In this document: one piece after another, positions 1 to 56,850 of the stretch
Layout: each line of letters starts with the position of its first letter
How positions within the stretch are numbered: position 1 is the stretch's first letter
Assembly: GCA_938091675.1 (NCBI GenBank)
Contig: CALKMX010000025.1
Span: 1 to 56,850, forward strand
Length of the DNA: 56,850 nt
Source of the DNA: an uncultured Opitutales bacterium
GTDB taxonomy: Bacteria; Verrucomicrobiota; Verrucomicrobiia; Opitutales; Seribacteraceae
Direction of reading: 5' to 3'
Position numbers and translations under genes: made by a program
Notes under the pieces: generated by a model
Database searches by the model: none
Told to the model about the DNA's origin: nothing
What the model saw: only the letters and a program-made list of their open reading frames with translations

Positions 1-1329
1 CTAGCCAGTATTCTTCATGCGGACAGTGGAACTGGTCTTCACCATGTGCCCAAGGCAAAACGGATCATTTATCTTTTCCAGTCAGGAGCTCCTTCCCAAA
101 TTGATTTATTTGACCACAAACCCAGATTAATCGAGGAAACCGGCCAAGAGTTACCAGATTCCATACGCCAGGGACAGAGGCTTACCGGAATGTCCGGAAA
201 CCAGTCCAGCCTTCCCTTAGTGGGCTCTCCCTTCTCCTTTGCACAGAATGGGCAAAGTGGTCACTGGATGAGCGACTTACTCCCCTACACCCGCAAGGTG
301 GCAGATGATCTGTGTATGATCAATTCGATGCACACCGAGGCCATCAACCATGGGCCTGGTGTTACCTTTATGCAGACCGGTTCGATGTTTCCAGGGAGGC
401 CGACCATCGGTTCCTGGCTATCCTATGGATTAGGTTCGATGAATGATAACCTGCCCAATTTCGTAACCCTGGTTACCAAAGGCGGAAAGGGTCAGCCCTT
501 GGTATCGAGATACTGGGGAAATGGATTCCTTCCTGGTAAACATGCAGGAATCCGCTTCCGGTCTGAAAAGGATGCCATTCTCTACCTCAACCGTCCCGAA
601 GGTGTATCTGCAAATGGCCGAAGGCTCATGCTTGACCGTCTCAAAGAACTCCATGAAATTCAGCTTGAGAAAACGGGGGACCCTGCCCTGGAAACCCGTA
701 TTGCCCAGTACGAAATGGGCTACCGTATGCAGGCATCCATTCCCGATGTTACTGATTTTTCCAAGGAACCAGAATCAACTTACAAGCTTTATGGCGAGGA
801 TGCCCGCACACCCGGTACTTTTGCCGCCAACTGTTTACTCGCGAGAAGATTAGTTGAAAAAGACGTAAGGTTTGTACAACTCTACCACCAGGGATGGGAT
901 CACCACGGGGGCTTACCCAATGGGATTAAAAATATGTGCAAACAAACCGATCAGGCATCGGCTGCTCTAGTTACAGATTTAAAGCAAAGAGGCTTGCTCA
1001 AGGATACCTTGGTTGTCTGGGGAGGAGAATTTGGAAGGACCAATTACTGTCAGGGAAAATTCAACGAAAAGAATTTTGGCCGTGACCACCACCCCAGATG
1101 TTTTTCTCTATGGATGGCAGGAGGTGGAGTAAAGTCTGGATATGCCCACGGACAAACCGATGAATACAGCTATAATGTGGTAAAAGATGGAGTCCATGTG
1201 CATGATTTTCACGCCACACTCTTTCACTTGCTTGGCATAGATCACGAACGTCTGACCTATAAATTCCAGGGCCGTTACTTCCGTCTTACCGATGTTCATG
1301 GACACGTAGTGAAACCGGTTATTGCTTAA
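1..1329 (+). CDS. DUF1501 domain protein, 5' end outside window
   Basis: This is the C-terminal part of a DUF1501 protein (alkaline-phosphatase/sulfatase-like fold), a family common in planctomycetes and verrucomicrobia and usually exported by a twin-arginine signal. The reading frame is open to base 1 with no stop, and the GTG at 46 falls just inside the usual core opening 'KAKRIIYLFQSGAPSQIDLF', so the true start and signal peptide lie to the left. Visible family motifs are the N-terminal metal-site region (SGAPSQIDLFDHKP), a GWDHHGG motif near residue 285 of the visible part, and WGGEFGRT followed by a GRDHHP motif near the C-terminus. The exact enzymatic reaction of the family is not established. 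It lies on the same strand as the PQQ-propeller gene 55 bases downstream. Confidence 0.88.
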   Translation, partial: LASILHADSGTGLHHVPKAKRIIYLFQSGAPSQIDLFDHKPRLIEETGQELPDSIRQGQRLTGMSGNQSSLPLVGSPFSFAQNGQSGHWMSDLLPYTRKVADDLCMINSMHTEAINHGPGVTFMQTGSMFPGRPTIGSWLSYGLGSMNDNLPNFVTLVTKGGKGQPLVSRYWGNGFLPGKHAGIRFRSEKDAILYLNRPEGVSANGRRLMLDRLKELHEIQLEKTGDPALETRIAQYEMGYRMQASIPDVTDFSKEPESTYKLYGEDARTPGTFAANCLLARRLVEKDVRFVQLYHQGWDHHGGLPNGIKNMCKQTDQASAALVTDLKQRGLLKDTLVVWGGEFGRTNYCQGKFNEKNFGRDHHPRCFSLWMAGGGVKSGYAHGQTDEYSYNVVKDGVHVHDFHATLFHLLGIDHERLTYKFQGRYFRLTDVHGHVVKPVIA

Positions 1330-1384
1330 GAACAGGTTAATATTTGAGGCTTTTACCAAGGCTTTGTTCGGTTAAGTTTATAGT

Positions 1385-2725
1385 ATGGCCTCCCGAATAA
1401 GATTCTTCCTGTTTTTGGTATCTGTGCTTTGCTCAGCATACCAGTTACATGGACAACATGAGTGGACACAATGGCGTGGTCCAAATGGGGATGGCCATGC
1501 TCCAAAAGGAAGCTACCCCATTCGTTGGTCTGAGCATCAAAATGTTACCTGGAAAACTTTTCTTCTTCCTGGAAAAGGCCACTCCTCCCCGGTTTATCAG
1601 AATGGAAAAATATGGCTAACCATAGCCGTGGAAACGCCAGCCACTGAAAACGAAAAAGAAGCAAGAGTTAAAGAAAGCAAATTCCCTGGTGCCGCCACCT
1701 TGCATTACCTATCCAAAGTTGTATTCCTAGCTATTCAGCTAGATCTTGCCACCGGAGATATTCTCAATGAAGTAAAGATTTTTGAAAAAAAGAACCCCCA
1801 GGCAATTCACCGGCTAAATAGTTACGCTTCCCCATCTCCCGTCCTACATGCGGGTAAGCTTTTTGTCCATTTCGGTACCTTTGGCACGGCTTGCTTGGAT
1901 GCTGTAACTGGAAAAATTCTCTGGAAAAACCAAGGTGCAGCTCTTCAAATTCATCATGAAAACGGACCAGGGAGCACTCCCATTGTCTGGAAAAATTTAC
2001 TTATTTTTCATTTAGATGGAACAGACAAACAAAGCGTGGTTGCCCTGGATCAGAAAACTGGAAAACTCACTTGGCAGACTCAGCGGAGTGGGAAATTAAC
2101 AGAAAATCCGCAAACTAAAAAGGCATATGCCACCCCAATTATTGCCAAGACTGAAAAGGGTCCCGTGCTGATTTCTACCGGGGCGGACTGGGTATACGGA
2201 TATGATCCATTAAACGGCAAAGAACTTTGGCAGATTAACTACGGTATTTTGGGTTTTTCCAATGTCGCCATGCCCATCCTTTATCAGGATCTGTTCCTTA
2301 TTTCTACCGGATTTATGAAGGGTGAATTGCACGCCTACAGACTGGATGGATTTAACCCACCTAAGCTTGTGTGGAAATTATCCAAGGGGGCACCGAAAAA
2401 ACCTTCGCCCATTCTAGTGGATGAATTGGTGTATGTGATCAACGATGGGGGCATCTTAACCGTGGTGCAGGCAAATGATGGCAGCTTGGTTTGGAGAGAA
2501 CGTCTGGAAGGGGAATACAGTGCTTCTCCCACCTATGCCGGGGGATATCTCTATTTCTCCAATCAGTCAGGAAAGACCACCGTAATCAAACCAGGCAACC
2601 AGTTGGAAATTGTGGAGGAAAACCAGCTTAGAACCGGCCATATGGCCAGTTTCGTAACCGTTCCTAACGGTCTGATTGTCAGGACAAACGAAGCCCTTTA
2701 TCGGATCGGAAAGAAACGACCTTAA
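1385..2725 (+). CDS. Secreted PQQ-like beta-propeller repeat protein
   Basis: Protein of 446 residues with an N-terminal signal peptide (hydrophobic residues about 6-22, ending near LHGQ) followed by the 'QWRGPNGDG' opening typical of PQQ-binding-like beta-propeller (outer-membrane-assembly-like) proteins of the PVC group. Repeats carrying the blade pattern 'ALDQKTGKLTWQT', 'YDPLNGKELWQI' and 'ANDGSLVWRERL' run through the chain. No PQQ-dehydrogenase catalytic site is evident, so this is more likely a structural or ligand-binding propeller than an enzyme. It is probably cotranscribed with the DUF1501 gene before it. Its stop is only two bases from the stop of the convergent sulfatase gene, so the two messages must overlap or terminate inside each other's coding ends. 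Confidence 0.85.
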   Translation: MASRIRFFLFLVSVLCSAYQLHGQHEWTQWRGPNGDGHAPKGSYPIRWSEHQNVTWKTFLLPGKGHSSPVYQNGKIWLTIAVETPATENEKEARVKESKFPGAATLHYLSKVVFLAIQLDLATGDILNEVKIFEKKNPQAIHRLNSYASPSPVLHAGKLFVHFGTFGTACLDAVTGKILWKNQGAALQIHHENGPGSTPIVWKNLLIFHLDGTDKQSVVALDQKTGKLTWQTQRSGKLTENPQTKKAYATPIIAKTEKGPVLISTGADWVYGYDPLNGKELWQINYGILGFSNVAMPILYQDLFLISTGFMKGELHAYRLDGFNPPKLVWKLSKGAPKKPSPILVDELVYVINDGGILTVVQANDGSLVWRERLEGEYSASPTYAGGYLYFSNQSGKTTVIKPGNQLEIVEENQLRTGHMASFVTVPNGLIVRTNEALYRIGKKRP

Positions 2726-2727
2726 AA

Positions 2728-4089
2728 CTACTTCAGGACATTCTCTGCCCGAAGGGCAGAAAACACGGGACCGGAAGGAGTTGGGGGCAAAGTTTTTTGC
2801 CATTCCACAATGAGGGTTTTGAGTTCCTCGACCACCTCCGGTTTTTCAGCAGATACTTCCATGGACTCAAGGGGATCTGCAACCAGATCAAATAATTCAA
2901 ATTGGGATAGCTCACTATCTGCCAGCATCTTCCATTGCTGATAGACTACAGCAAAAGCCCTCGATTTCTTGGCCATTCTCCAAAAGAGTGGTTTTTCTCT
3001 CTTAGATTTTTGTTCTCCTTGCAACACCGCCGCCTGACTGACTCCATCGGGACGATAATCGGCCGGCAAGGAAATTTCCGCCAACTCGCAAAAGGTGGGC
3101 AATAAATCAACAGCAGAGAGAATATTAGTATTATCGATCACTCCTGCTGGTACCTTTCCCGGCCATCGGGCAATAAAGGGAACCCCTATGCCGCCCTCCA
3201 TTAAGGAACCTTTGTGTTCCAATCGTCCACCTGTAATTCCCATGGCTGCACCCAGACCATAACCAAGACCCGTGGCCGTATCATAAGTCAATTTAAGGGG
3301 GGTGCCAGGTGCTCCGCGGGCAGGACCATTATCGGAAGAAAAGATAACCAGAGTTTCCTCTGTTAATCCATTCTGCTCAAGGGCGTCCAAAAGTTGTCCA
3401 ATCCGTAAGTCCGCATGGTAAAGGGTGGCAGCGTAGATGGCATCTGCTTCCGGGAGGTTGCTAAATTGCTCCATCAGTTTTGGATCAACATGAAATGGTG
3501 TGTGCGGCTCATGCATCCATAAATTGATAAAAAATGGTTTACCCAGTTCATGACTGCGTTCGATAAAAGGGATAGCCATTTTGACATCGTCATGCACAAA
3601 CATCTGAGGACCCGCACAATTGAAGGCTCCATACTCATCGATTCCATAGGCACTTGGCAGAGGTGAGTCGGGTATCATATCGTTGGAGAGGTGCCACTTC
3701 CCATAATGAGCGGTGGCGTAGCCGGCATCCTGCAAAAACTTGGTAAGGAGGGGTGCCTGTGGATTCAACCAATCAGGCATATTACGCTTTTGGTTGGAAG
3801 GTACCCAGGCAAAATGCCCATCAATGGAGTAGCGGGCAGGAAAATGTCCAGTCATCACAGCGGTGCGGCTTGGTGAACAAACACCACTGGCCACTGAAAA
3901 TCGTTGAAAATCAGTTCCCTGCTCTGCCAAGCGGTCTATATTCGGTGTCTTTACATAGGGATGACCATGACAGCCAAGATCTCCCCATCCCCAATCGTCG
4001 GCAAAAATAAAGATAATGTTGGGTCTCTCGTCCCCAAAGCAAACTATACTTAAGAACAGACTTATAAAAATGGTTCGGAAGATTTTCAT
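2728..4089 (-). CDS. Secreted arylsulfatase-type sulfatase (S1 family)
   Basis: Formylglycine-type sulfatase that would hydrolyse a sulfate ester in the periplasm or outside. The ATG at 4089 gives 453 residues with a clear signal peptide (about residues 1-19). A TTG four codons further upstream is possible but would overlap the preceding peptidase gene. Catalytic features are present: the calcium-binding DD pair (ADDWGWGD, Asp31-Asp32), the C-x-P-S-R maturation motif (CSPSRT, Cys71, the residue converted to formylglycine), and SSDNG for the second metal ligand pair. The C-terminal FELFDLVADPLE motif is typical of the family. The substrate cannot be read from sequence. It is the last gene of a tight three-gene run with the isoaspartyl peptidase and the P-loop NTPase. 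Confidence 0.9.
   Translation of the reverse strand: MKIFRTIFISLFLSIVCFGDERPNIIFIFADDWGWGDLGCHGHPYVKTPNIDRLAEQGTDFQRFSVASGVCSPSRTAVMTGHFPARYSIDGHFAWVPSNQKRNMPDWLNPQAPLLTKFLQDAGYATAHYGKWHLSNDMIPDSPLPSAYGIDEYGAFNCAGPQMFVHDDVKMAIPFIERSHELGKPFFINLWMHEPHTPFHVDPKLMEQFSNLPEADAIYAATLYHADLRIGQLLDALEQNGLTEETLVIFSSDNGPARGAPGTPLKLTYDTATGLGYGLGAAMGITGGRLEHKGSLMEGGIGVPFIARWPGKVPAGVIDNTNILSAVDLLPTFCELAEISLPADYRPDGVSQAAVLQGEQKSKREKPLFWRMAKKSRAFAVVYQQWKMLADSELSQFELFDLVADPLESMEVSAEKPEVVEELKTLIVEWQKTLPPTPSGPVFSALRAENVLK
2744..2760. terminator. GC-rich hairpin at convergent gene ends
   Basis: A 7-bp perfect stem (TCTGCCC/GGGCAGA) with a 3-base loop starts 19 bases after the PQQ gene stop and lies inside the last codons of the opposing sulfatase gene. 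It could end transcription of the PQQ gene, but no T-run follows, so the assignment is weak. Confidence 0.3.
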
Positions 4090-4097
4090 CAAAAGAT

Positions 4098-4985
4098 TCA
4101 AAGGATCAGATTTCTCCGACCTTTCGTAAAGTCTAATTCATTGGAAGAATCCTTGAGTGCATACAACACGCTTATCGCATTCTTGGTCGACCTTACCCCA
4201 AATCGCCCGGTTTTATCCAAAGAGATCAATCCAAATTCATGATTTCGGGAGGCTCCTTCTTTCATTAAATCAATCAGGATTCTTTTTAATGGCACTCCAT
4301 CCCGCAAACGATAGATCACCTGTGCGGCTACCGCCTGGTTAATGATATGTTCCCCCTTGCCGGTGCAGGATACACCACCCACCTCATCGGCATAAGTTCC
4401 TGCCACACTGGCACTGTCACTTACACGACCGGGGGTCTCATTGCCAATACCCCCTGTGGAAGTTCCCGCACATACGATACCATTCTCATCCAAAGCAACC
4501 GCACCCACAGTCCCGAATTTTTCACGATTCTTCAGGGCTTTTCGATATTCAATAAAGCGGGTCATAGTAATGGGGTCGTGAAAAGGAAAGCCCATGCGGC
4601 GTGCATATTCCGTTGCTTCATTTCCTGACAGTAGATGGTGAACTTCTCCCCTTAAGGAATCCGCTACTGAAATGGGGTGTTCGACATCGTAAATATTGAT
4701 CACTCCCGAAAAGATTGAATCCCCTGAATCCATCAGTGCTGCAGACATTCTTACCCGGCCATCTCTTTGAAGTTTGGATCCCGTACCCGCATTGAATATG
4801 GGGTCAGACTCGAGCAATCGTATAGCATGAAGAACCGCAGCCCGGGCACCTTCCTGCAACAAAGTTTCATAAGCCGGATGCAAGGCATCCTGTAGCCCGA
4901 CTCGATACTGTTCCTTGGTGGCTACTTTGCCTTCCAGCCTACCCGCACCACCATGAATGATTAATTTACAATACCCATTTCCCAC
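4098..4985 (-). CDS. iaaA: Isoaspartyl peptidase / L-asparaginase (Ntn hydrolase)
   Basis: Plant-type asparaginase of the N-terminal-nucleophile superfamily, which cleaves itself to expose a threonine and hydrolyses isoaspartyl dipeptides and asparagine in the cytoplasm. The cleavage motif is FGTVGAVALD, with Thr159 as the expected nucleophile. STGG (176-179), GRVSD (187-190) and SCTGKGE, which form the substrate pocket in E. coli IaaA, are all present. The protein has 295 residues with a short linker before the nucleophile. It starts with GTG at 4985, and there is no good ATG nearby. It follows the P-loop NTPase gene by five bases and precedes the sulfatase gene by eight, so the three are probably one operon. 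Isoaspartyl dipeptides come from protein ageing or cyanophycin breakdown. I see no cyanophycin gene here. Confidence 0.87.
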   Translation of the reverse strand: MGNGYCKLIIHGGAGRLEGKVATKEQYRVGLQDALHPAYETLLQEGARAAVLHAIRLLESDPIFNAGTGSKLQRDGRVRMSAALMDSGDSIFSGVINIYDVEHPISVADSLRGEVHHLLSGNEATEYARRMGFPFHDPITMTRFIEYRKALKNREKFGTVGAVALDENGIVCAGTSTGGIGNETPGRVSDSASVAGTYADEVGGVSCTGKGEHIINQAVAAQVIYRLRDGVPLKRILIDLMKEGASRNHEFGLISLDKTGRFGVRSTKNAISVLYALKDSSNELDFTKGRRNLIL

Positions 4986-4990
4986 AGGGA

Positions 4991-6016
4991 TTAGTTCAAG
5001 AGAATTTCCGCCATTTGGTCGAGCTTAAGATCAGCACCATTGAAAACCGGGGCATCCGTAAAACTATTTAATTCACGAATATGCAGAGGTGAACTTGAGC
5101 ATAATCCTGAAACTGCATCCGGAACCAAATTAAACTTGGTTTTGAGAATATGAATACCGCCAACTGCACCAAGTGCATCGGCAGCACAGAAAATCAGTTT
5201 GTGGATACGGGATACAATTTCAGGACACTCCAAAAGCATTGCCGTTTCTCTTTGATTGATTCCATCTGCAAATTCCACCACCAGAAAATTCTTGCTGTTG
5301 CTACCAAGCTTGGAATCAAGGGTATGAAACACATCCATCATTTCATCTATCGATAATTTATAGGTGGATGGGTGACCCAAGTAAGTAAAATCGGCAAATT
5401 CCTTAGCCCCAGCATCATTCATATGTAAAATATCTTTTAGGCTGGCAGTACCGGTCATTTTACATCCATTAACTGAATACCCCATCTGGTGCAAAGCCCG
5501 GCAACATGCCGCAGCAGCCAAACTCTTACCAGAATTCATAGCAGTACCCACGACTAATACCATTTTTGCTTTTCCTCGTTTCATCGAGTTTGCTTTTATT
5601 TTCGGAAAGTTCCTTGTGTTTAAGACCTTCCCATTTTTGTCTACCAAGTATCCATGAATGCGGATGCGGGTAGGATCCTTAAGCATTGCATTTTTGGTAA
5701 TGACTGAGCCAATCATTCCAGACCGGGCTAGTAGATCCACATCTTTAACCAAGTCTTCCTGGACTACCCCTTCATAGTGGTCGGGTGCATAGCGATTCCC
5801 AAATACAAAAACTGCTTTCGAGCCATTGTGCACCGCGTGGATACGACCAGAAACATTCTCCAAGGATGAATGCTGCCCAATTCTTCGGATTGAACCAAAA
5901 ACCAGATCACCCGGCTCAGGAGATTTATCCAACATTTGGTATCCAGCTATAGACGATTTCTGAAGGCAAAATGCCGCACTAGGAATAATTAAACCTGCAG
6001 GAATTTTTTTCATCAT
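4991..6016 (-). CDS. Uncharacterised P-loop NTPase, BioD/DUF1611-like
   Basis: Protein of 341 residues with two parts. Residues about 35-135 form a beta-rich N-terminal module with the motifs RIGQHSSLE and FGNRYAPDHYE. Residues about 150-341 form a P-loop domain with Walker A GTAMNSGKS (157-165), whose layout resembles dethiobiotin synthetase and DUF1611/DgcN-type proteins. Further conserved-looking motifs are KMTGTASLKD, LGHPSTYKLS and VEFADGINQRET. I remember similar proteins in actinobacteria and proteobacteria without an assigned function, so I give none. It leads the operon with the isoaspartyl peptidase and a sulfatase. DgcN-like P-loop proteins act on amino acids, and an amino-acid or dipeptide-modifying ligase role would fit the peptidase neighbour, but this is inference. 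Confidence 0.65.
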   Translation of the reverse strand: MMKKIPAGLIIPSAAFCLQKSSIAGYQMLDKSPEPGDLVFGSIRRIGQHSSLENVSGRIHAVHNGSKAVFVFGNRYAPDHYEGVVQEDLVKDVDLLARSGMIGSVITKNAMLKDPTRIRIHGYLVDKNGKVLNTRNFPKIKANSMKRGKAKMVLVVGTAMNSGKSLAAAACCRALHQMGYSVNGCKMTGTASLKDILHMNDAGAKEFADFTYLGHPSTYKLSIDEMMDVFHTLDSKLGSNSKNFLVVEFADGINQRETAMLLECPEIVSRIHKLIFCAADALGAVGGIHILKTKFNLVPDAVSGLCSSSPLHIRELNSFTDAPVFNGADLKLDQMAEILLN

Positions 6017-6090
6017 GAAAAACGGGGTAAAGGGGGATGAATTAGATCATTCATCTTTAAAAGATGAATTGTCAGATCATCTACTATGCC

Positions 6091-6118
6091 AAAAAATAAG
6101 GCTGTAAAGCCTATTTAA
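6091..6118 (-). terminator. Rho-independent terminator after sulfatase gene
   Basis: Read on the minus strand, AATAGGCT-TTAC-AGCCT(T)ATT forms a stem of about eight pairs with one bulged base and is followed directly by a run of T's before GGC. It lies about 70 bases past the stop of the sulfatase at 6189 and before the P-loop NTPase start, so it ends the sulfatase message and isolates the next operon. A second small hairpin (GGTGAT-TTTT-ATCACC, 6122-6137) lies between it and the stop. Confidence 0.65.
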
Positions 6119-6188
6119 AACGGTGATTTTTATCACCCTGGAATCGGAAACTTAAGGAGGGCCATCAAGCTTCCAATCAGAATCTGGA

Positions 6189-7664
6189 TTAATCGATTCC
6201 TTTGATGGGAAATTCGGATGAAGGAATATGTTCCTGCACCATGATTTCCTCGATCTGTGAAACGATATTGGGGTGAACAGAAGCCAGATTTCTCGACTCA
6301 GATTGATCCTCCGATAGATCATAGAGTTCCAGTTTCAATGATTCTTTCTTTTTTCCTTTGCGAAGAATGTTTTGGCGGACGCCCTTCCACTGCCCCATCC
6401 ATACGGCCTGCTGCCCCCCATAGCCGGAGAATTCGCGGTACAAAAATTTTCGCGGTTCTGAAATTTCACCTAAAAGATGCGCACGCATACTTTGCCCATC
6501 CTGTTCATTTGAAAGAGGTGTTTTGGCTTCGATCAATTCATGGAGGGTAACCATCCAATCCTCAAACCCACTCAACATGTCGGATACTGAACCTGCTTTT
6601 ATTTTGTCCGCCCACCTAACCAGTAAAGGTACACGGATGCCACCTTCGTAAAGCGAACCCTTTAATCCACGCAAATCTCCCACACTGTTGAAGAAATCAT
6701 AATCCACCTCTTCCTTTAGATGAGAGGTTCCGTTATCTGAGGTGAAAACTACGATTGTGTTTTGAGCCAGTCCCAAATCATCAAGCAATTTCAGGACCTT
6801 GCCTATGTAATGATCCATTCTCGAAATCATGCCTGCATATGCTGCTCGGGGAGTATAATGGGGAGTGTAACCATAACCCTTGGCTTTAGTAAAAGGAGGG
6901 TCATTCCATCCAAGTTTCAAATAAGGCTTAAGTTCCTCATCAGGAACATGCAAAGCCAGGTGCGGTATGATGGTGGGATAATATAGGAAAAAGGGATTAT
7001 TTTGGTTTTCTTTAATAAATTTAAGGACTTCCTGATGGATAAGATCTGGAGCATATTCCTGCCCTTTAAACAGATCATAGCTTTGTGAATCTTGAGGGTC
7101 TGCCCCTGGTGGGAGCGAAGCATGACCCGCAATAGGCGGGTTGTTATTGAGAGCAATCTTAACTCGATTACTCCAGAGATAATCAGGATAATAACTATGA
7201 GCATGGCGCTGGCAGTTGTAGCCAAAAAAACGGTCAAAGCCCTGGTTCATTGGATCGCCTTCAGTTCCTGGACCACCCAATCCCCATTTCCCAAAGGCAC
7301 CTGTTGTATAGCCTTCCCTTCTGAACATTTCAGCGAGAGTAAATTCAGTTTTAGGGATTGGCCGCTGTCCTTCCGGTTTTATCTCCCCATTATTACGAAT
7401 GAAAGCATGCCCGGGATGTTTGCCGGTAAGAAGAACACATCGGGAAGGTGCACAGACTGCACTACCTGAATAATGCCTGGTAAAACGCATACTATCTCTT
7501 GCCAACTGGTCGAGGTTGGGGGTCTGTATTTTCTTCTGCCCATAGCAACCCAAATCCCGATAGCCCAGATCGTCAGCTAGGATGAAGATAACATTGGGCG
7601 GTGTGCCAACAACCTGCCCATGAAAAGATAACAGTGAGCAAAGAAGGAATATGACCTTCGTCAT
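6189..7664 (-). CDS. Secreted sulfatase (S1 family)
   Basis: Sulfatase of 491 residues with a signal peptide at about residues 1-20 and all catalytic motifs intact: ADDLGYRD (Asp31-Asp32 metal ligands), CAPSRC (Cys71 for formylglycine maturation), SDNGTSH for the second ligand set, and a C-terminal LELYDLSEDQSE motif followed by a DUF4976-like tail. It is clearly different in sequence from the sulfatase at 2728-4089, so the two probably cut different sulfate esters of one polysaccharide. It is transcribed alone, with its terminator at 6091-6118. The PilZ gene lies 50 bases upstream on the same strand. No sulfatase-maturing enzyme gene is in the window. Confidence 0.92.
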   Translation of the reverse strand: MTKVIFLLCSLLSFHGQVVGTPPNVIFILADDLGYRDLGCYGQKKIQTPNLDQLARDSMRFTRHYSGSAVCAPSRCVLLTGKHPGHAFIRNNGEIKPEGQRPIPKTEFTLAEMFRREGYTTGAFGKWGLGGPGTEGDPMNQGFDRFFGYNCQRHAHSYYPDYLWSNRVKIALNNNPPIAGHASLPPGADPQDSQSYDLFKGQEYAPDLIHQEVLKFIKENQNNPFFLYYPTIIPHLALHVPDEELKPYLKLGWNDPPFTKAKGYGYTPHYTPRAAYAGMISRMDHYIGKVLKLLDDLGLAQNTIVVFTSDNGTSHLKEEVDYDFFNSVGDLRGLKGSLYEGGIRVPLLVRWADKIKAGSVSDMLSGFEDWMVTLHELIEAKTPLSNEQDGQSMRAHLLGEISEPRKFLYREFSGYGGQQAVWMGQWKGVRQNILRKGKKKESLKLELYDLSEDQSESRNLASVHPNIVSQIEEIMVQEHIPSSEFPIKGID

Positions 7665-7714
7665 AGGATATTTTATCAGAACAAAAAATTCCCGAAAAAC
7701 GAGAAACCTATAGA

Positions 7715-8284
7715 TCAGTCTCCCTTTTTACGGCGTGCTTTTTCGATCTGTTTTTCCTGAAGGAACATAACAATGTCCCGTTTGTTTTTCTCAGAAATTT
7801 TTTCGAACTTGAGGGAGAGTTTGTTTCGGGTTCCTCCAACATGAGTAACTTGAATCACTTCACATCTCAAAAGAACGATGGGCATAGTATTGTCCAGCCT
7901 ATATAGGATATCCACCTTGTCTGTTTGCTTCGCATTAACATTTGCGGTAATTCCAACACCGGTTGCACTAAGGTTTACCCAGCGAAGAGGAATCTCCTCG
8001 TTTTGGTAAACTGCATCTATGCGCTCCCGGCTAATTTCAACCTTTTGTTCAAGCAAACGCAATACATCCGCAATTTCGGCATGACTTTCATGCAACTTAT
8101 CAACCGCTCTTGATATAGATTGATCCAAATCAACGAGCTCTCCAGCGATATAATCGGTAAAGTAGGTGTAATCAGGAAAATTTGGACACTGAATCTTTTG
8201 GGCATCCTCCGCAGAAAGAATGCGGTAAAGAAAAGGAATCTGAACATCCATTCGGACGAACTCTCGTTTATCTTCTTCAGTCAT
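7715..8284 (-). CDS. PilZ-domain c-di-GMP receptor with helical insert
   Basis: Small cytoplasmic protein of 189 residues, using the ATG at 8284 rather than the TTG two codons upstream. It carries the two c-di-GMP-binding motifs of PilZ domains: R-E-F-V-R near the start (Arg7 and Arg11) and N-L-S-A-T-G-V-G (from Asn104). In ordinary PilZ domains these lie a few dozen residues apart. Here about 90 residues separate them, including a predicted amphipathic helix (DLDQSISRAVDKLHESH and onward) that could form a coiled coil. The C-terminus is a lysine/arginine-rich helix. It lies 84 bases downstream of the diguanylate cyclase gene on the same strand, so maker and receptor of c-di-GMP are paired. 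The output is unknown. Confidence 0.8.
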   Translation of the reverse strand: MTEEDKREFVRMDVQIPFLYRILSAEDAQKIQCPNFPDYTYFTDYIAGELVDLDQSISRAVDKLHESHAEIADVLRLLEQKVEISRERIDAVYQNEEIPLRWVNLSATGVGITANVNAKQTDKVDILYRLDNTMPIVLLRCEVIQVTHVGGTRNKLSLKFEKISEKNKRDIVMFLQEKQIEKARRKKGD

Positions 8285-8368
8285 ATCCAATCATCAGATT
8301 TTAAATTAAATACATGAGCAAGCGGATTTTTAGGACTGCCACCCAAAATAGAAAACCAGACTAAATAT

Positions 8369-10048
8369 TTACCAAGGCTGTTTTGTTGTGCTTTTCTTTG
8401 ATCTTAATCCGATTCCGTCCCCTGCCAATGCGTGACCATGCTCAACCTCCCCGGCAATCACGACTTGGTTTTTCCCCAAATTCTTCGCTTCGTACAACGC
8501 TTTGTCCGCAGTTTTGAGAAAATTGGTCAAACTGTCATCTTTGAGTGGCACGGTTGTGGCCAAACCAAGGCTAATTGATACATAATCCGAACAAGTTGAA
8601 GAAGTGTGGGGGATGTGCAAATCCCTGACTTTTTCCAAACATGCTTGGGCTACAATATTGGGATCCGTGGTGTTGGGCATGATCAGACAAAACTCTTCTC
8701 CGCCGTAACGCCCAATCATATCGACCGAACGGGTCGTGGCTTCCTGCAAGGCACCGGCTACTTCCTGAAGGCACCGATCTCCGGCAACATGCCCGTAGGT
8801 GTCATTAAACTTTTTGAAATCATCGATATCGATCATGCATATACTGATACTTTGAGAATCACGCATGCACCTGCGCCACTCGTAATTCAAATAATCAATA
8901 ATTCCTCTCTTGTTTGCCACCTTGGTCAAGCTATCCAAAACCGTCAGGCTCTTGAGCTTTTCCTGAACCGCAAGGATGCGAAAGAGATACAAGATACTTG
9001 AAATGGTGAATAATACGCCAAAGATCGCAACTAACCAGGGGGCTAAACTTCTTTTTTGTTCAACATAATCAATAAAAGGGACTCCTTTAATTCCCCAGGT
9101 ACGATTGGCAAAGGTAATGGTATCAAACTCTGCAAAGTTGGACAACTTGGAGAAGATTTCGGACTGATCTTTTGCGGATGAATAGATCGTATCAAACCCT
9201 CCTGCATCTATACTTTCCAAGGTAAACGGGGAAGAAAAATTACCCTCCAGTAATTCAAAGCTCAGGTTTCTAACGGCGGTGCTTTTCATTGCCTGATCTG
9301 CCATCTCGCCAACTTTGAAAACTCCCACAACCACACCTTTAAAAAGTTCTCTTTGGGATTCCAGGGTGACGGGCTTTCCATCATAAAGTGGGGCGAGCAC
9401 TAAAACTCCCCGAGTATTCTGTTGAACTAAACTAATCGTAGGGGTGGCATGAATTTGGTCCGTATCCCGGGCAGCTATGATGGTCTTCTTGCGATCCGCA
9501 TTGGATGCGATGTCAAAGCCATGAGCTTTTTGGTTACTAGGGTACGGCTCGATGTAAGCAACAGGTATAAAGAAGTCATCCCCCCTTTTATTTACATCCA
9601 CATGCACCAAATTGTTATGTGCATCTCTTTCGGTGATCTCGAATTCGGGAAATATTTTTCTAATATCATTAAGCAAAGAGCCGTCGAAATTCGGGGCATT
9701 TTCATCAATTTGATGAGCCGAGAACCGGGGATTCCAGGAAAGTCCCTGAATTCTATCCTGGTGTCTGCTAAGGAAAGAATCCACCATGGTTTTAAACTCA
9801 CCATATTCAACATTTTCTGAACAATCGAAGAGGCTCTTCAAACCATGCACGACCTCCACCGTTAAAAAGAGTTCACGTTGCAGGGCTTGCACCTTATCAC
9901 TGAAATCGCCTTTAAAAGAAAGCCTGATCGCATTAGTTTCCTGATCGTATACCAATTTTCCGGTATAAAACGAAACCACCACACCAATGATCAAAATAAT
10001 GAATAAGGTGGTTTTATTTTTTATTAAATCGATAACTTTTGAGAGCAT
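8369..10048 (-). CDS. CHASE-GGDEF diguanylate cyclase
   Basis: Inner-membrane enzyme of 559 residues that would make c-di-GMP from two GTP. It has an N-terminal membrane helix (about 13-32), a periplasmic CHASE-type sensor region (about 45-310), a second membrane helix (about 335-355) and a GGDEF domain from about 370. The active site is intact as RYGGEEF (449-453), and the inhibitory site RSVD lies at the correct five-residue distance (440-443), so product inhibition is expected. CHASE domains bind small extracellular ligands, but the ligand here is unknown. The C-terminal tail after about 530 is short and basic. The PilZ gene downstream is the obvious partner. The divergent DUF1080 gene starts 147 bases away. 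Confidence 0.92.
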   Translation of the reverse strand: MLSKVIDLIKNKTTLFIILIIGVVVSFYTGKLVYDQETNAIRLSFKGDFSDKVQALQRELFLTVEVVHGLKSLFDCSENVEYGEFKTMVDSFLSRHQDRIQGLSWNPRFSAHQIDENAPNFDGSLLNDIRKIFPEFEITERDAHNNLVHVDVNKRGDDFFIPVAYIEPYPSNQKAHGFDIASNADRKKTIIAARDTDQIHATPTISLVQQNTRGVLVLAPLYDGKPVTLESQRELFKGVVVGVFKVGEMADQAMKSTAVRNLSFELLEGNFSSPFTLESIDAGGFDTIYSSAKDQSEIFSKLSNFAEFDTITFANRTWGIKGVPFIDYVEQKRSLAPWLVAIFGVLFTISSILYLFRILAVQEKLKSLTVLDSLTKVANKRGIIDYLNYEWRRCMRDSQSISICMIDIDDFKKFNDTYGHVAGDRCLQEVAGALQEATTRSVDMIGRYGGEEFCLIMPNTTDPNIVAQACLEKVRDLHIPHTSSTCSDYVSISLGLATTVPLKDDSLTNFLKTADKALYEAKNLGKNQVVIAGEVEHGHALAGDGIGLRSKKSTTKQPW

Positions 10049-10172
10049 TCAAGTAATAATTAGCAGGGAAATTGGCAACTATACAACCCGTATACAAAGA
10101 ATGTATCTAGTTTTTGCAAATTATCCATTGGTAAATACCCATTCGAAGATTGCATGCTTGATTAAAGTAAAA

Positions 10173-10183
10173 AGTGTAACACT
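10173..10183. promoter_or_regulatory. Short dyad upstream of DUF1080 gene
   Basis: An 11-base inverted repeat (AGTGT-A-ACACT) ends 12 bases before the DUF1080 ATG in the divergent region shared with the diguanylate cyclase gene. It could be a repressor site, but short dyads of this size also arise by chance. Confidence 0.2.
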
Positions 10184-10195
10184 AAATATACCCCA

Positions 10196-10858
10196 ATGAA
10201 ATTTCCTCTATATTTTTTTCTTCTACAGGTATCAATCAATTGGTGTATGGGTCAAAATTCACCTGCTCAAAACTTCGAAAATTTACTAAACGGCAAAGAT
10301 TTATCTGGGTGGAAAACCAATGGAAACTGGCAGGTGCAAACCGATGGATCTCTCCTGATTGATCCACTTCCTGATCAGGAGGGATGGAAACGATTTGATG
10401 ATTACATCTTTACGGAAAAGAAGTACGGAGACTTTATCTTTGAGATGGAATACCTGTATCCACCCAAAGGAAACAGTGGGTTCTTTTTTCGGGTGGGCAA
10501 TTTAAAAAATCCTGTACAAACAGGAATCGAGGTACAAATCCTCGACTGTTTCGGTCAGAAGGATGAGAACATGACCCATCACGATCATGGTGGAATCATT
10601 ATGTTCAAAAAGCCCAAGATAAACATGTCCAGAAAACCCGGGGAATGGAACCATTTGATCGTATCCTGTGAAGGGCACCATGTACGGGTGGCCATTAACG
10701 GGATCGAGGTACAGAATGTGTTCTTGGATGATGATGCGGATGAAGGATTGCCCCCTAGTAAACTTGCGACCCGGCCAATGCGTGGCCATATTGGTCTGCA
10801 AGACCATGGTACACCTCACCGGCTGGTTTTTAGGAATTTGAAAATCCTCGAACTTTGA
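10196..10858 (+). CDS. Secreted DUF1080 (3-keto-disaccharide hydrolase-like) protein
   Basis: Protein of 220 residues with a signal peptide (about 1-19, ending near CMGQ) and one DUF1080 domain, a LamG/concanavalin-like sandwich. The family signature 'LLNGKDLSGWKTNG' opens the domain, followed by NSGFFFRVG, GIEVQILDCFG and the closing GHIGLQDHGTPHRLVFRNLKI. Family members have been linked to hydrolysis of 3-keto-glycosides, though many remain untested, so the activity here is provisional. It probably acts with the secreted sulfatases and propeller protein nearby in glycan breakdown. The nitrilase-family gene begins nine bases after its stop, so the two are likely cotranscribed. Confidence 0.85.
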   Translation: MKFPLYFFLLQVSINWCMGQNSPAQNFENLLNGKDLSGWKTNGNWQVQTDGSLLIDPLPDQEGWKRFDDYIFTEKKYGDFIFEMEYLYPPKGNSGFFFRVGNLKNPVQTGIEVQILDCFGQKDENMTHHDHGGIIMFKKPKINMSRKPGEWNHLIVSCEGHHVRVAINGIEVQNVFLDDDADEGLPPSKLATRPMRGHIGLQDHGTPHRLVFRNLKILEL

Positions 10859-10867
10859 CCGTATAAC

Positions 10868-11647
10868 TTGAAGGTTAACTTACTTCAGTTTTCCCCAGTT
10901 TGGGAAGATAAGGACAAGAACTTCGAGCAGGTTTTGCATTGGATAAACTCCAATAAACCAAGTCCTGACTCACTACTGGTATTGCCTGAGACTTTTGCCA
11001 CAGGCTTCAGTTTGAACCGGGAAGAAACGCTTGCAAATGAGCCTTACAAGACCGAATCCTTCCTCAAAGATTTATCTTCACAATTTGGCATCTGGATACT
11101 GGGAGGGATGATTAATCCCGCCACTGGCAATCAATTGATGGGAAAAAACTGCGTTGTTCTATATGGGCCAAGTGGAAAAAGGATGGGATGCTATGAAAAG
11201 ATCCATTTATTCAATCCTGCAGGAGAACAAAATGTACATCTGCCTGGCAACAAGGTTCAGATATTTGAGATCCATGGCATGAAAGTCTGCCCGTTAATCT
11301 GTTATGATCTACGATTTCCAGAGGTCTTTCGTATCGGGATAAAAAAGGGAGCCGAAGTATTTGTGGTCCATGCATGCTGGCCTAAAAAGAGAATAAATCA
11401 CTGGAAGATTCTACTGCAAGCCAGGGCGGTCGAAAACCAGGCTTATGTGGTTGGGGTAAACCGGGTGGGCATGGAACCTAATGCCGAATATGAAGGAGGT
11501 TCCATGGTGATTGATCCCCAGGGAAACATTGTCCTGGAATTGGGGAATGAAGCCATTTGTAAGGAAGCTATTTTGGAAAAGCAGTTGGTTGACCAATGGC
11601 GGGCAACTTTTCCGGTATTATCAAATCACGGAGTTTCGATTTTGTAA
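10868..11647 (+). CDS. Carbon-nitrogen hydrolase, nitrilase/omega-amidase type
   Basis: Cytoplasmic amidase of 259 residues with the Glu-Lys-Cys triad of the nitrilase superfamily: Glu41 (LPETFATGF), Lys111 (YEKIHLF) and Cys145 (LICYDLRFPE). These resemble the omega-amidase/YafV branch, which hydrolyses alpha-keto-glutaramate-type amides, so that is the best guess at substrate. The start is TTG at 10868. The sequence matches the family from its first residues (MKVNLLQFSPVWEDK), so a later start is unlikely. It is translated just behind the DUF1080 gene and ends seven bases before the convergent aldo/keto reductase stop. Confidence 0.88.
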   Translation: MKVNLLQFSPVWEDKDKNFEQVLHWINSNKPSPDSLLVLPETFATGFSLNREETLANEPYKTESFLKDLSSQFGIWILGGMINPATGNQLMGKNCVVLYGPSGKRMGCYEKIHLFNPAGEQNVHLPGNKVQIFEIHGMKVCPLICYDLRFPEVFRIGIKKGAEVFVVHACWPKKRINHWKILLQARAVENQAYVVGVNRVGMEPNAEYEGGSMVIDPQGNIVLELGNEAICKEAILEKQLVDQWRATFPVLSNHGVSIL

Positions 11648-11651
11648 ATTT

Positions 11652-11676
11652 AATCACTCACTAGCCCAGAGTGATT
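11652..11676. terminator. Hairpin between convergent genes
   Basis: An 8-bp perfect stem (AATCACTC/GAGTGATT) with a 9-base loop lies across the ends of the convergent amidase and aldo/keto reductase genes. It could act as a terminator in both directions. On the minus strand the stem is followed by AAATTT, on the plus strand by no T-run. Confidence 0.4.
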
Positions 11677-12679
11677 TGGGCAAATTAATCTTCGCCACGA
11701 TCCGGTCAATTCTATCTTCCTCTTCCTGAGTAAAACATAAATTTTGTACTGCTTTTAAATTATCTCTTATCTGATCTACTGAACTCGCCCCCATGAGGGC
11801 ACTGGTGACCTTGTCTGTGCGAAGCACCCAGGATAAAGACATTTGGGCAAGGGACTGTCCCCGGGATTTAGCCATCTCATTGAGTTCTTGAATGACCCGG
11901 ATATTCTGCTCGCTTATTTCATTTTTTCTCAGGGGAGATTGCTGGATTCGTGCCCGAGAAGCTTCAGGGATACCGTTGATATATTTATCCGTCAGCAAAC
12001 CCTGGAAGAGTGGACAGAATGCAATGATACCGATTCCATGCTGAAAACAATAATCGAGAAGCTTATCTTCAGACCAACGATTTAGCATAGAATAGTTGGG
12101 TTGGTGAATCACTGGTTTTACAAATCCCCTGGATTTGCTAATTTGCAGAACTTCTTTGGTTTGGGCAGTTATGTAACTGCTAATCCCCACATATAATGCT
12201 TTTCCTTGGGTGACTGCGGTATCCAGAGCACCCATGGTTTCTTCAAGAGGTACATTTGGATCAAAACAGTGAGAATAGAAGATGTCGAAATAATCCAACC
12301 CGGTTCGTTTTAAGGATTGGTCAAGACTGGCAAGAATGTGTTTGCGGGTACCCCCCATCCCATAAGGGCCCGGCCACATATCGTACCCAGCCTTACTGGA
12401 TACGAGAAATTCATCCCTGGGCATTTGAGAAAGAATTTTGCCAACATTAATTTCCGCAGAGCCATAGGGGGGACCATAGTTATTGGCTAAATCAAAATTA
12501 GTAATGCCCCCGTCGAATGCGGCATGAATTATTTTGGATTGTTTTTCAGTAGGTTGGCCCCCTCCAAAATTATGCCAAAAGCCTAGGCTTAATGCAGATA
12601 GTTTTAAACCTGTATTTCCACAAGTGCGGTATGGCATCCGACCATCATATCTGGACGGGGGTCGGGCCGTCGGACTCAT
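11654..12679 (-). CDS. Aldo/keto reductase, YghZ (Gpr) type
   Basis: NADPH-dependent aldo/keto reductase of 341 residues. The opening RYDGRMPYR, followed by TGLKLSALSLGFWHNFGGG, is characteristic of the YghZ/L-glyceraldehyde-3-phosphate reductase subfamily, which supports the start at 12679 rather than the internal Met15. The catalytic tetrad is visible: Asp in NFDLANNYGP, the Tyr of the same motif, Lys in SSKAGYD and His in IFYSHCFD. It is the first gene after the jetC stop on the same strand, 34 bases away, and occupies the place where jetD would be expected in a Wadjet operon. It has no resemblance to JetD and looks like an unrelated metabolic gene. Confidence 0.9.
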   Translation of the reverse strand: MSPTARPPSRYDGRMPYRTCGNTGLKLSALSLGFWHNFGGGQPTEKQSKIIHAAFDGGITNFDLANNYGPPYGSAEINVGKILSQMPRDEFLVSSKAGYDMWPGPYGMGGTRKHILASLDQSLKRTGLDYFDIFYSHCFDPNVPLEETMGALDTAVTQGKALYVGISSYITAQTKEVLQISKSRGFVKPVIHQPNYSMLNRWSEDKLLDYCFQHGIGIIAFCPLFQGLLTDKYINGIPEASRARIQQSPLRKNEISEQNIRVIQELNEMAKSRGQSLAQMSLSWVLRTDKVTSALMGASSVDQIRDNLKAVQNLCFTQEEEDRIDRIVAKINLPKSLWASE

Positions 12680-12713
12680 CTCGGAAAATATTTCCTTCTA
12701 CAATCTAGATTGA

Positions 12714-15700
12714 TCAGGACTCAGTCGACTCAGCAACCGTTTCTTCTCCAACTTCTTCGTCGGACTCTTCACTATCTTGCTTTAAATATTCATGGACACT
12801 GAGATCTCCCACAAAAGACTCCCCTTCCCTCCTCTCAACCACATGGTATCTCTCCACATAGCGCTGCACCACATGAATCTTGGCGTCAAGTGGTTGAACA
12901 ATCAATAGCTGTAAATGGAACTCCTTGAACAGATCGAGCAGATACTGGGAAAACTCATCATCGGTCTTACTGAACATTTCATCCACTGCAACCAGACGAA
13001 ATGTCTCGGTTTGTTTGCCGCCGACATCAATTCCATACTGATAAGCAATCGCGGTGGCCAAAATTGTTGAGGCTAATCGATTTTTCTCTCCACCCGATTT
13101 CCCGGCTGCTCCGCTGTAGCTTTGACGAAGAATATCTTCGTCCTTGTAAAACTCATCGGCCCGGAACTTGAACCAGTTTCGGACATCGATCACCCGCTCT
13201 GTCCAATTAAGGTCCTGTTCTAACTCGCCCAGGAACTGCTCAACCCGGTGATAACGTTCACGGCGGCGTTCATCGTCATCATCTGACTCAAGATCACCTT
13301 CAAGGGCATGCCGGCGTAGCTTCTTAAATTTACGCACCCCATCATCTCCCGCATCCTCGATCATCAACTGAATGTAGGTTTGTTCTTTGCGATCAAAAGT
13401 TACCCGAGAAAGATGTTCGTTCAATTCACTAACCCGTTTACGGATGCGGTCACGGTGTGATTCAAGTGCCTCACTGAATCCAGAGACTTCCTCGGGTACC
13501 TGAACCCGTAACAGTTCCTCAAACCTTTGGTGATTCTTGGCCAAGTCCTCCTCCTCTATTTGTTTTCGGACCTGCTCGAAGGAGGAATAGGTGGTATCGG
13601 AATAACCCTCCTCAATATCGAGAACGAGCTCATCCCGAAAAGCCTGATTTCTTCCATCCGCAATGAAGCGTTGCATTGCAGCGACATTTTTATCGCGTAA
13701 TTTATCAAGTGACACTTCGAGCTTTTGCATACGAGCATCCACCTTGTGGGTGGCCGCACGGGCCGATTCCTCAATGTCATCGGGGGATTCTGGGGGCGTA
13801 CCAAACTCCTCTTCGATTTGAGCATAAAGCTCCTGAAGTACCTCTTCCGCCTTCTCGTTGGCTTCATCAGGGTCGTCACCTTCTGCCAATTCTGGAATGA
13901 GTTCATCACGGTATTTCCCTAATAACACACGAATCGCCTCAATGCGGGTTTCATTTCTTTCGGCACGGGCTTCCACTCCCCCGATTCGCTGGAGGATTTG
14001 ATCTCTCGTACCCTGCAAAGAATCAAGCTTTTCTACCAGAGCGTCATGATCCTCCTTTAATTTTTTGAGAACATCTGAGCCTCCAACAATCACCCGTTCC
14101 TCCTCTTCCAAATCGGCAATACGGGTGGATAACCCCAACACATCGATATCGGAAAACTCATTGGCACATGCCTGTAACTGCACACCGGCACGTAATTTTG
14201 CCCGTAAGGTTTGCCTTTCAAATTCAGACTCCCTTATGGAACGACCTGCATTATCTGCTTCCTCTCGCCATTTCCCCAATGCTTCATCCAATGACTTTTG
14301 TTTGGGACTGAGATCCCATCCCATAACCCAAGTGGATGCATCACCCATAAAAAAAGTATCATCTTTTTCTCTGAACGAACCACCGGTTTTAACAACGCCT
14401 TCCAGGGTGACCGCATCGCTTACCTCATCGAACTTCTTGTTTCTTTCCTCGATGCAAAGATGGGGAAATCTCCGATTAATTTCCCACTTAAGCCAAGCCT
14501 GTCTGGATTTTTCAATCTCGGAACGGATAACGAGTTTTGCCAGCAGGGAATCATCGTCTGGTTTGACTTTAGAATGACCCGAGCTTGGACAAATAAATGC
14601 AAGCCGGTCGGCAAGATGATTTTCCTCAAGAAATTTTTCTGCTTCATCTGCAAGTTTTGGAGGAACTACAATGGTAAGGGCAAATTGACGCAGTGTACGC
14701 TCGATAGGTCCAGTCCATTTCGACTCATCCGGCAGCACCTGTACGAGCTCGGCAACAAATGGAAGCTCAGCAATATCCCGATCCAAAGCGATGGCAAGGG
14801 ATGCTCTTAAGCGGGCGATTTCCGGAGGTACGTTGGTATTTGATTCTATTAAGTAATTTCTTTCATCCTCCAATGTTTCTACCCGTTCATTGGCTTTCTT
14901 TAAATGGTAGGATACTTCCACAATCTTTTCATCAAGTTCTGAGATTTTTCCTTCCATTCTGGGGAGTTGAGAATCCAATTCCCTACGGAGAGTAAGGAAG
15001 TCGTCCTCCTGCTTGACAAAAGATCCTTTCTCCCAGGCACTTAAATGCCGTTCAAAATTTGCTGCCCGTTTATTGACCACCTCACGTTTGTCGCGCAAGC
15101 GGTCAATTTCGGCCCCCACCTGTTCAAGCCTACGGTTTTCATCGCTATCAGACAGAGCACGTTCCAAGTGGTTGAGTTTATCGCGAAACCGATCAATCTC
15201 TCCTCTAGCGGTCTTTAGCCGAGCCCTCTCGGCCTCTTCCTGATGATTTAATTCGTCGATCCAATCTGTCCTACGCTCCAACTCTGCCTGTGCGTAAAAG
15301 GGCTCGATGGTCTGTCTGATTTTTTCCGTATTTGCACGCAGGTTCATCGAATCCAGGAACTGGGCATGAGTATTCTGAATTTCATCCAGCTGCTCAATTT
15401 GATAGGATGCAGTCTCGATCCTACGATGCGTGCTGCGAAGATCATCAAATCTTTCCTGCAGAGCAATTAATTTTTCTTTGGCTCCGCCATCATCAAGCAT
15501 GTGCTCTCTGATAAATTGGGTTAGGTCCTTCACATCTTTGATGCAGACTGCTTGATTAAAAATCGACATGGGTGAACGGGTGCCCAAATCTGCATCCAGA
15601 AAAAGCATGGATTCGAATTTTTTGTGATAGGCAGTAAAAGAATCAATGGTGTTGTAACCCCGTTCCTTGAGGATGCGTCTTACATTGTCTGAGTCACCGA

Positions 15701-16208
15701 GCCGATTGAAGTCCCCCTCGATAGTAAGCTTCCTTTTTTCTACCATGAATACCTTGTCTACTTTACCAGATGGCAAACACCACAGGATCTGGACTAGAGT
15801 AACCTCTGACTGGTACGCTTCATTAAAAAAATGGGCAAGCAATACGGTATAGGTTTCACCGGGCTTGCGCAGAGTTTCCTTACGGCCTTGCCCAGTTACT
15901 GAGTCATGTATTTCAGAATATGCACCAAGTACATAATCCCTTTCGTTTCGCTCTCGGCTACCTGCCTGGCTGGAAGCAACATTGTAGTTCCTAACCCGGT
16001 TAGGGACAAGCAATGTAAGCAGGGCATCCACTAAAGTTGATTTCCCTGATCCGTTGCGTCCGGTTATCATTGAAGTGCGCCCATCCGGTCTGATCGTATA
16101 TACCTTGTCGTGAAAGGTTCCCCAATTAAGCAAAGACAGTTCATGCAGGCGGTAACCGGCTGTTGATTTATCCGGTGAAAATTCAAGTTCTAATTGAGAC
16201 TCAAGCAT
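12714..16208 (-). CDS. jetC: JetC/MksB-like SMC ATPase
   Basis: SMC-type motor ATPase of 1164 residues, the MukB-like subunit of Wadjet/MksBEF complexes. It has Walker A GRNGSGKST (50-58), long coiled coils on either side of a central hinge-like region (about 480-640), the ABC signature KSGGEK (about 1037-1042) and Walker B VAVDE (about 1073-1077), so the ATPase looks functional. JetC of known Wadjet systems is close to this length. It overlaps jetB by eight bases and is the third gene of a tightly coupled operon. The C-terminus after about 1145 is an acidic tail rich in Asp, Glu and Ser that is not needed for the fold. In Wadjet the complex extrudes loops on circular plasmids and JetD cuts them. 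Without JetD the complex may serve DNA organisation instead. Confidence 0.92.
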   Translation of the reverse strand: MLESQLELEFSPDKSTAGYRLHELSLLNWGTFHDKVYTIRPDGRTSMITGRNGSGKSTLVDALLTLLVPNRVRNYNVASSQAGSRERNERDYVLGAYSEIHDSVTGQGRKETLRKPGETYTVLLAHFFNEAYQSEVTLVQILWCLPSGKVDKVFMVEKRKLTIEGDFNRLGDSDNVRRILKERGYNTIDSFTAYHKKFESMLFLDADLGTRSPMSIFNQAVCIKDVKDLTQFIREHMLDDGGAKEKLIALQERFDDLRSTHRRIETASYQIEQLDEIQNTHAQFLDSMNLRANTEKIRQTIEPFYAQAELERRTDWIDELNHQEEAERARLKTARGEIDRFRDKLNHLERALSDSDENRRLEQVGAEIDRLRDKREVVNKRAANFERHLSAWEKGSFVKQEDDFLTLRRELDSQLPRMEGKISELDEKIVEVSYHLKKANERVETLEDERNYLIESNTNVPPEIARLRASLAIALDRDIAELPFVAELVQVLPDESKWTGPIERTLRQFALTIVVPPKLADEAEKFLEENHLADRLAFICPSSGHSKVKPDDDSLLAKLVIRSEIEKSRQAWLKWEINRRFPHLCIEERNKKFDEVSDAVTLEGVVKTGGSFREKDDTFFMGDASTWVMGWDLSPKQKSLDEALGKWREEADNAGRSIRESEFERQTLRAKLRAGVQLQACANEFSDIDVLGLSTRIADLEEEERVIVGGSDVLKKLKEDHDALVEKLDSLQGTRDQILQRIGGVEARAERNETRIEAIRVLLGKYRDELIPELAEGDDPDEANEKAEEVLQELYAQIEEEFGTPPESPDDIEESARAATHKVDARMQKLEVSLDKLRDKNVAAMQRFIADGRNQAFRDELVLDIEEGYSDTTYSSFEQVRKQIEEEDLAKNHQRFEELLRVQVPEEVSGFSEALESHRDRIRKRVSELNEHLSRVTFDRKEQTYIQLMIEDAGDDGVRKFKKLRRHALEGDLESDDDDERRRERYHRVEQFLGELEQDLNWTERVIDVRNWFKFRADEFYKDEDILRQSYSGAAGKSGGEKNRLASTILATAIAYQYGIDVGGKQTETFRLVAVDEMFSKTDDEFSQYLLDLFKEFHLQLLIVQPLDAKIHVVQRYVERYHVVERREGESFVGDLSVHEYLKQDSEESDEEVGEETVAESTES

Positions 16209-16824
16209 CTTCTTCCTCCATTTCCTCGTCGAGACCAGGGGCTCTTCGTTTAATTTGATTTTTTACTTCAGTGAGTTTTTCAGGAGGCAATTTGGCCTTA
16301 ATGATTCGCTCAACTCGGTAAAGGCCCTCATCCTTATCACGAACTTTTTTTATAATGCCCCACTCCTCAAATTTATTGATAAGTCCAGCAATCTGACGAT
16401 GGACTTTTTTCTCGTCGTGAAGCTCAGGATAATACGGAGCCATTAGCTCGGTAAGATCAAGGCTCGATCGATAAAGATGATCTCCCTCTTCCTGGTTCTG
16501 CTCAAAGCGCATCAGCTCTTCACGTAATAAAACCATAAAAATAGTCTGGTGATAGGAAAGGCGGGTACGGCGTAACACCCGTGGCAACGGAGAGGATGTG
16601 ACATCATCCCAATTCTCATCCTCCTCGGAATCTTCTTCACGCTGCCTAACATAGGCATAACCGGCGGAGTCATCCCGGGCTACATCTAGCCCCATCTCTC
16701 CAAAATGGCCTTTAATTTTTTCCCATTCTGCCCCAAGGCGACTCCAAAGATCCAAGTCTTCCTGATAAATAGGACCGTTCAATAAGCGAACGATTACATG
16801 TCGGTGAGTGATGGCTGGATTCAT
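16201..16824 (-). CDS. jetB: JetB/MksE-like DUF4194 kite subunit
   Basis: Protein of 207 residues matching the DUF4194 family, the MukE-like winged-helix (kite) subunit that binds the kleisin in MukBEF-type complexes. Supporting features are its length, its acidic middle (EDSEEDENWDD), the motif LRRTRLSYHQTIFMVLLREEL and a C-terminal winged helix with GLINKFEEWGIIKKV. It overlaps jetA by the four bases ATGA and jetC by eight, which gives strict translational coupling and keeps the three subunits in fixed ratio. Confidence 0.87.
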   Translation of the reverse strand: MNPAITHRHVIVRLLNGPIYQEDLDLWSRLGAEWEKIKGHFGEMGLDVARDDSAGYAYVRQREEDSEEDENWDDVTSSPLPRVLRRTRLSYHQTIFMVLLREELMRFEQNQEEGDHLYRSSLDLTELMAPYYPELHDEKKVHRQIAGLINKFEEWGIIKKVRDKDEGLYRVERIIKAKLPPEKLTEVKNQIKRRAPGLDEEMEEEDA

Positions 16825-18275
16825 AAGCTGTTTCGTTGAAAGATGAGTTGCTCGACCTTTACATATCTGGGCTGGGATGGACGGTTTAAATCAACTTCGA
16901 TGAGCTCGTTGGCAATAATTTCATGACGCGGATCTTCACCGGCAATTACGCGGTAGCAGACTATCTCAACCACACCCCGTTCCAATGGATATCTCTCGAC
17001 CATTTCGGAGAGGGTAATTTGCTCAACCTCATCCAAGCTCTCAGTTACACGGCTTCGGTATTTCTTAAGGTCCAGAGGCTCGCCAACCGAGCCCAGGATT
17101 TCGTTAATCCAATCTGAATTCTCTGGCTTAGCGGGTTTCACTTCTGCAAATGCTTCGACCGCTTTGGGTTCCCAAAATTCTGCCTCCATCAAGGTGAAAA
17201 ATTGTGGTCTGATCTCGATTTCAAAATCCCAATCATCCAAGGGCGTTTCTCGCAGGCGATAGGCATGGCTTCGGATTTCGGAAAGTGTTTCCCTGATCTG
17301 TCTGCCTCCCCCACCTGCATGATCTCCAACCACCTGCCTGAGCTTGCGGCTGATACGACCGTAGGCACCATGAGCAGAACTGGCTTCTCCGAATAAGCGG
17401 TCACCAAGATTGGAAAACACTTTCTGAGGATCCAATCCTCTCCTCTTGGCAATATCGGAAGTTTGTTCGGCTAGGCTTCGAAACCTTCGAGCAAGGGATG
17501 GATTGGTCATCATTTCCCTAAATCCAAAATAGCTCTTGCCCTGATCACATGCTCGCAATTCCTCATCCGCATCGAGCACATGTTCAACAATGTCTCCCTT
17601 GGATGCTTTTCCCTGTGCATAAAGGTTGGAAATCTCGCGAGCATGATCACGAAAAAACTCTTCAATGGCACGAAAATCAGAAAGAAAATGATCTACGAGG
17701 TCAGAAAGATCGTAAACTTGATCACGAATTACATCTTCCCCAAAAATAGGTGCCTCTCCAGTCTCTTGAATTCGTTGAATCTCCAAATCGATTTCTTCAC
17801 GCTTTCGGACAAGCTCGCGTATGCGAGTTTCCGGATCAGAATTCACTCCATTGCTCAGCTCCTGCATTTCATGGAGAATTCGATTGAATCGAGACTCTGT
17901 GGTAGCATAGCCACGATGCTGCATAGCAAGTAAATCATTCAGCCAACTGAGGGCCTTTTCAGAATGTCGGGTAAGCCTGAAAACATACTCTTCCCGTTCT
18001 TCATGGTAAGTCTTAGTCAAATAGCGGTGTTCTTCATCACACCATTCATCCAAATATTCCTGTGGACTGCGCTTGGGTGCTTCTGCTTCCTCTAATTCGC
18101 GAATCTGTTCAATATGTTCTGCTAATGTGGCGGAAAGCTCTTCCTCGGATGCTTCAATCACCCCCCATTTTTTGAATGTTTTGAAAAAGAAACCAGCAAC
18201 AAAGGAACCTAACCTGCCACGCATGAGGCGTAGTGCGGGGGACTCATCGAAGAGATGTAAAAATTCCTCATCCAT
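16821..18275 (-). CDS. jetA: JetA/MksF-like DUF3375 kleisin
   Basis: Kleisin subunit of 484 residues of the DUF3375 family, equivalent to MukF. I place the start at the ATG at 18275, where MDEEFLHLFDESPALRLMRGRLG matches the expected N-terminal winged helix. A TTG 18 codons upstream would also give an open frame. Family motifs seen: YLDEWCDEEHRYLTK, FRLTRHSEKALSWL, TESRFNRIL, a central helical region ending at DQGKSYFGFREMM, and a C-terminal winged-helix part (about 400-484). As first gene of the operon it sets transcription for jetB and jetC. Upstream, bases 18276-18428 separate it from the lipoprotein gene and would carry its promoter. Confidence 0.87.
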   Translation of the reverse strand: MDEEFLHLFDESPALRLMRGRLGSFVAGFFFKTFKKWGVIEASEEELSATLAEHIEQIRELEEAEAPKRSPQEYLDEWCDEEHRYLTKTYHEEREEYVFRLTRHSEKALSWLNDLLAMQHRGYATTESRFNRILHEMQELSNGVNSDPETRIRELVRKREEIDLEIQRIQETGEAPIFGEDVIRDQVYDLSDLVDHFLSDFRAIEEFFRDHAREISNLYAQGKASKGDIVEHVLDADEELRACDQGKSYFGFREMMTNPSLARRFRSLAEQTSDIAKRRGLDPQKVFSNLGDRLFGEASSAHGAYGRISRKLRQVVGDHAGGGGRQIRETLSEIRSHAYRLRETPLDDWDFEIEIRPQFFTLMEAEFWEPKAVEAFAEVKPAKPENSDWINEILGSVGEPLDLKKYRSRVTESLDEVEQITLSEMVERYPLERGVVEIVCYRVIAGEDPRHEIIANELIEVDLNRPSQPRYVKVEQLIFQRNSL

Positions 18276-18428
18276 AGACTTTGTGAAGTAGTAAAGACTT
18301 GAGAGTGAAATGCATTTTGGGAACGTCAAAAATAAGTTATCCCCACTCCGTTCAAGTTGTTAAAAACTTATTGAGCGAAATTTGAAAAAATGAATTTTGA
18401 TTGCTTGATCTTGGAGATGACTAGCTTA

Positions 18429-19373
18429 TCAAGGATCTAAAAACAAAGGGCTTTTTTTACGGATAATTCCTTTGGATGACTGCAAATAAATCCATTTTTC
18501 GTGAGCTCTTATTCTTGAACAAGCTACGGGTAGATAAATCTTTTGAATTAATTTACCGCGTTCTAGATCAAAAATTTCCAACTGCTTACCACGGCCTAAT
18601 AGCACCCCTAAAAATTTGGATTTTGAATCAAGAATGCTTAGGGAAATCGGCTTCTCATGAGGGCTTTTAAACTTGATGAGATTCCAGCTAACACTTTCAG
18701 GGTCTGTGGATTCAAGATCATATACCACCACTCTGTTTGGTTGAGATTCTGCAACCAATAAACGATCTCCCCGTGAGTTCATTGCAAAATCATTTGATCG
18801 TACTAGGTCTTCATTTAAAACATGTAACTTTCCTGTCTTTGTATCTAATCTGTAGATGGTTGCAGAATGGGGTGCTCCCACAAAAATATCATTCTTTGGG
18901 GATCCCATTAAACCCTGAAATTTTGAAAGGCGGTATCCGTCATATGAATCAGCAAGGATTTCAAGTTTTCTAGCATCGTTAGATACCCTAATAACTTTTC
19001 CCGTTTGAGCTTCTGCCAAAATTAAACTTTCATCCTCATCAACCCAAATTTCATCAATTTGAAATTTCAGGGAGCTATCCAGTTTCAACCATTCCTTAAG
19101 GTCGAAAAATACCTGAACGGAATTAATATTCTCCAAGCTTGCTTTTCGGATAATGGACTTATCCAATAAATCGACAAAATAAATTTGATTATCTTTTGAA
19201 ATGGAAAACACCCCTCCATCGAGCCAAAATTTTGGGGCGAGGGTTTGTCCCGGTAAATCAGACTGGATGACCTCAGGCGTAATTTCTATCTTTTCAGATT
19301 GAAACTGAGGTACTTGTATGCACCCAGTAAGTCCTAAAAAAACACATACTGTGGTTATAGAAGCTTTTATCAT
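18429..19373 (-). CDS. Lipoprotein with beta-propeller-like fold
   Basis: Protein of 314 residues with a lipoprotein signal: hydrophobic stretch followed by LTGC (lipobox, Cys18). The mature part shows repeated strand patterns like NHL or six-bladed propellers, for example EIWVDEDESLILAEAQTGKVIRVS, FVGAPHSATIYRLDTKTGKL and LLVAESQPNRVVVYDLES. This suggests a ligand-binding or scaffold propeller tethered to a membrane. I do not recognise a specific family, so no function is assigned. It runs in the same direction as the jet operon but begins about 100 bases after its own upstream gap, with a separate promoter likely in 19374-19470, shared with the divergent sirtuin gene. Confidence 0.7.
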   Translation of the reverse strand: MIKASITTVCVFLGLTGCIQVPQFQSEKIEITPEVIQSDLPGQTLAPKFWLDGGVFSISKDNQIYFVDLLDKSIIRKASLENINSVQVFFDLKEWLKLDSSLKFQIDEIWVDEDESLILAEAQTGKVIRVSNDARKLEILADSYDGYRLSKFQGLMGSPKNDIFVGAPHSATIYRLDTKTGKLHVLNEDLVRSNDFAMNSRGDRLLVAESQPNRVVVYDLESTDPESVSWNLIKFKSPHEKPISLSILDSKSKFLGVLLGRGKQLEIFDLERGKLIQKIYLPVACSRIRAHEKWIYLQSSKGIIRKKSPLFLDP

Positions 19374-19470
19374 CCAAAGTTTGAAAATTATTATAAACTA
19401 AAAAGAAAAGACCCTGACCTCTTTTATATCAAAACAAAAGTATATTAATGATAGATTAAATTTCTTGGGG

Positions 19471-20301
19471 ATGGAAAAAAGCTTTGAGATGTATGGTGAA
19501 ATAATCCGGAATTGTGATGCTCTTCTCATTGGTGCAGGTGCGGGCATGAGTGTGGACTCAGGTTTGCCAGATTTCAGGGGAAATGAGGGTTTCTGGAGGG
19601 CATACCCTCCTTTGGCTAAACTTGGGATAAGATTTGAGGAGATGGCAAATCCCAGATGGTTTAGGGATGACCCAGAACTTGCATGGGGATTTTATGGACA
19701 TCGCTACAACCTTTACCAAAAGGTTAAGCCCCACCCTGGATACTTTATACTTCGTGATTGGATCGCCCATTTAAAATTGCCCCACTTTGTCTACACTTCA
19801 AATGTGGACGGACATTTTATTAAAGCAGGCTGGGTAAATCAGATATTGGAATGCCACGGTTCGTTGATGCACTTGCAATGCATGAACTCGTGTGGGCAAG
19901 GAACTTGGTCAATGACTGAAAGTGTGCACAAGAAATTTGAGGTCTGCCCGAAATCTCTAATTTGCAAGACACCGTTACCCGTCTGCCCGAAATGCGGCAA
20001 TTTAGCACGGCCAAATATTCTGATGTTCTCTGATTTTGACTGGGATACTTCGAGAAATTTACGCCAACACAAAAGACTTTCTCAATGGTTAATAAAACAT
20101 GGTGGTAAGAACCTGCTTATCATGGAGTTTGGAGCTGGTCTAAATGTTCCAACCGTTCGATCTTTTTGTGAAAAAGCTTGGCTTAGCTTTAATTGTCAGA
20201 TGCTTCGAATTAACCCCAGAGATAGTCAAGTTGCTAATGGGATACACTCCATCCGAAAAGGGGCACTTGATACCCTTCAAGGATTGGACAAATACATATG
20301 A
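19471..20301 (+). CDS. Sir2-family NAD-dependent protein deacylase
   Basis: Sirtuin of 276 residues from the ATG at 19471 (a TTG two codons upstream is in frame but unnecessary). The NAD-binding motif GAGAGMSVDSGLPDFRG (21-37), TSNVDGHFIKAG (109-120, where most sirtuins have TQNIDG) and the catalytic His129 in ECHGS are present. Two cysteine pairs, Cys137/Cys141 and Cys172/Cys175, form the usual structural zinc site. The TSNVDGHF form is a common bacterial subgroup. It removes acyl groups from lysines using NAD, with targets unknown here. The convergent glmS stop is 20 bases away. Confidence 0.9.
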   Translation: MEKSFEMYGEIIRNCDALLIGAGAGMSVDSGLPDFRGNEGFWRAYPPLAKLGIRFEEMANPRWFRDDPELAWGFYGHRYNLYQKVKPHPGYFILRDWIAHLKLPHFVYTSNVDGHFIKAGWVNQILECHGSLMHLQCMNSCGQGTWSMTESVHKKFEVCPKSLICKTPLPVCPKCGNLARPNILMFSDFDWDTSRNLRQHKRLSQWLIKHGGKNLLIMEFGAGLNVPTVRSFCEKAWLSFNCQMLRINPRDSQVANGIHSIRKGALDTLQGLDKYI

Positions 20302-20314
20302 TGCGGGAATCAAG

Positions 20315-20333
20315 TACGGTCTATTCAACCGTA
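20315..20333. terminator. Weak hairpin between sirtuin and glmS
   Basis: A 6-bp stem (TACGGT/ACCGTA) with a 7-base loop overlaps the glmS stop codon and follows the sirtuin stop by 13 bases. The position suits a shared terminator of the two convergent genes, but the stem is short and there is no T-run. Confidence 0.3.
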
Positions 20334-22165
20334 ACAGACTTGGCCAGATTTCTCGGCTTATCCACATCTAAACCCCGCAACCTGGCAAAATGATAGGCGA
20401 AAAGCTGCAAAGGGATATTGGCGAGGATCGGACGAATCACCTCATGGGCAATTGGTAACCTAAACACATCGTCAGCCGTACCTTCAGGTATTTCAACATC
20501 TTCAGGAGCAAAAGCAATCACGGGTCCATTCCTCGCTTTAACTTCCTGCATATTGGCAATTGTCTTGGCAGAGAGCTTTGTGCCCTCGACCAAAAAAATG
20601 GAAGGACACTCTGGGTTGATTAGGGCAATAGGTCCATGCTTAAGCTCAGCGGCTGGATATCCCTCCGCATGGGCATAGGATATTTCTTTAAGCTTAAGAG
20701 CCCCCTCCAAAGCGACTGGGTAAAGACTTTGACGGCCAAGAAAGAGTAGGTGCTCAGCTTTCGCATATTTTACTGCAAGCTCCCGGATCTGCTCACCTTT
20801 GTTTAGTATCTCGGCTACTAAATCAGGCATAAGTTGAAGTGCCTCAACAAGATTCGCCCCGTCTGTGGGAGATAAATCTCGCATCCTTCCAAGAGCCAAG
20901 CCCAACATGGCACATAGGCAAACCTGAGAAGAAAAAGCTTTTGTTGAAGCTACTCCAATTTCAGGACCTACCCTTTGGTATACCCCACCGTCTGTTTCAC
21001 GAGCAAGAGAGGACCCCACCACATTGGTGATACCAAGAGTTAGCAACCCTTTCGTTTTGGCTTCACGAACGGCTTCCAGGGTGTCCAAAGTTTCACCTGA
21101 TTGACTAACGGCGATAACCAATGATCTTCCAGATTTCGGTGAATTCCGATAACGGAATTCCGAGGCATGCTCCACTTCAACTGGAACACGTGCTAGCTTC
21201 TCAATCAAATATTCGGCGACCATACAGGCGTGCCGTGCAGTTCCACATGCGACAAAAATAATCCGGTCCAGGTTCCTAAGTTCATCCTCATGCCCCTCCA
21301 GTCCCCCAAGCTTTGCAGTGGTACCATCATCACCAAATCGACCCCTAAGGGTATTTCTCAATGCGGAGGGTTGTTCATAAATCTCTTTTTCCATGTAGGA
21401 GCCAAATTCTCCCAGTTCAACCTCCTCCAATGTCTGATCTAAAGGTTGGGCAACAGTTTCAGAATCATTTCCCTCTTGATTTGTGATTCGAAACTCACCG
21501 CCCTTCAATATGGCGAGTTCTCCGTCTTTGAGATAAACGGCATGCTTGGCCCGGCCCACAAACGCAGAAGCATCACTTGCAATAAAATTGGCGTCCTCTC
21601 CAATGCCCACAACCAGAGGGGAACCTCGGCGTGCCCCAATCATCATGTCTTGATAATCAATACACATCACTGCGATACCATAAGCTCCACGGCACTTTCG
21701 AAGAGCGGCACTTAAGGCATCAATGAATCGGTCATCAGACTCCGGCAATTCCTCGTAATGAAAAGCGATTAAGTTGCAAAGAACCTCGGAATCAGTTTCC
21801 GAAGAAAAGGTAATGCCCTGCTGTAATAAAAACTTTTTGAGTGAGGAAAAATTCTCAATCACTCCATTGTGTACTAGTGCAAATTTCTTGTTGTAACTAA
21901 GATGGGGATGGGTGTTCGATATTGTGACCGATCCATGGGTTGCCCAACGAGTGTGAGCAATGCCGAGGGAAGATTGACTAAAATCACCATGCAATGATTT
22001 GGCTAAGTTTTCTACCCTGCCAGTTTCTCTGGCCAAAGAAAATTTGCTTCCGTCATGAAATGCTACGCCAGCAGAATCATACCCCCGGTATTCCAAACGG
22101 CGCAAACCATCAATGAGAGATTCCTGGGCTATACCCTTTCCTAAATAACCTACAATTCCACACAT
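20321..22165 (-). CDS. glmS: Glutamine-fructose-6-phosphate aminotransferase
   Basis: Cytoplasmic enzyme of 614 residues that makes glucosamine-6-phosphate from fructose-6-phosphate and glutamine, the first step to UDP-GlcNAc for peptidoglycan and lipopolysaccharide. It starts MCGIVGYLG, and after methionine removal Cys2 is the glutaminase nucleophile. RRLEYRGYDSAG and THPH are typical of the glutaminase domain. Two SIS sugar-isomerase domains follow, with FVACGTARHA, AVSQSGETLDT and HAEGYPAAELKHGP, and the C-terminal DKPRNLAKSVTVE is the family signature end. The length is standard. I see no glmS ribozyme-like structure in the 119 bases upstream, which holds an inverted repeat at 22228-22243. 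Confidence 0.97.
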   Translation of the reverse strand: MCGIVGYLGKGIAQESLIDGLRRLEYRGYDSAGVAFHDGSKFSLARETGRVENLAKSLHGDFSQSSLGIAHTRWATHGSVTISNTHPHLSYNKKFALVHNGVIENFSSLKKFLLQQGITFSSETDSEVLCNLIAFHYEELPESDDRFIDALSAALRKCRGAYGIAVMCIDYQDMMIGARRGSPLVVGIGEDANFIASDASAFVGRAKHAVYLKDGELAILKGGEFRITNQEGNDSETVAQPLDQTLEEVELGEFGSYMEKEIYEQPSALRNTLRGRFGDDGTTAKLGGLEGHEDELRNLDRIIFVACGTARHACMVAEYLIEKLARVPVEVEHASEFRYRNSPKSGRSLVIAVSQSGETLDTLEAVREAKTKGLLTLGITNVVGSSLARETDGGVYQRVGPEIGVASTKAFSSQVCLCAMLGLALGRMRDLSPTDGANLVEALQLMPDLVAEILNKGEQIRELAVKYAKAEHLLFLGRQSLYPVALEGALKLKEISYAHAEGYPAAELKHGPIALINPECPSIFLVEGTKLSAKTIANMQEVKARNGPVIAFAPEDVEIPEGTADDVFRLPIAHEVIRPILANIPLQLFAYHFARLRGLDVDKPRNLAKSVTVE

Positions 22166-22227
22166 ACAGGTACACTAAAAAGATTTGGCTCTCACACAAG
22201 AAGATGTTTTTGGGAATTTTTAGATAA

Positions 22228-22243
22228 TTTGGAATTTTCCAAA
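22228..22243. promoter_or_regulatory. 16-base inverted repeat in divergent promoter region
   Basis: Two 7-base arms TTTGGAA and TTCCAAA are separated by TT, midway between the divergent glmS and sulfatase-like genes. The placement fits an operator serving one or both promoters, with no protein assigned. The surrounding 119 bases are AT-rich. Confidence 0.35.
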
Positions 22244-22284
22244 AAGATTCGCCAATCCAAATTTCATTACCAAAAGTAAGGGAG

Positions 22285-23865
22285 ATGTTTCTTCGAATCA
22301 GCAATTGGCTAATTATCTTTTTAGCTATTTTAAGCCATTTATCTGCTGGCCCAGATAAAAAGATGCCAAATCTGTTGATTTGCCTCTCTGAAAATCATGC
22401 TGCCCATCTTTTCACCTCTCTTGATGAATTAGGTTCATCCATGAACCCGACTCCGAATTTAAGTCATTTTTCCCAAACCGGTTATTTTCATCCCCTGACT
22501 TATTGTACAGACGCCTCCACTGGGAATACTGGTTTTTCGCTTTTTACAGGACTTCCTAAAAATTCTGATCTCACAGGATTTGATCCTTCAAAATTTTTAG
22601 CCCATCTTTTTAAGTCGATTGGCTATGAAACGGTATTTTTGGGGTCTTGGACCTGGGGCAATACACCAGAATACTTTGGCTTTAAAAATTGGAGAATTTT
22701 GGATGATCCAGAAATCTTTTTAAATCCCAAAATTAACCATAATGATGGCGATTATATTATCGAGGGACATTCTACAGACATAATAACTGATCTTGCCATC
22801 CAATGGTTTCACAAAGATAGAACTAACCAGGATCCTTTTTTAATGATTGTTTCCTATCAAGCAACCCAAAGGCCCTGGATCCCACCCATTCGAATGATTG
22901 ATCATTACAATGATGAATGGTTCGATTTACCCGATAATTTCCTTGCTAGTTTTAGCGATCGAACTCCAGCCAATAAATACCAGAAAATGAACATAACCAA
23001 GGATCTTGATCCTGTTTATGATCTTTTTTTTGAAAGCCCAATGGATACAAATATATCTCATTCACAATCCTCTATTTTGACCAAAAATCTGTCATCGATG
23101 AACGATGAACAAAAAACAGCGTGGAGAATGTCCTGGAAACCACAAAATGAAGCTTTTGCCCGGGAATCTTTAAATGAAGAATCGTTAGGAGTTTGGAAAT
23201 TTCAAAGATTTATCAAAAATTATCTGAGATGCTTGCTCGCGATGGACGAAAATATTGGTCGCCTAGTTAATTATGTGAGGGCCAGAAATGAATATGGTTT
23301 AAATTTTATATACACCGCGGAGAGAGGGAGATTCTCTGGGGATTTTGGCTGGTTTGGTAGCGAATGGATGTATGAACCAAGCGCAAGAGTCCCCCTCCTT
23401 TTAACAAGTTTTCAGGGGTTTAATTTCCCGGAATTAGATTCAGATAGGATTTTTTTAGATAAAGATTTATACAAGCTACTCAATTTCTTTACCGATCTAC
23501 CAAGAAGACCAGAACTGTATTCATGGGCGGACTCAAATCGCTCAGTCATTGGACAGAATGAACTTTATTTTACTCGGCATCATAACTCTGAAGAATATGG
23601 AGTTTGTCCTCATCATGGATTACGAAAAGGCAGGTATAAAATTATTCATTACTATCCTTTCAACGAATGGGAATTTTACGATCTTATGAATGATCCCAAG
23701 GAAGAAAAAAACCTGTTTTCGGATACCAGATACATAGACTTGATCAAACAATACCAGAAAATGCTAAGCCAATCGGCAGAACTTTCAGGCAATCATGCCT
23801 ATAAAAATGCCTTTTCAGAAAGTTGGAAAAGGGAACAAAGAGCCCCCCAGAAAAAGAGCCGATAA
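22285..23865 (+). CDS. Sulfatase-fold protein lacking catalytic residues
   Basis: Secreted protein of 526 residues (signal peptide about 1-21) whose order of elements follows S1 sulfatases: MPNLLICLS opening, FSLFTGLPKN after the maturation site, YEPSARVPLLLT, and a C-terminal KGRYKIIHYYPFNEWEFYDLMNDPKEEKNLF. The catalytic positions are changed. The DD metal pair is replaced by Ser-Glu-Asn-His (35-38), the C-x-P-S-R motif aligns to Thr-Gly-Asn-Thr-Gly (79-83), and the SDNG site reads Ala-Glu-Arg-Gly (345-348). It therefore cannot carry formylglycine and is probably not a sulfatase. The frame is open and intact over its full length, so it looks like a maintained pseudoenzyme rather than a decaying gene. 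Binding of a sulfated glycan or phosphate ester is possible. Confidence 0.75.
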   Translation: MFLRISNWLIIFLAILSHLSAGPDKKMPNLLICLSENHAAHLFTSLDELGSSMNPTPNLSHFSQTGYFHPLTYCTDASTGNTGFSLFTGLPKNSDLTGFDPSKFLAHLFKSIGYETVFLGSWTWGNTPEYFGFKNWRILDDPEIFLNPKINHNDGDYIIEGHSTDIITDLAIQWFHKDRTNQDPFLMIVSYQATQRPWIPPIRMIDHYNDEWFDLPDNFLASFSDRTPANKYQKMNITKDLDPVYDLFFESPMDTNISHSQSSILTKNLSSMNDEQKTAWRMSWKPQNEAFARESLNEESLGVWKFQRFIKNYLRCLLAMDENIGRLVNYVRARNEYGLNFIYTAERGRFSGDFGWFGSEWMYEPSARVPLLLTSFQGFNFPELDSDRIFLDKDLYKLLNFFTDLPRRPELYSWADSNRSVIGQNELYFTRHHNSEEYGVCPHHGLRKGRYKIIHYYPFNEWEFYDLMNDPKEEKNLFSDTRYIDLIKQYQKMLSQSAELSGNHAYKNAFSESWKREQRAPQKKSR

Positions 23866-23884
23866 TACATTGGTAGATAAAATG

Positions 23885-23908
23885 ATTAAATAATTTGATT
23901 TATTTAAT
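23885..23908. terminator. AT-only hairpin in convergent gap
   Basis: A 9-bp stem (ATTAAATAA/TTATTTAAT) with a 6-base loop lies 20 bases after the sulfatase-like gene stop, in the 138-base gap before the convergent sialidase gene. A weaker 6-bp stem (TATTCC/GGAATA) is at 23984-24002. Stems of only A and T are unstable, so this is a tentative terminator. Confidence 0.3.
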
Positions 23909-24003
23909 TTAAATACCAGAAGCTAAATTGTGTAAGGTTTGTATAGGTTGAAGGGCATCGTATGGGAGGACGGTGCCTCTGTTTATTCCTATTTTGGGAA
24001 TAC

Positions 24004-25047
24004 CTAAAATTGCAAACCGCTGGAAACTGTTTTTCTATTTTCGATGCTCATCCAATCAAAGATATTCCAGTTCTTTACAATTACTCTATATTTAGCAGCA
24101 GACTTTTTAAACCTCGGCTCATAATCAGTATAAAAAGCCGTCATCATATTGCCCTTATTATCCAGACAAACAGTGGATGGATATCCAATATCAGAGGCTC
24201 TCTTTCCACACTGATGAAGAGTCCAAGGGGGAAGCCAGGTGTTACCCATGTCTAAGCTAATTCGTGCGGCAAATCCCATAAGTCCACGATTTCTTAAGCC
24301 ATAAGTCATTAAAATACAATTTGATCCAACCTGTATAAGGTCGGCTGGGTGTTGCATTGGTAGGGAAACATCGCCGGTGCTTTTCCATCTCCTGGTGTTC
24401 AATGAAAATTCCTCTGTTTTTAAATGATGGTCTACATGCGTTCGAACTGCCGCAAGTAATTTCCCTTGGGGAAGTGGGCACAAGGCCACTTCATTTGAAT
24501 CGTTATTTCCCAATTTGTAATACTTTTTCCATGTCCAACCATCATCTTCTGAAAAACAAACCCATGATTCCGAAGGATTCCCCCTACCCTGACTGCGGTA
24601 ACAAGAATAGGCCAAAAGCTTTGGCCCGAGGGAAACTATCCGGCCATAGGGAATACAGGTTGTTAATTTTGAGGGGATTGCCGGATTTTTAACTTCATCC
24701 CAAGTAATTCCTCCATCTTGTGAGCGGGACAACCAGTGGCCAGCAAACCCCACGAACTTTTTTTTGTTTAATAAAAAACCACTACTAAAGCAAAGAAGGT
24801 CTCCATTGTTGGCTTGTCCAACTGCCAAATGCATACGATTCCCCTTAGGCGGTCTTCTCGAAACAATGGCTGTTTTTTTCCATTTTTTCTGGGATAGTTT
24901 TTGGACAGAGCAAACTAAGTCGCCTTCCATTTGCCCATGGCTAGGGGCGTTGAAATAAATACAAATTAAATCCCCATTTAAAAGTTTTGTTAGATTTGGC
25001 CAACCACAGGCATTGGTGGCAACTACAGATAAATCTGATTGGGCCAT
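24004..25047 (-). CDS. Sialidase-type BNR/Asp-box six-bladed propeller protein
   Basis: Protein of 347 residues with three Asp boxes (S-x-D-x-G-x-T-W): SQDGGITW, SEDDGWTW and SLDMGNTW, spaced as in six-bladed sialidase-fold propellers. Asp boxes are structural, so an exo-sialidase activity is not proven, and many such proteins act on other glycans. The N-terminus (MAQSDLSVVATNACGWPN) has no signal peptide, which is unusual for a glycan-degrading enzyme and suggests a cytoplasmic role. It is the last gene of the gltB-gltD-thrH-flavoprotein run, 18 bases after the FMN reductase gene, so it is probably cotranscribed with them. Confidence 0.8.
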   Translation of the reverse strand: MAQSDLSVVATNACGWPNLTKLLNGDLICIYFNAPSHGQMEGDLVCSVQKLSQKKWKKTAIVSRRPPKGNRMHLAVGQANNGDLLCFSSGFLLNKKKFVGFAGHWLSRSQDGGITWDEVKNPAIPSKLTTCIPYGRIVSLGPKLLAYSCYRSQGRGNPSESWVCFSEDDGWTWKKYYKLGNNDSNEVALCPLPQGKLLAAVRTHVDHHLKTEEFSLNTRRWKSTGDVSLPMQHPADLIQVGSNCILMTYGLRNRGLMGFAARISLDMGNTWLPPWTLHQCGKRASDIGYPSTVCLDNKGNMMTAFYTDYEPRFKKSAAKYRVIVKNWNIFDWMSIENRKTVSSGLQF

Positions 25048-25065
25048 ATTCTTATTTGATAAAAA

Positions 25066-25611
25066 TTATTCAGCAGACCCTAAAAGATTACAATATTCGA
25101 TGAAGCCCTTGGCCTGCTGACGAAGACGATTCGCAACCGCATCATCCGTGACCCCTCGATCAGAATCAATTATTTTAAAAGAATACGGAATAAAGACCCG
25201 GGCAGGATAATTGTGAGCATTCCGATAACCAAAAACCTGCATTAAATGTTCGACTGGTCGTAAGGCACCAAACTGACCTGCGGCTAGCCCAACATAGCAA
25301 ACCGGACGGTTCTCAAAGCTTTCCGGAAAGGGCAATAGATCAATGAAATGTTTGAGTGAACCGGGCATGCTTCCATTATACTCAGGTATTACCATAACCA
25401 ACCCTTTTGCCCGTAACACCCTTTCGGTAAATTTGATAACTTGCTGAGGTTTTTCCTTATATGCATCCGGCGAAAAAGTTTCGGGGGGCAGATCTACCAG
25501 ATCCATTACCTGTGCCTCAACAGATAATTGGTTGTATTCAGCACACAACCATTGGGCAAGGATACCAGATGCACTGTTCCTCCGGTTCGTCCCTACAATT
25601 ATTTCTATCAT
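25066..25611 (-). CDS. NADPH-dependent FMN reductase-type flavoprotein
   Basis: Flavodoxin-like protein of 181 residues. It opens with IIVGTNRRNSASG (phosphate-binding loop for FMN) and carries PEYNGSMPGSLKHFID, the hallmark of NADPH-dependent FMN/azo/chromate reductases, then YVGLAAGQFGALRP. It would use NAD(P)H to reduce flavin or quinone-like substrates in the cytoplasm. It starts eight bases after the thrH stop, so it is translated from the same message. Why it sits with glutamate synthase is unclear. Confidence 0.9.
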   Translation of the reverse strand: MIEIIVGTNRRNSASGILAQWLCAEYNQLSVEAQVMDLVDLPPETFSPDAYKEKPQQVIKFTERVLRAKGLVMVIPEYNGSMPGSLKHFIDLLPFPESFENRPVCYVGLAAGQFGALRPVEHLMQVFGYRNAHNYPARVFIPYSFKIIDSDRGVTDDAVANRLRQQAKGFIEYCNLLGSAE

Positions 25612-25619
25612 TTGATCTG

Positions 25620-26216
25620 CTATCCGTTCAGTATAAAATTGTACAACGACTCATAATTCCTTGAAACCATTACATCTGGATACTCTGCTAAAAGTGATTC
25701 TGGTGGGTTAAAAAAGCTGCACCGATCGGCAGCTAACAACATGCCTAGATCGTTATAACTATCTCCAGCAGCAATTACTTCGAAATTTAACTTCTGCAAG
25801 TACTGAACAGATTTTCTTTTATGATCAGATAGCCGTAACTTTACTTTTTCAATTCTTCCTGAATTGCTAACCTCTAGCTCATGACAGAAAAGGGTGGGAT
25901 GAGAAAGTTTCCTCATCAATGGAAGGGCAAATTCCCGAAAGGTGTCAGAGAGGATAATTAATTCGTGAGAATTTCTCAATTTTTGAAGAAAATCCATTGC
26001 CCCAGGAAGGGGGTCCAGTGTTTCGATTACCTCTTGAATTTCAGCCAAAGTGAAGCCGTTTTGGTTGAGAATATCGAGACGATAATCCATAAGTTTTCCG
26101 TAATCTGGCTCGTCGCGGGTAGTACGTTTAAGATCTTCAATCTTTGTTTTTTCCGCAAAAGCTATCCAAATTTCTGGGATAAGGACACCCTCAAGATCCA
26201 AGCAAACTACCTGCAC
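25620..26216 (-). CDS. thrH: Phosphoserine phosphatase / homoserine phosphotransferase
   Basis: HAD-family enzyme of 198 residues. The opening VCLDLEGVLIPEIWIAFAE is typical of ThrH, with the catalytic Asp in DLEG. ILSDTFREF (motif II) and AGDSYNDLGML (motif IV, metal ligands) complete the active site. In Pseudomonas ThrH removes phosphate from phosphoserine and can transfer it to homoserine, linking serine and threonine synthesis. The start is GTG at 26216 and lies 15 bases after the gltD stop, so the gene is part of the gltBD operon, which makes sense since the serine pathway takes its amino group from glutamate. Confidence 0.92.
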   Translation of the reverse strand: MQVVCLDLEGVLIPEIWIAFAEKTKIEDLKRTTRDEPDYGKLMDYRLDILNQNGFTLAEIQEVIETLDPLPGAMDFLQKLRNSHELIILSDTFREFALPLMRKLSHPTLFCHELEVSNSGRIEKVKLRLSDHKRKSVQYLQKLNFEVIAAGDSYNDLGMLLAADRCSFFNPPESLLAEYPDVMVSRNYESLYNFILNG

Positions 26217-26231
26217 AACTGGGTAATGTAA

Positions 26232-27713
26232 TTAGGGAAGTGAAGTTTCCCCCATTAAGTAACGATCACACTCCCGTGCAGCAGCCCGCCCCTCATTAAT
26301 TGCCCAAACAACTAAAGATTGTCCACGCCTCATGTCCCCTGCCGAAAATACTCCGTCAATATTGGTGGCGAATTTTCCATACTCTGCTTGCACATTGGAT
26401 CGGGAATCTCTGCTCAATCCCAATTCCTCAGCAATCGTATCTTCGGGACCCAAAAAACCCATTGCCAAAAATGCTGCCTGTGCCGGTATTTCCTGCTCGC
26501 TTCCAGGAACCTCCACCGGGGAATATCTGCCGTCATTTTGTTGCCATTCAATATCGCAAATAACCAAGCCTTTTAGATTGCCGTCACCATCACCAATAAA
26601 CCTCTTGGTCATCGTAAGGTATTTTCTAGGATCTTCACCAAATACTTCTTTTGCTTCTTCTTGGCCATAGTCCAATTTATAAACTTTTGGCCATTCAGGC
26701 CAAGGATTGTCCATGGCTCTTTCCTCCGGCGGGCGAGGCATAATTTCTAACTGAGTCACACTTTTACAACCGTGTCGAACCGAGGTGCCCACACAATCAG
26801 TACCCGTATCTCCTCCACCAATAACCACGACATCCTTGTTCTTCGCAGCAGTTTCAAAATTGGTTACATCTTTGAGTTCTAATAACCCTTGGGTGTTAAT
26901 AGTTAAAAACTCCATGGCAAAATGAACACCCTTGAGATTTCTTCCTTCAATGGGCAAATCCCTAGGATTCGTCGCACCACAACACAGAATAACCGAATCA
27001 TAATCATCCACTAATTTTTTTGCTGGTACATCTTTTCCGATTTCGGTGGAGACGATGAATTCAACCCCTTCTGCTGCCATCAGATCCACTCTTCTTTGAA
27101 CGATTTCTTTATCCAATTTCATATTTGGAATTCCGTAAAGAAGAAGACCACCAATGCGGTCGGCCCGTTCATAAACCGTTACTAAGTGACCGGCTTTGTT
27201 AAGCTGATCGGCAGCAGCCAGACCAGCTGGTCCAGAGCCAACAACGGCAACTTTTTTACCGGATCTTTCGGATGGTGGCTGGGGAGTTACCCAGCCTTCT
27301 GCAAATCCCTTGTCTATGATAGAACATTCAATGCTCTTGATCGTCACTGGAGGTTCGATCACGCCAAGCACGCATGAGCCCTCACAAGGTGCTGGACATA
27401 CTCTTCCGGTGAACTCTGGGAAGTTATTGGTCTTGTGTAAACGGTCCAATGCATCCCGCCACTTACCCTTGTAGACTAGATCATTCCATTCGGGTATTAA
27501 ATTATTGATCGGACATCCACTAGCCATATTGCTCAGGGTCATGCCGGTGTGACAATATGGGGTTCCACAATCCATACACCTTGCACCTTGCTCGGAAATC
27601 TTCTTTTCGTCGAAAGGTTCGTGAATCTCTTTCCAATCCTTAATTCGATCGAGTGGTTTCCGATCTGGAATGGTTTGTCTATCGTGTTCTAAAAATCCGG
27701 TTGGTTTTCCCAT
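26232..27713 (-). CDS. gltD: Glutamate synthase small subunit
   Basis: NADPH-glutamate synthase beta subunit of 493 residues. It passes electrons from NADPH through FAD and iron-sulfur clusters to the large subunit. The N-terminal region has the two cysteine clusters (CMDCGTPYC and CPAPCEGSC). The FAD-binding [15 protein letters not shown] and the NADPH-binding [14 protein letters not shown] follow. The C-terminal AMGFLGPE and [19 protein letters not shown] are family hallmarks. It follows gltB by 23 bases on the same strand, giving the usual gltBD order. Confidence 0.96.
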
Positions 27714-27736
27714 GATAAAAGGAATTTCTGTTTAAA

Positions 27737-30700
27737 TTAGTGGCCTGCTGCAACATTCTCTTCAAATGCCGCCTGGATTGCTTCATCTCCCTGGAGCCCG
27801 CGTTCTTCAGCTTTTCTTAGTGCGAATAAAACCCTCTCGTAGTCCTCAGGCATTACTTTGATGAATTTCTCAATTGCACTGCTCCAGTTATCAAGAATTT
27901 CGCTGGCACGCACAGAACCAGTGAGTTCAAGATGTGTTTCGATTAATTTTTTAATCTCCGAAATTTCTGAATCCTCGCACTCAACAAGAGGATAAGTCTT
28001 TACCATTTCCGGATTAAGCCGCTTGGTAAGAAAATCTCCTTCCTGGTCGAAAACATAGGCAACCCCACCTGACATACCTGCTCCAAAATTTCTTCCGGTT
28101 TTCCCAAGGCATAGGACCAGCCCGCCTGTCATGTACTCACAGCCATGGTCCCCCACTCCTTCCACAACTGCATGTACCCCAGAGTTCCGCACACAAAAGC
28201 GTTCGCCTACTACTCCAGAAACAAAGGCTTTCCCAGCAGTTGCCCCGTAGAAACATACATTTCCAGCAATAATATTTTCATGGGCAAGAAACGGAGAATT
28301 GCGAGGGGGATGCACAATGATTTTCCCGCCAGAAAGCCCCTTGCCCAAATAATCATTGGTATCACCGATTACACGGAATGTCATTCCCCTTGGACAAAAT
28401 GCGCCAAGGCTTTGACCGGCAGAACCAGTAAGATTGATTGAAACGGTGTCTTCTGGAAGTCCATCAGGTCCATGTTTTCTGGAAATTTCTGCACCCGTAA
28501 TAGTACCAACAACCCGATCGGTATTAATAACAGGAAGATTAATTGAAACGGGCTGACCTTCAGCAATTGCAGGTTGTGCCTGTTTTAAAATTTCCCGATT
28601 ATCCAAGCATTGATCTAGGAGGTGGTCCTGTTTTTGTTGGCAGTATGTACCCACTTCCTTGCCTACATTGGGTCGGTGTAGAATGCCAGAATAGTCCAAG
28701 CCCTTGGCTTTCCAATGATCAATCGCTTGGCGAAGCTCTAGTCTATCCACACGACCAACCATTTCGTTGATTGTACGAAATCCTAGAGATGCCATGGTTT
28801 CCCGCAATTCCTCTGCCACAAAATTCATAAAGTTAACAACTGCATCTGCTCCACCAGCAAATTTAGCCCTGAGTCTTGGGTCTTGGGTTGCTATCCCAAC
28901 AGGACAGGTATTTTTGTGGCAGACGCGCATCATCAGGCAGCCAAGGGTAATGAGCGGGGCTGTGGCAAAGCCAAATTCTTCAGCACCAAGCAAACAGGCA
29001 ATCGCAACATCTCTACCGGTCTTCAGCTGACCATCGGTTTCTAGAACTACTCGGCTGCGCAAATCATTAAGCAACAAGGTTTGATTGGTTTCAGCTAAAC
29101 CCAATTCCCATGGTGACCCTGCATGCTGGATGGAAGATCGAGGTGATGCCCCTGTTCCTCCATCATATCCGGAGATGAGAATAACATCTGCCTTAGCCTT
29201 AGCTACTCCTGCCGCAACCGTGCCTACTCCTACCTCTGAAACCAACTTTACATTAATTCGAGCCCTATGGTTTGCATTTTTTAGGTCATGAATTAGCTCA
29301 GCAAGATCTTCTATGGAATAAATGTCGTGGTGTGGTGGTGGGGATATTAAGCCTACACCGGGTGTGGTTCCACGGGTTTTTGCAATAGGTGGCAAAACTT
29401 TATGACCAGGTAATTCTCCTCCTTCTCCCGGTTTTGCGCCTTGAACAATTTTGATTTGGATTTCATCCGAATTGATCAGATAAAAGCTAGTTACCCCAAA
29501 TCTTCCACTTGCAACCTGTTTGATAGCAGACCTTCTCGAGTCCCCATTTTCATCTGGCGAAAAACGTTCAATATCTTCTCCACCCTCGCCGGTATTGGAT
29601 TTCCCCCCCAGACGATTCATGGCAATAGCCAAGCTTTCATGTGCTTCCCGAGAAATGGACCCATATGACATTGCACCAGTTTTAAAACGCTTAACAATCT
29701 CACTTGCAGGCTCAACCTCATCTAGGGGAATGGATTCGGTGGAGTCCGTGATAAAGTCCATTAGACCCCGTAAAGTAAATAATTCACGGGATTGATCATT
29801 TACCGCATTGGAATATTCTCGGAATACAGCATAATCCCCCAACCTGGTGGCCTTTTGAAGTTTATGGATGGTGGTTGGATTGAATAGATGCCTCTCTCCA
29901 TTTGCACGCCATTGGTAGACTCCGCCTGGATCTAAATTAGATGCACGATTGTCTGTACGATCGGCGAATCCGAATCGATGCCGTTCAACAGCTTCTTTGG
30001 CAATACTATCTAATCCGATTCCTTCCACGCGAGATGGAGTTTGGCTAAAATATGTGTTGATGATTTCATGATTTAACCCGATCGCTTCAAAGATTTGGGC
30101 ACCTCTGTATGATGCAATCGTTGAAATCCCCATCTTGGACATGGTTTTGATGACTCCATTCAAGTTTGCTTTTAAAAAATTGAGACATGCCTTCTTAGGA
30201 TTACCCTGCAAGTCGCCAGTGTGAATAAGGTTGCGAACAGTCTCTAATGCCAGATATGGGTTGATAAGGTCAGCACCATATCCCAGCAGGAGAGCAAAGT
30301 GTTGAACTTCCCGAGGTTCTCCAGATTCAATAATGATAGAAACTTTTGTTCTTGTTCCCTGACGTATCAAGTGATGGTGCAAGCCAGCACAACCGAGCAA
30401 GCAAGGAATTGAAGCTCGATTTTTCGAAACCTCTCGATCGGAAATAACCAGGAGATTTACACCTTCTCGAATAGCCGAATCTGCTTTTGCGAATAATTCT
30501 TCAAGTGCAATTTGTAAGGATGCTTCAGGATCGGTTCCTGAATCTGTGAGAAAAGTTGATGGAAGGGTGACAGATTTAAAACCCTCAGGTAAATCCCCCT
30601 GAAGTTGACGGATTACCCGATCATCAACAAGCGGACTTTCAAACTTTATCAGCCGAGAATTTTTAGGGCTTGGTTTCGTTAAATTCCCCTCAGAACCTAT

Positions 30701-32338
30701 AAATGTAACAGATGCTGTAACAATCTCTTCACGGATAGGATCAATGGGAGGATTGGTCACTTGGGCAAACAGTTGTTTAAAGTAATTGTACAAGAGCTGT
30801 GGCTTGTCTGATAAAACCGCCAGCGGAGAATCATTGCCCATCGACCCGAGCGGTTGTTTACCCGAATCTGCACTAGGACCTATTAAGAGGCGCAAATCCT
30901 CAAAAGAATATCCAAATGCTTTTTGCCTGGATAAAAGGGTGTCGAAATCATCTTCAACAGAAGAGGCAGCTTCGGGCAAATTCTTCGAATCGATTAACGA
31001 GTTCTTTAACCAATCACCATAAGGTTCTAGCTGAGCGATTTTTTGCTTCAGTTCGGCATCATCGATGATCCTACCCTCTTCCATATCTACCAAAAACATC
31101 CTTCCAGGCTCTAATCTTCCCTTTTTAACCACCGTGTCCGATGGAATTGAAGATAAGACTCCTACCTCGGAGGCCAACACCACACGATCGTCAGAGGTAA
31201 CGTAATACCGAGAAGGCCGCAACCCATTGCGGTCCAGAACCGCACCAACTTGAACACCATCGGAAAAGGCAATCGATGCAGGACCATCCCACGGTTCCAT
31301 CATGCACGCATGGAATTCATAAAAGTCTCTTTTGTAGGTTTCCATGCTCTGATGCTTTTCCCATGGTTCAGGAATCATCATCATCATGGAGTGTGCTAAG
31401 CTACGTCCAGAAAGAGTTAAAAACTCCAAACAATTGTCAAACTTTTGGGAGTCTGAGCCATCTGCTCGAATGATTGGAAACAGTTTGGAAACGTCTTCAC
31501 CAAACACCTCGCTTGCTAGCTGCATTTGTCTGGCATAAAGCCAGTTTTCGTTACCTCGAACTGTATTAATTTCGCCATTGTGGCATATGTACCTAAAGGG
31601 TTGTGCTCGAGGCCAACTTGGGAATGTATTTGTCGAAAACCTCGAATGTGTAAGGGCGAGGGCTGATTCCATATCAGGATCACTTAAATCAGGAAAGTAT
31701 TCACCCAATTGTTGAGTGGTGAGCATTCCTTTGTAAATGAGTGTCCGAGATGAGAAACAACAGGCATGAAAATCAACATCATGATACCCTTCAGCGTACC
31801 TTAATCGATGACTGATAATTCGGCGGGCAAGGTATAATTTTCTTTCAAAGTCTAAGCCTCGCTCAACATTTGCGGGTCTATGAACAAATAATTGCTCCAT
31901 CACAGGTTCACACGCGGCGGAAGCTTTTCCTAGAATTTGGCTTCTTACAGGAACCTTTCTCCATCCAATCAGGGTAAGATTCTCTTCAGCCAAAACCTCT
32001 TCAACCACAGATTTTTCGTTCGATCGACGGCTCGCCTCAGGAGAAAGAAAAAGAAAGGCCACGCCATAGTCCCCAGCTTCGGGTAAATCGCAATCTAAAT
32101 CTTGTGAAATAACTTTCTTGAAAAACTTATGGGGTGTTTGAATGAAAATTCCGGCACCATCTCCGGTAATTGGATCACAACCACAGCCTCCACGATGATC
32201 CAGATTCACGCAAATCTCAAGAGCACCCTTGACAATATCGTGGGACTTTCGACCCTTCATGTCTACAATCAATCCAATACCGCAGTTGTCGTGCTCAAAC
32301 TGCGGGTCATATAAGCCTTGTTTATGGGGAAGTGTCAT
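27737..32338 (-). CDS. gltB: Glutamate synthase large subunit
   Basis: Glutamate synthase alpha subunit that turns glutamine and 2-oxoglutarate into two glutamates. I use the ATG at 32338, giving 1533 residues. The frame continues 22 codons upstream to 32404, but the family begins at about [17 protein letters not shown]. The nucleophile Cys19 (HDNCGIG) would become N-terminal after removal of an 18-residue propeptide. The central and synthase domains contain [22 protein letters not shown] and [22 protein letters not shown], followed by the 3Fe-4S cysteines in [12 protein letters not shown]. The C-terminal glycine-rich GXGXG beta-helix ends the chain. It leads the operon. A dyad at 32469-32491 lies in its upstream region. 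Confidence 0.97.
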
Positions 32339-32468
32339 GTTCAGTAAAGTTATATCGATGCCAAAGAATATCAAAAAGGAAGAATTATTCTGCGCCATGC
32401 ACATATACGGTCAAGGAAGAAGGACTGGCACCTACACGCATCCTCAATAATTTTAAATCTTTTCCGCA

Positions 32469-32491
32469 CTAAGCCGAAAATTTTTGCTTAG
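32469..32491. promoter_or_regulatory. Inverted repeat between gltB and glutaredoxin genes
   Basis: CTAAGC and GCTTAG form 6-bp arms around an 11-base CGAAAATTTTT centre that can extend the pairing. The repeat lies in the 230-base divergent region between gltB and the glutaredoxin gene, the only regulatory space for either. It could bind a nitrogen- or redox-responsive regulator, with no evidence for which. Confidence 0.3.
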
Positions 32492-32568
32492 ATCAATCCG
32501 AATCACGAAATTCCTTCTGGTAATTCACCAAGAAAATCTGATTTGCGATTCCAAGTACTTAGTGCTAA

Positions 32569-32922
32569 ATGGTGTACATGAAAATTAAAGCTTACCTAAA
32601 ACCACAATGTGGATGGAGTATGGGCGTTCGTGCAATCATGAGCAAATACTCATTGGCCTTTGAAGACTTGGACATCATAAACAATCAGGAATTGTTTGCT
32701 GAAATGGTTGAAAAAACAGGACAAACAAACCAGCCATGTGTCGAAATTGACGGAGTAATGCTTGCTGATGTCAGCGGTGAGGAAGTTGAAAACTATTTGC
32801 TCACTAACAACCTCGTGGAATCTAATGATGAAAATCCTAGCTCTCCGATCGATTCTGCTTGCTCAGATGAGGAGCATCGTCGTATGGCTGAAGAAAATTC
32901 ATCACCTGTAAGGTTTTTCTAA
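32569..32922 (+). CDS. Glutaredoxin-family protein, monothiol CGWS type
   Basis: Protein of 117 residues with a thioredoxin-fold core: KIKAYLKPQCGWSMGVR gives a one-cysteine active site (Cys14, C-G-W-S, close to the CGFS of monothiol glutaredoxins), then QPCVEIDG (cis-proline region) and ADVSGEEVENYL. The last 30 residues form an acidic tail ending PVRFF, outside the fold. Monothiol glutaredoxins usually handle iron-sulfur clusters or glutathionylated targets. The ferredoxin gene starts 23 bases later, which fits an Fe-S role. The start is ATG at 32569, or three codons later at 32578. Confidence 0.8.
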   Translation: MVYMKIKAYLKPQCGWSMGVRAIMSKYSLAFEDLDIINNQELFAEMVEKTGQTNQPCVEIDGVMLADVSGEEVENYLLTNNLVESNDENPSSPIDSACSDEEHRRMAEENSSPVRFF

Positions 32923-32945
32923 AATTCCAATATATATATAAACCC

Positions 32946-33248
32946 ATGAGTTATGTCGTTACTGAGAAATGTGTAGATTGTAAGTTCACCAGCTGTGTTT
33001 CGGTTTGTCCCGTAGATGCGTTTCACGAACTTCCAGACCGTCTTTACATAAATCCCGAGACTTGTATTGACTGCAATGCTTGCATGGATGAATGTCCGGT
33101 TGAAGCAATTTATCCAGATATGGATGTCCCTGAAGAACTACAGGAATGGATTGAGTTGAACGAAAAAGCTGAAGATTATCCACAGTTGGTTGGCCAAAAA
33201 GAGGCACTCAAAGGCCCAAAGTGCGTTGATCCTAATGCAGATCAGTAA
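32946..33248 (+). CDS. fdxA: 7Fe/8Fe ferredoxin, FdxA type
   Basis: Ferredoxin of 100 residues opening MSYVVTEKCVDCKFTSCVSVCPVD-like, followed by CIDCNACMDECPVEAI. The first cysteine set (Cys9, Cys12, Cys17, Cys21) and the second (C-x2-C-x2-C-x3-CP) bind two clusters, as in the FdxA family, whose first cluster is often 3Fe-4S. The C-terminal extension with ELQEWIELNEKAEDYPQ is typical of the family. It is cotranscribed with the monothiol glutaredoxin gene and would carry electrons for reductive reactions, possibly including the neighbouring glutamate synthase. Confidence 0.93.
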   Translation: MSYVVTEKCVDCKFTSCVSVCPVDAFHELPDRLYINPETCIDCNACMDECPVEAIYPDMDVPEELQEWIELNEKAEDYPQLVGQKEALKGPKCVDPNADQ

Positions 33249-33318
33249 ATTTTTTATAAACTAAAATTTTGCTTGTTTAATTGTGTAAATCTGTGCTTTT
33301 TTAAAGTGAATTGCCCCT

Positions 33319-34473
33319 ATGAGTATTCTAAAAGTTGTAAAAATCTCCTGTAATTGCACTAAAGAACAAGTCTTTTCTTCATCCAATAAAGACTTTAATT
33401 TTATTGTTTTCCACAACAAAGCATCCGTTGAGGCTAATGATTTAGCTTTTGACGCATCATCGGGAGCTGTGTTCCTCCGAGAACCAGGTTTACAATTAGA
33501 AATTAAGCCTATTGGAAATTATTCGCTTTCTTACAGCTCATTATCTTTCAGGGGATCTATTGCTTCTAAGCTCATTACAATATCAAATATCGAGAAAAAT
33601 GTACTTCTGAATCCTCTTCAGGTTCATTTTACAGACAGTATTTTTACTAAAATTAACCTCGAATCAACTACACAAAGCACTAACTGGCAAAGCATTGTCC
33701 TCGCTCATATTCTTGAGCTTTTGAGTAAGACTTTCCGGTTATGTAATCATGATTTTACCGAAACCCTTCCGGATCATGCTCAAAAACTCCGTGACTTGAG
33801 ATCTGAAATTCATGAAAGTTTCTCAAAACCATGGAAAATTGAAGACATGGCGGCAAAGATGAAGCTTAGTACCAGCAGGTTTGCATCTCTTTACAAATCT
33901 AGTTTCAAAATCAGTCCGACAGAAGATCTCATTCAAACTCGCATTGATCAGGCCAAAAAAATGCTTTCAAGCTCCAAGGTTAGCGTAAAGAAGGTCTCGG
34001 AGGCTTGCGGATTTGAAAGTGTTCACTATTTCCATCGTGCCTTTAAGAAGAGGGCAAACCTAACACCTAAGCATTTCCAGAATAGTCATTTTGCCCAAGA
34101 AGGATCTGTATACACTCCTGAAAGGCATTTTTCCCTAGACCGCTTGACCCAACTTGCTGAATATTCTGGCATCATTGAATTAATAGATGGGGAACTGAGA
34201 TTTCACGGAAATACCAATCATCTGTCAGAACTTCTTGGTCATGCACCAGCAGATCTTAGAGATCGACCATTTCTTGATTTTGTTGCTCCGGAGGATGCCT
34301 ACATAGCACAAGATGGAACAACTAAGATCCTGAAAGATAAGAATATTTTAGACCTCAATATCAAATTACTGCACAAATCAGGAGATCGTATCCCTGTACA
34401 ATTCTCTGCTTTGCTTAAGGGTAAAAATTGGTATTGGTTTATTAAGTATTCCGCAGTTTCAGTAGCGTCATAA
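33319..34473 (+). CDS. AraC-type regulator with C-terminal PAS domain
   Basis: Transcription factor of 384 residues. Residues about 1-155 form a cupin-like N-terminal region. An AraC/XylS double helix-turn-helix follows (about 159-254) with the end motif VSVKKVSEACGFESVHYFHRAFKKRANLTPKHF. A PAS-type domain lies at 273-378 (LAEYSGIIELIDGELRFHGNTNHLSELLG and HKSGDRIPVQFSALL). PAS domains usually precede the DNA-binding part, so this order is unusual. No signal-binding residues can be read off. The stop is one base from the convergent RodZ-like gene. The targets may include the genes just upstream. Confidence 0.8.
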   Translation: MSILKVVKISCNCTKEQVFSSSNKDFNFIVFHNKASVEANDLAFDASSGAVFLREPGLQLEIKPIGNYSLSYSSLSFRGSIASKLITISNIEKNVLLNPLQVHFTDSIFTKINLESTTQSTNWQSIVLAHILELLSKTFRLCNHDFTETLPDHAQKLRDLRSEIHESFSKPWKIEDMAAKMKLSTSRFASLYKSSFKISPTEDLIQTRIDQAKKMLSSSKVSVKKVSEACGFESVHYFHRAFKKRANLTPKHFQNSHFAQEGSVYTPERHFSLDRLTQLAEYSGIIELIDGELRFHGNTNHLSELLGHAPADLRDRPFLDFVAPEDAYIAQDGTTKILKDKNILDLNIKLLHKSGDRIPVQFSALLKGKNWYWFIKYSAVSVAS

Positions 34474-34474
34474 A

Positions 34475-35302
34475 TTATTCAGTAAACCAACTGAATTTAC
34501 CTGCGCCCTGACCGTTTACCTGTTTCTCAATTCCATCATTAACTGCAAACCTTACATGCTGTAAGGATGAACTGTAGCAGCGGAAGCCCTTGGTGAAAGG
34601 GATTACTTTTTCCCAACCAGTCTCTACCGTTTTAAATTCGTGAAAAATCTTGGGGGACTTACCTTCGTCACTGATAATTAATCTTTCTATCGGTCCAATG
34701 GCAGCAAGCCTAAGGATAGATTCCACAGCATTATCGTCACTAAAACTGGTTTCTGTATTTGCACCTCTAATCGATGTATTGTCGGGAATAGCTTTGGTTT
34801 CTCGAACTGAATTTTGCGCAGCATTATTATTGTTAGCCGTTACGGGGCCTTGATCTTCCGAAGAAAATATGACTATTAGAATGATTGCTAAAAGCACGAC
34901 TACAGAACTAATAATTCCAATAAATACATAAGGCTTTAAGGAGCTGTTGGGTGCTGAAAGATTTGAGCCAGTAATTCTAGAACTATCTGCCGGGGTATTA
35001 TCTTTGGTATTTTCTATTGGCTCAGTTCCGCTAATTTTTCCAATAGATTTTTTGAGGTTCTTGTTTTTCCCTGAACCAATCTCTAAGTTTAAATCAGCCA
35101 CAGCAGATTCAGGATCTATACCAAGAAAACGGGCATACACTCGGATGAATCCACGTAGATAAACCTCTGGTAAATTTAAATCAAAATTCCCCGCTTCGAA
35201 TGCAGTTAGGAAATCACCTCGAATTTTAGTGGATTCAGAGGCTTCTCTTATTGAGATTCCTTTTCGATTTCTCGCATCTTCAAGTTTTTGTCCAATGGCC
35301 AT
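34475..35302 (-). CDS. RodZ-like HTH membrane protein
   Basis: Protein of 275 residues with a cytoplasmic helix-turn-helix of the RodZ type (4-70: LEDARNRKGISIREASESTKI followed by LPEVYLRGFIRVYARFLG), a linker, one membrane helix (125-148) and a periplasmic C-terminal domain of the DUF4115 kind (about 185-275). RodZ bridges the MreB cytoskeleton to the cell-wall elongation machine. Short length and weak C-terminal similarity leave the exact role open. It is transcribed after ftsK, 67 bases on, which places a cell-shape factor next to a division factor. Confidence 0.82.
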   Translation of the reverse strand: MAIGQKLEDARNRKGISIREASESTKIRGDFLTAFEAGNFDLNLPEVYLRGFIRVYARFLGIDPESAVADLNLEIGSGKNKNLKKSIGKISGTEPIENTKDNTPADSSRITGSNLSAPNSSLKPYVFIGIISSVVVLLAIILIVIFSSEDQGPVTANNNNAAQNSVRETKAIPDNTSIRGANTETSFSDDNAVESILRLAAIGPIERLIISDEGKSPKIFHEFKTVETGWEKVIPFTKGFRCYSSSLQHVRFAVNDGIEKQVNGQGAGKFSWFTE

Positions 35303-35369
35303 AGTGGGAAATATTAAAAAATTACATTTTCACTAAAATTGAAGATGATCAAGTGGAGAATTCAATGCA

Positions 35370-37949
35370 TTAAAGATCCATGAGGATTTCTCTCCCCTGC
35401 CCTGGTAAATCAGGCCCAACTACTCCCCTCTCTTCTAATTCATCCATAATTCTCGCTGCACGATTATATCCGATACTGAGCTTTCGTTGAAGATTGGAGG
35501 TCGATGCTCTTTTAGTTGTGCGGATAATTTCAACAGCTTTTTTAAGCATAGGGTCTTCATTATCTCCCTCATCACTTGAACCAAGTATGTCATCTTCACC
35601 GGCAGATTCAATTTGGTCACGAACTTCTTCAATAATTTGGGGAGGTCCGTTTACCTTCAAATAGTCGACGATTCCATTAATTTCCTCATCACTCACAAAA
35701 GCCCCCTGAGCTCTCATAAATGTAGCACTACCTGGGGGAATAAACAGCATGTCTCCTTTACCAATTAAGGATTCTGCACCCTTACCATCTAAGATGGTTT
35801 GACTATCCCTGTAAGAAGCAACGCGGAAAGATATTCGACTTGGTAAATTTGCTTTGATTACACCAGTTATCACATTTACTGAAGGTCTTTGTGTTGCAAT
35901 AATGAGATGAATTCCTGCAGCTCGGGCTAATTGGGCGAGCCGGGCAATCCCAGTTTCTACATCTGCTTGAGCAACCATCATCAAGTCGGCCAACTCATCA
36001 ATAATACAAACGATATATGGTAATTTATTTTCAGGAATTTCAAGAGCATCATCATCGCGGGGCACTTGAATAGAAGAGAGAGCTGCACGCTCTTCCGCAG
36101 TCATTTCTGCATCAAGCAACAGAGCTTTTTCTTTTTCTTCCTTATCCTTAAGAATTTTAGCGTTGAACCCTGCAATGTTTCTAACTCCAATCTTAGAGAA
36201 AATTTGGTATCTTCTCTCCATCTCAACTAAAAGCCACTTTAGAGCACCAGGTACTTTTTTAGGTTCTGTGACAACAGGTATAAGCATGTGTGGTAAATCA
36301 TTGTAGACTTTCATTTCCACAATTTTGGGATCCACCATTATAAACCTAACATCCTCTGGACTGGAGTGATAACACAACGAAGCAATGATAGCATTAATAC
36401 AAACTGTCTTTCCAGAACCAGTTGATCCTGCAACTAAGAGGTGAGGCATTTTGGTAAGGTCTGCCACCAATGGTCTTCCGCTTGCTTCTTTGCCTAAGAC
36501 AATAGGAATCTCTGCGTTGGCATCCGCCCAAGCTTTAGACTGCAGGATTTCCTTTAAACAAACAGGCGCGGCAAATTCGTTTGGAACCTCTACGCCTACA
36601 CACCCTTTCCCTGGAACAGGGGCTAAGATACGCACACTATCAGCCCGTAGTGCCATGGCTAGATTTTTGTCTAGGTTGGCAATCTTTTCGACCCGGACAC
36701 CGGCTGCGGGGTGAATATCATATCGAGTAATTACTGGCCCGGTGTGGACTTCTCCTAATTCCACATCAATTTTAAACTCAGCTAAAGTCTCTTTTAGCCT
36801 TTTGGCTTTAATCATGTGATCCTCATCGGCTCCTGAAATTACCTCAGGAGGTTCCATTAATAAATCTAGGGTGGGAAAGTGATAATCTCCTTTTCGCTCA
36901 GGGAAAAGATCAGTGGCTTTTTCCGTTTTTTCTGCCCTGACTACTTTAAATCCATCGTCGACAGACACTTTCTCAAAACTTTTTAAACTTTCTTCGTTTT
37001 GAGCGTCCGTTAAATTTTGATTCGAATTTTCTACTTCATCGGATTCTTTTGCTGGTTCTTTAAAAGAAGAGGCTATATTTTTTTCTGTTGGCTTAGACGG
37101 CACCTTGGGTGAGGTAAGATTGTTTGCAACATCCTTGAACTCTTTTTCCTGCTGGGAAACATCACCAAATAATGGATCTTGCTGATTATTTTTTGCCTGA
37201 GGTAAAATAAATTTCCAAAATCTCTTATCCCTAGCAGTTGGTGGAACTTTTTCCTCACTAGGTTTTTGAGGAATATTTTCTTTTACTTTTTTCTTTTTAA
37301 AACTACCTGCTAATCCGGAAATGAATGACAGTATTCCGCAAAACTTTTCCGACCCGAATGAGAAATGCAATGCCAGGGAAGATGCCAGAACAATAATTGC
37401 AAGCAGCCATGTACCCGCTTCTCCTATCCAAATTCTAAGAAGCCCTCCAGAAAAGTGTTCAACCCCGCCAAACAAAGGAAGTCCAGAATATAACCATGCC
37501 CCAAGTGAACCACCAGCACCATGCTCAAAGGTAAGTTGATCGAACAGGGGTTTTTCTTTTGCGATTATGGCAGAGTAGTCCTTGAGGTTGGCCATTAAAG
37601 AAACTGAAATTAACACGAATGGAAGAGGTACCAACTTTTGAAGTTTTTGTTCTTTTCTAAACGTTGATAGTAGTAGCCAGGAACAAACACCAAAAAACCA
37701 TGGCAGAAACCACGCCGAAATTCCAAAATATGCGAAAGCATACCTTGCAATAATATTTCCAGTTTTCCCAAGGAGAGGTGGAGTTCCCTCTGGAGGGAAG
37801 CTATGAAAATTAGAAGGGTCGTAATCAATCAAAGCCAACAAGATAAATACCGAAACAAGGGCAAAAATAATTGCCCAACCCGTCTTACGGGGTACAGAAA
37901 GTTGCGACAACCCGCTCCCTTGTTTATTCTTCTCAGATACGTTTGCCAC
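35370..37949 (-). CDS. ftsK: FtsK/SpoIIIE DNA translocase
   Basis: Protein of 859 residues with an N-terminal membrane region of several helices within about 22-195, a charged linker (about 215-360), a RecA-like motor with Walker A AGSTGSGKT (about 504-511) and Walker B IVCIIDELADL, and a C-terminal gamma winged helix (KRASTSNLQRKLSIGYNRAARIMDELEERGVVG) that reads KOPS DNA sites. It pumps chromosome DNA at the septum and helps dimer resolution. The start is GTG at 37949. The motor motif LIIATQRPSVNVITGVIKANLPSRI is family-typical. Confidence 0.95.
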   Translation of the reverse strand: MANVSEKNKQGSGLSQLSVPRKTGWAIIFALVSVFILLALIDYDPSNFHSFPPEGTPPLLGKTGNIIARYAFAYFGISAWFLPWFFGVCSWLLLSTFRKEQKLQKLVPLPFVLISVSLMANLKDYSAIIAKEKPLFDQLTFEHGAGGSLGAWLYSGLPLFGGVEHFSGGLLRIWIGEAGTWLLAIIVLASSLALHFSFGSEKFCGILSFISGLAGSFKKKKVKENIPQKPSEEKVPPTARDKRFWKFILPQAKNNQQDPLFGDVSQQEKEFKDVANNLTSPKVPSKPTEKNIASSFKEPAKESDEVENSNQNLTDAQNEESLKSFEKVSVDDGFKVVRAEKTEKATDLFPERKGDYHFPTLDLLMEPPEVISGADEDHMIKAKRLKETLAEFKIDVELGEVHTGPVITRYDIHPAAGVRVEKIANLDKNLAMALRADSVRILAPVPGKGCVGVEVPNEFAAPVCLKEILQSKAWADANAEIPIVLGKEASGRPLVADLTKMPHLLVAGSTGSGKTVCINAIIASLCYHSSPEDVRFIMVDPKIVEMKVYNDLPHMLIPVVTEPKKVPGALKWLLVEMERRYQIFSKIGVRNIAGFNAKILKDKEEKEKALLLDAEMTAEERAALSSIQVPRDDDALEIPENKLPYIVCIIDELADLMMVAQADVETGIARLAQLARAAGIHLIIATQRPSVNVITGVIKANLPSRISFRVASYRDSQTILDGKGAESLIGKGDMLFIPPGSATFMRAQGAFVSDEEINGIVDYLKVNGPPQIIEEVRDQIESAGEDDILGSSDEGDNEDPMLKKAVEIIRTTKRASTSNLQRKLSIGYNRAARIMDELEERGVVGPDLPGQGREILMDL

Positions 37950-38015
37950 TAGCTTAAATAAAGCTTAAACACGATAAATTATAATCTCCACCCATAACCG
38001 TCTATAGAAACTGCA

Positions 38016-38984
38016 ATGGCGATGATTTTCAAGTTTGAACCTCATTATTTTGAAAGAGTTTGGGGGGGGCAGTTCCTTCATACAAAATTAGATCGAGCAA
38101 TCCCTCAGGGGATAGATGTCGGTGAATCATGGGATATTGTCGACAGAAAGGATTTTCAATCGAGTGTAACATATCCTGAAAATGGCAAAATGACCATTCG
38201 GGACTTACTTCGCTCAAAACATCCCGAAATAATGGGACCAGGATGGAAAAAGGATCAACGCTTTCCCCTATTAGTAAAGTGGCTAGATTGCAGGCAAAGG
38301 TTAAGCTTGCAGGTTCATCCACCCGAAGAACTAGCAATATCGCTCAAGGGAGAACCCAAGACAGAAAATTGGTATATTGCCGATTCAAGTGAAAATGCTG
38401 GAGTTTTTATTGGGCTTAAACAAGGAACCAGTAAAGAATCATTTATTCAGGCTTTGGAAGAAGATAGGATAGAATCAGTTTGCCAACGAATTAAGTCCCA
38501 AACAGGAGATTCTATTTTGGTTGAAAGTGGGAGCATTCATGCCATTGACGGTGGTAATCTTATTTTAGAAATTCAGCAAAATTCTGATACAACATATCGG
38601 GTATACGATTGGGGAAGAAAGGGTACCGATGGGTTACCTAGATTGCTTCACATCAAAGAATCACTTGCATGTATAAATTTCCAGAGTTTTGAACCTAAAA
38701 TAGTCCGTGAAGGCTCGTTACCTGTGCAGATTCTCGCAGATTGTAAGCACTTTAGAATCAGGAAGTTCAAAGCAAGAAAAGATCAACATCTCGAGTTAAA
38801 ACAATCAAATGAGCAGTGTATGATTCTAAATCCAATTAACTCAGAAATATCGATAGGAAATACCGTGATAGCACCAGGAGAGCTTGGGCTATCTCCTTTT
38901 AATAAAAGTTGCAAAGTAACAATTAAAAAGGCTGGTGATTTGATTGTTACTGATAATTTCTACCTTCCTGCCAACAAAAACTAA
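38016..38984 (+). CDS. manA: Mannose-6-phosphate isomerase, class I
   Basis: Cytoplasmic zinc enzyme of 322 residues converting fructose-6-phosphate and mannose-6-phosphate, which feeds GDP-mannose and glycan synthesis. The cupin zinc motif is seen at LSLQVHPPEELA (Gln, His), with the Glu of KTENWY and the His of ESGSIHAIDGG completing the metal set, and LEIQQNSDTTYRVYDWGR is the conserved region following it. The length matches the short bacterial class. The start is ATG at 38016, or two codons later at 38022. It is transcribed away from ftsK. Confidence 0.9.
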   Translation: MAMIFKFEPHYFERVWGGQFLHTKLDRAIPQGIDVGESWDIVDRKDFQSSVTYPENGKMTIRDLLRSKHPEIMGPGWKKDQRFPLLVKWLDCRQRLSLQVHPPEELAISLKGEPKTENWYIADSSENAGVFIGLKQGTSKESFIQALEEDRIESVCQRIKSQTGDSILVESGSIHAIDGGNLILEIQQNSDTTYRVYDWGRKGTDGLPRLLHIKESLACINFQSFEPKIVREGSLPVQILADCKHFRIRKFKARKDQHLELKQSNEQCMILNPINSEISIGNTVIAPGELGLSPFNKSCKVTIKKAGDLIVTDNFYLPANKN

Positions 38985-39069
38985 TGGCAACCAATGCCTA
39001 TCTCATTCATGTTGACCTGTATTTCAAGGGTGCATTTACTCATATCCCTTTGGTTTCAAAACTTTAATC

Positions 39070-39645
39070 ATGGAAAAGAAAGAAGATTTAATTAATTCGG
39101 AAAATAATCAAAACAGCTCTCCTGAGAACGAGATTTTGAATGATGATGATGGACAGGAGGAAAGCCCATCGAGCCTGAAATCTCAACTCACAGAAGCATA
39201 CAGCAAACACGAAAGCCTCCAGTCAAAGTATTTACGAACAGTTGCTGACCTAGATAATTTAAAGAAAAGATCGATCCGCGATCGAGAAGAAGCGATTCAG
39301 CGAACCCGTTTACAACTAATGGAGGATCTGCTCCCGACCATCGATGCATTTAAAATAGGCATGCACGAAGCTGAAAAGGCTGATCCAGATGGACCTATTG
39401 TCAATGGGTTCAAAATGGCCATCAATCAAATGCAAAATGTGCTGGAAGAGTACGGACTTGTTTGCATAGAGGGGGTTGGAGAAGACTTTAATCCCAAATT
39501 ACATGAAGCAATCAGTTATGAAATTGGCGATAAGGAAGACATAGTATTGAGGGTCATTCGTACGGGTTACCGGCTCAAAGATCATTTAATCCGACCCGCC
39601 TCTGTTATTGTCTCCCAAAAAGAATCGACGAATGCGGCTTCTTAG
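39070..39645 (+). CDS. grpE: GrpE nucleotide-exchange factor
   Basis: Co-chaperone of 191 residues that releases ADP from DnaK. The N-terminus is acidic and disordered (1-40), then a long dimerising helix (YSKHESLQSKYLRTVADLDNLKKRS) and a C-terminal beta domain ending HLIRPASVIVSQ, as in the family (VRPA.V.V). dnaJ lies 45 bases downstream. dnaK itself is not in the window. Confidence 0.95.
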   Translation: MEKKEDLINSENNQNSSPENEILNDDDGQEESPSSLKSQLTEAYSKHESLQSKYLRTVADLDNLKKRSIRDREEAIQRTRLQLMEDLLPTIDAFKIGMHEAEKADPDGPIVNGFKMAINQMQNVLEEYGLVCIEGVGEDFNPKLHEAISYEIGDKEDIVLRVIRTGYRLKDHLIRPASVIVSQKESTNAAS

Positions 39646-39690
39646 AAATGGAAATTAACAGAGATTTAAAACTTATCGTATCATTAAATT

Positions 39691-40836
39691 ATGGCAGCCA
39701 ACGACTTCTATCAGACTTTAGGTGTTAGCAGAGATGCTTCTGATTCAGAAATTAAGAAAGCATACCGAAAATTAGCGGTTCAATACCATCCGGATAAAAA
39801 TCCTGGCAATAAAGAAGCAGAAGAAAAATTTAAGGAAATATCTGCTGCTTTTGATGTTTTAAAAGATCCCGAGAAAAGGGCAAAATACGATCAATTTGGT
39901 CATGATGCCTTTCGCGGTGGTCACACATCTGGGGGAGTTGATCCCTTTGACTTGTTTAGAGATGTTTTTGGTGGTAGCGGAGGCGGTGGATTTGGTAGCA
40001 TATTCGAGGATTTTTTTGGTGGCAGTTCTTCAAGCAACGCTTCAGATGGGATTAGGGGTAATGATCTTCGGGTAACCGTTTCTATTACCCTTGAGCAGGC
40101 CGCAAAAGGCGTGGAAAAAGAAATCAAATATTCACGCCATACCGAATGCTCTCCATGTGATGGATCTGGCTCGTCAGACAAATCTTCCAAAACAATGTGC
40201 CATACATGTGGAGGTGTCGGGCAGGTCGCATCAAATCAAGGCTTTATAAGTATAAGAAGGAAATGTCCGACCTGTAATGGCTCCGGTATCACAATTGATA
40301 ACCCATGTTCATCCTGTAATGGTCAAGGGCGCTCTAAAAGTAGCGACTCCGTTAAAGTCAAGATTCCTGCGGGAATTAATGACAACTCCAGATTATGCTC
40401 GAGAGGGAGAGGAGATGCAGGACCTTTAAATGGACCTTTTGGTGATTTATATGTGGATGTCCAAGTGACACCTCATAAGGTATTTGAACGCGACGAGGAT
40501 GATCTTTTCCATGAACTCTATATCCCATTTACTTTAGCAACCCTTGGCGGAACGGTTGAAGCTCCCACCTTGGATGGGAAAGTGACCCTAAAAATACCTG
40601 CTGGGACCCCATGCAATAAGACATTTCGAATTCGGGACAAGGGGATGCCTCATTTACGATCTCCAGCAAATAAAGGTGATCTTTATGTAAAAACAATCAT
40701 AGATGTACCCACCAATCTTAACAAAGAACAGAAACAAAAGCTTGTTGATTTTGGGGTATCTTGCGGGGACAAAGATATTGGTGATGATTCGAGTATCCTT
40801 AAAAAGGCCAAGCGTTTTTTTGAGGCAGATAGCTGA
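39691..40836 (+). CDS. dnaJ: DnaJ chaperone
   Basis: Hsp40 of 381 residues, type I. It has the J domain with YHPDKNPGN (HPD motif that stimulates DnaK), a Gly/Phe-rich region (about 70-115), four CxxCxGxG zinc repeats ([32 protein letters not shown]) and the C-terminal substrate-binding domains. It delivers unfolded proteins to DnaK. It lies between grpE and rfaE2. The rfaE2 start follows its stop by two bases, so translation is coupled. Confidence 0.97.
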
Positions 40837-40838
40837 AG

Positions 40839-41336
40839 ATGAACTCCCTTCCGAGCTTTTCTAAAGGTGTAAGTACCCTGACCGATGCATGTGACAAAAG
40901 AAAGGCTTTGTTATCTGAAAACAAAACACTTGTTCTAACAAATGGATGCTTCGATCTTTTACATGCCGGACATGTATATTCATTAGAAAAAGCATCTGAA
41001 TTGGGCGACGAGCTTTGGGTGGCCCTCAATTCCGACTCCAGTGTAAAATCTCTCAAGGGGCCGACTCGCCCGATTTACTCGGTTATGGAAAGAGCATACA
41101 TGCTTTGTTCGTTAAAGTTTGTTTCTTTGGTTTTTATCTTTGAGGGCTCTAATCTTGCAAAAGAGATCTTGCAGTTGAAGCCTGATTTTTACGCAAAATC
41201 AGGCGATTATTCTTTAAATAATTTGAATCAGGACGAAAAGATATCTTTAGATAAGGTTGGAACAGAAATTCATTTTGTTTCTCTCCTTGAAGGTTTTAGT
41301 ACCACTAAAATAATCAACCACATCCAAAGTACTTAA
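40839..41336 (+). CDS. rfaE2: Heptose-1-phosphate adenylyltransferase (RfaE2 type)
   Basis: Nucleotidyltransferase of 165 residues. LTNGCFDLLHAGHVYSLEKA holds the HxGH ATP-binding motif, and the SLKGPTRPIY segment is typical of the second domain of HldE. Here it stands alone, without the kinase domain, as in many genomes with split genes. It makes ADP-heptose for lipopolysaccharide core, so the cell has a Gram-negative envelope. No kinase (RfaE1) gene is in the window. Confidence 0.9.
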   Translation: MNSLPSFSKGVSTLTDACDKRKALLSENKTLVLTNGCFDLLHAGHVYSLEKASELGDELWVALNSDSSVKSLKGPTRPIYSVMERAYMLCSLKFVSLVFIFEGSNLAKEILQLKPDFYAKSGDYSLNNLNQDEKISLDKVGTEIHFVSLLEGFSTTKIINHIQST

Positions 41337-41356
41337 TAGATAGAAATGACTGATTT

Positions 41357-41935
41357 ATGAGAACCGTTATCATGGGTTCGGGAAAGGGAACAAACTGCTA
41401 TTCACTTTTAGATGCTTTTGCCAGCGGGTTGTTAAATACCACAGAAATAATTGGAGTTTTCTCTGACAACCCAAATAGCGGAATCTTAGATATTGCAAAA
41501 GGAGCGAAAATTCCTGGATTATATTTAGGCCCTTATGATCGGCTAAATGCCGAAAAAGACAAAACTTGGATTGATGAGATAAAAAACCTTAATCCCGATC
41601 TAATTGTTTTGGCTGGATTTATGAGAGTTTTAAGTAAACAATTTATAGAGGCTTTTGATTCTCGAATCATTAATTTGCATCCAAGTTTATTACCATGCTT
41701 TCGAGGTCTTAATGCGATTAAACAAGCTTGGGATGCAGGGGTAAAGATTACTGGTTGTACCGTGCATTGGGTATCTCCCGACCTGGATTGCGGGGAAATT
41801 ATTGCTCAGGCACCCGTTCGAGTTATGACCTCAGATACTTTGGAATCCGTAACCGCAAAAGTACAGGCCGCAGAACATATGCTTTTACCTTCAGTGGTTG
41901 CAGAAATCTCCCAAGGCATGAAACCTTGTGAATAA
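41357..41935 (+). CDS. purN: Phosphoribosylglycinamide formyltransferase
   Basis: Purine-synthesis enzyme of 192 residues that transfers a formyl group from 10-formyl-tetrahydrofolate to GAR. IINLHPSLLPCFRG has the catalytic Asn and His, and SPDLDCGEII the catalytic Asp. The start MRTVIMGSGKGTNCYSLL carries a GxGxGTN motif like the family's. Overlaps the prmA start by eight bases, so the two are translated together. Confidence 0.93.
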   Translation: MRTVIMGSGKGTNCYSLLDAFASGLLNTTEIIGVFSDNPNSGILDIAKGAKIPGLYLGPYDRLNAEKDKTWIDEIKNLNPDLIVLAGFMRVLSKQFIEAFDSRIINLHPSLLPCFRGLNAIKQAWDAGVKITGCTVHWVSPDLDCGEIIAQAPVRVMTSDTLESVTAKVQAAEHMLLPSVVAEISQGMKPCE

Positions 41936-42812
41936 TTGTTTGTACAAATTATCCTCCCCCATTCCCTCAGATCTTACAGATTATGTGGATGGATTTCTAT
42001 TTGAAAATGCCCCTACTAATTGGTTCCTAGAAGAAAATCGCCTAACAGGTGAGGGTCTTTTGGTCGGGGTATTTTCGTCAAAGGAAGACATGCTCTTACA
42101 TAAAGCTAACATAATTAATGGTATTGGGGCATTAGTTAATTTTTGTTTTTCAGACACAACCATGGATAACAAGGATTGGAATGAATCATACAAGGACCAT
42201 TTCATTCCATGGAGTTACCACCATTTTCATTTAATTCCAGTGTGGCTTAAAGATAGCTACAAAGTTCCTACCAACAACTTATCTCTTTTTCTTGATCCTG
42301 GTATGGCCTTTGGCACTGGTAATCATGAATCAACCCGAATGTGTTTGGAGTTTTTAATTGAAAAAGAACTTTCAAGCCAAAATTCTCATAGCATTATAGA
42401 CTTGGGCTGCGGTTCTGGTATTCTTTCCCTCTCTGCCTGCTTGCTTGGCTATAAAAATATTTTGGGTATTGATAACGATCAAGACGCGGTACGAATCTCT
42501 AAGGATAATGCACTTTTAAATCAATTAGACCAGAAAGTCATTTTCAAAACTTCAAATCTATATGATATAGATAAATCACTAGGAACATTCGACTGTGTTG
42601 TTGCCAACATACAGGCGGATATTCTGATTTCCTGTGCAGAAAGGATATTTCAACTTACCCACAAGGGTACAACCATTATTCTGTCTGGAATATTATCCAA
42701 AGAGATTGATCAGGTTATTCAGGCATTCAAGCGGTTCGGATTGGATACACCCCTGGAATATAGCTTAAAACACTTGGGTGAATGGTCTTCTGTTCAGTTC
42801 TTTGAAAAATGA
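41928..42812 (+). CDS. prmA: Ribosomal protein L11 methyltransferase
   Basis: SAM-dependent methyltransferase of 294 residues that trimethylates ribosomal protein L11. DPGMAFGTGNHESTRMCLE and IIDLGCGSGILSLSACLLG are the family signature and SAM site, and VVANIQADILI is the catalytic-loop region. The start is GTG at 41928, within the purN stop. Its closeness to dnaJ is common in bacteria. Confidence 0.92.
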   Translation: MNNCLYKLSSPIPSDLTDYVDGFLFENAPTNWFLEENRLTGEGLLVGVFSSKEDMLLHKANIINGIGALVNFCFSDTTMDNKDWNESYKDHFIPWSYHHFHLIPVWLKDSYKVPTNNLSLFLDPGMAFGTGNHESTRMCLEFLIEKELSSQNSHSIIDLGCGSGILSLSACLLGYKNILGIDNDQDAVRISKDNALLNQLDQKVIFKTSNLYDIDKSLGTFDCVVANIQADILISCAERIFQLTHKGTTIILSGILSKEIDQVIQAFKRFGLDTPLEYSLKHLGEWSSVQFFEK

Positions 42813-42831
42813 AAAGGTGCCAACTCTCCTA

Positions 42832-43944
42832 TCAGCCTCCCAAATAAGTTAAGGCTCGAGGTATTGGTAGGGTGTAAAACGCGAAACGGTCCAGACCGAT
42901 ATGTTCTATTTTAGCGGTCACTTGATTCATGACGTTTTCAACAGCTGATGGTGCAAGAGAAGTGTAAACAAGAGCCCATTCTTCATTGCAAGAATCTTCG
43001 CCTAAACCAGACTGATCTGCCATAACTCCAAAATTAGTACTAACACCTGGTGCACCTGCATCCAATATTGAATCATAAACCTCTGAGTAATAATCTCTAG
43101 GTACAATACAATACAATCCGACTAAATCCTGTAAGATTGTGGTATTTAATGAGGAAGATTTGCTTTCACCACTAATTCTCCAATCTTTTCCTCCCTTGAT
43201 TTCATCAAGAGCAGCAATGACTTGTTCCATTGAAGCTCCATGCGATGAATTGGAGACAGTACTACTAACATTGATAATCCCGTCAGATACTGGAATGGAA
43301 TACATAAAGCCTCTACCAGGCTCGGTAATTCTGCCTGCCCTTGCCATGCTAGTGAAAACTTCGCTTGATTCAGAACGATCCACAACACACCACACAAACT
43401 CTTTTTCAGGTCCCTTGGTCATGCGTAATAAAGGAATCTTGTCACGAATGCCCCCGCCTTCTCCAAAGGTTACGGTTGGACCAGCAGCTCCAGCAGATAA
43501 GGCCGCTTGAGCAATATCTTCCGCCACCCCTTTCTCACAAATGCAGCAGATTGCTTCCATGGTAACCAAATCATTTGCTACTACATCACCCTCAACTCCA
43601 TCTGTTAAAGGGAAGTTCTGGGAACAAAAAGCTTTATCACAGGAGATGGAGAAAATTGCCCCGGAACCAACTCGGTCAAGCCGTCCAGATGAAATTGCCA
43701 CCTCGGAAATACGCTGCTTAACAGAGTTTGGTACCAAAACTTGAACCAGAGATTGTTCAGGTGCTGGAGGAGGGAACATCTTTGATAAAAAGCTACCGCC
43801 ATTGATTATTGATCCTCTGGCAGCAACATGAAAGATTCCTTTGGCTCCGGCTTTTTTAAGCTCTGAAGATACGGTAGATAATGAATCTTTGGGTAAGATT
43901 AAGTTCACCAAAGAGACATGATTGATAGATTCTAATTTATTCAT
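42832..43944 (-). CDS. Protein with three PII-like modules
   Basis: Cytoplasmic protein of 370 residues built, as I read it, from three PII/GlnB-like domains in one chain: about 11-104, 127-220 and 274-368. Each has the alternating strand-helix start, and the two complete ones end with the PII-type G-x-G-x-x-F-x-I-P-V pattern (RVGSGAIFSIS, EPGRGFMYSIPV, FAFYTLPIPR). The Gly-rich EGGGIRD in module 2 may be the T-loop equivalent. A trimer-like barrel could form from one chain. It directly abuts the stop of the DUF1538 membrane-protein gene, so it is probably translated from the same message and is the regulator of that transporter. No uridylylation tyrosine can be identified. Confidence 0.72.
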   Translation of the reverse strand: MNKLESINHVSLVNLILPKDSLSTVSSELKKAGAKGIFHVAARGSIINGGSFLSKMFPPPAPEQSLVQVLVPNSVKQRISEVAISSGRLDRVGSGAIFSISCDKAFCSQNFPLTDGVEGDVVANDLVTMEAICCICEKGVAEDIAQAALSAGAAGPTVTFGEGGGIRDKIPLLRMTKGPEKEFVWCVVDRSESSEVFTSMARAGRITEPGRGFMYSIPVSDGIINVSSTVSNSSHGASMEQVIAALDEIKGGKDWRISGESKSSSLNTTILQDLVGLYCIVPRDYYSEVYDSILDAGAPGVSTNFGVMADQSGLGEDSCNEEWALVYTSLAPSAVENVMNQVTAKIEHIGLDRFAFYTLPIPRALTYLGG

Positions 43945-46107
43945 TTATGCAGTCTCCATTTGGTGTTCAACAGGTGGAGTATCTTTGGGTTTTTTCCTAA
44001 CAAGTAGACCAACGGTAAGAACTGTTATAATTGGCCCAACTGAAGCAAGTGAAAGTACACCAAATCCGTCTATCGCTCCAGTTTTGGCCCCAATACCAAG
44101 ACCCATTGCTAAAACCAGAGGCACCGTGATTGGTCCTGTCGTAACCCCTGCACTATCCCAACCAAAATTCACAAAATCCTCACTAGATATAAATGTGAGA
44201 ATAAGCAACAGTGTGTAAGGAGGTATGAGTAAATACCAGAGTTCCAAATTGAATGCAATCTTAGCAACACCAGTCGCAATTCCTAACGCAACTCCTGTAG
44301 CAACGGCTTGCATGAGTAAATTTTTCTTAAAAGCCCCGACTGTAATCTTCTCAACTGTAGAACCGAGCGCATTAAGAGCAGGTTCTGCCAGTGTAGCTCC
44401 GTATCCCAATATAAAGCCAAACAATATAGCAAGACACTTACCAACGGTAGATGATTGAAAGATAGGATCAATAAAACCTTCTGATTGCCATGGCTGAATA
44501 GGTGCGAAGCTGGAAACAACATTTCCACCGAGTTGTTCACCAAGTGGTGTTAAACCAAGGGCAATGCCTAGGTTGAACAAGCACATACCGATAACAGCAC
44601 AAAGAATTCCGATGACCAACTCATCCATATGTTTGGGCTTTTGCCTTAGCCCTATGATTAAAACGAATAAAAGAATCGAGCACAACGGAACAATTGCCCA
44701 AATTGCACCCTCCAAGGCGCCACGATCTTGATCGGGACCAGAGAGAATTCCGTCAGTTTTGGAATAATTTATAGAACCATCAGGCTCAATGCTATAAAAA
44801 TCTTCGCCAGGGTCAGCCTTCCCGTTGTTATTTTTGTCAATTTCCTGGGGCTTAAATGTGTTAGGGAAAAAATCAAATTTATTAGTAAATGCAGTGGCAA
44901 TGTCTGCATCTGGATTCCAAACGTCATCCGGTGCTTTATAACCTTCACGAACAACATAAAGTTTTGCACCTTGCACGAGTACATTTTCCCGTTCCCCATT
45001 AGATAGACTGTCAGGCACAATAACTCCTTCCGCAACTTTTGTCTTTAGCGTATAACCCTCAGGAAGAGATTTGTTCTCATTAAGGTAGGTTTGTACCATT
45101 TTCCTCTCTTCTACAGATAAGGACCAGGACAACTCCGCTTCTCCAACACCTGAAGCCGAATCAATCTTGGATTGAGCATTTAGGTCTCCAAATTTTTGCA
45201 GATCAATGGGGTAATTTTTCCCATATTCACCTGCTTTTATGTGCCAATCAGCAGTGGATTCTGAAGCAAAGTAATAATTATCCGTTTTGAATAAATAAAG
45301 TGCATAACACATGACTGCTAGAATCGGGAATAGCGATGCAAGGGTAACAACCCCAAACCCTGTATTGCTTGAACCTCCTGTAGAAACGATCCTGCAAACT
45401 CCTATCCCAAGAGCTAAAACAAGGGGGACTGTAACCGGTCCTGTGGTAACAGCACCACAATCCCACGCCAAACCTAATACATGTTTGAGCCTGTCATCCG
45501 AAAACTGCATGTAAAGGGTAATGCAAGAAAGAACAATAACTCCTACATAGATGAAAGGTTTAAGAGACCAACCTTTGTAAAAGCGAAGGACACCTAAAAG
45601 AACCGCAATTCCAACTCCTACACCCACACAATTTACCAGAAGTCCAGCCCCGGTATTTAAAATAGTCCACAACAGAGGTGCGGAAGTTGGATCAACTCCA
45701 GACCCAGCAGCACGTAAAACTCCGATGGCGGGTTCAGCAAAAGTTGCAAAGGCACCCAATACAAACCCGAATGCCAAACTTGTCGGAAGACATGGAATAC
45801 CCAAAATCTTCTTTCTGGGTAAAGTCGACCCAAGAGCTTCTCCGAGAGGCATGAGCCCCAAGCGTAATCCTTCCATGAAGAAAGCAAGACCTATGATGAC
45901 AATCATAATGCCGGCAGCGATCATCAAAGAATAGACAATGGGCAATCCAAGGACAAGCACCTGAAAGACAATTAAGTAGAGGATGATAAACCAGACGCAT
46001 TGGATCTGCTCGACTACTTTATCTTTTGAAAATGACAAAAGAATGCCAATTTTCTGCTGTAAGGTTAACTGTAGCTTTTTACTATCGGACGATTGTTCAG
46101 TGCTCAT
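43945..46107 (-). CDS. Double DUF1538 membrane transporter with soluble insert
   Basis: Membrane protein of 720 residues with two DUF1538 halves, about 35-270 and 470-705. Matching motifs in each half are MPLGEALGS/TPLGEQLGG, ATFAEPAIGVL/ATLAEPALNAL and WDCGAVTTGPVTVPLVLALG/WDSAGVTTGPITVPLVLAMG, so the fold is an internal repeat. The halves are joined by a soluble stretch (about 275-465) holding an EF-hand-like calcium loop, DKNNNGKADPGE at 424-435. A pair of DUF1538 proteins (UmpAB of Halomonas) has, as I recall, been reported as a Na+/H+ antiporter, so cation transport is a reasonable guess. The PII-like gene follows immediately, which points to regulation by cell nitrogen, energy or nucleotide state. 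Confidence 0.85.
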   Translation of the reverse strand: MSTEQSSDSKKLQLTLQQKIGILLSFSKDKVVEQIQCVWFIILYLIVFQVLVLGLPIVYSLMIAAGIMIVIIGLAFFMEGLRLGLMPLGEALGSTLPRKKILGIPCLPTSLAFGFVLGAFATFAEPAIGVLRAAGSGVDPTSAPLLWTILNTGAGLLVNCVGVGVGIAVLLGVLRFYKGWSLKPFIYVGVIVLSCITLYMQFSDDRLKHVLGLAWDCGAVTTGPVTVPLVLALGIGVCRIVSTGGSSNTGFGVVTLASLFPILAVMCYALYLFKTDNYYFASESTADWHIKAGEYGKNYPIDLQKFGDLNAQSKIDSASGVGEAELSWSLSVEERKMVQTYLNENKSLPEGYTLKTKVAEGVIVPDSLSNGERENVLVQGAKLYVVREGYKAPDDVWNPDADIATAFTNKFDFFPNTFKPQEIDKNNNGKADPGEDFYSIEPDGSINYSKTDGILSGPDQDRGALEGAIWAIVPLCSILLFVLIIGLRQKPKHMDELVIGILCAVIGMCLFNLGIALGLTPLGEQLGGNVVSSFAPIQPWQSEGFIDPIFQSSTVGKCLAILFGFILGYGATLAEPALNALGSTVEKITVGAFKKNLLMQAVATGVALGIATGVAKIAFNLELWYLLIPPYTLLLILTFISSEDFVNFGWDSAGVTTGPITVPLVLAMGLGIGAKTGAIDGFGVLSLASVGPIITVLTVGLLVRKKPKDTPPVEHQMETA

Positions 46108-46165
46108 ATATATAATTAATGAAATTCAAAACCTATCCTTATCTAGGACTCAGTAAAGCTTAATT

Positions 46166-47437
46166 CTATTCCCGCCAATTAGCATTAGCCAATGTTAGTG
46201 ATGTTTTATTGATTCCAGATCGGAGCCGGACGGGCACATTCCACACCGCACCAGTTTTCCCAACTGGTGCTGTTCCGACTAAATAAAATGAACCAGTGGG
46301 TAAATTTTTGAACTCTCCGAATCCGTCTATGTCTGTTCGAACCCGGTAACCAGTACCTAATTCTACTTGTTTTAAGAGAACATTTCGAATTCTTTTATAA
46401 ATACCAGTGTAAGCAAATGGGGATTTCCTTGATTGGGCCCATAGTTCTTCGAATGAGTTCACTTGTGGGAAATCGTTTAAGTTAATGCCTTCATCAAAGA
46501 GTAGGTTTGGGAAACTTTTGGAGATCAGAAAAAATTCTGTGTAAAACACTTCTTTATTTTTCCCATTTAAAAGAGTAACAACAGCATCAAATTCAAGACT
46601 GCAAAATTCCGAGATGCTCGAAATGTAAGTGGGAGTGGGTTGACCTGGAGGAACAGAATTGGAACGGTTGTAGATTTGACCGGACTGATTAGTCCTCTGG
46701 GTACCGTTATTATGGATCGAATCAACTCGGGGTTGAAGCGAATCGATGCCATTTTGAAACCTATTGCTCTCAATCCGCAAACCATTAATTTCGTGAGACT
46801 TTTGGATCAGGCTTGATTTATGCAAGGCGATCTCGTCTTGTAATTTTTGGAGTTGGCCGCTCTGATTGGAAGTATACCTAGGCTCGCTCTGGACAAGGGT
46901 TTCAGGACTTCTTGGATCACTCGACCTCAATCGTTGGATTTCGAAAATTAGCTCCTCGTTTAAACGGGTTAACGAAGCAATCGTCTGGTCCTTGCGAAGA
47001 TTTATTTTTTTTAGTTCTTCCAAACTTAAATCATTTTTTGCAGAGATGTCATTGCCTTGCTGAAGTTCTGTCAGGTTAAAGGATGAAGCCGGCAACATGG
47101 CGGTAGGCAAATCAAGGTCCACTTCATTCTCCACAGAATTTTTTTCAATAGTGTGGTCGGTTGTTTTGATTGCATTAGGGCCCTCCTCATTCGTTACATC
47201 AGCGTACTGAGCTCCATCTAAAACATCAATTGCTTCAACTTCATCACCGCTATCCAGAAATGCCGCAAGACTTTTAGATCCTCCTGTCTGGCTAACTATA
47301 AGTGATGTAAAATCAATATTATCTCCCCCTTCTTCAGCATCACGAGAAGTAGAAATAGAGGTTTCTGAACAGGAAGATGCAAGAAAGGTAAGAAATACAG
47401 CTATGAATGTTATTAGAGGCATACTTTTCTCTTTCAT
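46166..47437 (-). CDS. Lipoprotein with coiled-coil middle and C-terminal beta domain
   Basis: Predicted lipoprotein of 423 residues from the ATG at 47437 (ATG at 47455, six codons upstream, and at 47422 are alternatives). The signal MKEKSMPLITFIAVFLTFLASSC ends in a lipobox cysteine. After an acidic linker come a coiled-coil stretch (about 135-235, with SLTRLNEELIFEIQRLRS and similar) and a C-terminal domain (about 285-423) containing TDIDGFGEFKNLPTGSFYLVG, a pattern like carboxypeptidase-regulatory or SpaA-type beta sandwiches. I do not recognise the family. The divergent coiled-coil rod gene starts 77 bases away, so the two may be regulated together. Confidence 0.65.
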   Translation of the reverse strand: MKEKSMPLITFIAVFLTFLASSCSETSISTSRDAEEGGDNIDFTSLIVSQTGGSKSLAAFLDSGDEVEAIDVLDGAQYADVTNEEGPNAIKTTDHTIEKNSVENEVDLDLPTAMLPASSFNLTELQQGNDISAKNDLSLEELKKINLRKDQTIASLTRLNEELIFEIQRLRSSDPRSPETLVQSEPRYTSNQSGQLQKLQDEIALHKSSLIQKSHEINGLRIESNRFQNGIDSLQPRVDSIHNNGTQRTNQSGQIYNRSNSVPPGQPTPTYISSISEFCSLEFDAVVTLLNGKNKEVFYTEFFLISKSFPNLLFDEGINLNDFPQVNSFEELWAQSRKSPFAYTGIYKRIRNVLLKQVELGTGYRVRTDIDGFGEFKNLPTGSFYLVGTAPVGKTGAVWNVPVRLRSGINKTSLTLANANWRE

Positions 47438-47440
47438 AAC

Positions 47441-47452
47441 TTGCCTAGGCAA
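47441..47452. promoter_or_regulatory. Perfect 12-base palindrome between divergent genes
   Basis: TTGCCTAGGCAA is a perfect palindrome three bases upstream of the chosen lipoprotein start and 61 bases upstream of the coiled-coil gene, a typical location for an operator. If the lipoprotein starts at 47455 instead, it would be inside its coding sequence. Confidence 0.35.
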
Positions 47453-47513
47453 CATTCATATTAACGGCAAGGTTCTTATTTACAGGTGTATCTTTTTTTG
47501 ACAAAAACAAATT

Positions 47514-49892
47514 ATGTCTCTTCTACCCCCTTCCGAGACTAATTCGCTTGAACGCGAATTAAATTTCTTGAAGCAAACAATAAGCTCTCTTCGTGAACAA
47601 CTAGAGCTCAACTTGGATTTGCATGATTCGGAGATCCAATCATTGGAGGAAAACCATAAAAACAGGGAGTCTAGCCTGCACGGAGTTATTTTAAGATTGC
47701 GGGATGATTATGAACAGCTTCAGACCCAACATCAGCACGAACAGCAACAACTAGACAAAAAATATATAGCTGAACATAAGTGCCTAACTTCCCTGATCGA
47801 AGAGCTAAGAAATAGATTAGATTTTTCCAAAGAAGAGGTCAAAGACACTGCTCAAAAGACAAAGGCACTTCACGCAAATGAAATTTTAGGATTACAAGAG
47901 TTGGTTTCCTCTTTGCGGGAGGAATTGGAATCGAAGGACAATGAATTGGCCTCGATTGAGCAAAATGTCTCCCAACGAAATCAGGGCGAGATCATTAGAT
48001 TGCAAGAACTATCCGCCAAGCTGCGTGAAAAAATCAACCGAATCGAATTCCGTAAAGAACAAGAGATTGGAAAAATTATTTCTTCCGGGAAATTGGAATC
48101 CAAATCGCTTCAAGAAACCATCGAGAACTTAAGAAGCGCCCTGGAAGAATCCAAGGCATCGAAACAAGAAGAAATTCAAAAAGCTGTTGCTGAAGCAAAC
48201 TTACAAAATAAATTGCTTAAGGATTCTTTGCAAAAGAGCCGTGAAAGGCTTGATTTGAGTAACATCAGGCACCAGGAGAAGATTCAAAAAAATTCTCTCT
48301 CTCATTCCCAGGAAGTATCCTCTCTTCACGACACCATCAATTTATTAAGAGAAGAAATTGATTCTTTTGAATCCAAAATTCAGGACGCGATACAAAATGA
48401 AAAGCGTGCAAACACTCAAGAAATTCGCCAACTCCGTTCCTCTCTTTCAAGTGTAAGAAATAATCTAGAAAGGAGCCAAGCTGAAGCTCAAAATAAAATA
48501 CAGGAAGCGGAAAGCGGAAAGCAAAAAGAAATAGATTCTTTACGGCACACCATTGCAACTCTCAGATCAGAATTAGAAGAAAGCGAAGTTGCTAAATCGC
48601 AGGAAATCCAGCGTGCACTCAGCTCCAAAAATGCTGAAATTAAACAGCTGAAAGATTCGATGACGATTATGAGGCAAAATTTAGATAGGATTGAAGCAAG
48701 AAACGCTGAGTCACTTCAAAAAGCTTTCCAACAGAGTGCTGCGGAAAAAGAATCCCTTCAAAAAACAATTCACGCACTTCGACATGAGGTTGAATCCGTT
48801 CATATTCAGCAAGCTGATGCTGTCCAGGAGGCCGAACGTATAAAAAATCAGGAAATTGAACAGCTAAGAAACTCCCTGCTTATCGTAAGGTCTTCACTTG
48901 AGAGGGAGAAAGCAAAACTTGGTTCCGAAGTACAAAAGGTTACCTCCGAATCAGCAAAAGAGATTAATGGGTTAAAATTGTTGGTTACAGAATTGCGTGA
49001 TCGCATTGACGAAGTAAAAGCACAGGAAGAAAGTAACATTCAAAGCGCACTCGGGTCTGCTAATGCTGAAATTTTTCAACTTAAAGAAAGCTTATCTCAA
49101 ACCCGAGAGAAAATCGTTCTAGAACAAAACATTCATTTAGATAAAATTCAGTCATTAGAAAGTCAGAATTTCTCTGAAATCCGAAATTTACGCTCAGTCA
49201 TTACTAAACTAAGAAACCAGATAGAAGAAATTCAAGCTGAGCACGAATCAAAAGTGCAAAAGATCACCAGCGAATTACATAAAGAAAACTTATCGCTAAA
49301 AGAGCATACATTAAATCTTAGAGAAAAGCTGGATGAAGCCCAACTCAGTCACCTCACCGAATTACAGCAAAAAGTAACCGAAAAAGAAAACCTGTCCAAA
49401 GCAAATAAGGATACCCTGCTTAAGTTGCGTGATGAACTAGAGCAAGCTACTGTTGATGCCGAAACAAAAGTACAAAAGGCAGTTTCTTCTCTTAACCAAG
49501 AAAATCTCGCCCTTAGGCAAACCTTGGGCAGCATAAGAATTAAATTAGATCGTGCCAAAGTTGAAAAACAGGAGGCTATTCAAAAAACTATCAAATCTTA
49601 TGAGCTGGAAATCCAGCATTTAAAAAATACAATTTTAACACTTCGCAGAGAAACTGACCAATTAAACTCCAAGCTCCTTGAAGATGCCCAAAAAAATACA
49701 TCTTCAAATGCTAATGAAATTAACCATTACCGGAATATGATCCGTTCACTAAGGGATGAGATTGACCACAGAGGATTTCTTAACGATGAAAAACTTAAGA
49801 AAAACTCACAAAAGACGGAAATGGAATTTAAGCATCTCAAAGATACGATTATTGAGTTAAGGTCCAAATTAGATAAACACCATGTCAACTGA
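47514..49892 (+). CDS. Coiled-coil rod of exact 36-residue repeats
   Basis: Protein of 792 residues made of an 18-residue leader, 21 full repeats of 36 residues with no insertion or deletion, and half a repeat: 18 + 756 + 18 = 792. Each repeat has Leu/Ile at positions 1, 5, 8 and 12, an invariant Arg at position 9 in all 22 units, acidic residues at 13 and often 33, and often Ile/Val-Gln at 23-24. There is no signal peptide or membrane segment, so it is cytoplasmic. A 36-residue period equals ten turns of a straight alpha helix, and the whole rod would be about 119 nm long. I do not recognise it as a known family. It overlaps the cyclase gene by 11 bases, which implies coupled translation and a joint role, perhaps as scaffold. 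Confidence 0.85.
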   Translation: MSLLPPSETNSLERELNFLKQTISSLREQLELNLDLHDSEIQSLEENHKNRESSLHGVILRLRDDYEQLQTQHQHEQQQLDKKYIAEHKCLTSLIEELRNRLDFSKEEVKDTAQKTKALHANEILGLQELVSSLREELESKDNELASIEQNVSQRNQGEIIRLQELSAKLREKINRIEFRKEQEIGKIISSGKLESKSLQETIENLRSALEESKASKQEEIQKAVAEANLQNKLLKDSLQKSRERLDLSNIRHQEKIQKNSLSHSQEVSSLHDTINLLREEIDSFESKIQDAIQNEKRANTQEIRQLRSSLSSVRNNLERSQAEAQNKIQEAESGKQKEIDSLRHTIATLRSELEESEVAKSQEIQRALSSKNAEIKQLKDSMTIMRQNLDRIEARNAESLQKAFQQSAAEKESLQKTIHALRHEVESVHIQQADAVQEAERIKNQEIEQLRNSLLIVRSSLEREKAKLGSEVQKVTSESAKEINGLKLLVTELRDRIDEVKAQEESNIQSALGSANAEIFQLKESLSQTREKIVLEQNIHLDKIQSLESQNFSEIRNLRSVITKLRNQIEEIQAEHESKVQKITSELHKENLSLKEHTLNLREKLDEAQLSHLTELQQKVTEKENLSKANKDTLLKLRDELEQATVDAETKVQKAVSSLNQENLALRQTLGSIRIKLDRAKVEKQEAIQKTIKSYELEIQHLKNTILTLRRETDQLNSKLLEDAQKNTSSNANEINHYRNMIRSLRDEIDHRGFLNDEKLKKNSQKTEMEFKHLKDTIIELRSKLDKHHVN
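47568..49889 (+). repeat. 108-base tandem coding repeat, 21.5 units
   Basis: The coding sequence of the rod protein consists of 21 units of 108 bases (36 codons) and a final half unit from 49836. The repeat shows in the protein, where the register is constant, but the DNA units have diverged strongly, so the array is old and kept by selection on the protein rather than being a recent amplification. Confidence 0.88.
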
Positions 49893-52152
49893 ATCAAATC
49901 CTCACCAACCCAAAAAAAGAACGGCTAAGTTTTCTGAGATGCTACTCCAGGTGACCACAGACCTGGCGAAAACGAAAAGCTTAGACGAAGCACTTGAAAC
50001 CCTCGTAAAAATAACCACATCGACCATTGGTGCCGAAAGAGGAACTATTTTTCTTAACGACGCGGCAACTGGTGAATTATACTCGCGGATTGCTCAGGGG
50101 AATTTCCGCAGGGAAATCCGTATCATGAATAGCAAGGGAGTCGCTGGGTGGGTGTTCTCTCATAACGAAGGTGCCATTATACCTGATGCCTACAAAGATG
50201 ACCGCTTTAATAAGGCGGTAGATGTAAGGACTGGATTTCGCACCAAAAGTATACTGTGTGCACCGCTTCGCACAGTAAATGGCGAAAAAATAGGAGTTTC
50301 TCAAATCTTAAACAAGATCGAAGGAGAATTCACACAAGACGACCTTGATTTGCTAGAAGCTATGACCGAACAGGCGGCTATTGCAATTCAAGGAAATATT
50401 ATTGTCGAACAAGTTGAAGCTGCCCGCAAACAGGAATTAGAATTCCTGGATGTGGTGTCACAGGTCTCCTCTGAACTGGAATTGACCCCTCTTCTGCAAA
50501 AAATTATTTCCACTATCTCCACCATGTTGGATTGTGAAAGAGCTACACTTTTTATTAATGACGAAAAAACAAGCGAATTATATACTGAAGTAGGTGAGGG
50601 TTTAGACGAAAAATCAGTCATTCGTTTCCCTAACCATCTTGGGATTGCCGGCACTGTTTTTACCTCTGCAAAAGCTGTAAATATACCTCATGCGTACGCC
50701 GATTTAAGGTTCAATCCGAGCTTCGATAAACAGACGGGGTTTTTTACGCGTTCGATTCTATGCATGCCGGTTTTAAACAAAGAAGGAAAGACCATTGGCG
50801 TCAGCCAAGTTTTAAACAAAAGAGGCGGTTCTTTTAACCAAGAAGATGAAAAGCGTCTTGCTGCATTTACTTCCCAGATTTCCATGGGAATTGAAAATGC
50901 AAAGCTCTTTGACGATGTACAAAATCAAAAAAATTATTCTGAAAGCATCCTGTCCAGCATGCACGATGCTGTGATTACAGTCGACGAGAACAAAGTAGTC
51001 AAAACTTGTAATCCAGCAGGATTAAAGATTTTTAAGTCTCCTATTCTGACAGATATTTTAGGTACTCCTATTGATGAATTGTTGGGTACAGAAAACGAAT
51101 GGTTGAACAGTAAACTAGAATCAGTAACAGAACAGGAGGACTTTCTAGACGCCACTCTTCAAGTTCAAAATGAAAAACTTTCGGTCAATGTATCGATCAC
51201 CCCTCTTCTTGGACAGAAAGATGAAAACCTCGGAATTATGATCATGATCGAAGATATTAGTTCTGAAAAAAGAATGAAATCTACGATGTCGAGATACATG
51301 GACCCTGAGCTAGCAGATCAACTGATGAATGCTGGGGATAGCCAAGATGTAATGGGGGGCAAACAAAGCATTGCTTCCGTTTTGTTTTCTGATGTTCGCA
51401 GCTTTACCACAATAACGGAAGAACTCGGAGCCCAAGGAACTGTAAAATTACTCAACGATTACTTCACCATAATGGTGGATTGCATTACGGATGAAGGTGG
51501 AATGCTAGATAAATTCATTGGGGATGCAATGATGTGTATTTTTGGAACACCCATTCCTCATGATGACGATCCGGATCGAGCCGTTCGAGCTGCTATTCGT
51601 ATGATGACAGATTTGAAAGTTTTTAATCTCAAAAGATCAGCAGAAGGAAAAATGCCCATAGATCATGGTATGGGAATTAATACCGACTCTATTGTTTCCG
51701 GTAATATTGGCTCTCCCAAAAGAATGGATTACACAGTTATTGGAGATGGTGTAAACCTAGCAGCTAGGATCGAGAGTGCCTGCAAGCAATATGGGGCTCA
51801 CATTCTAATTAGTGAATTTACCTACAAAGCAGTGAAGGCAACTTACAGAACTCGTCAGGTAGACTATGTAATTGTAAAAGGAAAGACAGAACCAGTTGGA
51901 GTTTATGAGGTATTGGACTTTCACGATGATAGCTCCTATCCAAATATGGTAGATGCCCTAGGAAGCTTTAATGATGGATATCGTGCATGGAATGCAGGAA
52001 AGTGGGAACAAGCCATTAAATTATTTAATGCCGTTAAAAAGATTAATCCGAACGACAAAGCCGCTCAGTTGTACCTGGATCGGTGCGATTACATGAAGAA
52101 GAATCCTCCCAAAAAAGATTGGGATGGCGTCTGGGTAATGACTTCAAAATAA
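49882..52152 (+). CDS. GAF-GAF-PAS class III adenylate cyclase
   Basis: Cytoplasmic enzyme of 756 residues. Two GAF domains (about 25-180 and 195-345) carry the NDAATGELYSRIAQG and NDEKTSELYTEVGEG motifs. A PAS domain follows (about 350-465), then a class III cyclase domain (about 490-680) with metal ligands Asp504 (FSDVRSF) and Asp548 (FIGDAMM), and base-specificity residues Lys544 and Asp616 that indicate ATP rather than GTP as substrate. Asn625 and Arg629 (GVNLAARIE) stabilise the transition state. The last 65 residues resemble a TPR unit (AWNAGKWEQAIKLFNAVKKINPND). GAF domains suggest ligand-gated cAMP synthesis. The gene overlaps the rod gene before it and is followed by two TPR genes, so it is the enzyme of the module. 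Confidence 0.93.
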   Translation: MSTESNPHQPKKRTAKFSEMLLQVTTDLAKTKSLDEALETLVKITTSTIGAERGTIFLNDAATGELYSRIAQGNFRREIRIMNSKGVAGWVFSHNEGAIIPDAYKDDRFNKAVDVRTGFRTKSILCAPLRTVNGEKIGVSQILNKIEGEFTQDDLDLLEAMTEQAAIAIQGNIIVEQVEAARKQELEFLDVVSQVSSELELTPLLQKIISTISTMLDCERATLFINDEKTSELYTEVGEGLDEKSVIRFPNHLGIAGTVFTSAKAVNIPHAYADLRFNPSFDKQTGFFTRSILCMPVLNKEGKTIGVSQVLNKRGGSFNQEDEKRLAAFTSQISMGIENAKLFDDVQNQKNYSESILSSMHDAVITVDENKVVKTCNPAGLKIFKSPILTDILGTPIDELLGTENEWLNSKLESVTEQEDFLDATLQVQNEKLSVNVSITPLLGQKDENLGIMIMIEDISSEKRMKSTMSRYMDPELADQLMNAGDSQDVMGGKQSIASVLFSDVRSFTTITEELGAQGTVKLLNDYFTIMVDCITDEGGMLDKFIGDAMMCIFGTPIPHDDDPDRAVRAAIRMMTDLKVFNLKRSAEGKMPIDHGMGINTDSIVSGNIGSPKRMDYTVIGDGVNLAARIESACKQYGAHILISEFTYKAVKATYRTRQVDYVIVKGKTEPVGVYEVLDFHDDSSYPNMVDALGSFNDGYRAWNAGKWEQAIKLFNAVKKINPNDKAAQLYLDRCDYMKKNPPKKDWDGVWVMTSK

Positions 52153-52163
52153 TTTTGTCCGAA

Positions 52164-53696
52164 ATGGAAAATAACGCAAAAGTACTCCTTGAAAGAGCGA
52201 TTGAATTAGATCCGAACCTCGCTAATGCTCACTACAAATTGGGGGTTCTTTATCAATCCCAGGAAGACTTTAGTTCCGCAATCGAATATTTCCAGCGAGC
52301 TGTTACCCTTGACCCCTCCTTCCCTGCTGCTGAATGTGAATTGGCCATTGAATTAGGTAGAGAAAAAAAATACGAAGAAGCCAGGGAGCATTTTTTAAAT
52401 GCTTTGGAAGCGGACCCGAACTTCAAAAAAGCTTACTTCCATTATGCTCTTTTACTAGTTGAAATTAATGACATTGAAGAGGCGAAAAACAATTTTGAAA
52501 AAGTGGCAGAGATCGATCAAAATTTTGCCCCTGCTTATTTCCACAAAGCGAAACTTCTTACAAATCCTGATGATTTTGAGGAAGCCCAAAAAAATTATGA
52601 AACTGCTATTGATATAAATGAGGATTACGCAGAAGCTCACTACTTCCTCGGAAAATTACTCTTCGGGGGAAGAGCGACGGATAAAGATGGTTCAGTTGTC
52701 AATAAAAGTGACTGGCAAGCTTCAAAATCTCATTTTAATAGAGTTCTACAACTTGACGATGTAAACCACAAAGCTTGCTACAACCTAGCAAGAATACTCT
52801 TTGAAGAAAATTCTATTAAGAAAGCAAAGTCTTATTTGGCTAAAGCCTTAAAATTGGTCCCCGAGTATTCAAAGGCTCATTTTCTTTATGCTAGAATTTT
52901 TGACTTAGATAATAATTTTGAAAAAGCTCTCCTTCACTACAACAAATCGATTACTCAATTTAGTGATAACCCTGATGCCCTATTCCATCTTGGTAAATTG
53001 CATTTCGTTTTTAAAAACTTAGATGATGCAGAAAAGAACCTTAGGCAATCTATTCAGCTAGACCCTCAAAATGCCGAAGCACACTATTACTTGGCCAAAA
53101 TCCTCACTAATCACGAAGATCCGAGCCTTGCCAAAAAACATTTCTACCGAGCGTTGGAAATTAATCCTGATTTCGCCCATGCCTACTATGACTTAGCTTT
53201 TCACTCGGAAAATTCGGGCGATATCAATGAAGCTAAAATGCACTTTCAAAAAGCTACTGATGTGGAGCAAAATTTCGCTGAAGCATATTTTAACCTAGCA
53301 AGACTATCGTTTACACCTGCTGAGTATGAATTCGCAGAAAGAAATTTCGAAACAGCATTGGAGATAAAAAAGGATTTCGATGAGTGTCACTATTTTTTGG
53401 GCAAGCTACTGGCCAAAGGTGAAAAAATGACCAAGGATGGGACTCTTTTGATCGAACCACAAAGAGAAAGAGCTGCGAATCACTTTCGTGAAGCGCTCAA
53501 GATTAATCCTGATAACTATAAATCTTACTACGAATTGGGTATTCTGCTTTCACAACAAGAAGAGTATATCGAAGCATTCGATGCCTTGCATAAATCTATT
53601 AAAATTAACCCGGAATTTGCGGATGGACATTACGAACTTGCGGTTCTTTTGATGAATGAATCTGCACAAACTGTTATTTCAAAACGAAAGAAATAA
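52164..53696 (+). CDS. TPR protein built from two 250-residue copies
   Basis: Cytoplasmic protein of 510 residues, almost all tetratricopeptide repeats (about 14 units). The ATG at 52164 is used. An open frame starting at 52083 inside the cyclase gene is less likely. Residues 1-250 and 251-500 match in register with a constant offset of 250 and no gap: AEAHYFLGKLL at 156-166 corresponds to DECHYFLGKLL at 406-416, and both copies have a 12-residue insert of the pattern D-G-x-x-x after it (TDKDGSVVNKSDW, MTKDGTLLIEPQR). Each copy is 7 repeats of 34 plus 12, about one superhelical turn. The protein starts 11 bases after the cyclase stop and is probably its partner, binding cyclase or rod. Confidence 0.88.
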   Translation: MENNAKVLLERAIELDPNLANAHYKLGVLYQSQEDFSSAIEYFQRAVTLDPSFPAAECELAIELGREKKYEEAREHFLNALEADPNFKKAYFHYALLLVEINDIEEAKNNFEKVAEIDQNFAPAYFHKAKLLTNPDDFEEAQKNYETAIDINEDYAEAHYFLGKLLFGGRATDKDGSVVNKSDWQASKSHFNRVLQLDDVNHKACYNLARILFEENSIKKAKSYLAKALKLVPEYSKAHFLYARIFDLDNNFEKALLHYNKSITQFSDNPDALFHLGKLHFVFKNLDDAEKNLRQSIQLDPQNAEAHYYLAKILTNHEDPSLAKKHFYRALEINPDFAHAYYDLAFHSENSGDINEAKMHFQKATDVEQNFAEAYFNLARLSFTPAEYEFAERNFETALEIKKDFDECHYFLGKLLAKGEKMTKDGTLLIEPQRERAANHFREALKINPDNYKSYYELGILLSQQEEYIEAFDALHKSIKINPEFADGHYELAVLLMNESAQTVISKRKK

Positions 53697-53746
53697 AATC
53701 ATTAGGCCATAAATCCATGACTCTAAAATATTTATAAGTTAATGAT

Positions 53747-54397
53747 ATGGGCATAAGCTTAAATCCTGGACACTATTTACTTCAGGCGAGAAGTTTAGAA
53801 CCTGATAATCCTAAATTTGCTTATTTGCATGGGGAATATCTTATTAAAGAAAAGAAACCCACTAAGGCCATAGATTATATTGAATCCTTCCTTTCAGAAT
53901 TTGGGCCCGATGCAAATCTTCAAAACCTTTTAGCTTTAGCCTATTTAAATCTTGAAAATATTGAAAAGGCTGAAGAATCGATAGGCAACGCACTATCAAA
54001 ATTACCTAGATCCAAAGATTTTTTACACACTGCCTTTCTTATCAAAAAAGCGAAGGGAGATAAAATATCTGCTTTTCACTTTCTAGAACGAATCGTTCGG
54101 ATGGATGATCAACCCTTTCAATCATTTGATATTTTTTGGGAAATGGCTCAATTATTAAATAGTAAAACCGAAATTAAAAAAAAAATTAACCTCTTGGAAA
54201 TTTCGCTTTCTCTAAACCATAAAAATACTCATGTTTTAGAGGAATTAATCCTTACTTATTGTGAAATAATTGAAACAGGAATTCCTAAAAGCGAGAAAGC
54301 ACAATTTGTTAAAGACTTGTACCGGCTTAAAAACAATCCAATGCTCCCAAGTCTAACTCCCTTAACCCATAAAAGGCTCACGCTTATAGTTGGCTGA
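53747..54397 (+). CDS. Small TPR-like protein
   Basis: Protein of 216 residues of helical repeat character: LLQARSLEPDNPKFAYLHGEYLIKEKKPTKAIDYIE and AYLNLENIEKAEESIGNALSKLP are TPR-like, with degenerate helices after about 110. It starts 50 bases after the longer TPR gene and continues the same run, so it is likely part of the same operon and another adaptor of the module. No family assignment is possible. Confidence 0.7.
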   Translation: MGISLNPGHYLLQARSLEPDNPKFAYLHGEYLIKEKKPTKAIDYIESFLSEFGPDANLQNLLALAYLNLENIEKAEESIGNALSKLPRSKDFLHTAFLIKKAKGDKISAFHFLERIVRMDDQPFQSFDIFWEMAQLLNSKTEIKKKINLLEISLSLNHKNTHVLEELILTYCEIIETGIPKSEKAQFVKDLYRLKNNPMLPSLTPLTHKRLTLIVG

Positions 54398-54424
54398 CAA
54401 GGCAATATACAAAGTACTCAAAAT

Positions 54425-55225
54425 CTATTTTATTCTCTTAACATAAAGAGCAAATATTGGGATAGATATAATATAGATAAAAATAGCTAGCGACAGTGAT
54501 AACCACTGCTCTCGAATAATTACTGCGGCTGAAAGAATTACGGAAATTAACACAAATATTACCTTCCGATAGGATATTTTATATTTAATACTTTTAAGCG
54601 AAATCGTTGGTATCCTTGATACCATAAGTACACTTACTGCCATTACCCACAAACATACATAGAACGGTTGAATCAATCCTGTAGTTGAATGTCCAAACCT
54701 TAGCATATTCACTTCTAAAATTATAGGCGTTAGAAGTAAAATAGCACCTGCCGGGGAAGGCACGCCCACAAAATAGCTCACGACTTTTGGTTCATCTTGC
54801 TTACTCGCTTCACGGTTTGTCGTATTGAACCTTGCAAGACGAAGGACACAGCAAGAAGAATAGAAAATGAAAGGTATCCAATACCAACCGAGCATGTAAG
54901 TATTGTGAGCTTGCGTAATTGATACGATCCAAAGATATAAAATTACAGTTGGAGTTACCCCAAAGCTTACCGCATCTGAAAGACTGTCTAATTCTGCACC
55001 GATTTTTGAGGTGGCTTTAAGCATTCTTGCAGTCAATCCATCAACAAGGTCAAAAAATGCGGCAATTAATACACAGACGACTGCAGACTTCCAATCCGAT
55101 TCAAGAGCAAACCGTATTCCAGTAAGACCAATGCACATTCCTACTGTAGTAAAAATATTTGGAATTAATCGAATAATCAAAAAATCATCGTTTGATATGG
55201 ATTGATGATTTTTCCTAGGTTTCAT
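54425..55225 (-). CDS. pssA: CDP-diacylglycerol-serine O-phosphatidyltransferase
   Basis: Inner-membrane enzyme of 266 residues that makes phosphatidylserine, precursor of phosphatidylethanolamine. The CDP-alcohol phosphatidyltransferase signature is complete: FFDLVDGLTARMLKATSK, then GAELDSLSD (D-G-x2-A-R-x8-G-x3-D-x3-D). Several membrane helices follow. The N-terminus is cytoplasmic and basic. It overlaps, on the opposite strand, the longest possible form of the small lipoprotein gene. Confidence 0.92.
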   Translation of the reverse strand: MKPRKNHQSISNDDFLIIRLIPNIFTTVGMCIGLTGIRFALESDWKSAVVCVLIAAFFDLVDGLTARMLKATSKIGAELDSLSDAVSFGVTPTVILYLWIVSITQAHNTYMLGWYWIPFIFYSSCCVLRLARFNTTNREASKQDEPKVVSYFVGVPSPAGAILLLTPIILEVNMLRFGHSTTGLIQPFYVCLWVMAVSVLMVSRIPTISLKSIKYKISYRKVIFVLISVILSAAVIIREQWLSLSLAIFIYIISIPIFALYVKRIK

Positions 55226-55270
55226 TATTTCTTGAAATTCTCACAAGATATTTCAAATATCTTTTTTACA

Positions 55271-55621
55271 TTGGAAACGGCTACCAAAATCATAATTCTT
55301 TACTTCCTAATTTTATTTACAAGTTGTAAGCATTGGGATCCGAACCTCCAGTATTCTTCAGAATTAAATGCCGCCAAAAGGAAGAGCCTAAGCAATAAGA
55401 TCCAAGATACTTCTTTGCAGGAAATTCAGTTAAAAATGGGTCAGTCATTGTCAGAAGTTATAAAAGTTATGGGCAATGATTACAGAATCTTGGCAAGCTT
55501 AAGGAATAATAAAACAAATTGGTTAACGATTGAATTTCTCAATTATCAAGAATCATTTGATACCAAGAATGGAACAATAACATTAATTTTCAAAAATAAT
55601 ATACTGGTGAAAATTCAATGA
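55271..55621 (+). CDS. Small lipoprotein, SmpA/BamE-like hypothetical
   Basis: Predicted lipoprotein of 116 residues. I use TTG at 55271, which puts a positively charged start (LETATK) before a hydrophobic stretch and the lipobox FTSC. A start at 55202 would overlap pssA. The mature part contains LKMGQSLSEVIKVMGNDYRI, a pattern like the SmpA/OmlA (BamE) and DUF3192 families (a 'G..-..V...G' helix turn), followed by beta strands. It may be an envelope assembly factor. The similarity is by pattern only. Confidence 0.5.
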   Translation: METATKIIILYFLILFTSCKHWDPNLQYSSELNAAKRKSLSNKIQDTSLQEIQLKMGQSLSEVIKVMGNDYRILASLRNNKTNWLTIEFLNYQESFDTKNGTITLIFKNNILVKIQ

Positions 55622-55626
55622 GAAAT

Positions 55627-55830
55627 TTAATTTTTCATGAAGGTTAGCATCAACTTGATAAGAGCTCCTTCGCTCATCAGTGAAGGAGTAATTGATAACA
55701 GAACCCAACCATCTTTACTCATTTCATTTGATTTCTGATCAATAATCGCTGCAAGCTCAGCACTAGTATCATCACCTTTAATACGCAGTCCTTTAGTAGA
55801 AACAACGAGTGTTTTGTAGGATTTACTCAT
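55627..55830 (-). CDS. Small DUF4177-like protein
   Basis: Protein of 67 residues, MSKSYKTLVVSTKGLRIKG and later MSKDGWVLLSITPSL, similar in pattern to DUF4177 (a strand, helix and 'eGWeL' strand). It follows the tyrosine kinase gene by 18 bases on the same strand, so it is probably cotranscribed. No function is known. Confidence 0.6.
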   Translation of the reverse strand: MSKSYKTLVVSTKGLRIKGDDTSAELAAIIDQKSNEMSKDGWVLLSITPSLMSEGALIKLMLTFMKN

Positions 55831-55848
55831 TTGTGTAAGATTCTTCTA

Positions 55849-56850
55849 CTAGGAAACAGATTTCTTTTTCTTTATTTCTGAATCTAAAGGCACTTCGTCC
55901 TTTTCCCGGCCATAGTATTTGTTGTAATATTTATACCTGAAATACCCATAACCGTAGTAACCAGAATAGTAATACCCTGGAGTTTTCTTTTGTGGTAAAT
56001 CATTGAGTACAACACCCAAAATTTTGGCTCCTGTCTCGTCTAAGCTTTCTAAAAGGCTTTTGGCAATTTTTCTAGATACCTTTCCATAACGAGTAACAAA
56101 AAGCACTTCTTCCACTTTTCTTGCCATAGCGAGTGAATCAGGAAAAAGGCCAATCGGAGGACTGTCTATAATAATTACATCTGCAATTGAGCGTAACACC
56201 CTGTGAATGCGGTCAAATCCATTACTTTCTAAAAGCTCCGTTGCCGCCCGGGTTCGTCCACCAGATGGAAGAACAAATAAATTCGGATGAATCTGGGTAA
56301 CGGTGCTTTGCGCAAGTTCTTGCAGAACTTTATCATCCGATTGCTCTGCATTAATTAAAGAAAGTAATCCTTTTTCATTAGTAATATTACAAAACTTATG
56401 GATACCCGGGCGCCTGAGGTCAAAGTCGATAAGGATGGTTTTTTTGCCATGATTGGCACAACTGTAAGCAAGGTTTGCAGAAATTAAACTTTTTCCTTCG
56501 CTGGGAATAGCGGATGTTACCAAAATTGTTTTAGGATAATCACACAGGGAGTTCATCTGAATCCGGCTAAACATGCTACGGAAGGATTCGGTCAACCCAT
56601 CATCCAAATCATTTCCAACGATAAGCGGTCGCTGATTCTCCTCAACTTCGGATATTTTAGGAATTCCAGCAATAAGATCGCGCCCAATAAACACTTCAAC
56701 ATCCCAAGGCGATTTGACTCTATTATCGATGAACTCCAGCAGGAATGGTATGATCAAAAAGATTGCAGCCCCGAGCATTATTCCATCCCGCTTAATCTTA
56801 ACCTTATCTGGAGTAAAAGGAGCACCAGGCAGATATGCAAACTGCTCCTT
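55849..56850 (-). CDS. BY-kinase (Wzc-like) tyrosine autokinase, 5' end outside window
   Basis: C-terminal part of a polysaccharide copolymerase/tyrosine autokinase that controls capsule or exopolysaccharide export. The frame is open to the right edge, with the start outside. The visible start has a Wzz-type end (FAYLPGAPFTPDK), one membrane helix (MLGAAIFLIIPFLLEF) and then the kinase: Walker A TSAIPSEGKS, A' ILIDFDLRRPG, Walker B IIIDSPP. The C-terminus has a tail with a dozen tyrosines within about 21 residues, the autophosphorylation cluster. The ATPase looks active. It is followed by the DUF4177-like gene. Confidence 0.93.
   Translation of the reverse strand, partial: KEQFAYLPGAPFTPDKVKIKRDGIMLGAAIFLIIPFLLEFIDNRVKSPWDVEVFIGRDLIAGIPKISEVEENQRPLIVGNDLDDGLTESFRSMFSRIQMNSLCDYPKTILVTSAIPSEGKSLISANLAYSCANHGKKTILIDFDLRRPGIHKFCNITNEKGLLSLINAEQSDDKVLQELAQSTVTQIHPNLFVLPSGGRTRAATELLESNGFDRIHRVLRSIADVIIIDSPPIGLFPDSLAMARKVEEVLFVTRYGKVSRKIAKSLLESLDETGAKILGVVLNDLPQKKTPGYYYSGYYGYGYFRYKYYNKYYGREKDEVPLDSEIKKKKSVS

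What the first reader, a model, noticed from the sequence alone, without database searches (positions are those of the whole stretch)
12714..18275. Complete jetABC operon without jetD
Tightly overlapping jetA-jetB-jetC encode kleisin, kite and SMC ATPase with intact motifs, but no DUF3322/DUF2220 nuclease (JetD) follows jetC. An aldo/keto reductase occupies that place. Wadjet defence needs JetD to cut plasmids. This complex may be a chromosome-organising MksBEF, use a nuclease elsewhere, or be a new defence variant.
Basis: partly seen in the sequence, partly recalled or inferred. Interest (0 to 1): 0.75.

Follow-up and report, generated by a model that had tools for sequence, protein, structure and literature searches.

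The report
Wadjet-derived complex without its nuclease
A whole family of uncultured marine bacteria has kept a DNA-folding motor that descends from a plasmid-destroying defence system but has lost the system's DNA-cutting enzyme; since the same bacteria also lack the usual chromosome-folding machine, the old defence motor may now organise their chromosome.

Summary
The operon is real: intact, overlapping jetA-jetB-jetC of Wadjet type I (16821-18275, 16201-16824, 12714-16208, minus strand) with no jetD. The absence is not a local accident. JetD (PF09983) is missing from all 42 genomes of the window's family, while JetC is present in 30 of them, at a largely fixed locus and 66-92% identical. Outside the family, every close JetC relative of the order (17 genomes) and the plasmid outgroups checked carry jetD directly after jetC. 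In the JetC tree the family is one fully supported clade among JetD-bearing sequences, so one jetD loss is enough. No SMC hinge, SMC_N-type SMC or ScpB was found in the family, although most of the order has them; JetABC is the only condensin-type complex detected there. Best reading: a defence-derived, nuclease-free MksBEF-like loop extruder working on the chromosome. It is not strictly essential: two genomes (G016, G037) have intact sites without it, and genus g4 lacks it. The aldo/keto reductase is an independent neighbour, present without jetABC too. The kind is known (P. aeruginosa MksBEF, MukBEF); this is an independent variant in another phylum. Function is inferred, not shown.

The parts
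16821..18275 (-). jetA (DUF3375 kleisin, 484 aa)
   Evidence: PADLOC JetA1 3.7e-91; Pfam DUF3375 2.9e-75; PDB JetA 2e-11 over the N-terminal part
16201..16824 (-). jetB (DUF4194 KITE subunit, 207 aa); overlaps jetA by 4 bp
   Evidence: PADLOC JetB1 6.8e-42; Pfam DUF4194 1.4e-31, MksE 9e-9
12714..16208 (-). jetC (SMC/MukB-like ATPase, 1164 aa); overlaps jetB by 8 bp
   Evidence: PADLOC JetC1 2e-260; PDB JetC 3.2e-50
16035..16061 (-). JetC Walker A, GRNGSGKST (residues 50-58)
   Evidence: alignment A1; 25 of 25 family members
13077..13100 (-). JetC ABC signature, KSGGEKNR (residues 1037-1044)
   Evidence: alignment A1; 25 of 25
12972..12995 (-). JetC Walker B region, LVAVDEMF (residues 1072-1079)
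   Evidence: alignment A1; AVDEMF in 25 of 25
12680..12713 (-). 34-bp gap between jetC and the aldo/keto reductase, where jetD begins in JetD-bearing relatives; no remnant
   Evidence: sequence; jetD directly after jetC in L083-L099

Best explanation
The operon encodes a complete JetABC (MksFEB-type) SMC motor that descends from a type I Wadjet defence system. Its nuclease gene jetD was lost once, in the ancestor of the jetABC-bearing genera of this Opitutales family, and the remaining motor has since been inherited vertically. By homology it should use ATP to extrude DNA loops, as Wadjet JetABC does, but without JetD extrusion cannot end in cleavage. In genomes with no detectable SMC-ScpAB, it most likely folds or helps segregate the chromosome, as JetD-less MksBEF does in P. 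aeruginosa. Shown here: intact genes and ATPase motifs, family-wide absence of JetD, nesting among JetD-bearing relatives, no detectable SMC or ScpB, strong conservation. Inferred: loop extrusion, chromosomal role, partial replacement of SMC-ScpAB.
For: JetD_C in 0 of 42 family genomes. JetC in 30 of 42, at 66-92% identity; in genera g1-g3 30 of 40 observed against 32.2 expected from assembly completeness. JetC in other families of the order is patchy (17 of about 199 sampled genomes) and always has jetD next to it. The family is one clade (SH-aLRT 100) among JetD-bearing sequences, and its genera come out in order. The position is shared between genera: downstream reductase, upstream lipoprotein gene. 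SMC_hinge 0 in the family against 136 of 223 in the order; ScpB 0 against 140 of 223 at E about 1e-40; no 1200-aa SMC_N frame other than JetC. JetA/B/C evolve as slowly as GlmS (dN 0.05-0.11 within the genus; JetA dN/dS about 0.02) while other neighbours evolve faster. No defence genes among ten neighbours tested. Published precedent: P. [quoted passage not shown]
Against: jetABC is missing from intact sites in G016 and G037 and was not found in genus g4, and those genomes also show no SMC, so the complex is not essential and the family can apparently live with no known condensin. Several other SMC-less families of the order have no JetABC either, so SMC loss does not need JetABC as replacement. 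No functional data exist. JetA columns that changed in the family do not form an obvious patch that could be read as a lost JetD-docking site.
Confidence: 0.66

Rival explanations
1. It is still a defence system: JetABC extrudes and compacts or silences incoming plasmids without cutting them, or it recruits an unrelated nuclease encoded elsewhere.
For: The motor is complete and of the plasmid-sensing type I. It is dispensable and was lost cleanly at least once or twice, as defence genes are. Smc5/6 is thought to restrict circular DNA by compaction without a nuclease (PMC10586767).
Against: Distribution is not that of a defence gene: mostly fixed locus, vertical inheritance, about 75% of g1-g3 genomes, GlmS-like conservation. 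No defence genes nearby. No conserved nuclease gene in the neighbourhood.
Confidence: 0.22
2. It is a decaying relic of a Wadjet system that lost jetD and has no remaining function.
For: Lost from intact sites in G016 and G037.
Against: All three genes are intact across the family, ATPase motifs 25 of 25, dN/dS about 0.02 for jetA where dS could be estimated.
Confidence: 0.03
3. jetD is present in these bacteria but was missed: elsewhere in the genome, in an assembly gap, or too diverged.
For: The genomes are draft assemblies, 51-96% complete.
Against: 0 of 42 genomes, while jetABC with both flanks is assembled in many of them; the same model finds JetD in all 17 JetC-bearing genomes of other families.
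Confidence: 0.05

Closest known systems
Wadjet type I (JetABCD / MksBEFG / EptABCD)
   Same: Gene order jetA-jetB-jetC, overlapping genes, protein families DUF3375, DUF4194 and JetC1; nearest relatives at 40-43% identity in the same order are JetD-bearing type I systems.
   Different: JetD, the nuclease that makes it a plasmid-cutting system, is absent in the whole family; vertical, near-fixed inheritance instead of patchy distribution.
MksBEF of Pseudomonas aeruginosa (JetD-less condensin)
   Same: An MksB/E/F complex without the nuclease; a review proposes the same origin by loss of JetD and cites a role in chromosome organisation.
   Different: P. aeruginosa also has SMC-ScpAB; here no SMC or ScpB was detected. 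JetB matches DUF4194 (110 bits) far better than the MksE model (36 bits), so this looks like a separate loss. No direct tree with the P. aeruginosa protein was made.
MukBEF of enterobacteria
   Same: A Muk-type complex in genomes without SMC-ScpAB.
   Different: Only distant sequence similarity (MukB N-terminal PDB chain at E 8e-4); MukBEF is needed for normal growth, while this operon was lost in some relatives.

Membership tests
Wadjet type I | JetA, JetB and JetC of the type I families in one operon | tested here: met
Wadjet type I | JetD nuclease encoded in the operon (or at least in the genome) | tested here: not met
Wadjet type I | Restriction of small circular plasmids | not testable with these tools
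   needs a plasmid assay
MksBEF (nuclease-free Muk-type condensin) | MksB, MksE and MksF homologues with intact SMC ATPase motifs | tested here: met
   MksE Pfam model 9e-9
MksBEF (nuclease-free Muk-type condensin) | No MksG/JetD | tested here: met
MksBEF (nuclease-free Muk-type condensin) | Role in chromosome organisation | not testable with these tools
   inferred only from inheritance, conservation and absence of SMC-ScpAB
Sole condensin of the cell (as MukBEF) | SMC-ScpAB absent from the same genomes | tested here: met
   ScpA itself was not searched
Sole condensin of the cell (as MukBEF) | Retained in every member of the lineage | tested here: not met
   empty sites in G016 and G037; not found in genus g4

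The most novel reading that the evidence does not exclude
A plasmid-defence system was turned into the only chromosome-folding SMC complex of a bacterial family: type I Wadjet lost its nuclease and took over, at least partly, from SMC-ScpAB in these marine Opitutales, with JetD-bearing sister systems still present in the same order for direct comparison.
Probability: 0.45. Interest if true: 0.75.

Novelty: new variant of a known kind. Interest (0 to 1): 0.6.

Why it matters
A review proposes that MksBEF, and perhaps MukBEF, arose from Wadjet defence systems by loss of JetD (PMC10586767). Here such a loss can be placed on one branch, the defence-type sisters survive in the same order, and SMC-ScpAB is missing, so the step from defence to chromosome maintenance could be tested directly. 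The relatives with neither JetABC nor SMC raise a second question: how bacterial chromosomes are managed with no known condensin.

Tried and rejected
JetD elsewhere in the genome: none. The aldo/keto reductase as replacement effector: rejected, it remains in G016, G037 and genus g4 without jetABC. Sir2 gene as partner: its presence does not follow jetABC (missing in L106, which has jetABC; present in g4, which lacks it). Absence of jetABC in G031 as gene loss: undecided, its neighbours (reductase, Sir2) are missing too, so an assembly gap is likely. A strictly essential sole condensin: rejected by the two empty sites. JetD-docking patch on JetA from shifted columns: nothing clear. dN/dS on jetC and jetB: dS saturated, only dN usable. 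The 'phage' JetC hit MT835499 is not phage-like; its flanks look like an actinobacterial chromosome. Petrushenko 2011 and Deep 2022 are not held.

Full report
Observation. The three genes are as described: jetC 12714-16208, jetB 16201-16824, jetA 16821-18275, minus strand, overlapping by 8 and 4 bp. PADLOC assigns all three to type I Wadjet with very strong scores, Pfam gives DUF4194 and DUF3375, and the closest solved structures are JetC and JetA of JetABCD complexes. The gap between jetC and the next gene, an aldo/keto reductase, is 34 bp. No JetD_C domain was found in the genome of the window (1.66 Mb, 123 contigs, about 91% complete).

The absence of jetD is a property of the family. In the 42 genomes held for the window's family, JetC is clearly present in 30 (G033 as a fragment at a contig end; a weak 25% match in G016 is not counted) and JetD in none. 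In the 223 genomes sampled from the order, 17 genomes of other families (f3, f10, f20, f21, f22, f24) hold a strong JetC, and each holds JetD; in all loci read, jetD follows jetC directly. Plasmid-borne outgroups from Thiodictyon and Streptomyces have a JetD-type gene annotated there, and Nocardia has one by profile match. Named records show that the family consists of uncultured, largely marine Opitutales/Opitutia genomes and that the JetD-bearing relatives include Puniceicoccaceae and Coraliomargarita sp. SDUM461004.

Phylogeny. In a maximum-likelihood tree of 55 JetC proteins the 30 family rows form one clade (SH-aLRT 100); two sister clades and the deeper branches all carry JetD, except one lone mislabelled record. 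The exact branching between the family and its two JetD-bearing sister clades is unresolved, but either way JetD presence is ancestral and one loss is enough. Within the family, genus g2 branches first, g1 is a clade, g3 lies between, which agrees with vertical inheritance. The tree was a quick search, and some outgroup branches are long.

Locus. jetABC is followed by the same aldo/keto reductase and preceded by the same SGL-type lipoprotein gene in g1 and most of g3; in g2 the same genes lie nearby with insertions. The neighbourhood is metabolic (glmS, glutamate synthase, sulfatases) plus ftsK, with no defence genes among the ten flanking proteins scanned. GC content is that of neighbouring genes. 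JetA, JetB and JetC are as conserved as GlmS and far more conserved than the lipoprotein, Sir2 and nitrilase genes; dN is 0.05-0.11 within the genus against mostly saturated dS, and dN/dS for jetA is about 0.02. ATPase motifs are unchanged in 25 of 25.

SMC-ScpAB is missing. SMC_hinge is found in 136 of 223 genomes of the order, 119 of 161 good ones, but in none of the family. ScpB is found in 140 of 223 at E around 1e-40, none in the family. With SMC_N, true SMC proteins of the order score about 1e-39 in frames of 1240 aa; the family shows only RecF-sized and ABC-type hits and JetC itself. ScpA was not searched. JetABC is thus the only condensin-type complex detected.

Limits. The complex is not indispensable. 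G016 has glmS followed directly by the reductase, and G037 has reductase, lipoprotein and glmS in a row, both without jetABC. G016 lies inside a jetABC-bearing subclade of the reductase tree (support 98/95), so its absence is a secondary loss. Genus g4 (two genomes, 93% and 89% complete) has the reductase in another context and no jetABC; whether it lost or never had it is open. Eight further genomes without JetC lack the close reductase orthologue too, so missing sequence is the simpler reading there. With completeness taken into account, 30 of 40 in g1-g3 does not differ from a core gene (32.2 expected, P 0.23), but that test is weak. Other families of the order (f5, f6, f12, f15, f18, f25-f28) also show no SMC and, as far as listed, no JetABC. 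SMC loss may therefore be older than, and independent of, the fate of JetABC.

Mechanism. Type I JetABC is a dimeric loop-extruding motor whose completed extrusion of a plasmid activates JetD (PMC12647877), and MksG/JetD binds the kleisin (PMC10123090). Removing JetD leaves a motor that can extrude but not cut. In P. aeruginosa a JetD-less MksBEF contributes to chromosome organisation and probably arose in this way (PMC10586767). With SMC-ScpAB gone, the most likely job of the window's complex is chromosome folding. This last step is inference. A non-cutting defence role remains possible.

Novelty. Nuclease-free MksBEF and replacement of SMC-ScpAB by a Muk-type complex are both known separately. 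Their combination in an unrelated phylum, with a traceable defence ancestor, is a new variant; the literature searched here showed no earlier report, but key subscription papers could not be read.

Noticed in passing
G045, G046, G052, G055, G058, G065, G066, G068, G073, G076, G097, G171 (order sample): Several Opitutales families (f5, f6, f12, f15, f18, f25-f28) show no SMC by SMC_N and, as far as listed, no SMC hinge, ScpB or JetC: apparently condensin-free bacteria, one of them with a 4.1 Mb genome at 95% completeness.
   Followed up: partly
L168:7844-10768; L169:4691-9070: Clean empty sites: jetABC absent between intact neighbours in G016 and G037, in G016 together with the lipoprotein and Sir2 genes.
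   Followed up: yes
L188 (MT835499.1, 20739-33933): A record labelled Bacteriophage holds a lone JetC-like gene beside an alcohol dehydrogenase gene and transporter genes; it looks like an actinobacterial chromosome fragment, not a phage.
   Followed up: partly
L118 (G025:C336) and L184 (G025:C516): Genome G025 (genus g3) carries one g1-type and one g3-type jetC on different contigs; the g1-type contig is probably bin contamination.
   Followed up: no
window 19465-20301: A Sir2-family gene lies two genes upstream of jetA on the other strand in most members, but its presence does not follow that of jetABC.
   Followed up: partly
window 35370-37949: FtsK translocase with its gamma domain on the same contig, so FtsK-based chromosome segregation is retained although SMC-ScpAB is not found.
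   Followed up: no

Follow-up and report, generated by a model that had tools for sequence, protein, structure and literature searches.

A DUF1538 transporter gene followed by a three-module PII-like gene points to a signal-controlled cation/proton antiporter

What does a protein with three PII-like modules in one chain do beside the gene of a membrane transporter? The question is raised by a gene pair in the window, by which we mean the whole analysed stretch of 56,850 nucleotides from a contig of an uncultured Opitutales bacterium. The host of the pair is a marine bacterium. On the minus strand, the gene of a 720-residue protein with two DUF1538 domains ends in TAA and the ATG of the gene for the 370-residue PII-like protein follows with zero gap, a GGAG lying nine bases 5' of this ATG. 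The initial annotation had described both the abutting stop and start and the threefold repeat of a PII-like domain; the junction reads exactly so, and an HMM, HHalign and AlphaFold2 each give three modules. The gene pair with its three PII modules is confirmed as real, beyond chance. Promoter and terminator scans gave signals at chance level only, and no tandem DNA repeats were found. The features of the pair are as follows.

42832..43944, minus strand: three-module PII-like protein, 370 amino acids (open reading frame, Pfam P-II, HHalign with reversed controls, AlphaFold2, Foldseek)
43624..43917, minus strand: module 1, residues 10-107, B-loop glycines present and T-loop-base GxG absent (HMM, AlphaFold2, HHalign)
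43279..43560, minus strand: module 2, residues 129-222, the most classical of the three (Pfam, HMM, AlphaFold2, HHalign)
42841..43134, minus strand: module 3, residues 271-368, without B-loop, with a conserved C-terminal TYLG motif (HMM, AlphaFold2, HHalign)
43945..46107, minus strand: fused double-DUF1538 (UmpA-UmpB-like) putative cation/proton antiporter, 720 amino acids (open reading frame, Pfam, NCBIfam, AlphaFold2)
45298..45987, minus strand: first DUF1538 domain, UmpA-like half (Pfam; NCBIfam UmpA below cut-off)
44005..44679, minus strand: second DUF1538 domain, UmpB-like half (Pfam; NCBIfam UmpB below cut-off)
44740..45285, minus strand: acidic, poorly predicted insert between the DUF1538 domains, residues 275-456, putatively extracytoplasmic (AlphaFold2, charge count)
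43954..43957, minus strand: GGAG, likely ribosome-binding site of the PII-like gene, within the transporter gene (sequence reading)

The Pfam P-II family matched the 370-residue protein with 29.8 bits against a cut-off of 25, the best stretch being module 2 (residues 129-221), the only module that passes Pfam. An iterated PII HMM recognised all three, at residues 14-100 (module 1, E 5e-16), 132-218 (module 2, E 3e-31) and 278-360 (module 3, E 1e-12), although it had been seeded with module 2, iterated on related loci and had absorbed such modules. Since this HMM is not independent of the modules, they were compared profile to profile with canonical PII (GlnB/GlnK) by HHalign. A set of 18 sequences, filtered for the GDGK/GDGR motif and with L236 set aside before the count, supplied 17 canonical PII references; against these, profiles of 61 proteins per module scored 96.7% for module 1 (E 3e-10), 78.0% for module 2 (E 2e-5) and 96.4% for module 3 (E 1e-9). 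Stand-alone partners of other loci, denoted A and B, scored 96.8% and 93.1%, and reversed profiles, used as controls, 0.2-0.4%, with 0.2-0.3% for the three modules.

AlphaFold2 modelled the 370-residue chain (28 sequences) with pLDDT 83.8 and pTM 0.82, and the model has the order beta-alpha-beta-beta-alpha-beta in residues 10-101, 129-219 and 271-366. The pTM suggests that the modules are placed relative to one another, beyond folding alone. Foldseek matched the model to PII chains with probability 1.00 and TM-scores by target of ~0.6-0.8, unrelated matches appearing at similar E-value; VIA-align adds little, because its PII chains (Z ~7) are level with parts of unrelated efflux pumps. The structure prediction that the initial annotation had proposed as a check on the chain thus returned three PII folds, and no other fold in their place. 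By profile comparison and predicted structure, all three modules are members of the PII superfamily. PII proteins are textbook homotrimers, and the repeat had been put forward as a possible mimic of such a trimer; three PII modules in one chain fit this idea, while closure of the trimer is an expectation only. A single pseudo-trimer is the most likely packing of the chain.

How firmly is the PII-like gene tied to the transporter? DUF1538 was found in 34 of 57 near genomes, and a homologue of the 370-residue protein is present at 29/29 fetched near-genome loci (L005-L033, the window's own match excluded), with 38-84% identity; one homologue, at L010, is cut by the contig end. Among 387 genomes spread over the phylum, DUF1538 exceeded the cut-off in 26, and PII-like modules lie directly downstream in 25 of these, the locus of the 26th (G160) being at a contig edge. 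A three-module profile searched against the same 387 genomes gave 16 strong matches (200-440 bits), every one beside DUF1538, though a few of them match by construction, as the profile came from the named loci and some of these are apparently the same genomes (e.g. Cerasicoccus). In genomes without DUF1538, every match of this search was at or below 31.4 bits. A collection scan placed PII-like modules right after DUF1538 at 76 of 80 named loci, and the four exceptions (L105, L130, L142, L176) all stop at a contig end. The order Pseudomonadales has DUF1538 in 52 of 244 genomes and the PII-like partner at 29 of 30 fetched loci (L210 lies at a contig edge). Three plasmid records read in context, out of nine, show the same pairing, with the neighbour already annotated as 'P-II family nitrogen regulator'. 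Lack of a conserved pairing in other genomes would have spoken against the initial annotation; the pairing is kept across phyla. The three-module design that it had singled out is present, but proves to be one of several forms of a far wider DUF1538/PII-like association.

The partner occurs as one module, as two modules per chain, as two separate genes or as three modules per chain. The 76 named loci comprise 33 with a three-in-one chain, 41 with two separate one-module genes and two that are cut (L140, L156), and the 40 fetched phylum loci comprise 27 with three modules, five with two (L071 is cut) and six with one; partner modules are missing at L067, a contig end, and at L089, which came from a sub-threshold match. 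Pseudomonadales usually have separate UmpA and UmpB with one PII of ~116 amino acids. In a tree of 96 modules, built on few columns and with many open forks, module 2 forms a single clade (100/96) and so does module 3 (99/98), both clades spanning Verrucomicrobiota, Bacteroidota, Spirochaetota, Pseudomonadota and others, and module 1 falls into two groups with long branches. Because modules 2 and 3 form one clade each, the triple appears to be old and its positions seem to have kept separate roles. At proteobacterial loci, the first of the separate PII-like genes, A, is similar to module 2 and scores far better against it than against the other modules (e.g. 102.5 against 67.8 and 56.3 bits at L161); the B partners are divergent, fall in two places in the tree and have no firm match to module 1 or 2. 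The simplest reading of these sequences is one early triplication with a separate role for each position.

The transporter itself matches DUF1538 (Pfam PF07556) with 362.2 bits against a gathering cut-off of 22.6, in two stretches. It does not pass the NCBIfam models for UmpA (NF041627, 198.1 bits against a cut-off of 490) or UmpB (NF041628, 163.5 bits against 500), and the Pseudomonadales-order search for UmpA with a PII partner had the UmpA equivalog above cut-off in 0 of 390 genomes. AlphaFold2 gave a moderate model (pLDDT 71.9, pTM 0.72). With this model Foldseek found no match at E <= 0.001, the highest VIA-align Z was 5.4, and the transporter profile had no match to PDB chains below E 0.18; on these results we assigned the protein to none of the known transporter folds.

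A long insert between the DUF1538 domains accompanies three-module partners: its median is 132 residues at three-module loci (range 46-252, n = 58), against 48 residues (40-59) at loci with two one-module PII matches (n = 47, among them two loci at which two complete systems lie side by side). Net charge, counted over 15 loop regions in 35 transporters, alternates in a manner that fits a first domain with N-terminus in and C-terminus out and a second with N-terminus out and C-terminus in, with the exceptions of loop 640-650, which contradicts the pattern, and of two loops near neutral. The loop charges therefore fit an inverted topology with the insert outside.

The transport function can be approached through the DUF1538 proteins UmpA and UmpB of Halomonas, for which passages of PMC5484666 report experimental Na+(Li+,K+)/H+ antiport, a heterodimer and activity in E. 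coli from a umpA plus umpB construct alone; the terms 'PII' and 'P-II' are absent from the main text of that paper. By this analogy, the transporter of the window probably exchanges Na+(Li+,K+) for H+. It shares the Pfam family with Halomonas zhaodongensis UmpAB and consists of an UmpA-like and an UmpB-like half, and differs in being one fused chain with a long insert, in lying below the equivalog cut-offs of NCBIfam and in having a PII-like partner. The earlier suggestion of a regulator dedicated to an ion transporter sits well with the near-universal adjacency and with the antiport of UmpAB. Since UmpAB is active without such a partner in E. coli, the PII partner would be dispensable for transport, which fits a restraining or tuning regulator rather than an essential subunit.

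What could the PII-like chain bind? Residue positions were mapped onto the host's own GlnB. All 17 canonical sequences share Gln39, Lys90, Arg101 and Arg103, and every class of partner has other residues at these four positions. Module 2 has Gly35 in 60/61 sequences, Gly37 in 59/61, Lys58 in 58/61, Gly87 in 60/61 and Gly89 in 61/61, with Arg at position 39 in 61/61, and is the only module in which these four glycines and Lys58 are kept together; Lys58 is kept in module 2 alone. Module 1 keeps mainly the B-loop glycines (58/61 and 59/61), with Gly35 in 31/61, and module 3 keeps neither glycine set and has lost the B-loop. The position of Lys90 is A or S in module 1, F in module 2 (51/61) and mixed in module 3. 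Passages of PMC4316997 describe the B-loop motif TGXXGDGKI as essential for ATP, and Gln39 and Lys58 as the 2-oxoglutarate pair; we found neither this motif nor the complete T-loop-base pair. With the canonical ATP and 2-oxoglutarate residues replaced, a nitrogen signal of the classical kind is unlikely, and the nitrogen phenotype that the initial annotation had proposed to look for is not the obvious expectation. From the residue pattern we conclude that at most one ligand site of classical shape is left per chain, and the pattern suggests that this one, asymmetric site lies in module 2.

These residues bear on three other explanations. That the chain is an ordinary nitrogen-status PII of GlnB/GlnK function, a neighbour of the transporter by chance, seems highly improbable: its nearest solved relatives by profile are indeed Archaeoglobus GlnK proteins (7e-11), yet the TGXXGDGKI motif and Gln39 are absent, two canonical PII genes lie on another contig of the genome (115 and 114 bits), and the three-module gene never stands away from DUF1538 in its 16 strong matches. 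Direct sensing of the transported cation or another metal, in the manner of CutA-like or PII-NG proteins, with adjustment of the antiporter, has a precedent in Geobacter, where PII-NG genes are neighbours of CzcABC, a proton/cation antiporter (passages of PMC7726332), but no conserved His/Cys/Asp cluster stands out in the columns that are invariant in A3 or A5, and we hold this explanation to be improbable. A permanent structural or assembly subunit without a ligand gate, in which the decay of the modules means lost ligand binding, would account for the four residues replaced in every counted class, for module 3 without B-loop and for the nearly universal adjacency to DUF1538. It would not account for the kept-pocket pattern of module 2 (Gly35, Gly37, Lys58, Gly87, Gly89), and the UmpAB heterodimer is active alone (passages of PMC5484666); we judge it unlikely, if the least so of the three.

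We favour, with a probability of roughly 0.6, a reading in which a PII-type regulator is devoted to one cation/proton antiporter and, as a single-chain, asymmetric PII, gates its antiport. By analogy with GlnK-AmtB, the PII-like pseudo-trimer would dock to the antiporter from the cytoplasmic side, and a small cytosolic molecule would bind the PII-like chain and so raise or lower antiporter activity. Each chain would have a single functional ligand site, at an edge of module 2, rather than three equal sites, because module 2 alone keeps the glycines of the T-loop base and of the B-loop together with the Lys58 equivalent. The ligand would more likely be an adenine nucleotide (cAMP, AMP, ADP or ATP) than 2-oxoglutarate. 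Gating of AmtB runs via the T-loop, according to passages of PMC6603209, and the T-loop of the chain is shorter than the one that plugs AmtB.

Which signal might act on this regulator? The window holds a candidate source of one near the pair:

49882-52152: GAF-GAF-PAS-class III cyclase gene

The gene order around the cyclase is kept in relatives of the window, where the surrounding housekeeping genes are conserved as well. Some DUF1538 loci of unrelated lineages also have a class III cyclase within 5 kb, and at some loci cNMP-binding proteins are encoded directly upstream of DUF1538 (at L145, the gene of a 155-residue protein ends 38 bases before it). In an exploratory count over 50 of the 80 loci, chosen for long flanks after the cyclase of the window had been seen, a class III cyclase is near 7/50 loci against 0.87 expected (P ~3e-5 with equal rates) and, with close relatives collapsed, 5/41 against 0.67 expected (P ~5e-4). 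Four of the seven (L145, L153, L154, L155) were run through Pfam, L125 is a PF00211 match on its contig, and L150 and L158 come from our own HMM and single genome matches. An eighth candidate, L112, was rejected as an FHA protein that has no cyclase domain in Pfam. At the majority of loci no cyclase lies close by. As the link was spotted only afterwards and concerns a minority of loci, cAMP is a lead only, and these neighbourhoods give a hint that it may be the ligand.

The genome of the window also has a diadenylate cyclase (DAC) gene, which makes c-di-AMP a possible ligand in this host. As a general ligand c-di-AMP is not favoured: genome G053 has the DUF1538 fusion and a three-module partner and no DAC match. 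Many Pseudomonadales genomes carry the DUF1538/PII-like pair and, to our knowledge, genomes of this order lack c-di-AMP. More tentatively, and with considerable doubt, we consider that DUF1538 antiporters could form a family of PII-gated exchangers, whose regulator would have begun as a homotrimer encoded by one gene, gone on to A plus B gene pairs and two-module chains, and ended as an asymmetric trimer within one chain, with one ligand pocket at module 2; the signal would be cAMP or a related adenine nucleotide from a nearby class III cyclase, linking second-messenger signalling to the control of Na+, K+ and pH.

DUF1538, PII and the public annotation of the neighbouring genes are already known, and five open-access papers name DUF1538. 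In the open-access literature we did not find DUF1538 together with 'nitrogen regulatory protein P-II', nor the link between the two families, nor a description of a chain with three PII modules, the nearest match being SA1388, a NIF3 protein with an internal PII-like domain. Among the 15 of 264 matches listed, PMC7221264 has both DUF1538 and the letters 'PII', which there begin a consensus sequence, and it was set aside. The evidence points to DUF1538 antiporters with PII-like partners as ion transporters under signal control, a kind that has been overlooked. If this holds, cation/proton antiport would join ammonium, nitrate and bicarbonate transport as PII-controlled, and genes annotated as 'P-II family nitrogen regulator' beside DUF1538 would gain a testable function. 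A single-chain PII with three unequal modules has interfaces that can each be mutated separately, and would offer a clean test of the number of ligand sites that a PII gate needs.

Several known systems resemble parts of this arrangement. PDB 9p1x contains a two-gene PII pair, with 12 chains of one and six of the other, and shows that the products of two PII genes can make up one PII assembly, as may be the case at the A plus B loci; it has no three-module chain. We take it to be NifI1/NifI2, whose target is presumably nitrogenase and not a transporter. SbtB is a PII-like partner of the Na+-coupled transporter SbtA, with a short or altered T-loop and non-canonical ligands; it has one module per chain, whereas the protein of the window has three. 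The profile of single-module partners matched GlnK with 7e-11, the PII-like entries 4rx6 and 4r25 with ~1e-3 and SbtB with 0.46, distances that are compatible with kinship. PII-NG, described in passages of PMC7726332, resembles the window pair in that a PII protein and a proton/cation antiporter are encoded in one operon; there the antiporter is of the RND family and the PII protein has one module. With GlnK-AmtB the window pair has in common a regulator of PII fold for a membrane transporter and the logic of a gene pair. The transporter families differ and, whereas GlnK is a homotrimer with ATP, ADP and 2-oxoglutarate motifs and a long T-loop, the PII-like chain described here has three unequal modules without those motifs.

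The cyclase encoded near the DUF1538/PII pair adjoins the gene for a long coiled-coil protein, and the neighbourhood includes a lipoprotein-like gene.

46166-47455 (-), lipoprotein-like gene just upstream of the DUF1538 transporter gene
47514-49892 (+), 792-aa coiled-coil protein
49882-52152 (+), GAF-GAF-PAS-class III adenylate/guanylate cyclase

The order of cyclase and long coiled-coil gene is kept beside the pair in relatives, and class III cyclases are again found near DUF1538/PII loci in other lineages. The coiled-coil protein carries a repeating, heptad-rich pattern and has no convincing family. The lipoprotein-like gene has no Pfam match; a homologue is also present at two further DUF1538 loci, L090 and L092, which belong to different families within the order.

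In marine alphaproteobacteria, small cyclic-nucleotide-binding-domain proteins immediately precede the DUF1538/PII genes at two loci.

L145:3972-4876, small cyclic-nucleotide-binding-domain protein gene(s)
L158:4386-4823, small cyclic-nucleotide-binding-domain protein gene(s)

In the transporter, the acidic stretch that separates one DUF1538 domain from the other contains a putative EF-hand-like loop, which might bind calcium outside the cell.

44800-44838 (-), EF-hand-like loop DKNNNGKADPGED

At each of two loci in Pseudomonadales genomes, L206 and L212, two DUF1538/PII systems of different build adjoin each other. Elsewhere in the host genome, contig C53 (L003, L004) carries two canonical GlnB/GlnK genes. 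Roughly 2 kb separates the two, a stretch that contains a 456-aa gene and may represent ammonium transporter genes.

Follow-up and report, generated by a model that had tools for sequence, protein, structure and literature searches.

Which role may a bacterium assign to a protein of 792 residues that follows a single 36-residue lattice from end to end? This question is raised by a gene of an uncultured member of the Opitutales, an order of the Verrucomicrobiota, on a stretch of 56,850 nucleotides (contig CALKMX010000025.1) that is called the window in the following. The gene and its parts, together with the two genes downstream, are located as follows:

47514..49892, + strand: rod gene, 792 aa, with 22 Arg sites on the 36-residue lattice (ORF call, register cut)
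47514..47567, + strand: N-terminal half unit, 18 residues, holding all prolines of the protein (P5, P6)
47568..49835, + strand: 21 full 36-residue units; position 1 is Leu at 20/22 sites, position 9 is the invariant Arg
49728..49835, + strand: last full unit, HYRNMIRSLRDEID... (relatives: HFKxMVxALRxEID...), usually the best-conserved unit among close relatives
49836..49889, + strand: C-terminal half unit, LKDTIIELRSKLDKHHVN (register cut)
49882..49892, + strand: overlap of rod stop and cyclase start, 11 bases, ATGnnnnnTRA, present in most close relatives
49882..52152, + strand: predicted GAF-GAF-PAS-class III adenylate cyclase of the CyaB1/CyaB2 type (domain and PDB matches), the constant partner of the rod
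52164..53696, + strand: TPR protein, third gene in the main family (f1, the family of the window) and in f18; the ORF opens at GTG 52083, with ATG 52164 as the likelier start

A strict 36-residue lattice

The first-pass annotation had divided the protein into 22 units in register (18 + 21 x 36 + 18 residues) without insertion or deletion, and this cut holds; ORF coordinates and length (22 x 36 residues) are exact. Counted from the conserved Leu, Arg occupies position 9 in every unit (22/22), as claimed. The description of the repeats as "perfect" applies to unit length and register, but not to sequence, since the units are only about 25–30% identical at the protein level and 40% at the DNA level. 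The periodicity itself was confirmed by self-similarity, which peaks at shifts of 36, 72, 108 and 144 residues only (BLOSUM62 per residue 0.87, 0.99, 0.82 and 1.09). The next-best shift among 149 scores -0.03, and 300 shuffles at 18/36/72 reach -0.24 at best. DNA identity between units (mean 40%, maximum 52%) is too low, on average, for a recent tandem duplication as the source of the units. Features that the annotation had overlooked are an alternation of two unit types (A and B), further conserved unit positions and the constant pairing with a cyclase gene.

Distribution and length of the rods

Altogether, we collected 45 rods from Verrucomicrobiota, including that of the window, all of which share one lattice. 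A protein search covering 110 related genomes gave a rod in 40, the genome of the window included: 35 belong to its family, of which 42 genomes were searched, and five to two further families of the order. The seven f1 genomes without a match are each 78% complete or less. These 40 rods form the protein-search set used below; the remaining short rods were found via the cyclase or by alignment search. Searching from the cyclase revealed short rods in three genomes of f13 and in f31, and an alignment search of 388 genomes across the phylum returned these finds and only one more, in G490, whose family lies within the phylum but outside the class. With 6/388 genomes of this sample carrying a rod, the family is rare and the search was specific.

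The number of Arg sites per rod differs strongly between lineages, with 3 in f31, 4 in f13, 6 in f49, 9 in f4, 16 in g2, 20 in g3, 22 in g1, 18, 22 or 24 in g4 and 24 in the complete copy of f18. The proposal of a "molecular ruler" is thereby narrowed: the rods have no single length, and only within some genera is it constant, so that a ruler could be lineage-specific at most. The f18 rods (L061 3854-6499, L069 1-744) end past the lattice in a basic tail (KRKRSNRRKRS / KRKRRVKRKRA), which is absent from most f1 rods.

Within the protein-search set, all unit spacings are 36 or 72 residues (72 where a weak unit was skipped) and no indel was observed; prolines occur at the rod ends only. Arg was found at 791 of 798 nominal sites. 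Only one of the seven exceptions is a genuine replacement, by Asn (L040); another is an undetermined residue, and the remaining five fall in stretches by which the N-terminus was probably over-extended. When the rod of the window was compared with each of five rods of the same genus (49–63% identical), 12–18 of the 22 Arg9 codons differed without a single residue change, whereas 9–17 of the 30 other Arg residues were replaced. This divergence of codons under an unchanged residue reflects purifying selection and not recent duplication. Also strongly conserved in the units of the family are Gln24 (~94%), Glu33 (~90%), Asp/Glu13 (~95%) and Lys/Arg2 (~88%), and the motif (N)xFLKQTI, just after the N-terminal half unit, is kept across the family.

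Helix geometry and predicted structure

The view of the protein as a straight alpha-helical rod is supported by a hydrophobic period of 3.60 in the rod of the window, a division of each unit into two heptads and two hendecads, the lack of internal proline and an all-helical AlphaFold2 model. The unit consensus is LKESLSSLREKLERAKAREEEKIQKAVASSENEIKS for A and LKETISSLREELEKAEIEKEEAVQKAVSSSNNEIKQ for B; the core register runs 34a-1d-5a-8d-12a through the heptads and continues in hendecads 12–23 and 23–34, with Ala at the hendecad d positions 15 and 26. An undistorted helix has 3.63 residues per turn (PMC9858780), and as 36/10 = 3.60 is close to this value, a nearly straight coil is expected. 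The dimeric proteins FilP and Scy typically have hendecad cores rich in Ala (PMC9858780). AlphaFold2, run with three aligned rods, placed helix at 6–190 and 198–791 with the sole break at 191–197, at modest confidence (pLDDT 66, pTM 0.21) and as a single-chain model that is silent on oligomers. An alpha-solenoid of the TPR/PPR type was rejected in view of the predicted continuous helix and the lack of internal proline.

Of the conserved residues other than Arg9, Asp/Glu13, Gln24 and Lys/Arg2 share one helix flank, and Thr/Ser4 and Glu33 occupy the other. Arg9 and Glu13 may form an intrahelical pair, and Glu33 and Lys2' may form an interhelical g-e' pair, which, judged from the register, is what a parallel dimer would be expected to have. 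The rod is pictured as a two-stranded coiled coil in the cytoplasm, nearly straight and probably parallel, with a length of about 118 nm (792 x 0.149 nm), in which the order heptad, heptad, hendecad, hendecad would bring Arg9 back on one face every 5.35 nm if straight.

Such a stripe might suit a side binder that, like tropomyosin, aligns one unit with each subunit of a polymer such as MreB, with a spacing of about 5.3 nm. Thirty-six residues of straight helix measure about 53.5 angstrom, near the 51–55 angstrom spacing of actin-family filaments, MreB is encoded in the genome of the window, and invariant columns are more frequent on the e/b flank of the helix (0.38, or 0.31 without Arg9) than on the g/c flank (0.24). 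However, MreB is widespread (found in 12/14 control genomes) and the rod rare (6/388), a mismatch of 2–3 angstrom in each unit would add up along the 22 units, and rod and MreB genes show no link. We consider this explanation very improbable. Bactofilin, another candidate for a periodic partner, was not detected in the genome of the window. More generally, the Arg stripe could bind a periodic polymer instead, with no specific partner being indicated.

A CyaB-type adenylate cyclase as constant neighbour

Wherever the sequence reaches far enough past a rod, the next gene is a cyclase, and every cyclase of at least 54% identity with inspected upstream DNA is preceded by a rod; beside cyclases at 42% identity (G429, L100), no rod was found. 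Within f1, the cyclases are 83–93% identical and the rods 30–63%, and cyclase identity in other lineages amounts to 54–74%. As the rod stop and the cyclase start overlap in ATGnnnnnTRA, translational coupling is likely.

The neighbour shows the arrangement of CyaB1/CyaB2-type enzymes, i.e. tandem GAF, PAS and a class III catalytic domain, and its PDB matches are cyclase domains and the CyaB2 GAF pair (1ykd). It thereby resembles Anabaena CyaB1/CyaB2, which also have tandem GAF, PAS and class III domains and an NKFDE-type motif in the second GAF; no rod gene is known beside the cyanobacterial genes. The enzyme carries LFSDVRSFT, DKFIGDAMM, KRMDYTVIGDGVNLAARIE and NKRGGSFNQEDE, which we take to be catalytic motifs and the NKFDE type of cNMP-binding GAF domains. 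This reading as catalytic and cNMP-binding rests in part on published work (PMC4411481). In addition, the genome of the window encodes four proteins with cNMP-binding domains above the cut-off, so that effectors of cAMP may exist.

Genomes of f1 also keep genes for PII-like, DUF1538, lipoprotein-like and TPR proteins in the neighbourhood, whereas f4, f13, f31 and f49 retain essentially just rod and cyclase, which marks these two as the functional core. In the window, the PII-like protein and a two-copy DUF1538 membrane protein (42832-46107, - strand) form a pair that adjoins the rod operon in nearly all f1 genomes. Divergent from the rod, a predicted lipoprotein (LASSC signal; 46166-47455, - strand) is fast-evolving, contains a short coiled coil and matches no family; its position is conserved in f1. 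Further away, a type I Wadjet defence system (11654-18329, - strand) was recognized by the PADLOC models for JetA, JetB and JetC, with a 341-aa ORF (11654-12679) at the place expected for JetD but without a PADLOC model match at 1e-5. In G490, the rod-cyclase pair is directly preceded by a gene (L117 6019-6912, - strand) with a weak match, below the cut-off, to PDEase_I (3'5'-cyclic nucleotide phosphodiesterase). A phosphodiesterase as general neighbour of the rod was dismissed, since the homologues of G070 and G183 sit elsewhere in the genome.

One possible, if doubtful, reading sees the rod as a partner that locally dimerises or activates the cyclase through a single C-terminal coiled-coil segment, with the extra units serving as a spacer or a lineage-specific elaboration. 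Rods of 3, 4 or 6 Arg sites stand beside the same cyclase in distant lineages, and the last full unit is usually the one best conserved among close relatives, both of which favour it. However, Arg9, Gln24 and the lattice are retained throughout rods of 24 units, beyond what a passive spacer would need.

Alternating units and charge staggers

Units separated by an even number of positions resemble each other more than those separated by an odd number (similarity 1.45 at distance 2 vs 1.18 at distance 1). Permutation of the unit order within single proteins gave p values of 0.025 or less for the rod of the window and for L036, L045, L065 and L061; the alternation was not significant for similarity in L048 and L062, nor in the 9-site rods L066 and L068. 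The two unit types differ in mean net charge (A +0.62, B -1.71), and over positions 7–22 the A units carry more positive charge than the B units in all 38 of 38 rods. When close relatives are aligned unit by unit, blocks of 2 and 6 units prove to have been cleanly gained or lost, and complete f1 and f18 rods all have even Arg-site counts. Alternation and even-step changes together indicate that the working module of long rods has 72 residues.

According to a coarse charge score, the favoured parallel staggers are 32, 104, 112, 176, 184, 248, 256, 320, 328 and 400 residues, i.e. odd multiples of 36 with a deviation of 4 to either side, and one even case (292 = 288+4) is among the best. Exact multiples of 36 score unfavourably, and only offsets of about four residues score favourably. 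The tail of myosin II has a charge repeat of 196 residues and staggers at odd multiples of 98 (PMC7365473). By analogy, the alternation of basic A with acidic B units would allow long rods to pack side by side with a shift of an odd number of units. In both systems, the half-period of a charge repeat sets parallel staggers (196/98 in myosin, 72/36 in the rod), but the myosin tail is heptad-based, eukaryotic and attached to a motor, and there is no homology. Staggered packing of this kind would account for the intolerance of indels and for the gain and loss of units in even numbers. Short rods with the same partner (3–4 Arg sites, L099 and L093) imply that great length is not essential and that staggered assembly is not ancestral, which suggests that partner binding came first and length later.

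Comparison with known coiled-coil proteins

The first-pass annotation knew of no family with a 36-residue repeat, and homology and literature searches gave none either. Pfam, NCBIfam, PHROG, the PDB and the open-access literature contained no match to the rod repeat, although it may be described elsewhere; a phmmer search of the PDB with the rod returned nothing, and neither did phages and plasmids. Weak matches to Pfam ATG16, NCBIfam SMC and the like are attributed to coiled-coil composition, as they are mostly below the cut-off and differ from relative to relative. In the few matches above the cut-off (e.g. ApoO and Rab11-FIP3 in L061), no stretch passes alone.

The rod behaves like known coiled-coil rods, yet it is outside the groups of IF-like and DivIVA-like proteins by their defining features. 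IF-like proteins are recognized by a coiled-coil rod of more than 80 residues without known functional domain (PMC2680258), which the rod has. Their segmentation with linkers and flanking head and tail is not found, the lattice being continuous and free of linkers and internal prolines. DivIVA-like proteins (DivIVA, GpsB, FilP, Scy) carry an N-terminal RGYDxxEVD motif before the coiled coil (PMC9858780); the N-terminus of the rod, MSLLPPSETNSLERELNFLKQTISSLR, has none. It also differs from SMC/Rad50-like proteins, as TIGR02168 scores 33.9 bits against a cut-off of 567 and a head domain is lacking.

Crescentin and FilP/Scy are likewise long cytoplasmic coiled-coil rods, and FilP and Scy share the Ala-rich-core hendecads. 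The rod differs from them in its uninterrupted 36-residue lattice without linkers, its invariant Arg, its variable unit number and its obligate cyclase neighbour, and it has no sequence match to them. Striated-fibre assemblin and tropomyosin have strict super-repeats of 29 and about 40 residues. They resemble the rod as long coiled coils with such a repeat, but have another period and no invariant Arg, are eukaryotic and show no detected homology.

These likenesses raise the possibility of a self-assembling IF-like cytoskeletal filament with a mechanical role, the cyclase being merely co-regulated. A long coiled-coil rod with alternating charge would fit, and bacterial coiled-coil rods of this kind often polymerise (PMC2680258). 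However, the constant neighbour across classes is a cyclase and not another cytoskeletal gene, and the short forms are far shorter than known IF-like rods, so that this explanation appears improbable.

A proposed scaffold or partner of the cyclase

The rod would be co-produced with a CyaB-type cyclase and is most likely a scaffold or partner of this enzyme. The specialised and well conserved C-terminal unit would be the likely docking site in physical contact with the cyclase, and the repeated body may contribute length and multivalency. Taken as a whole, we give roughly even chances to a straight coiled-coil scaffold or cyclase partner, whose long forms probably associate laterally at odd multiples of 36. 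A more far-reaching version, which we regard as rather unlikely, is a cAMP signalling polymer, in which straight rods with a 5.35 nm lattice and odd-unit staggers would build filaments that carry and regulate an adenylate cyclase. To our knowledge, this type of scaffold is known in no bacterium.

With 3 to 24 units of equal length and no indels detected in the 40 rods checked, the family is a natural series on which it can be tested what determines length, straightness and lateral stagger in long coiled coils. If the proposal is true, a dedicated rod-shaped partner of a bacterial cyclase would represent a new principle of second-messenger organisation.
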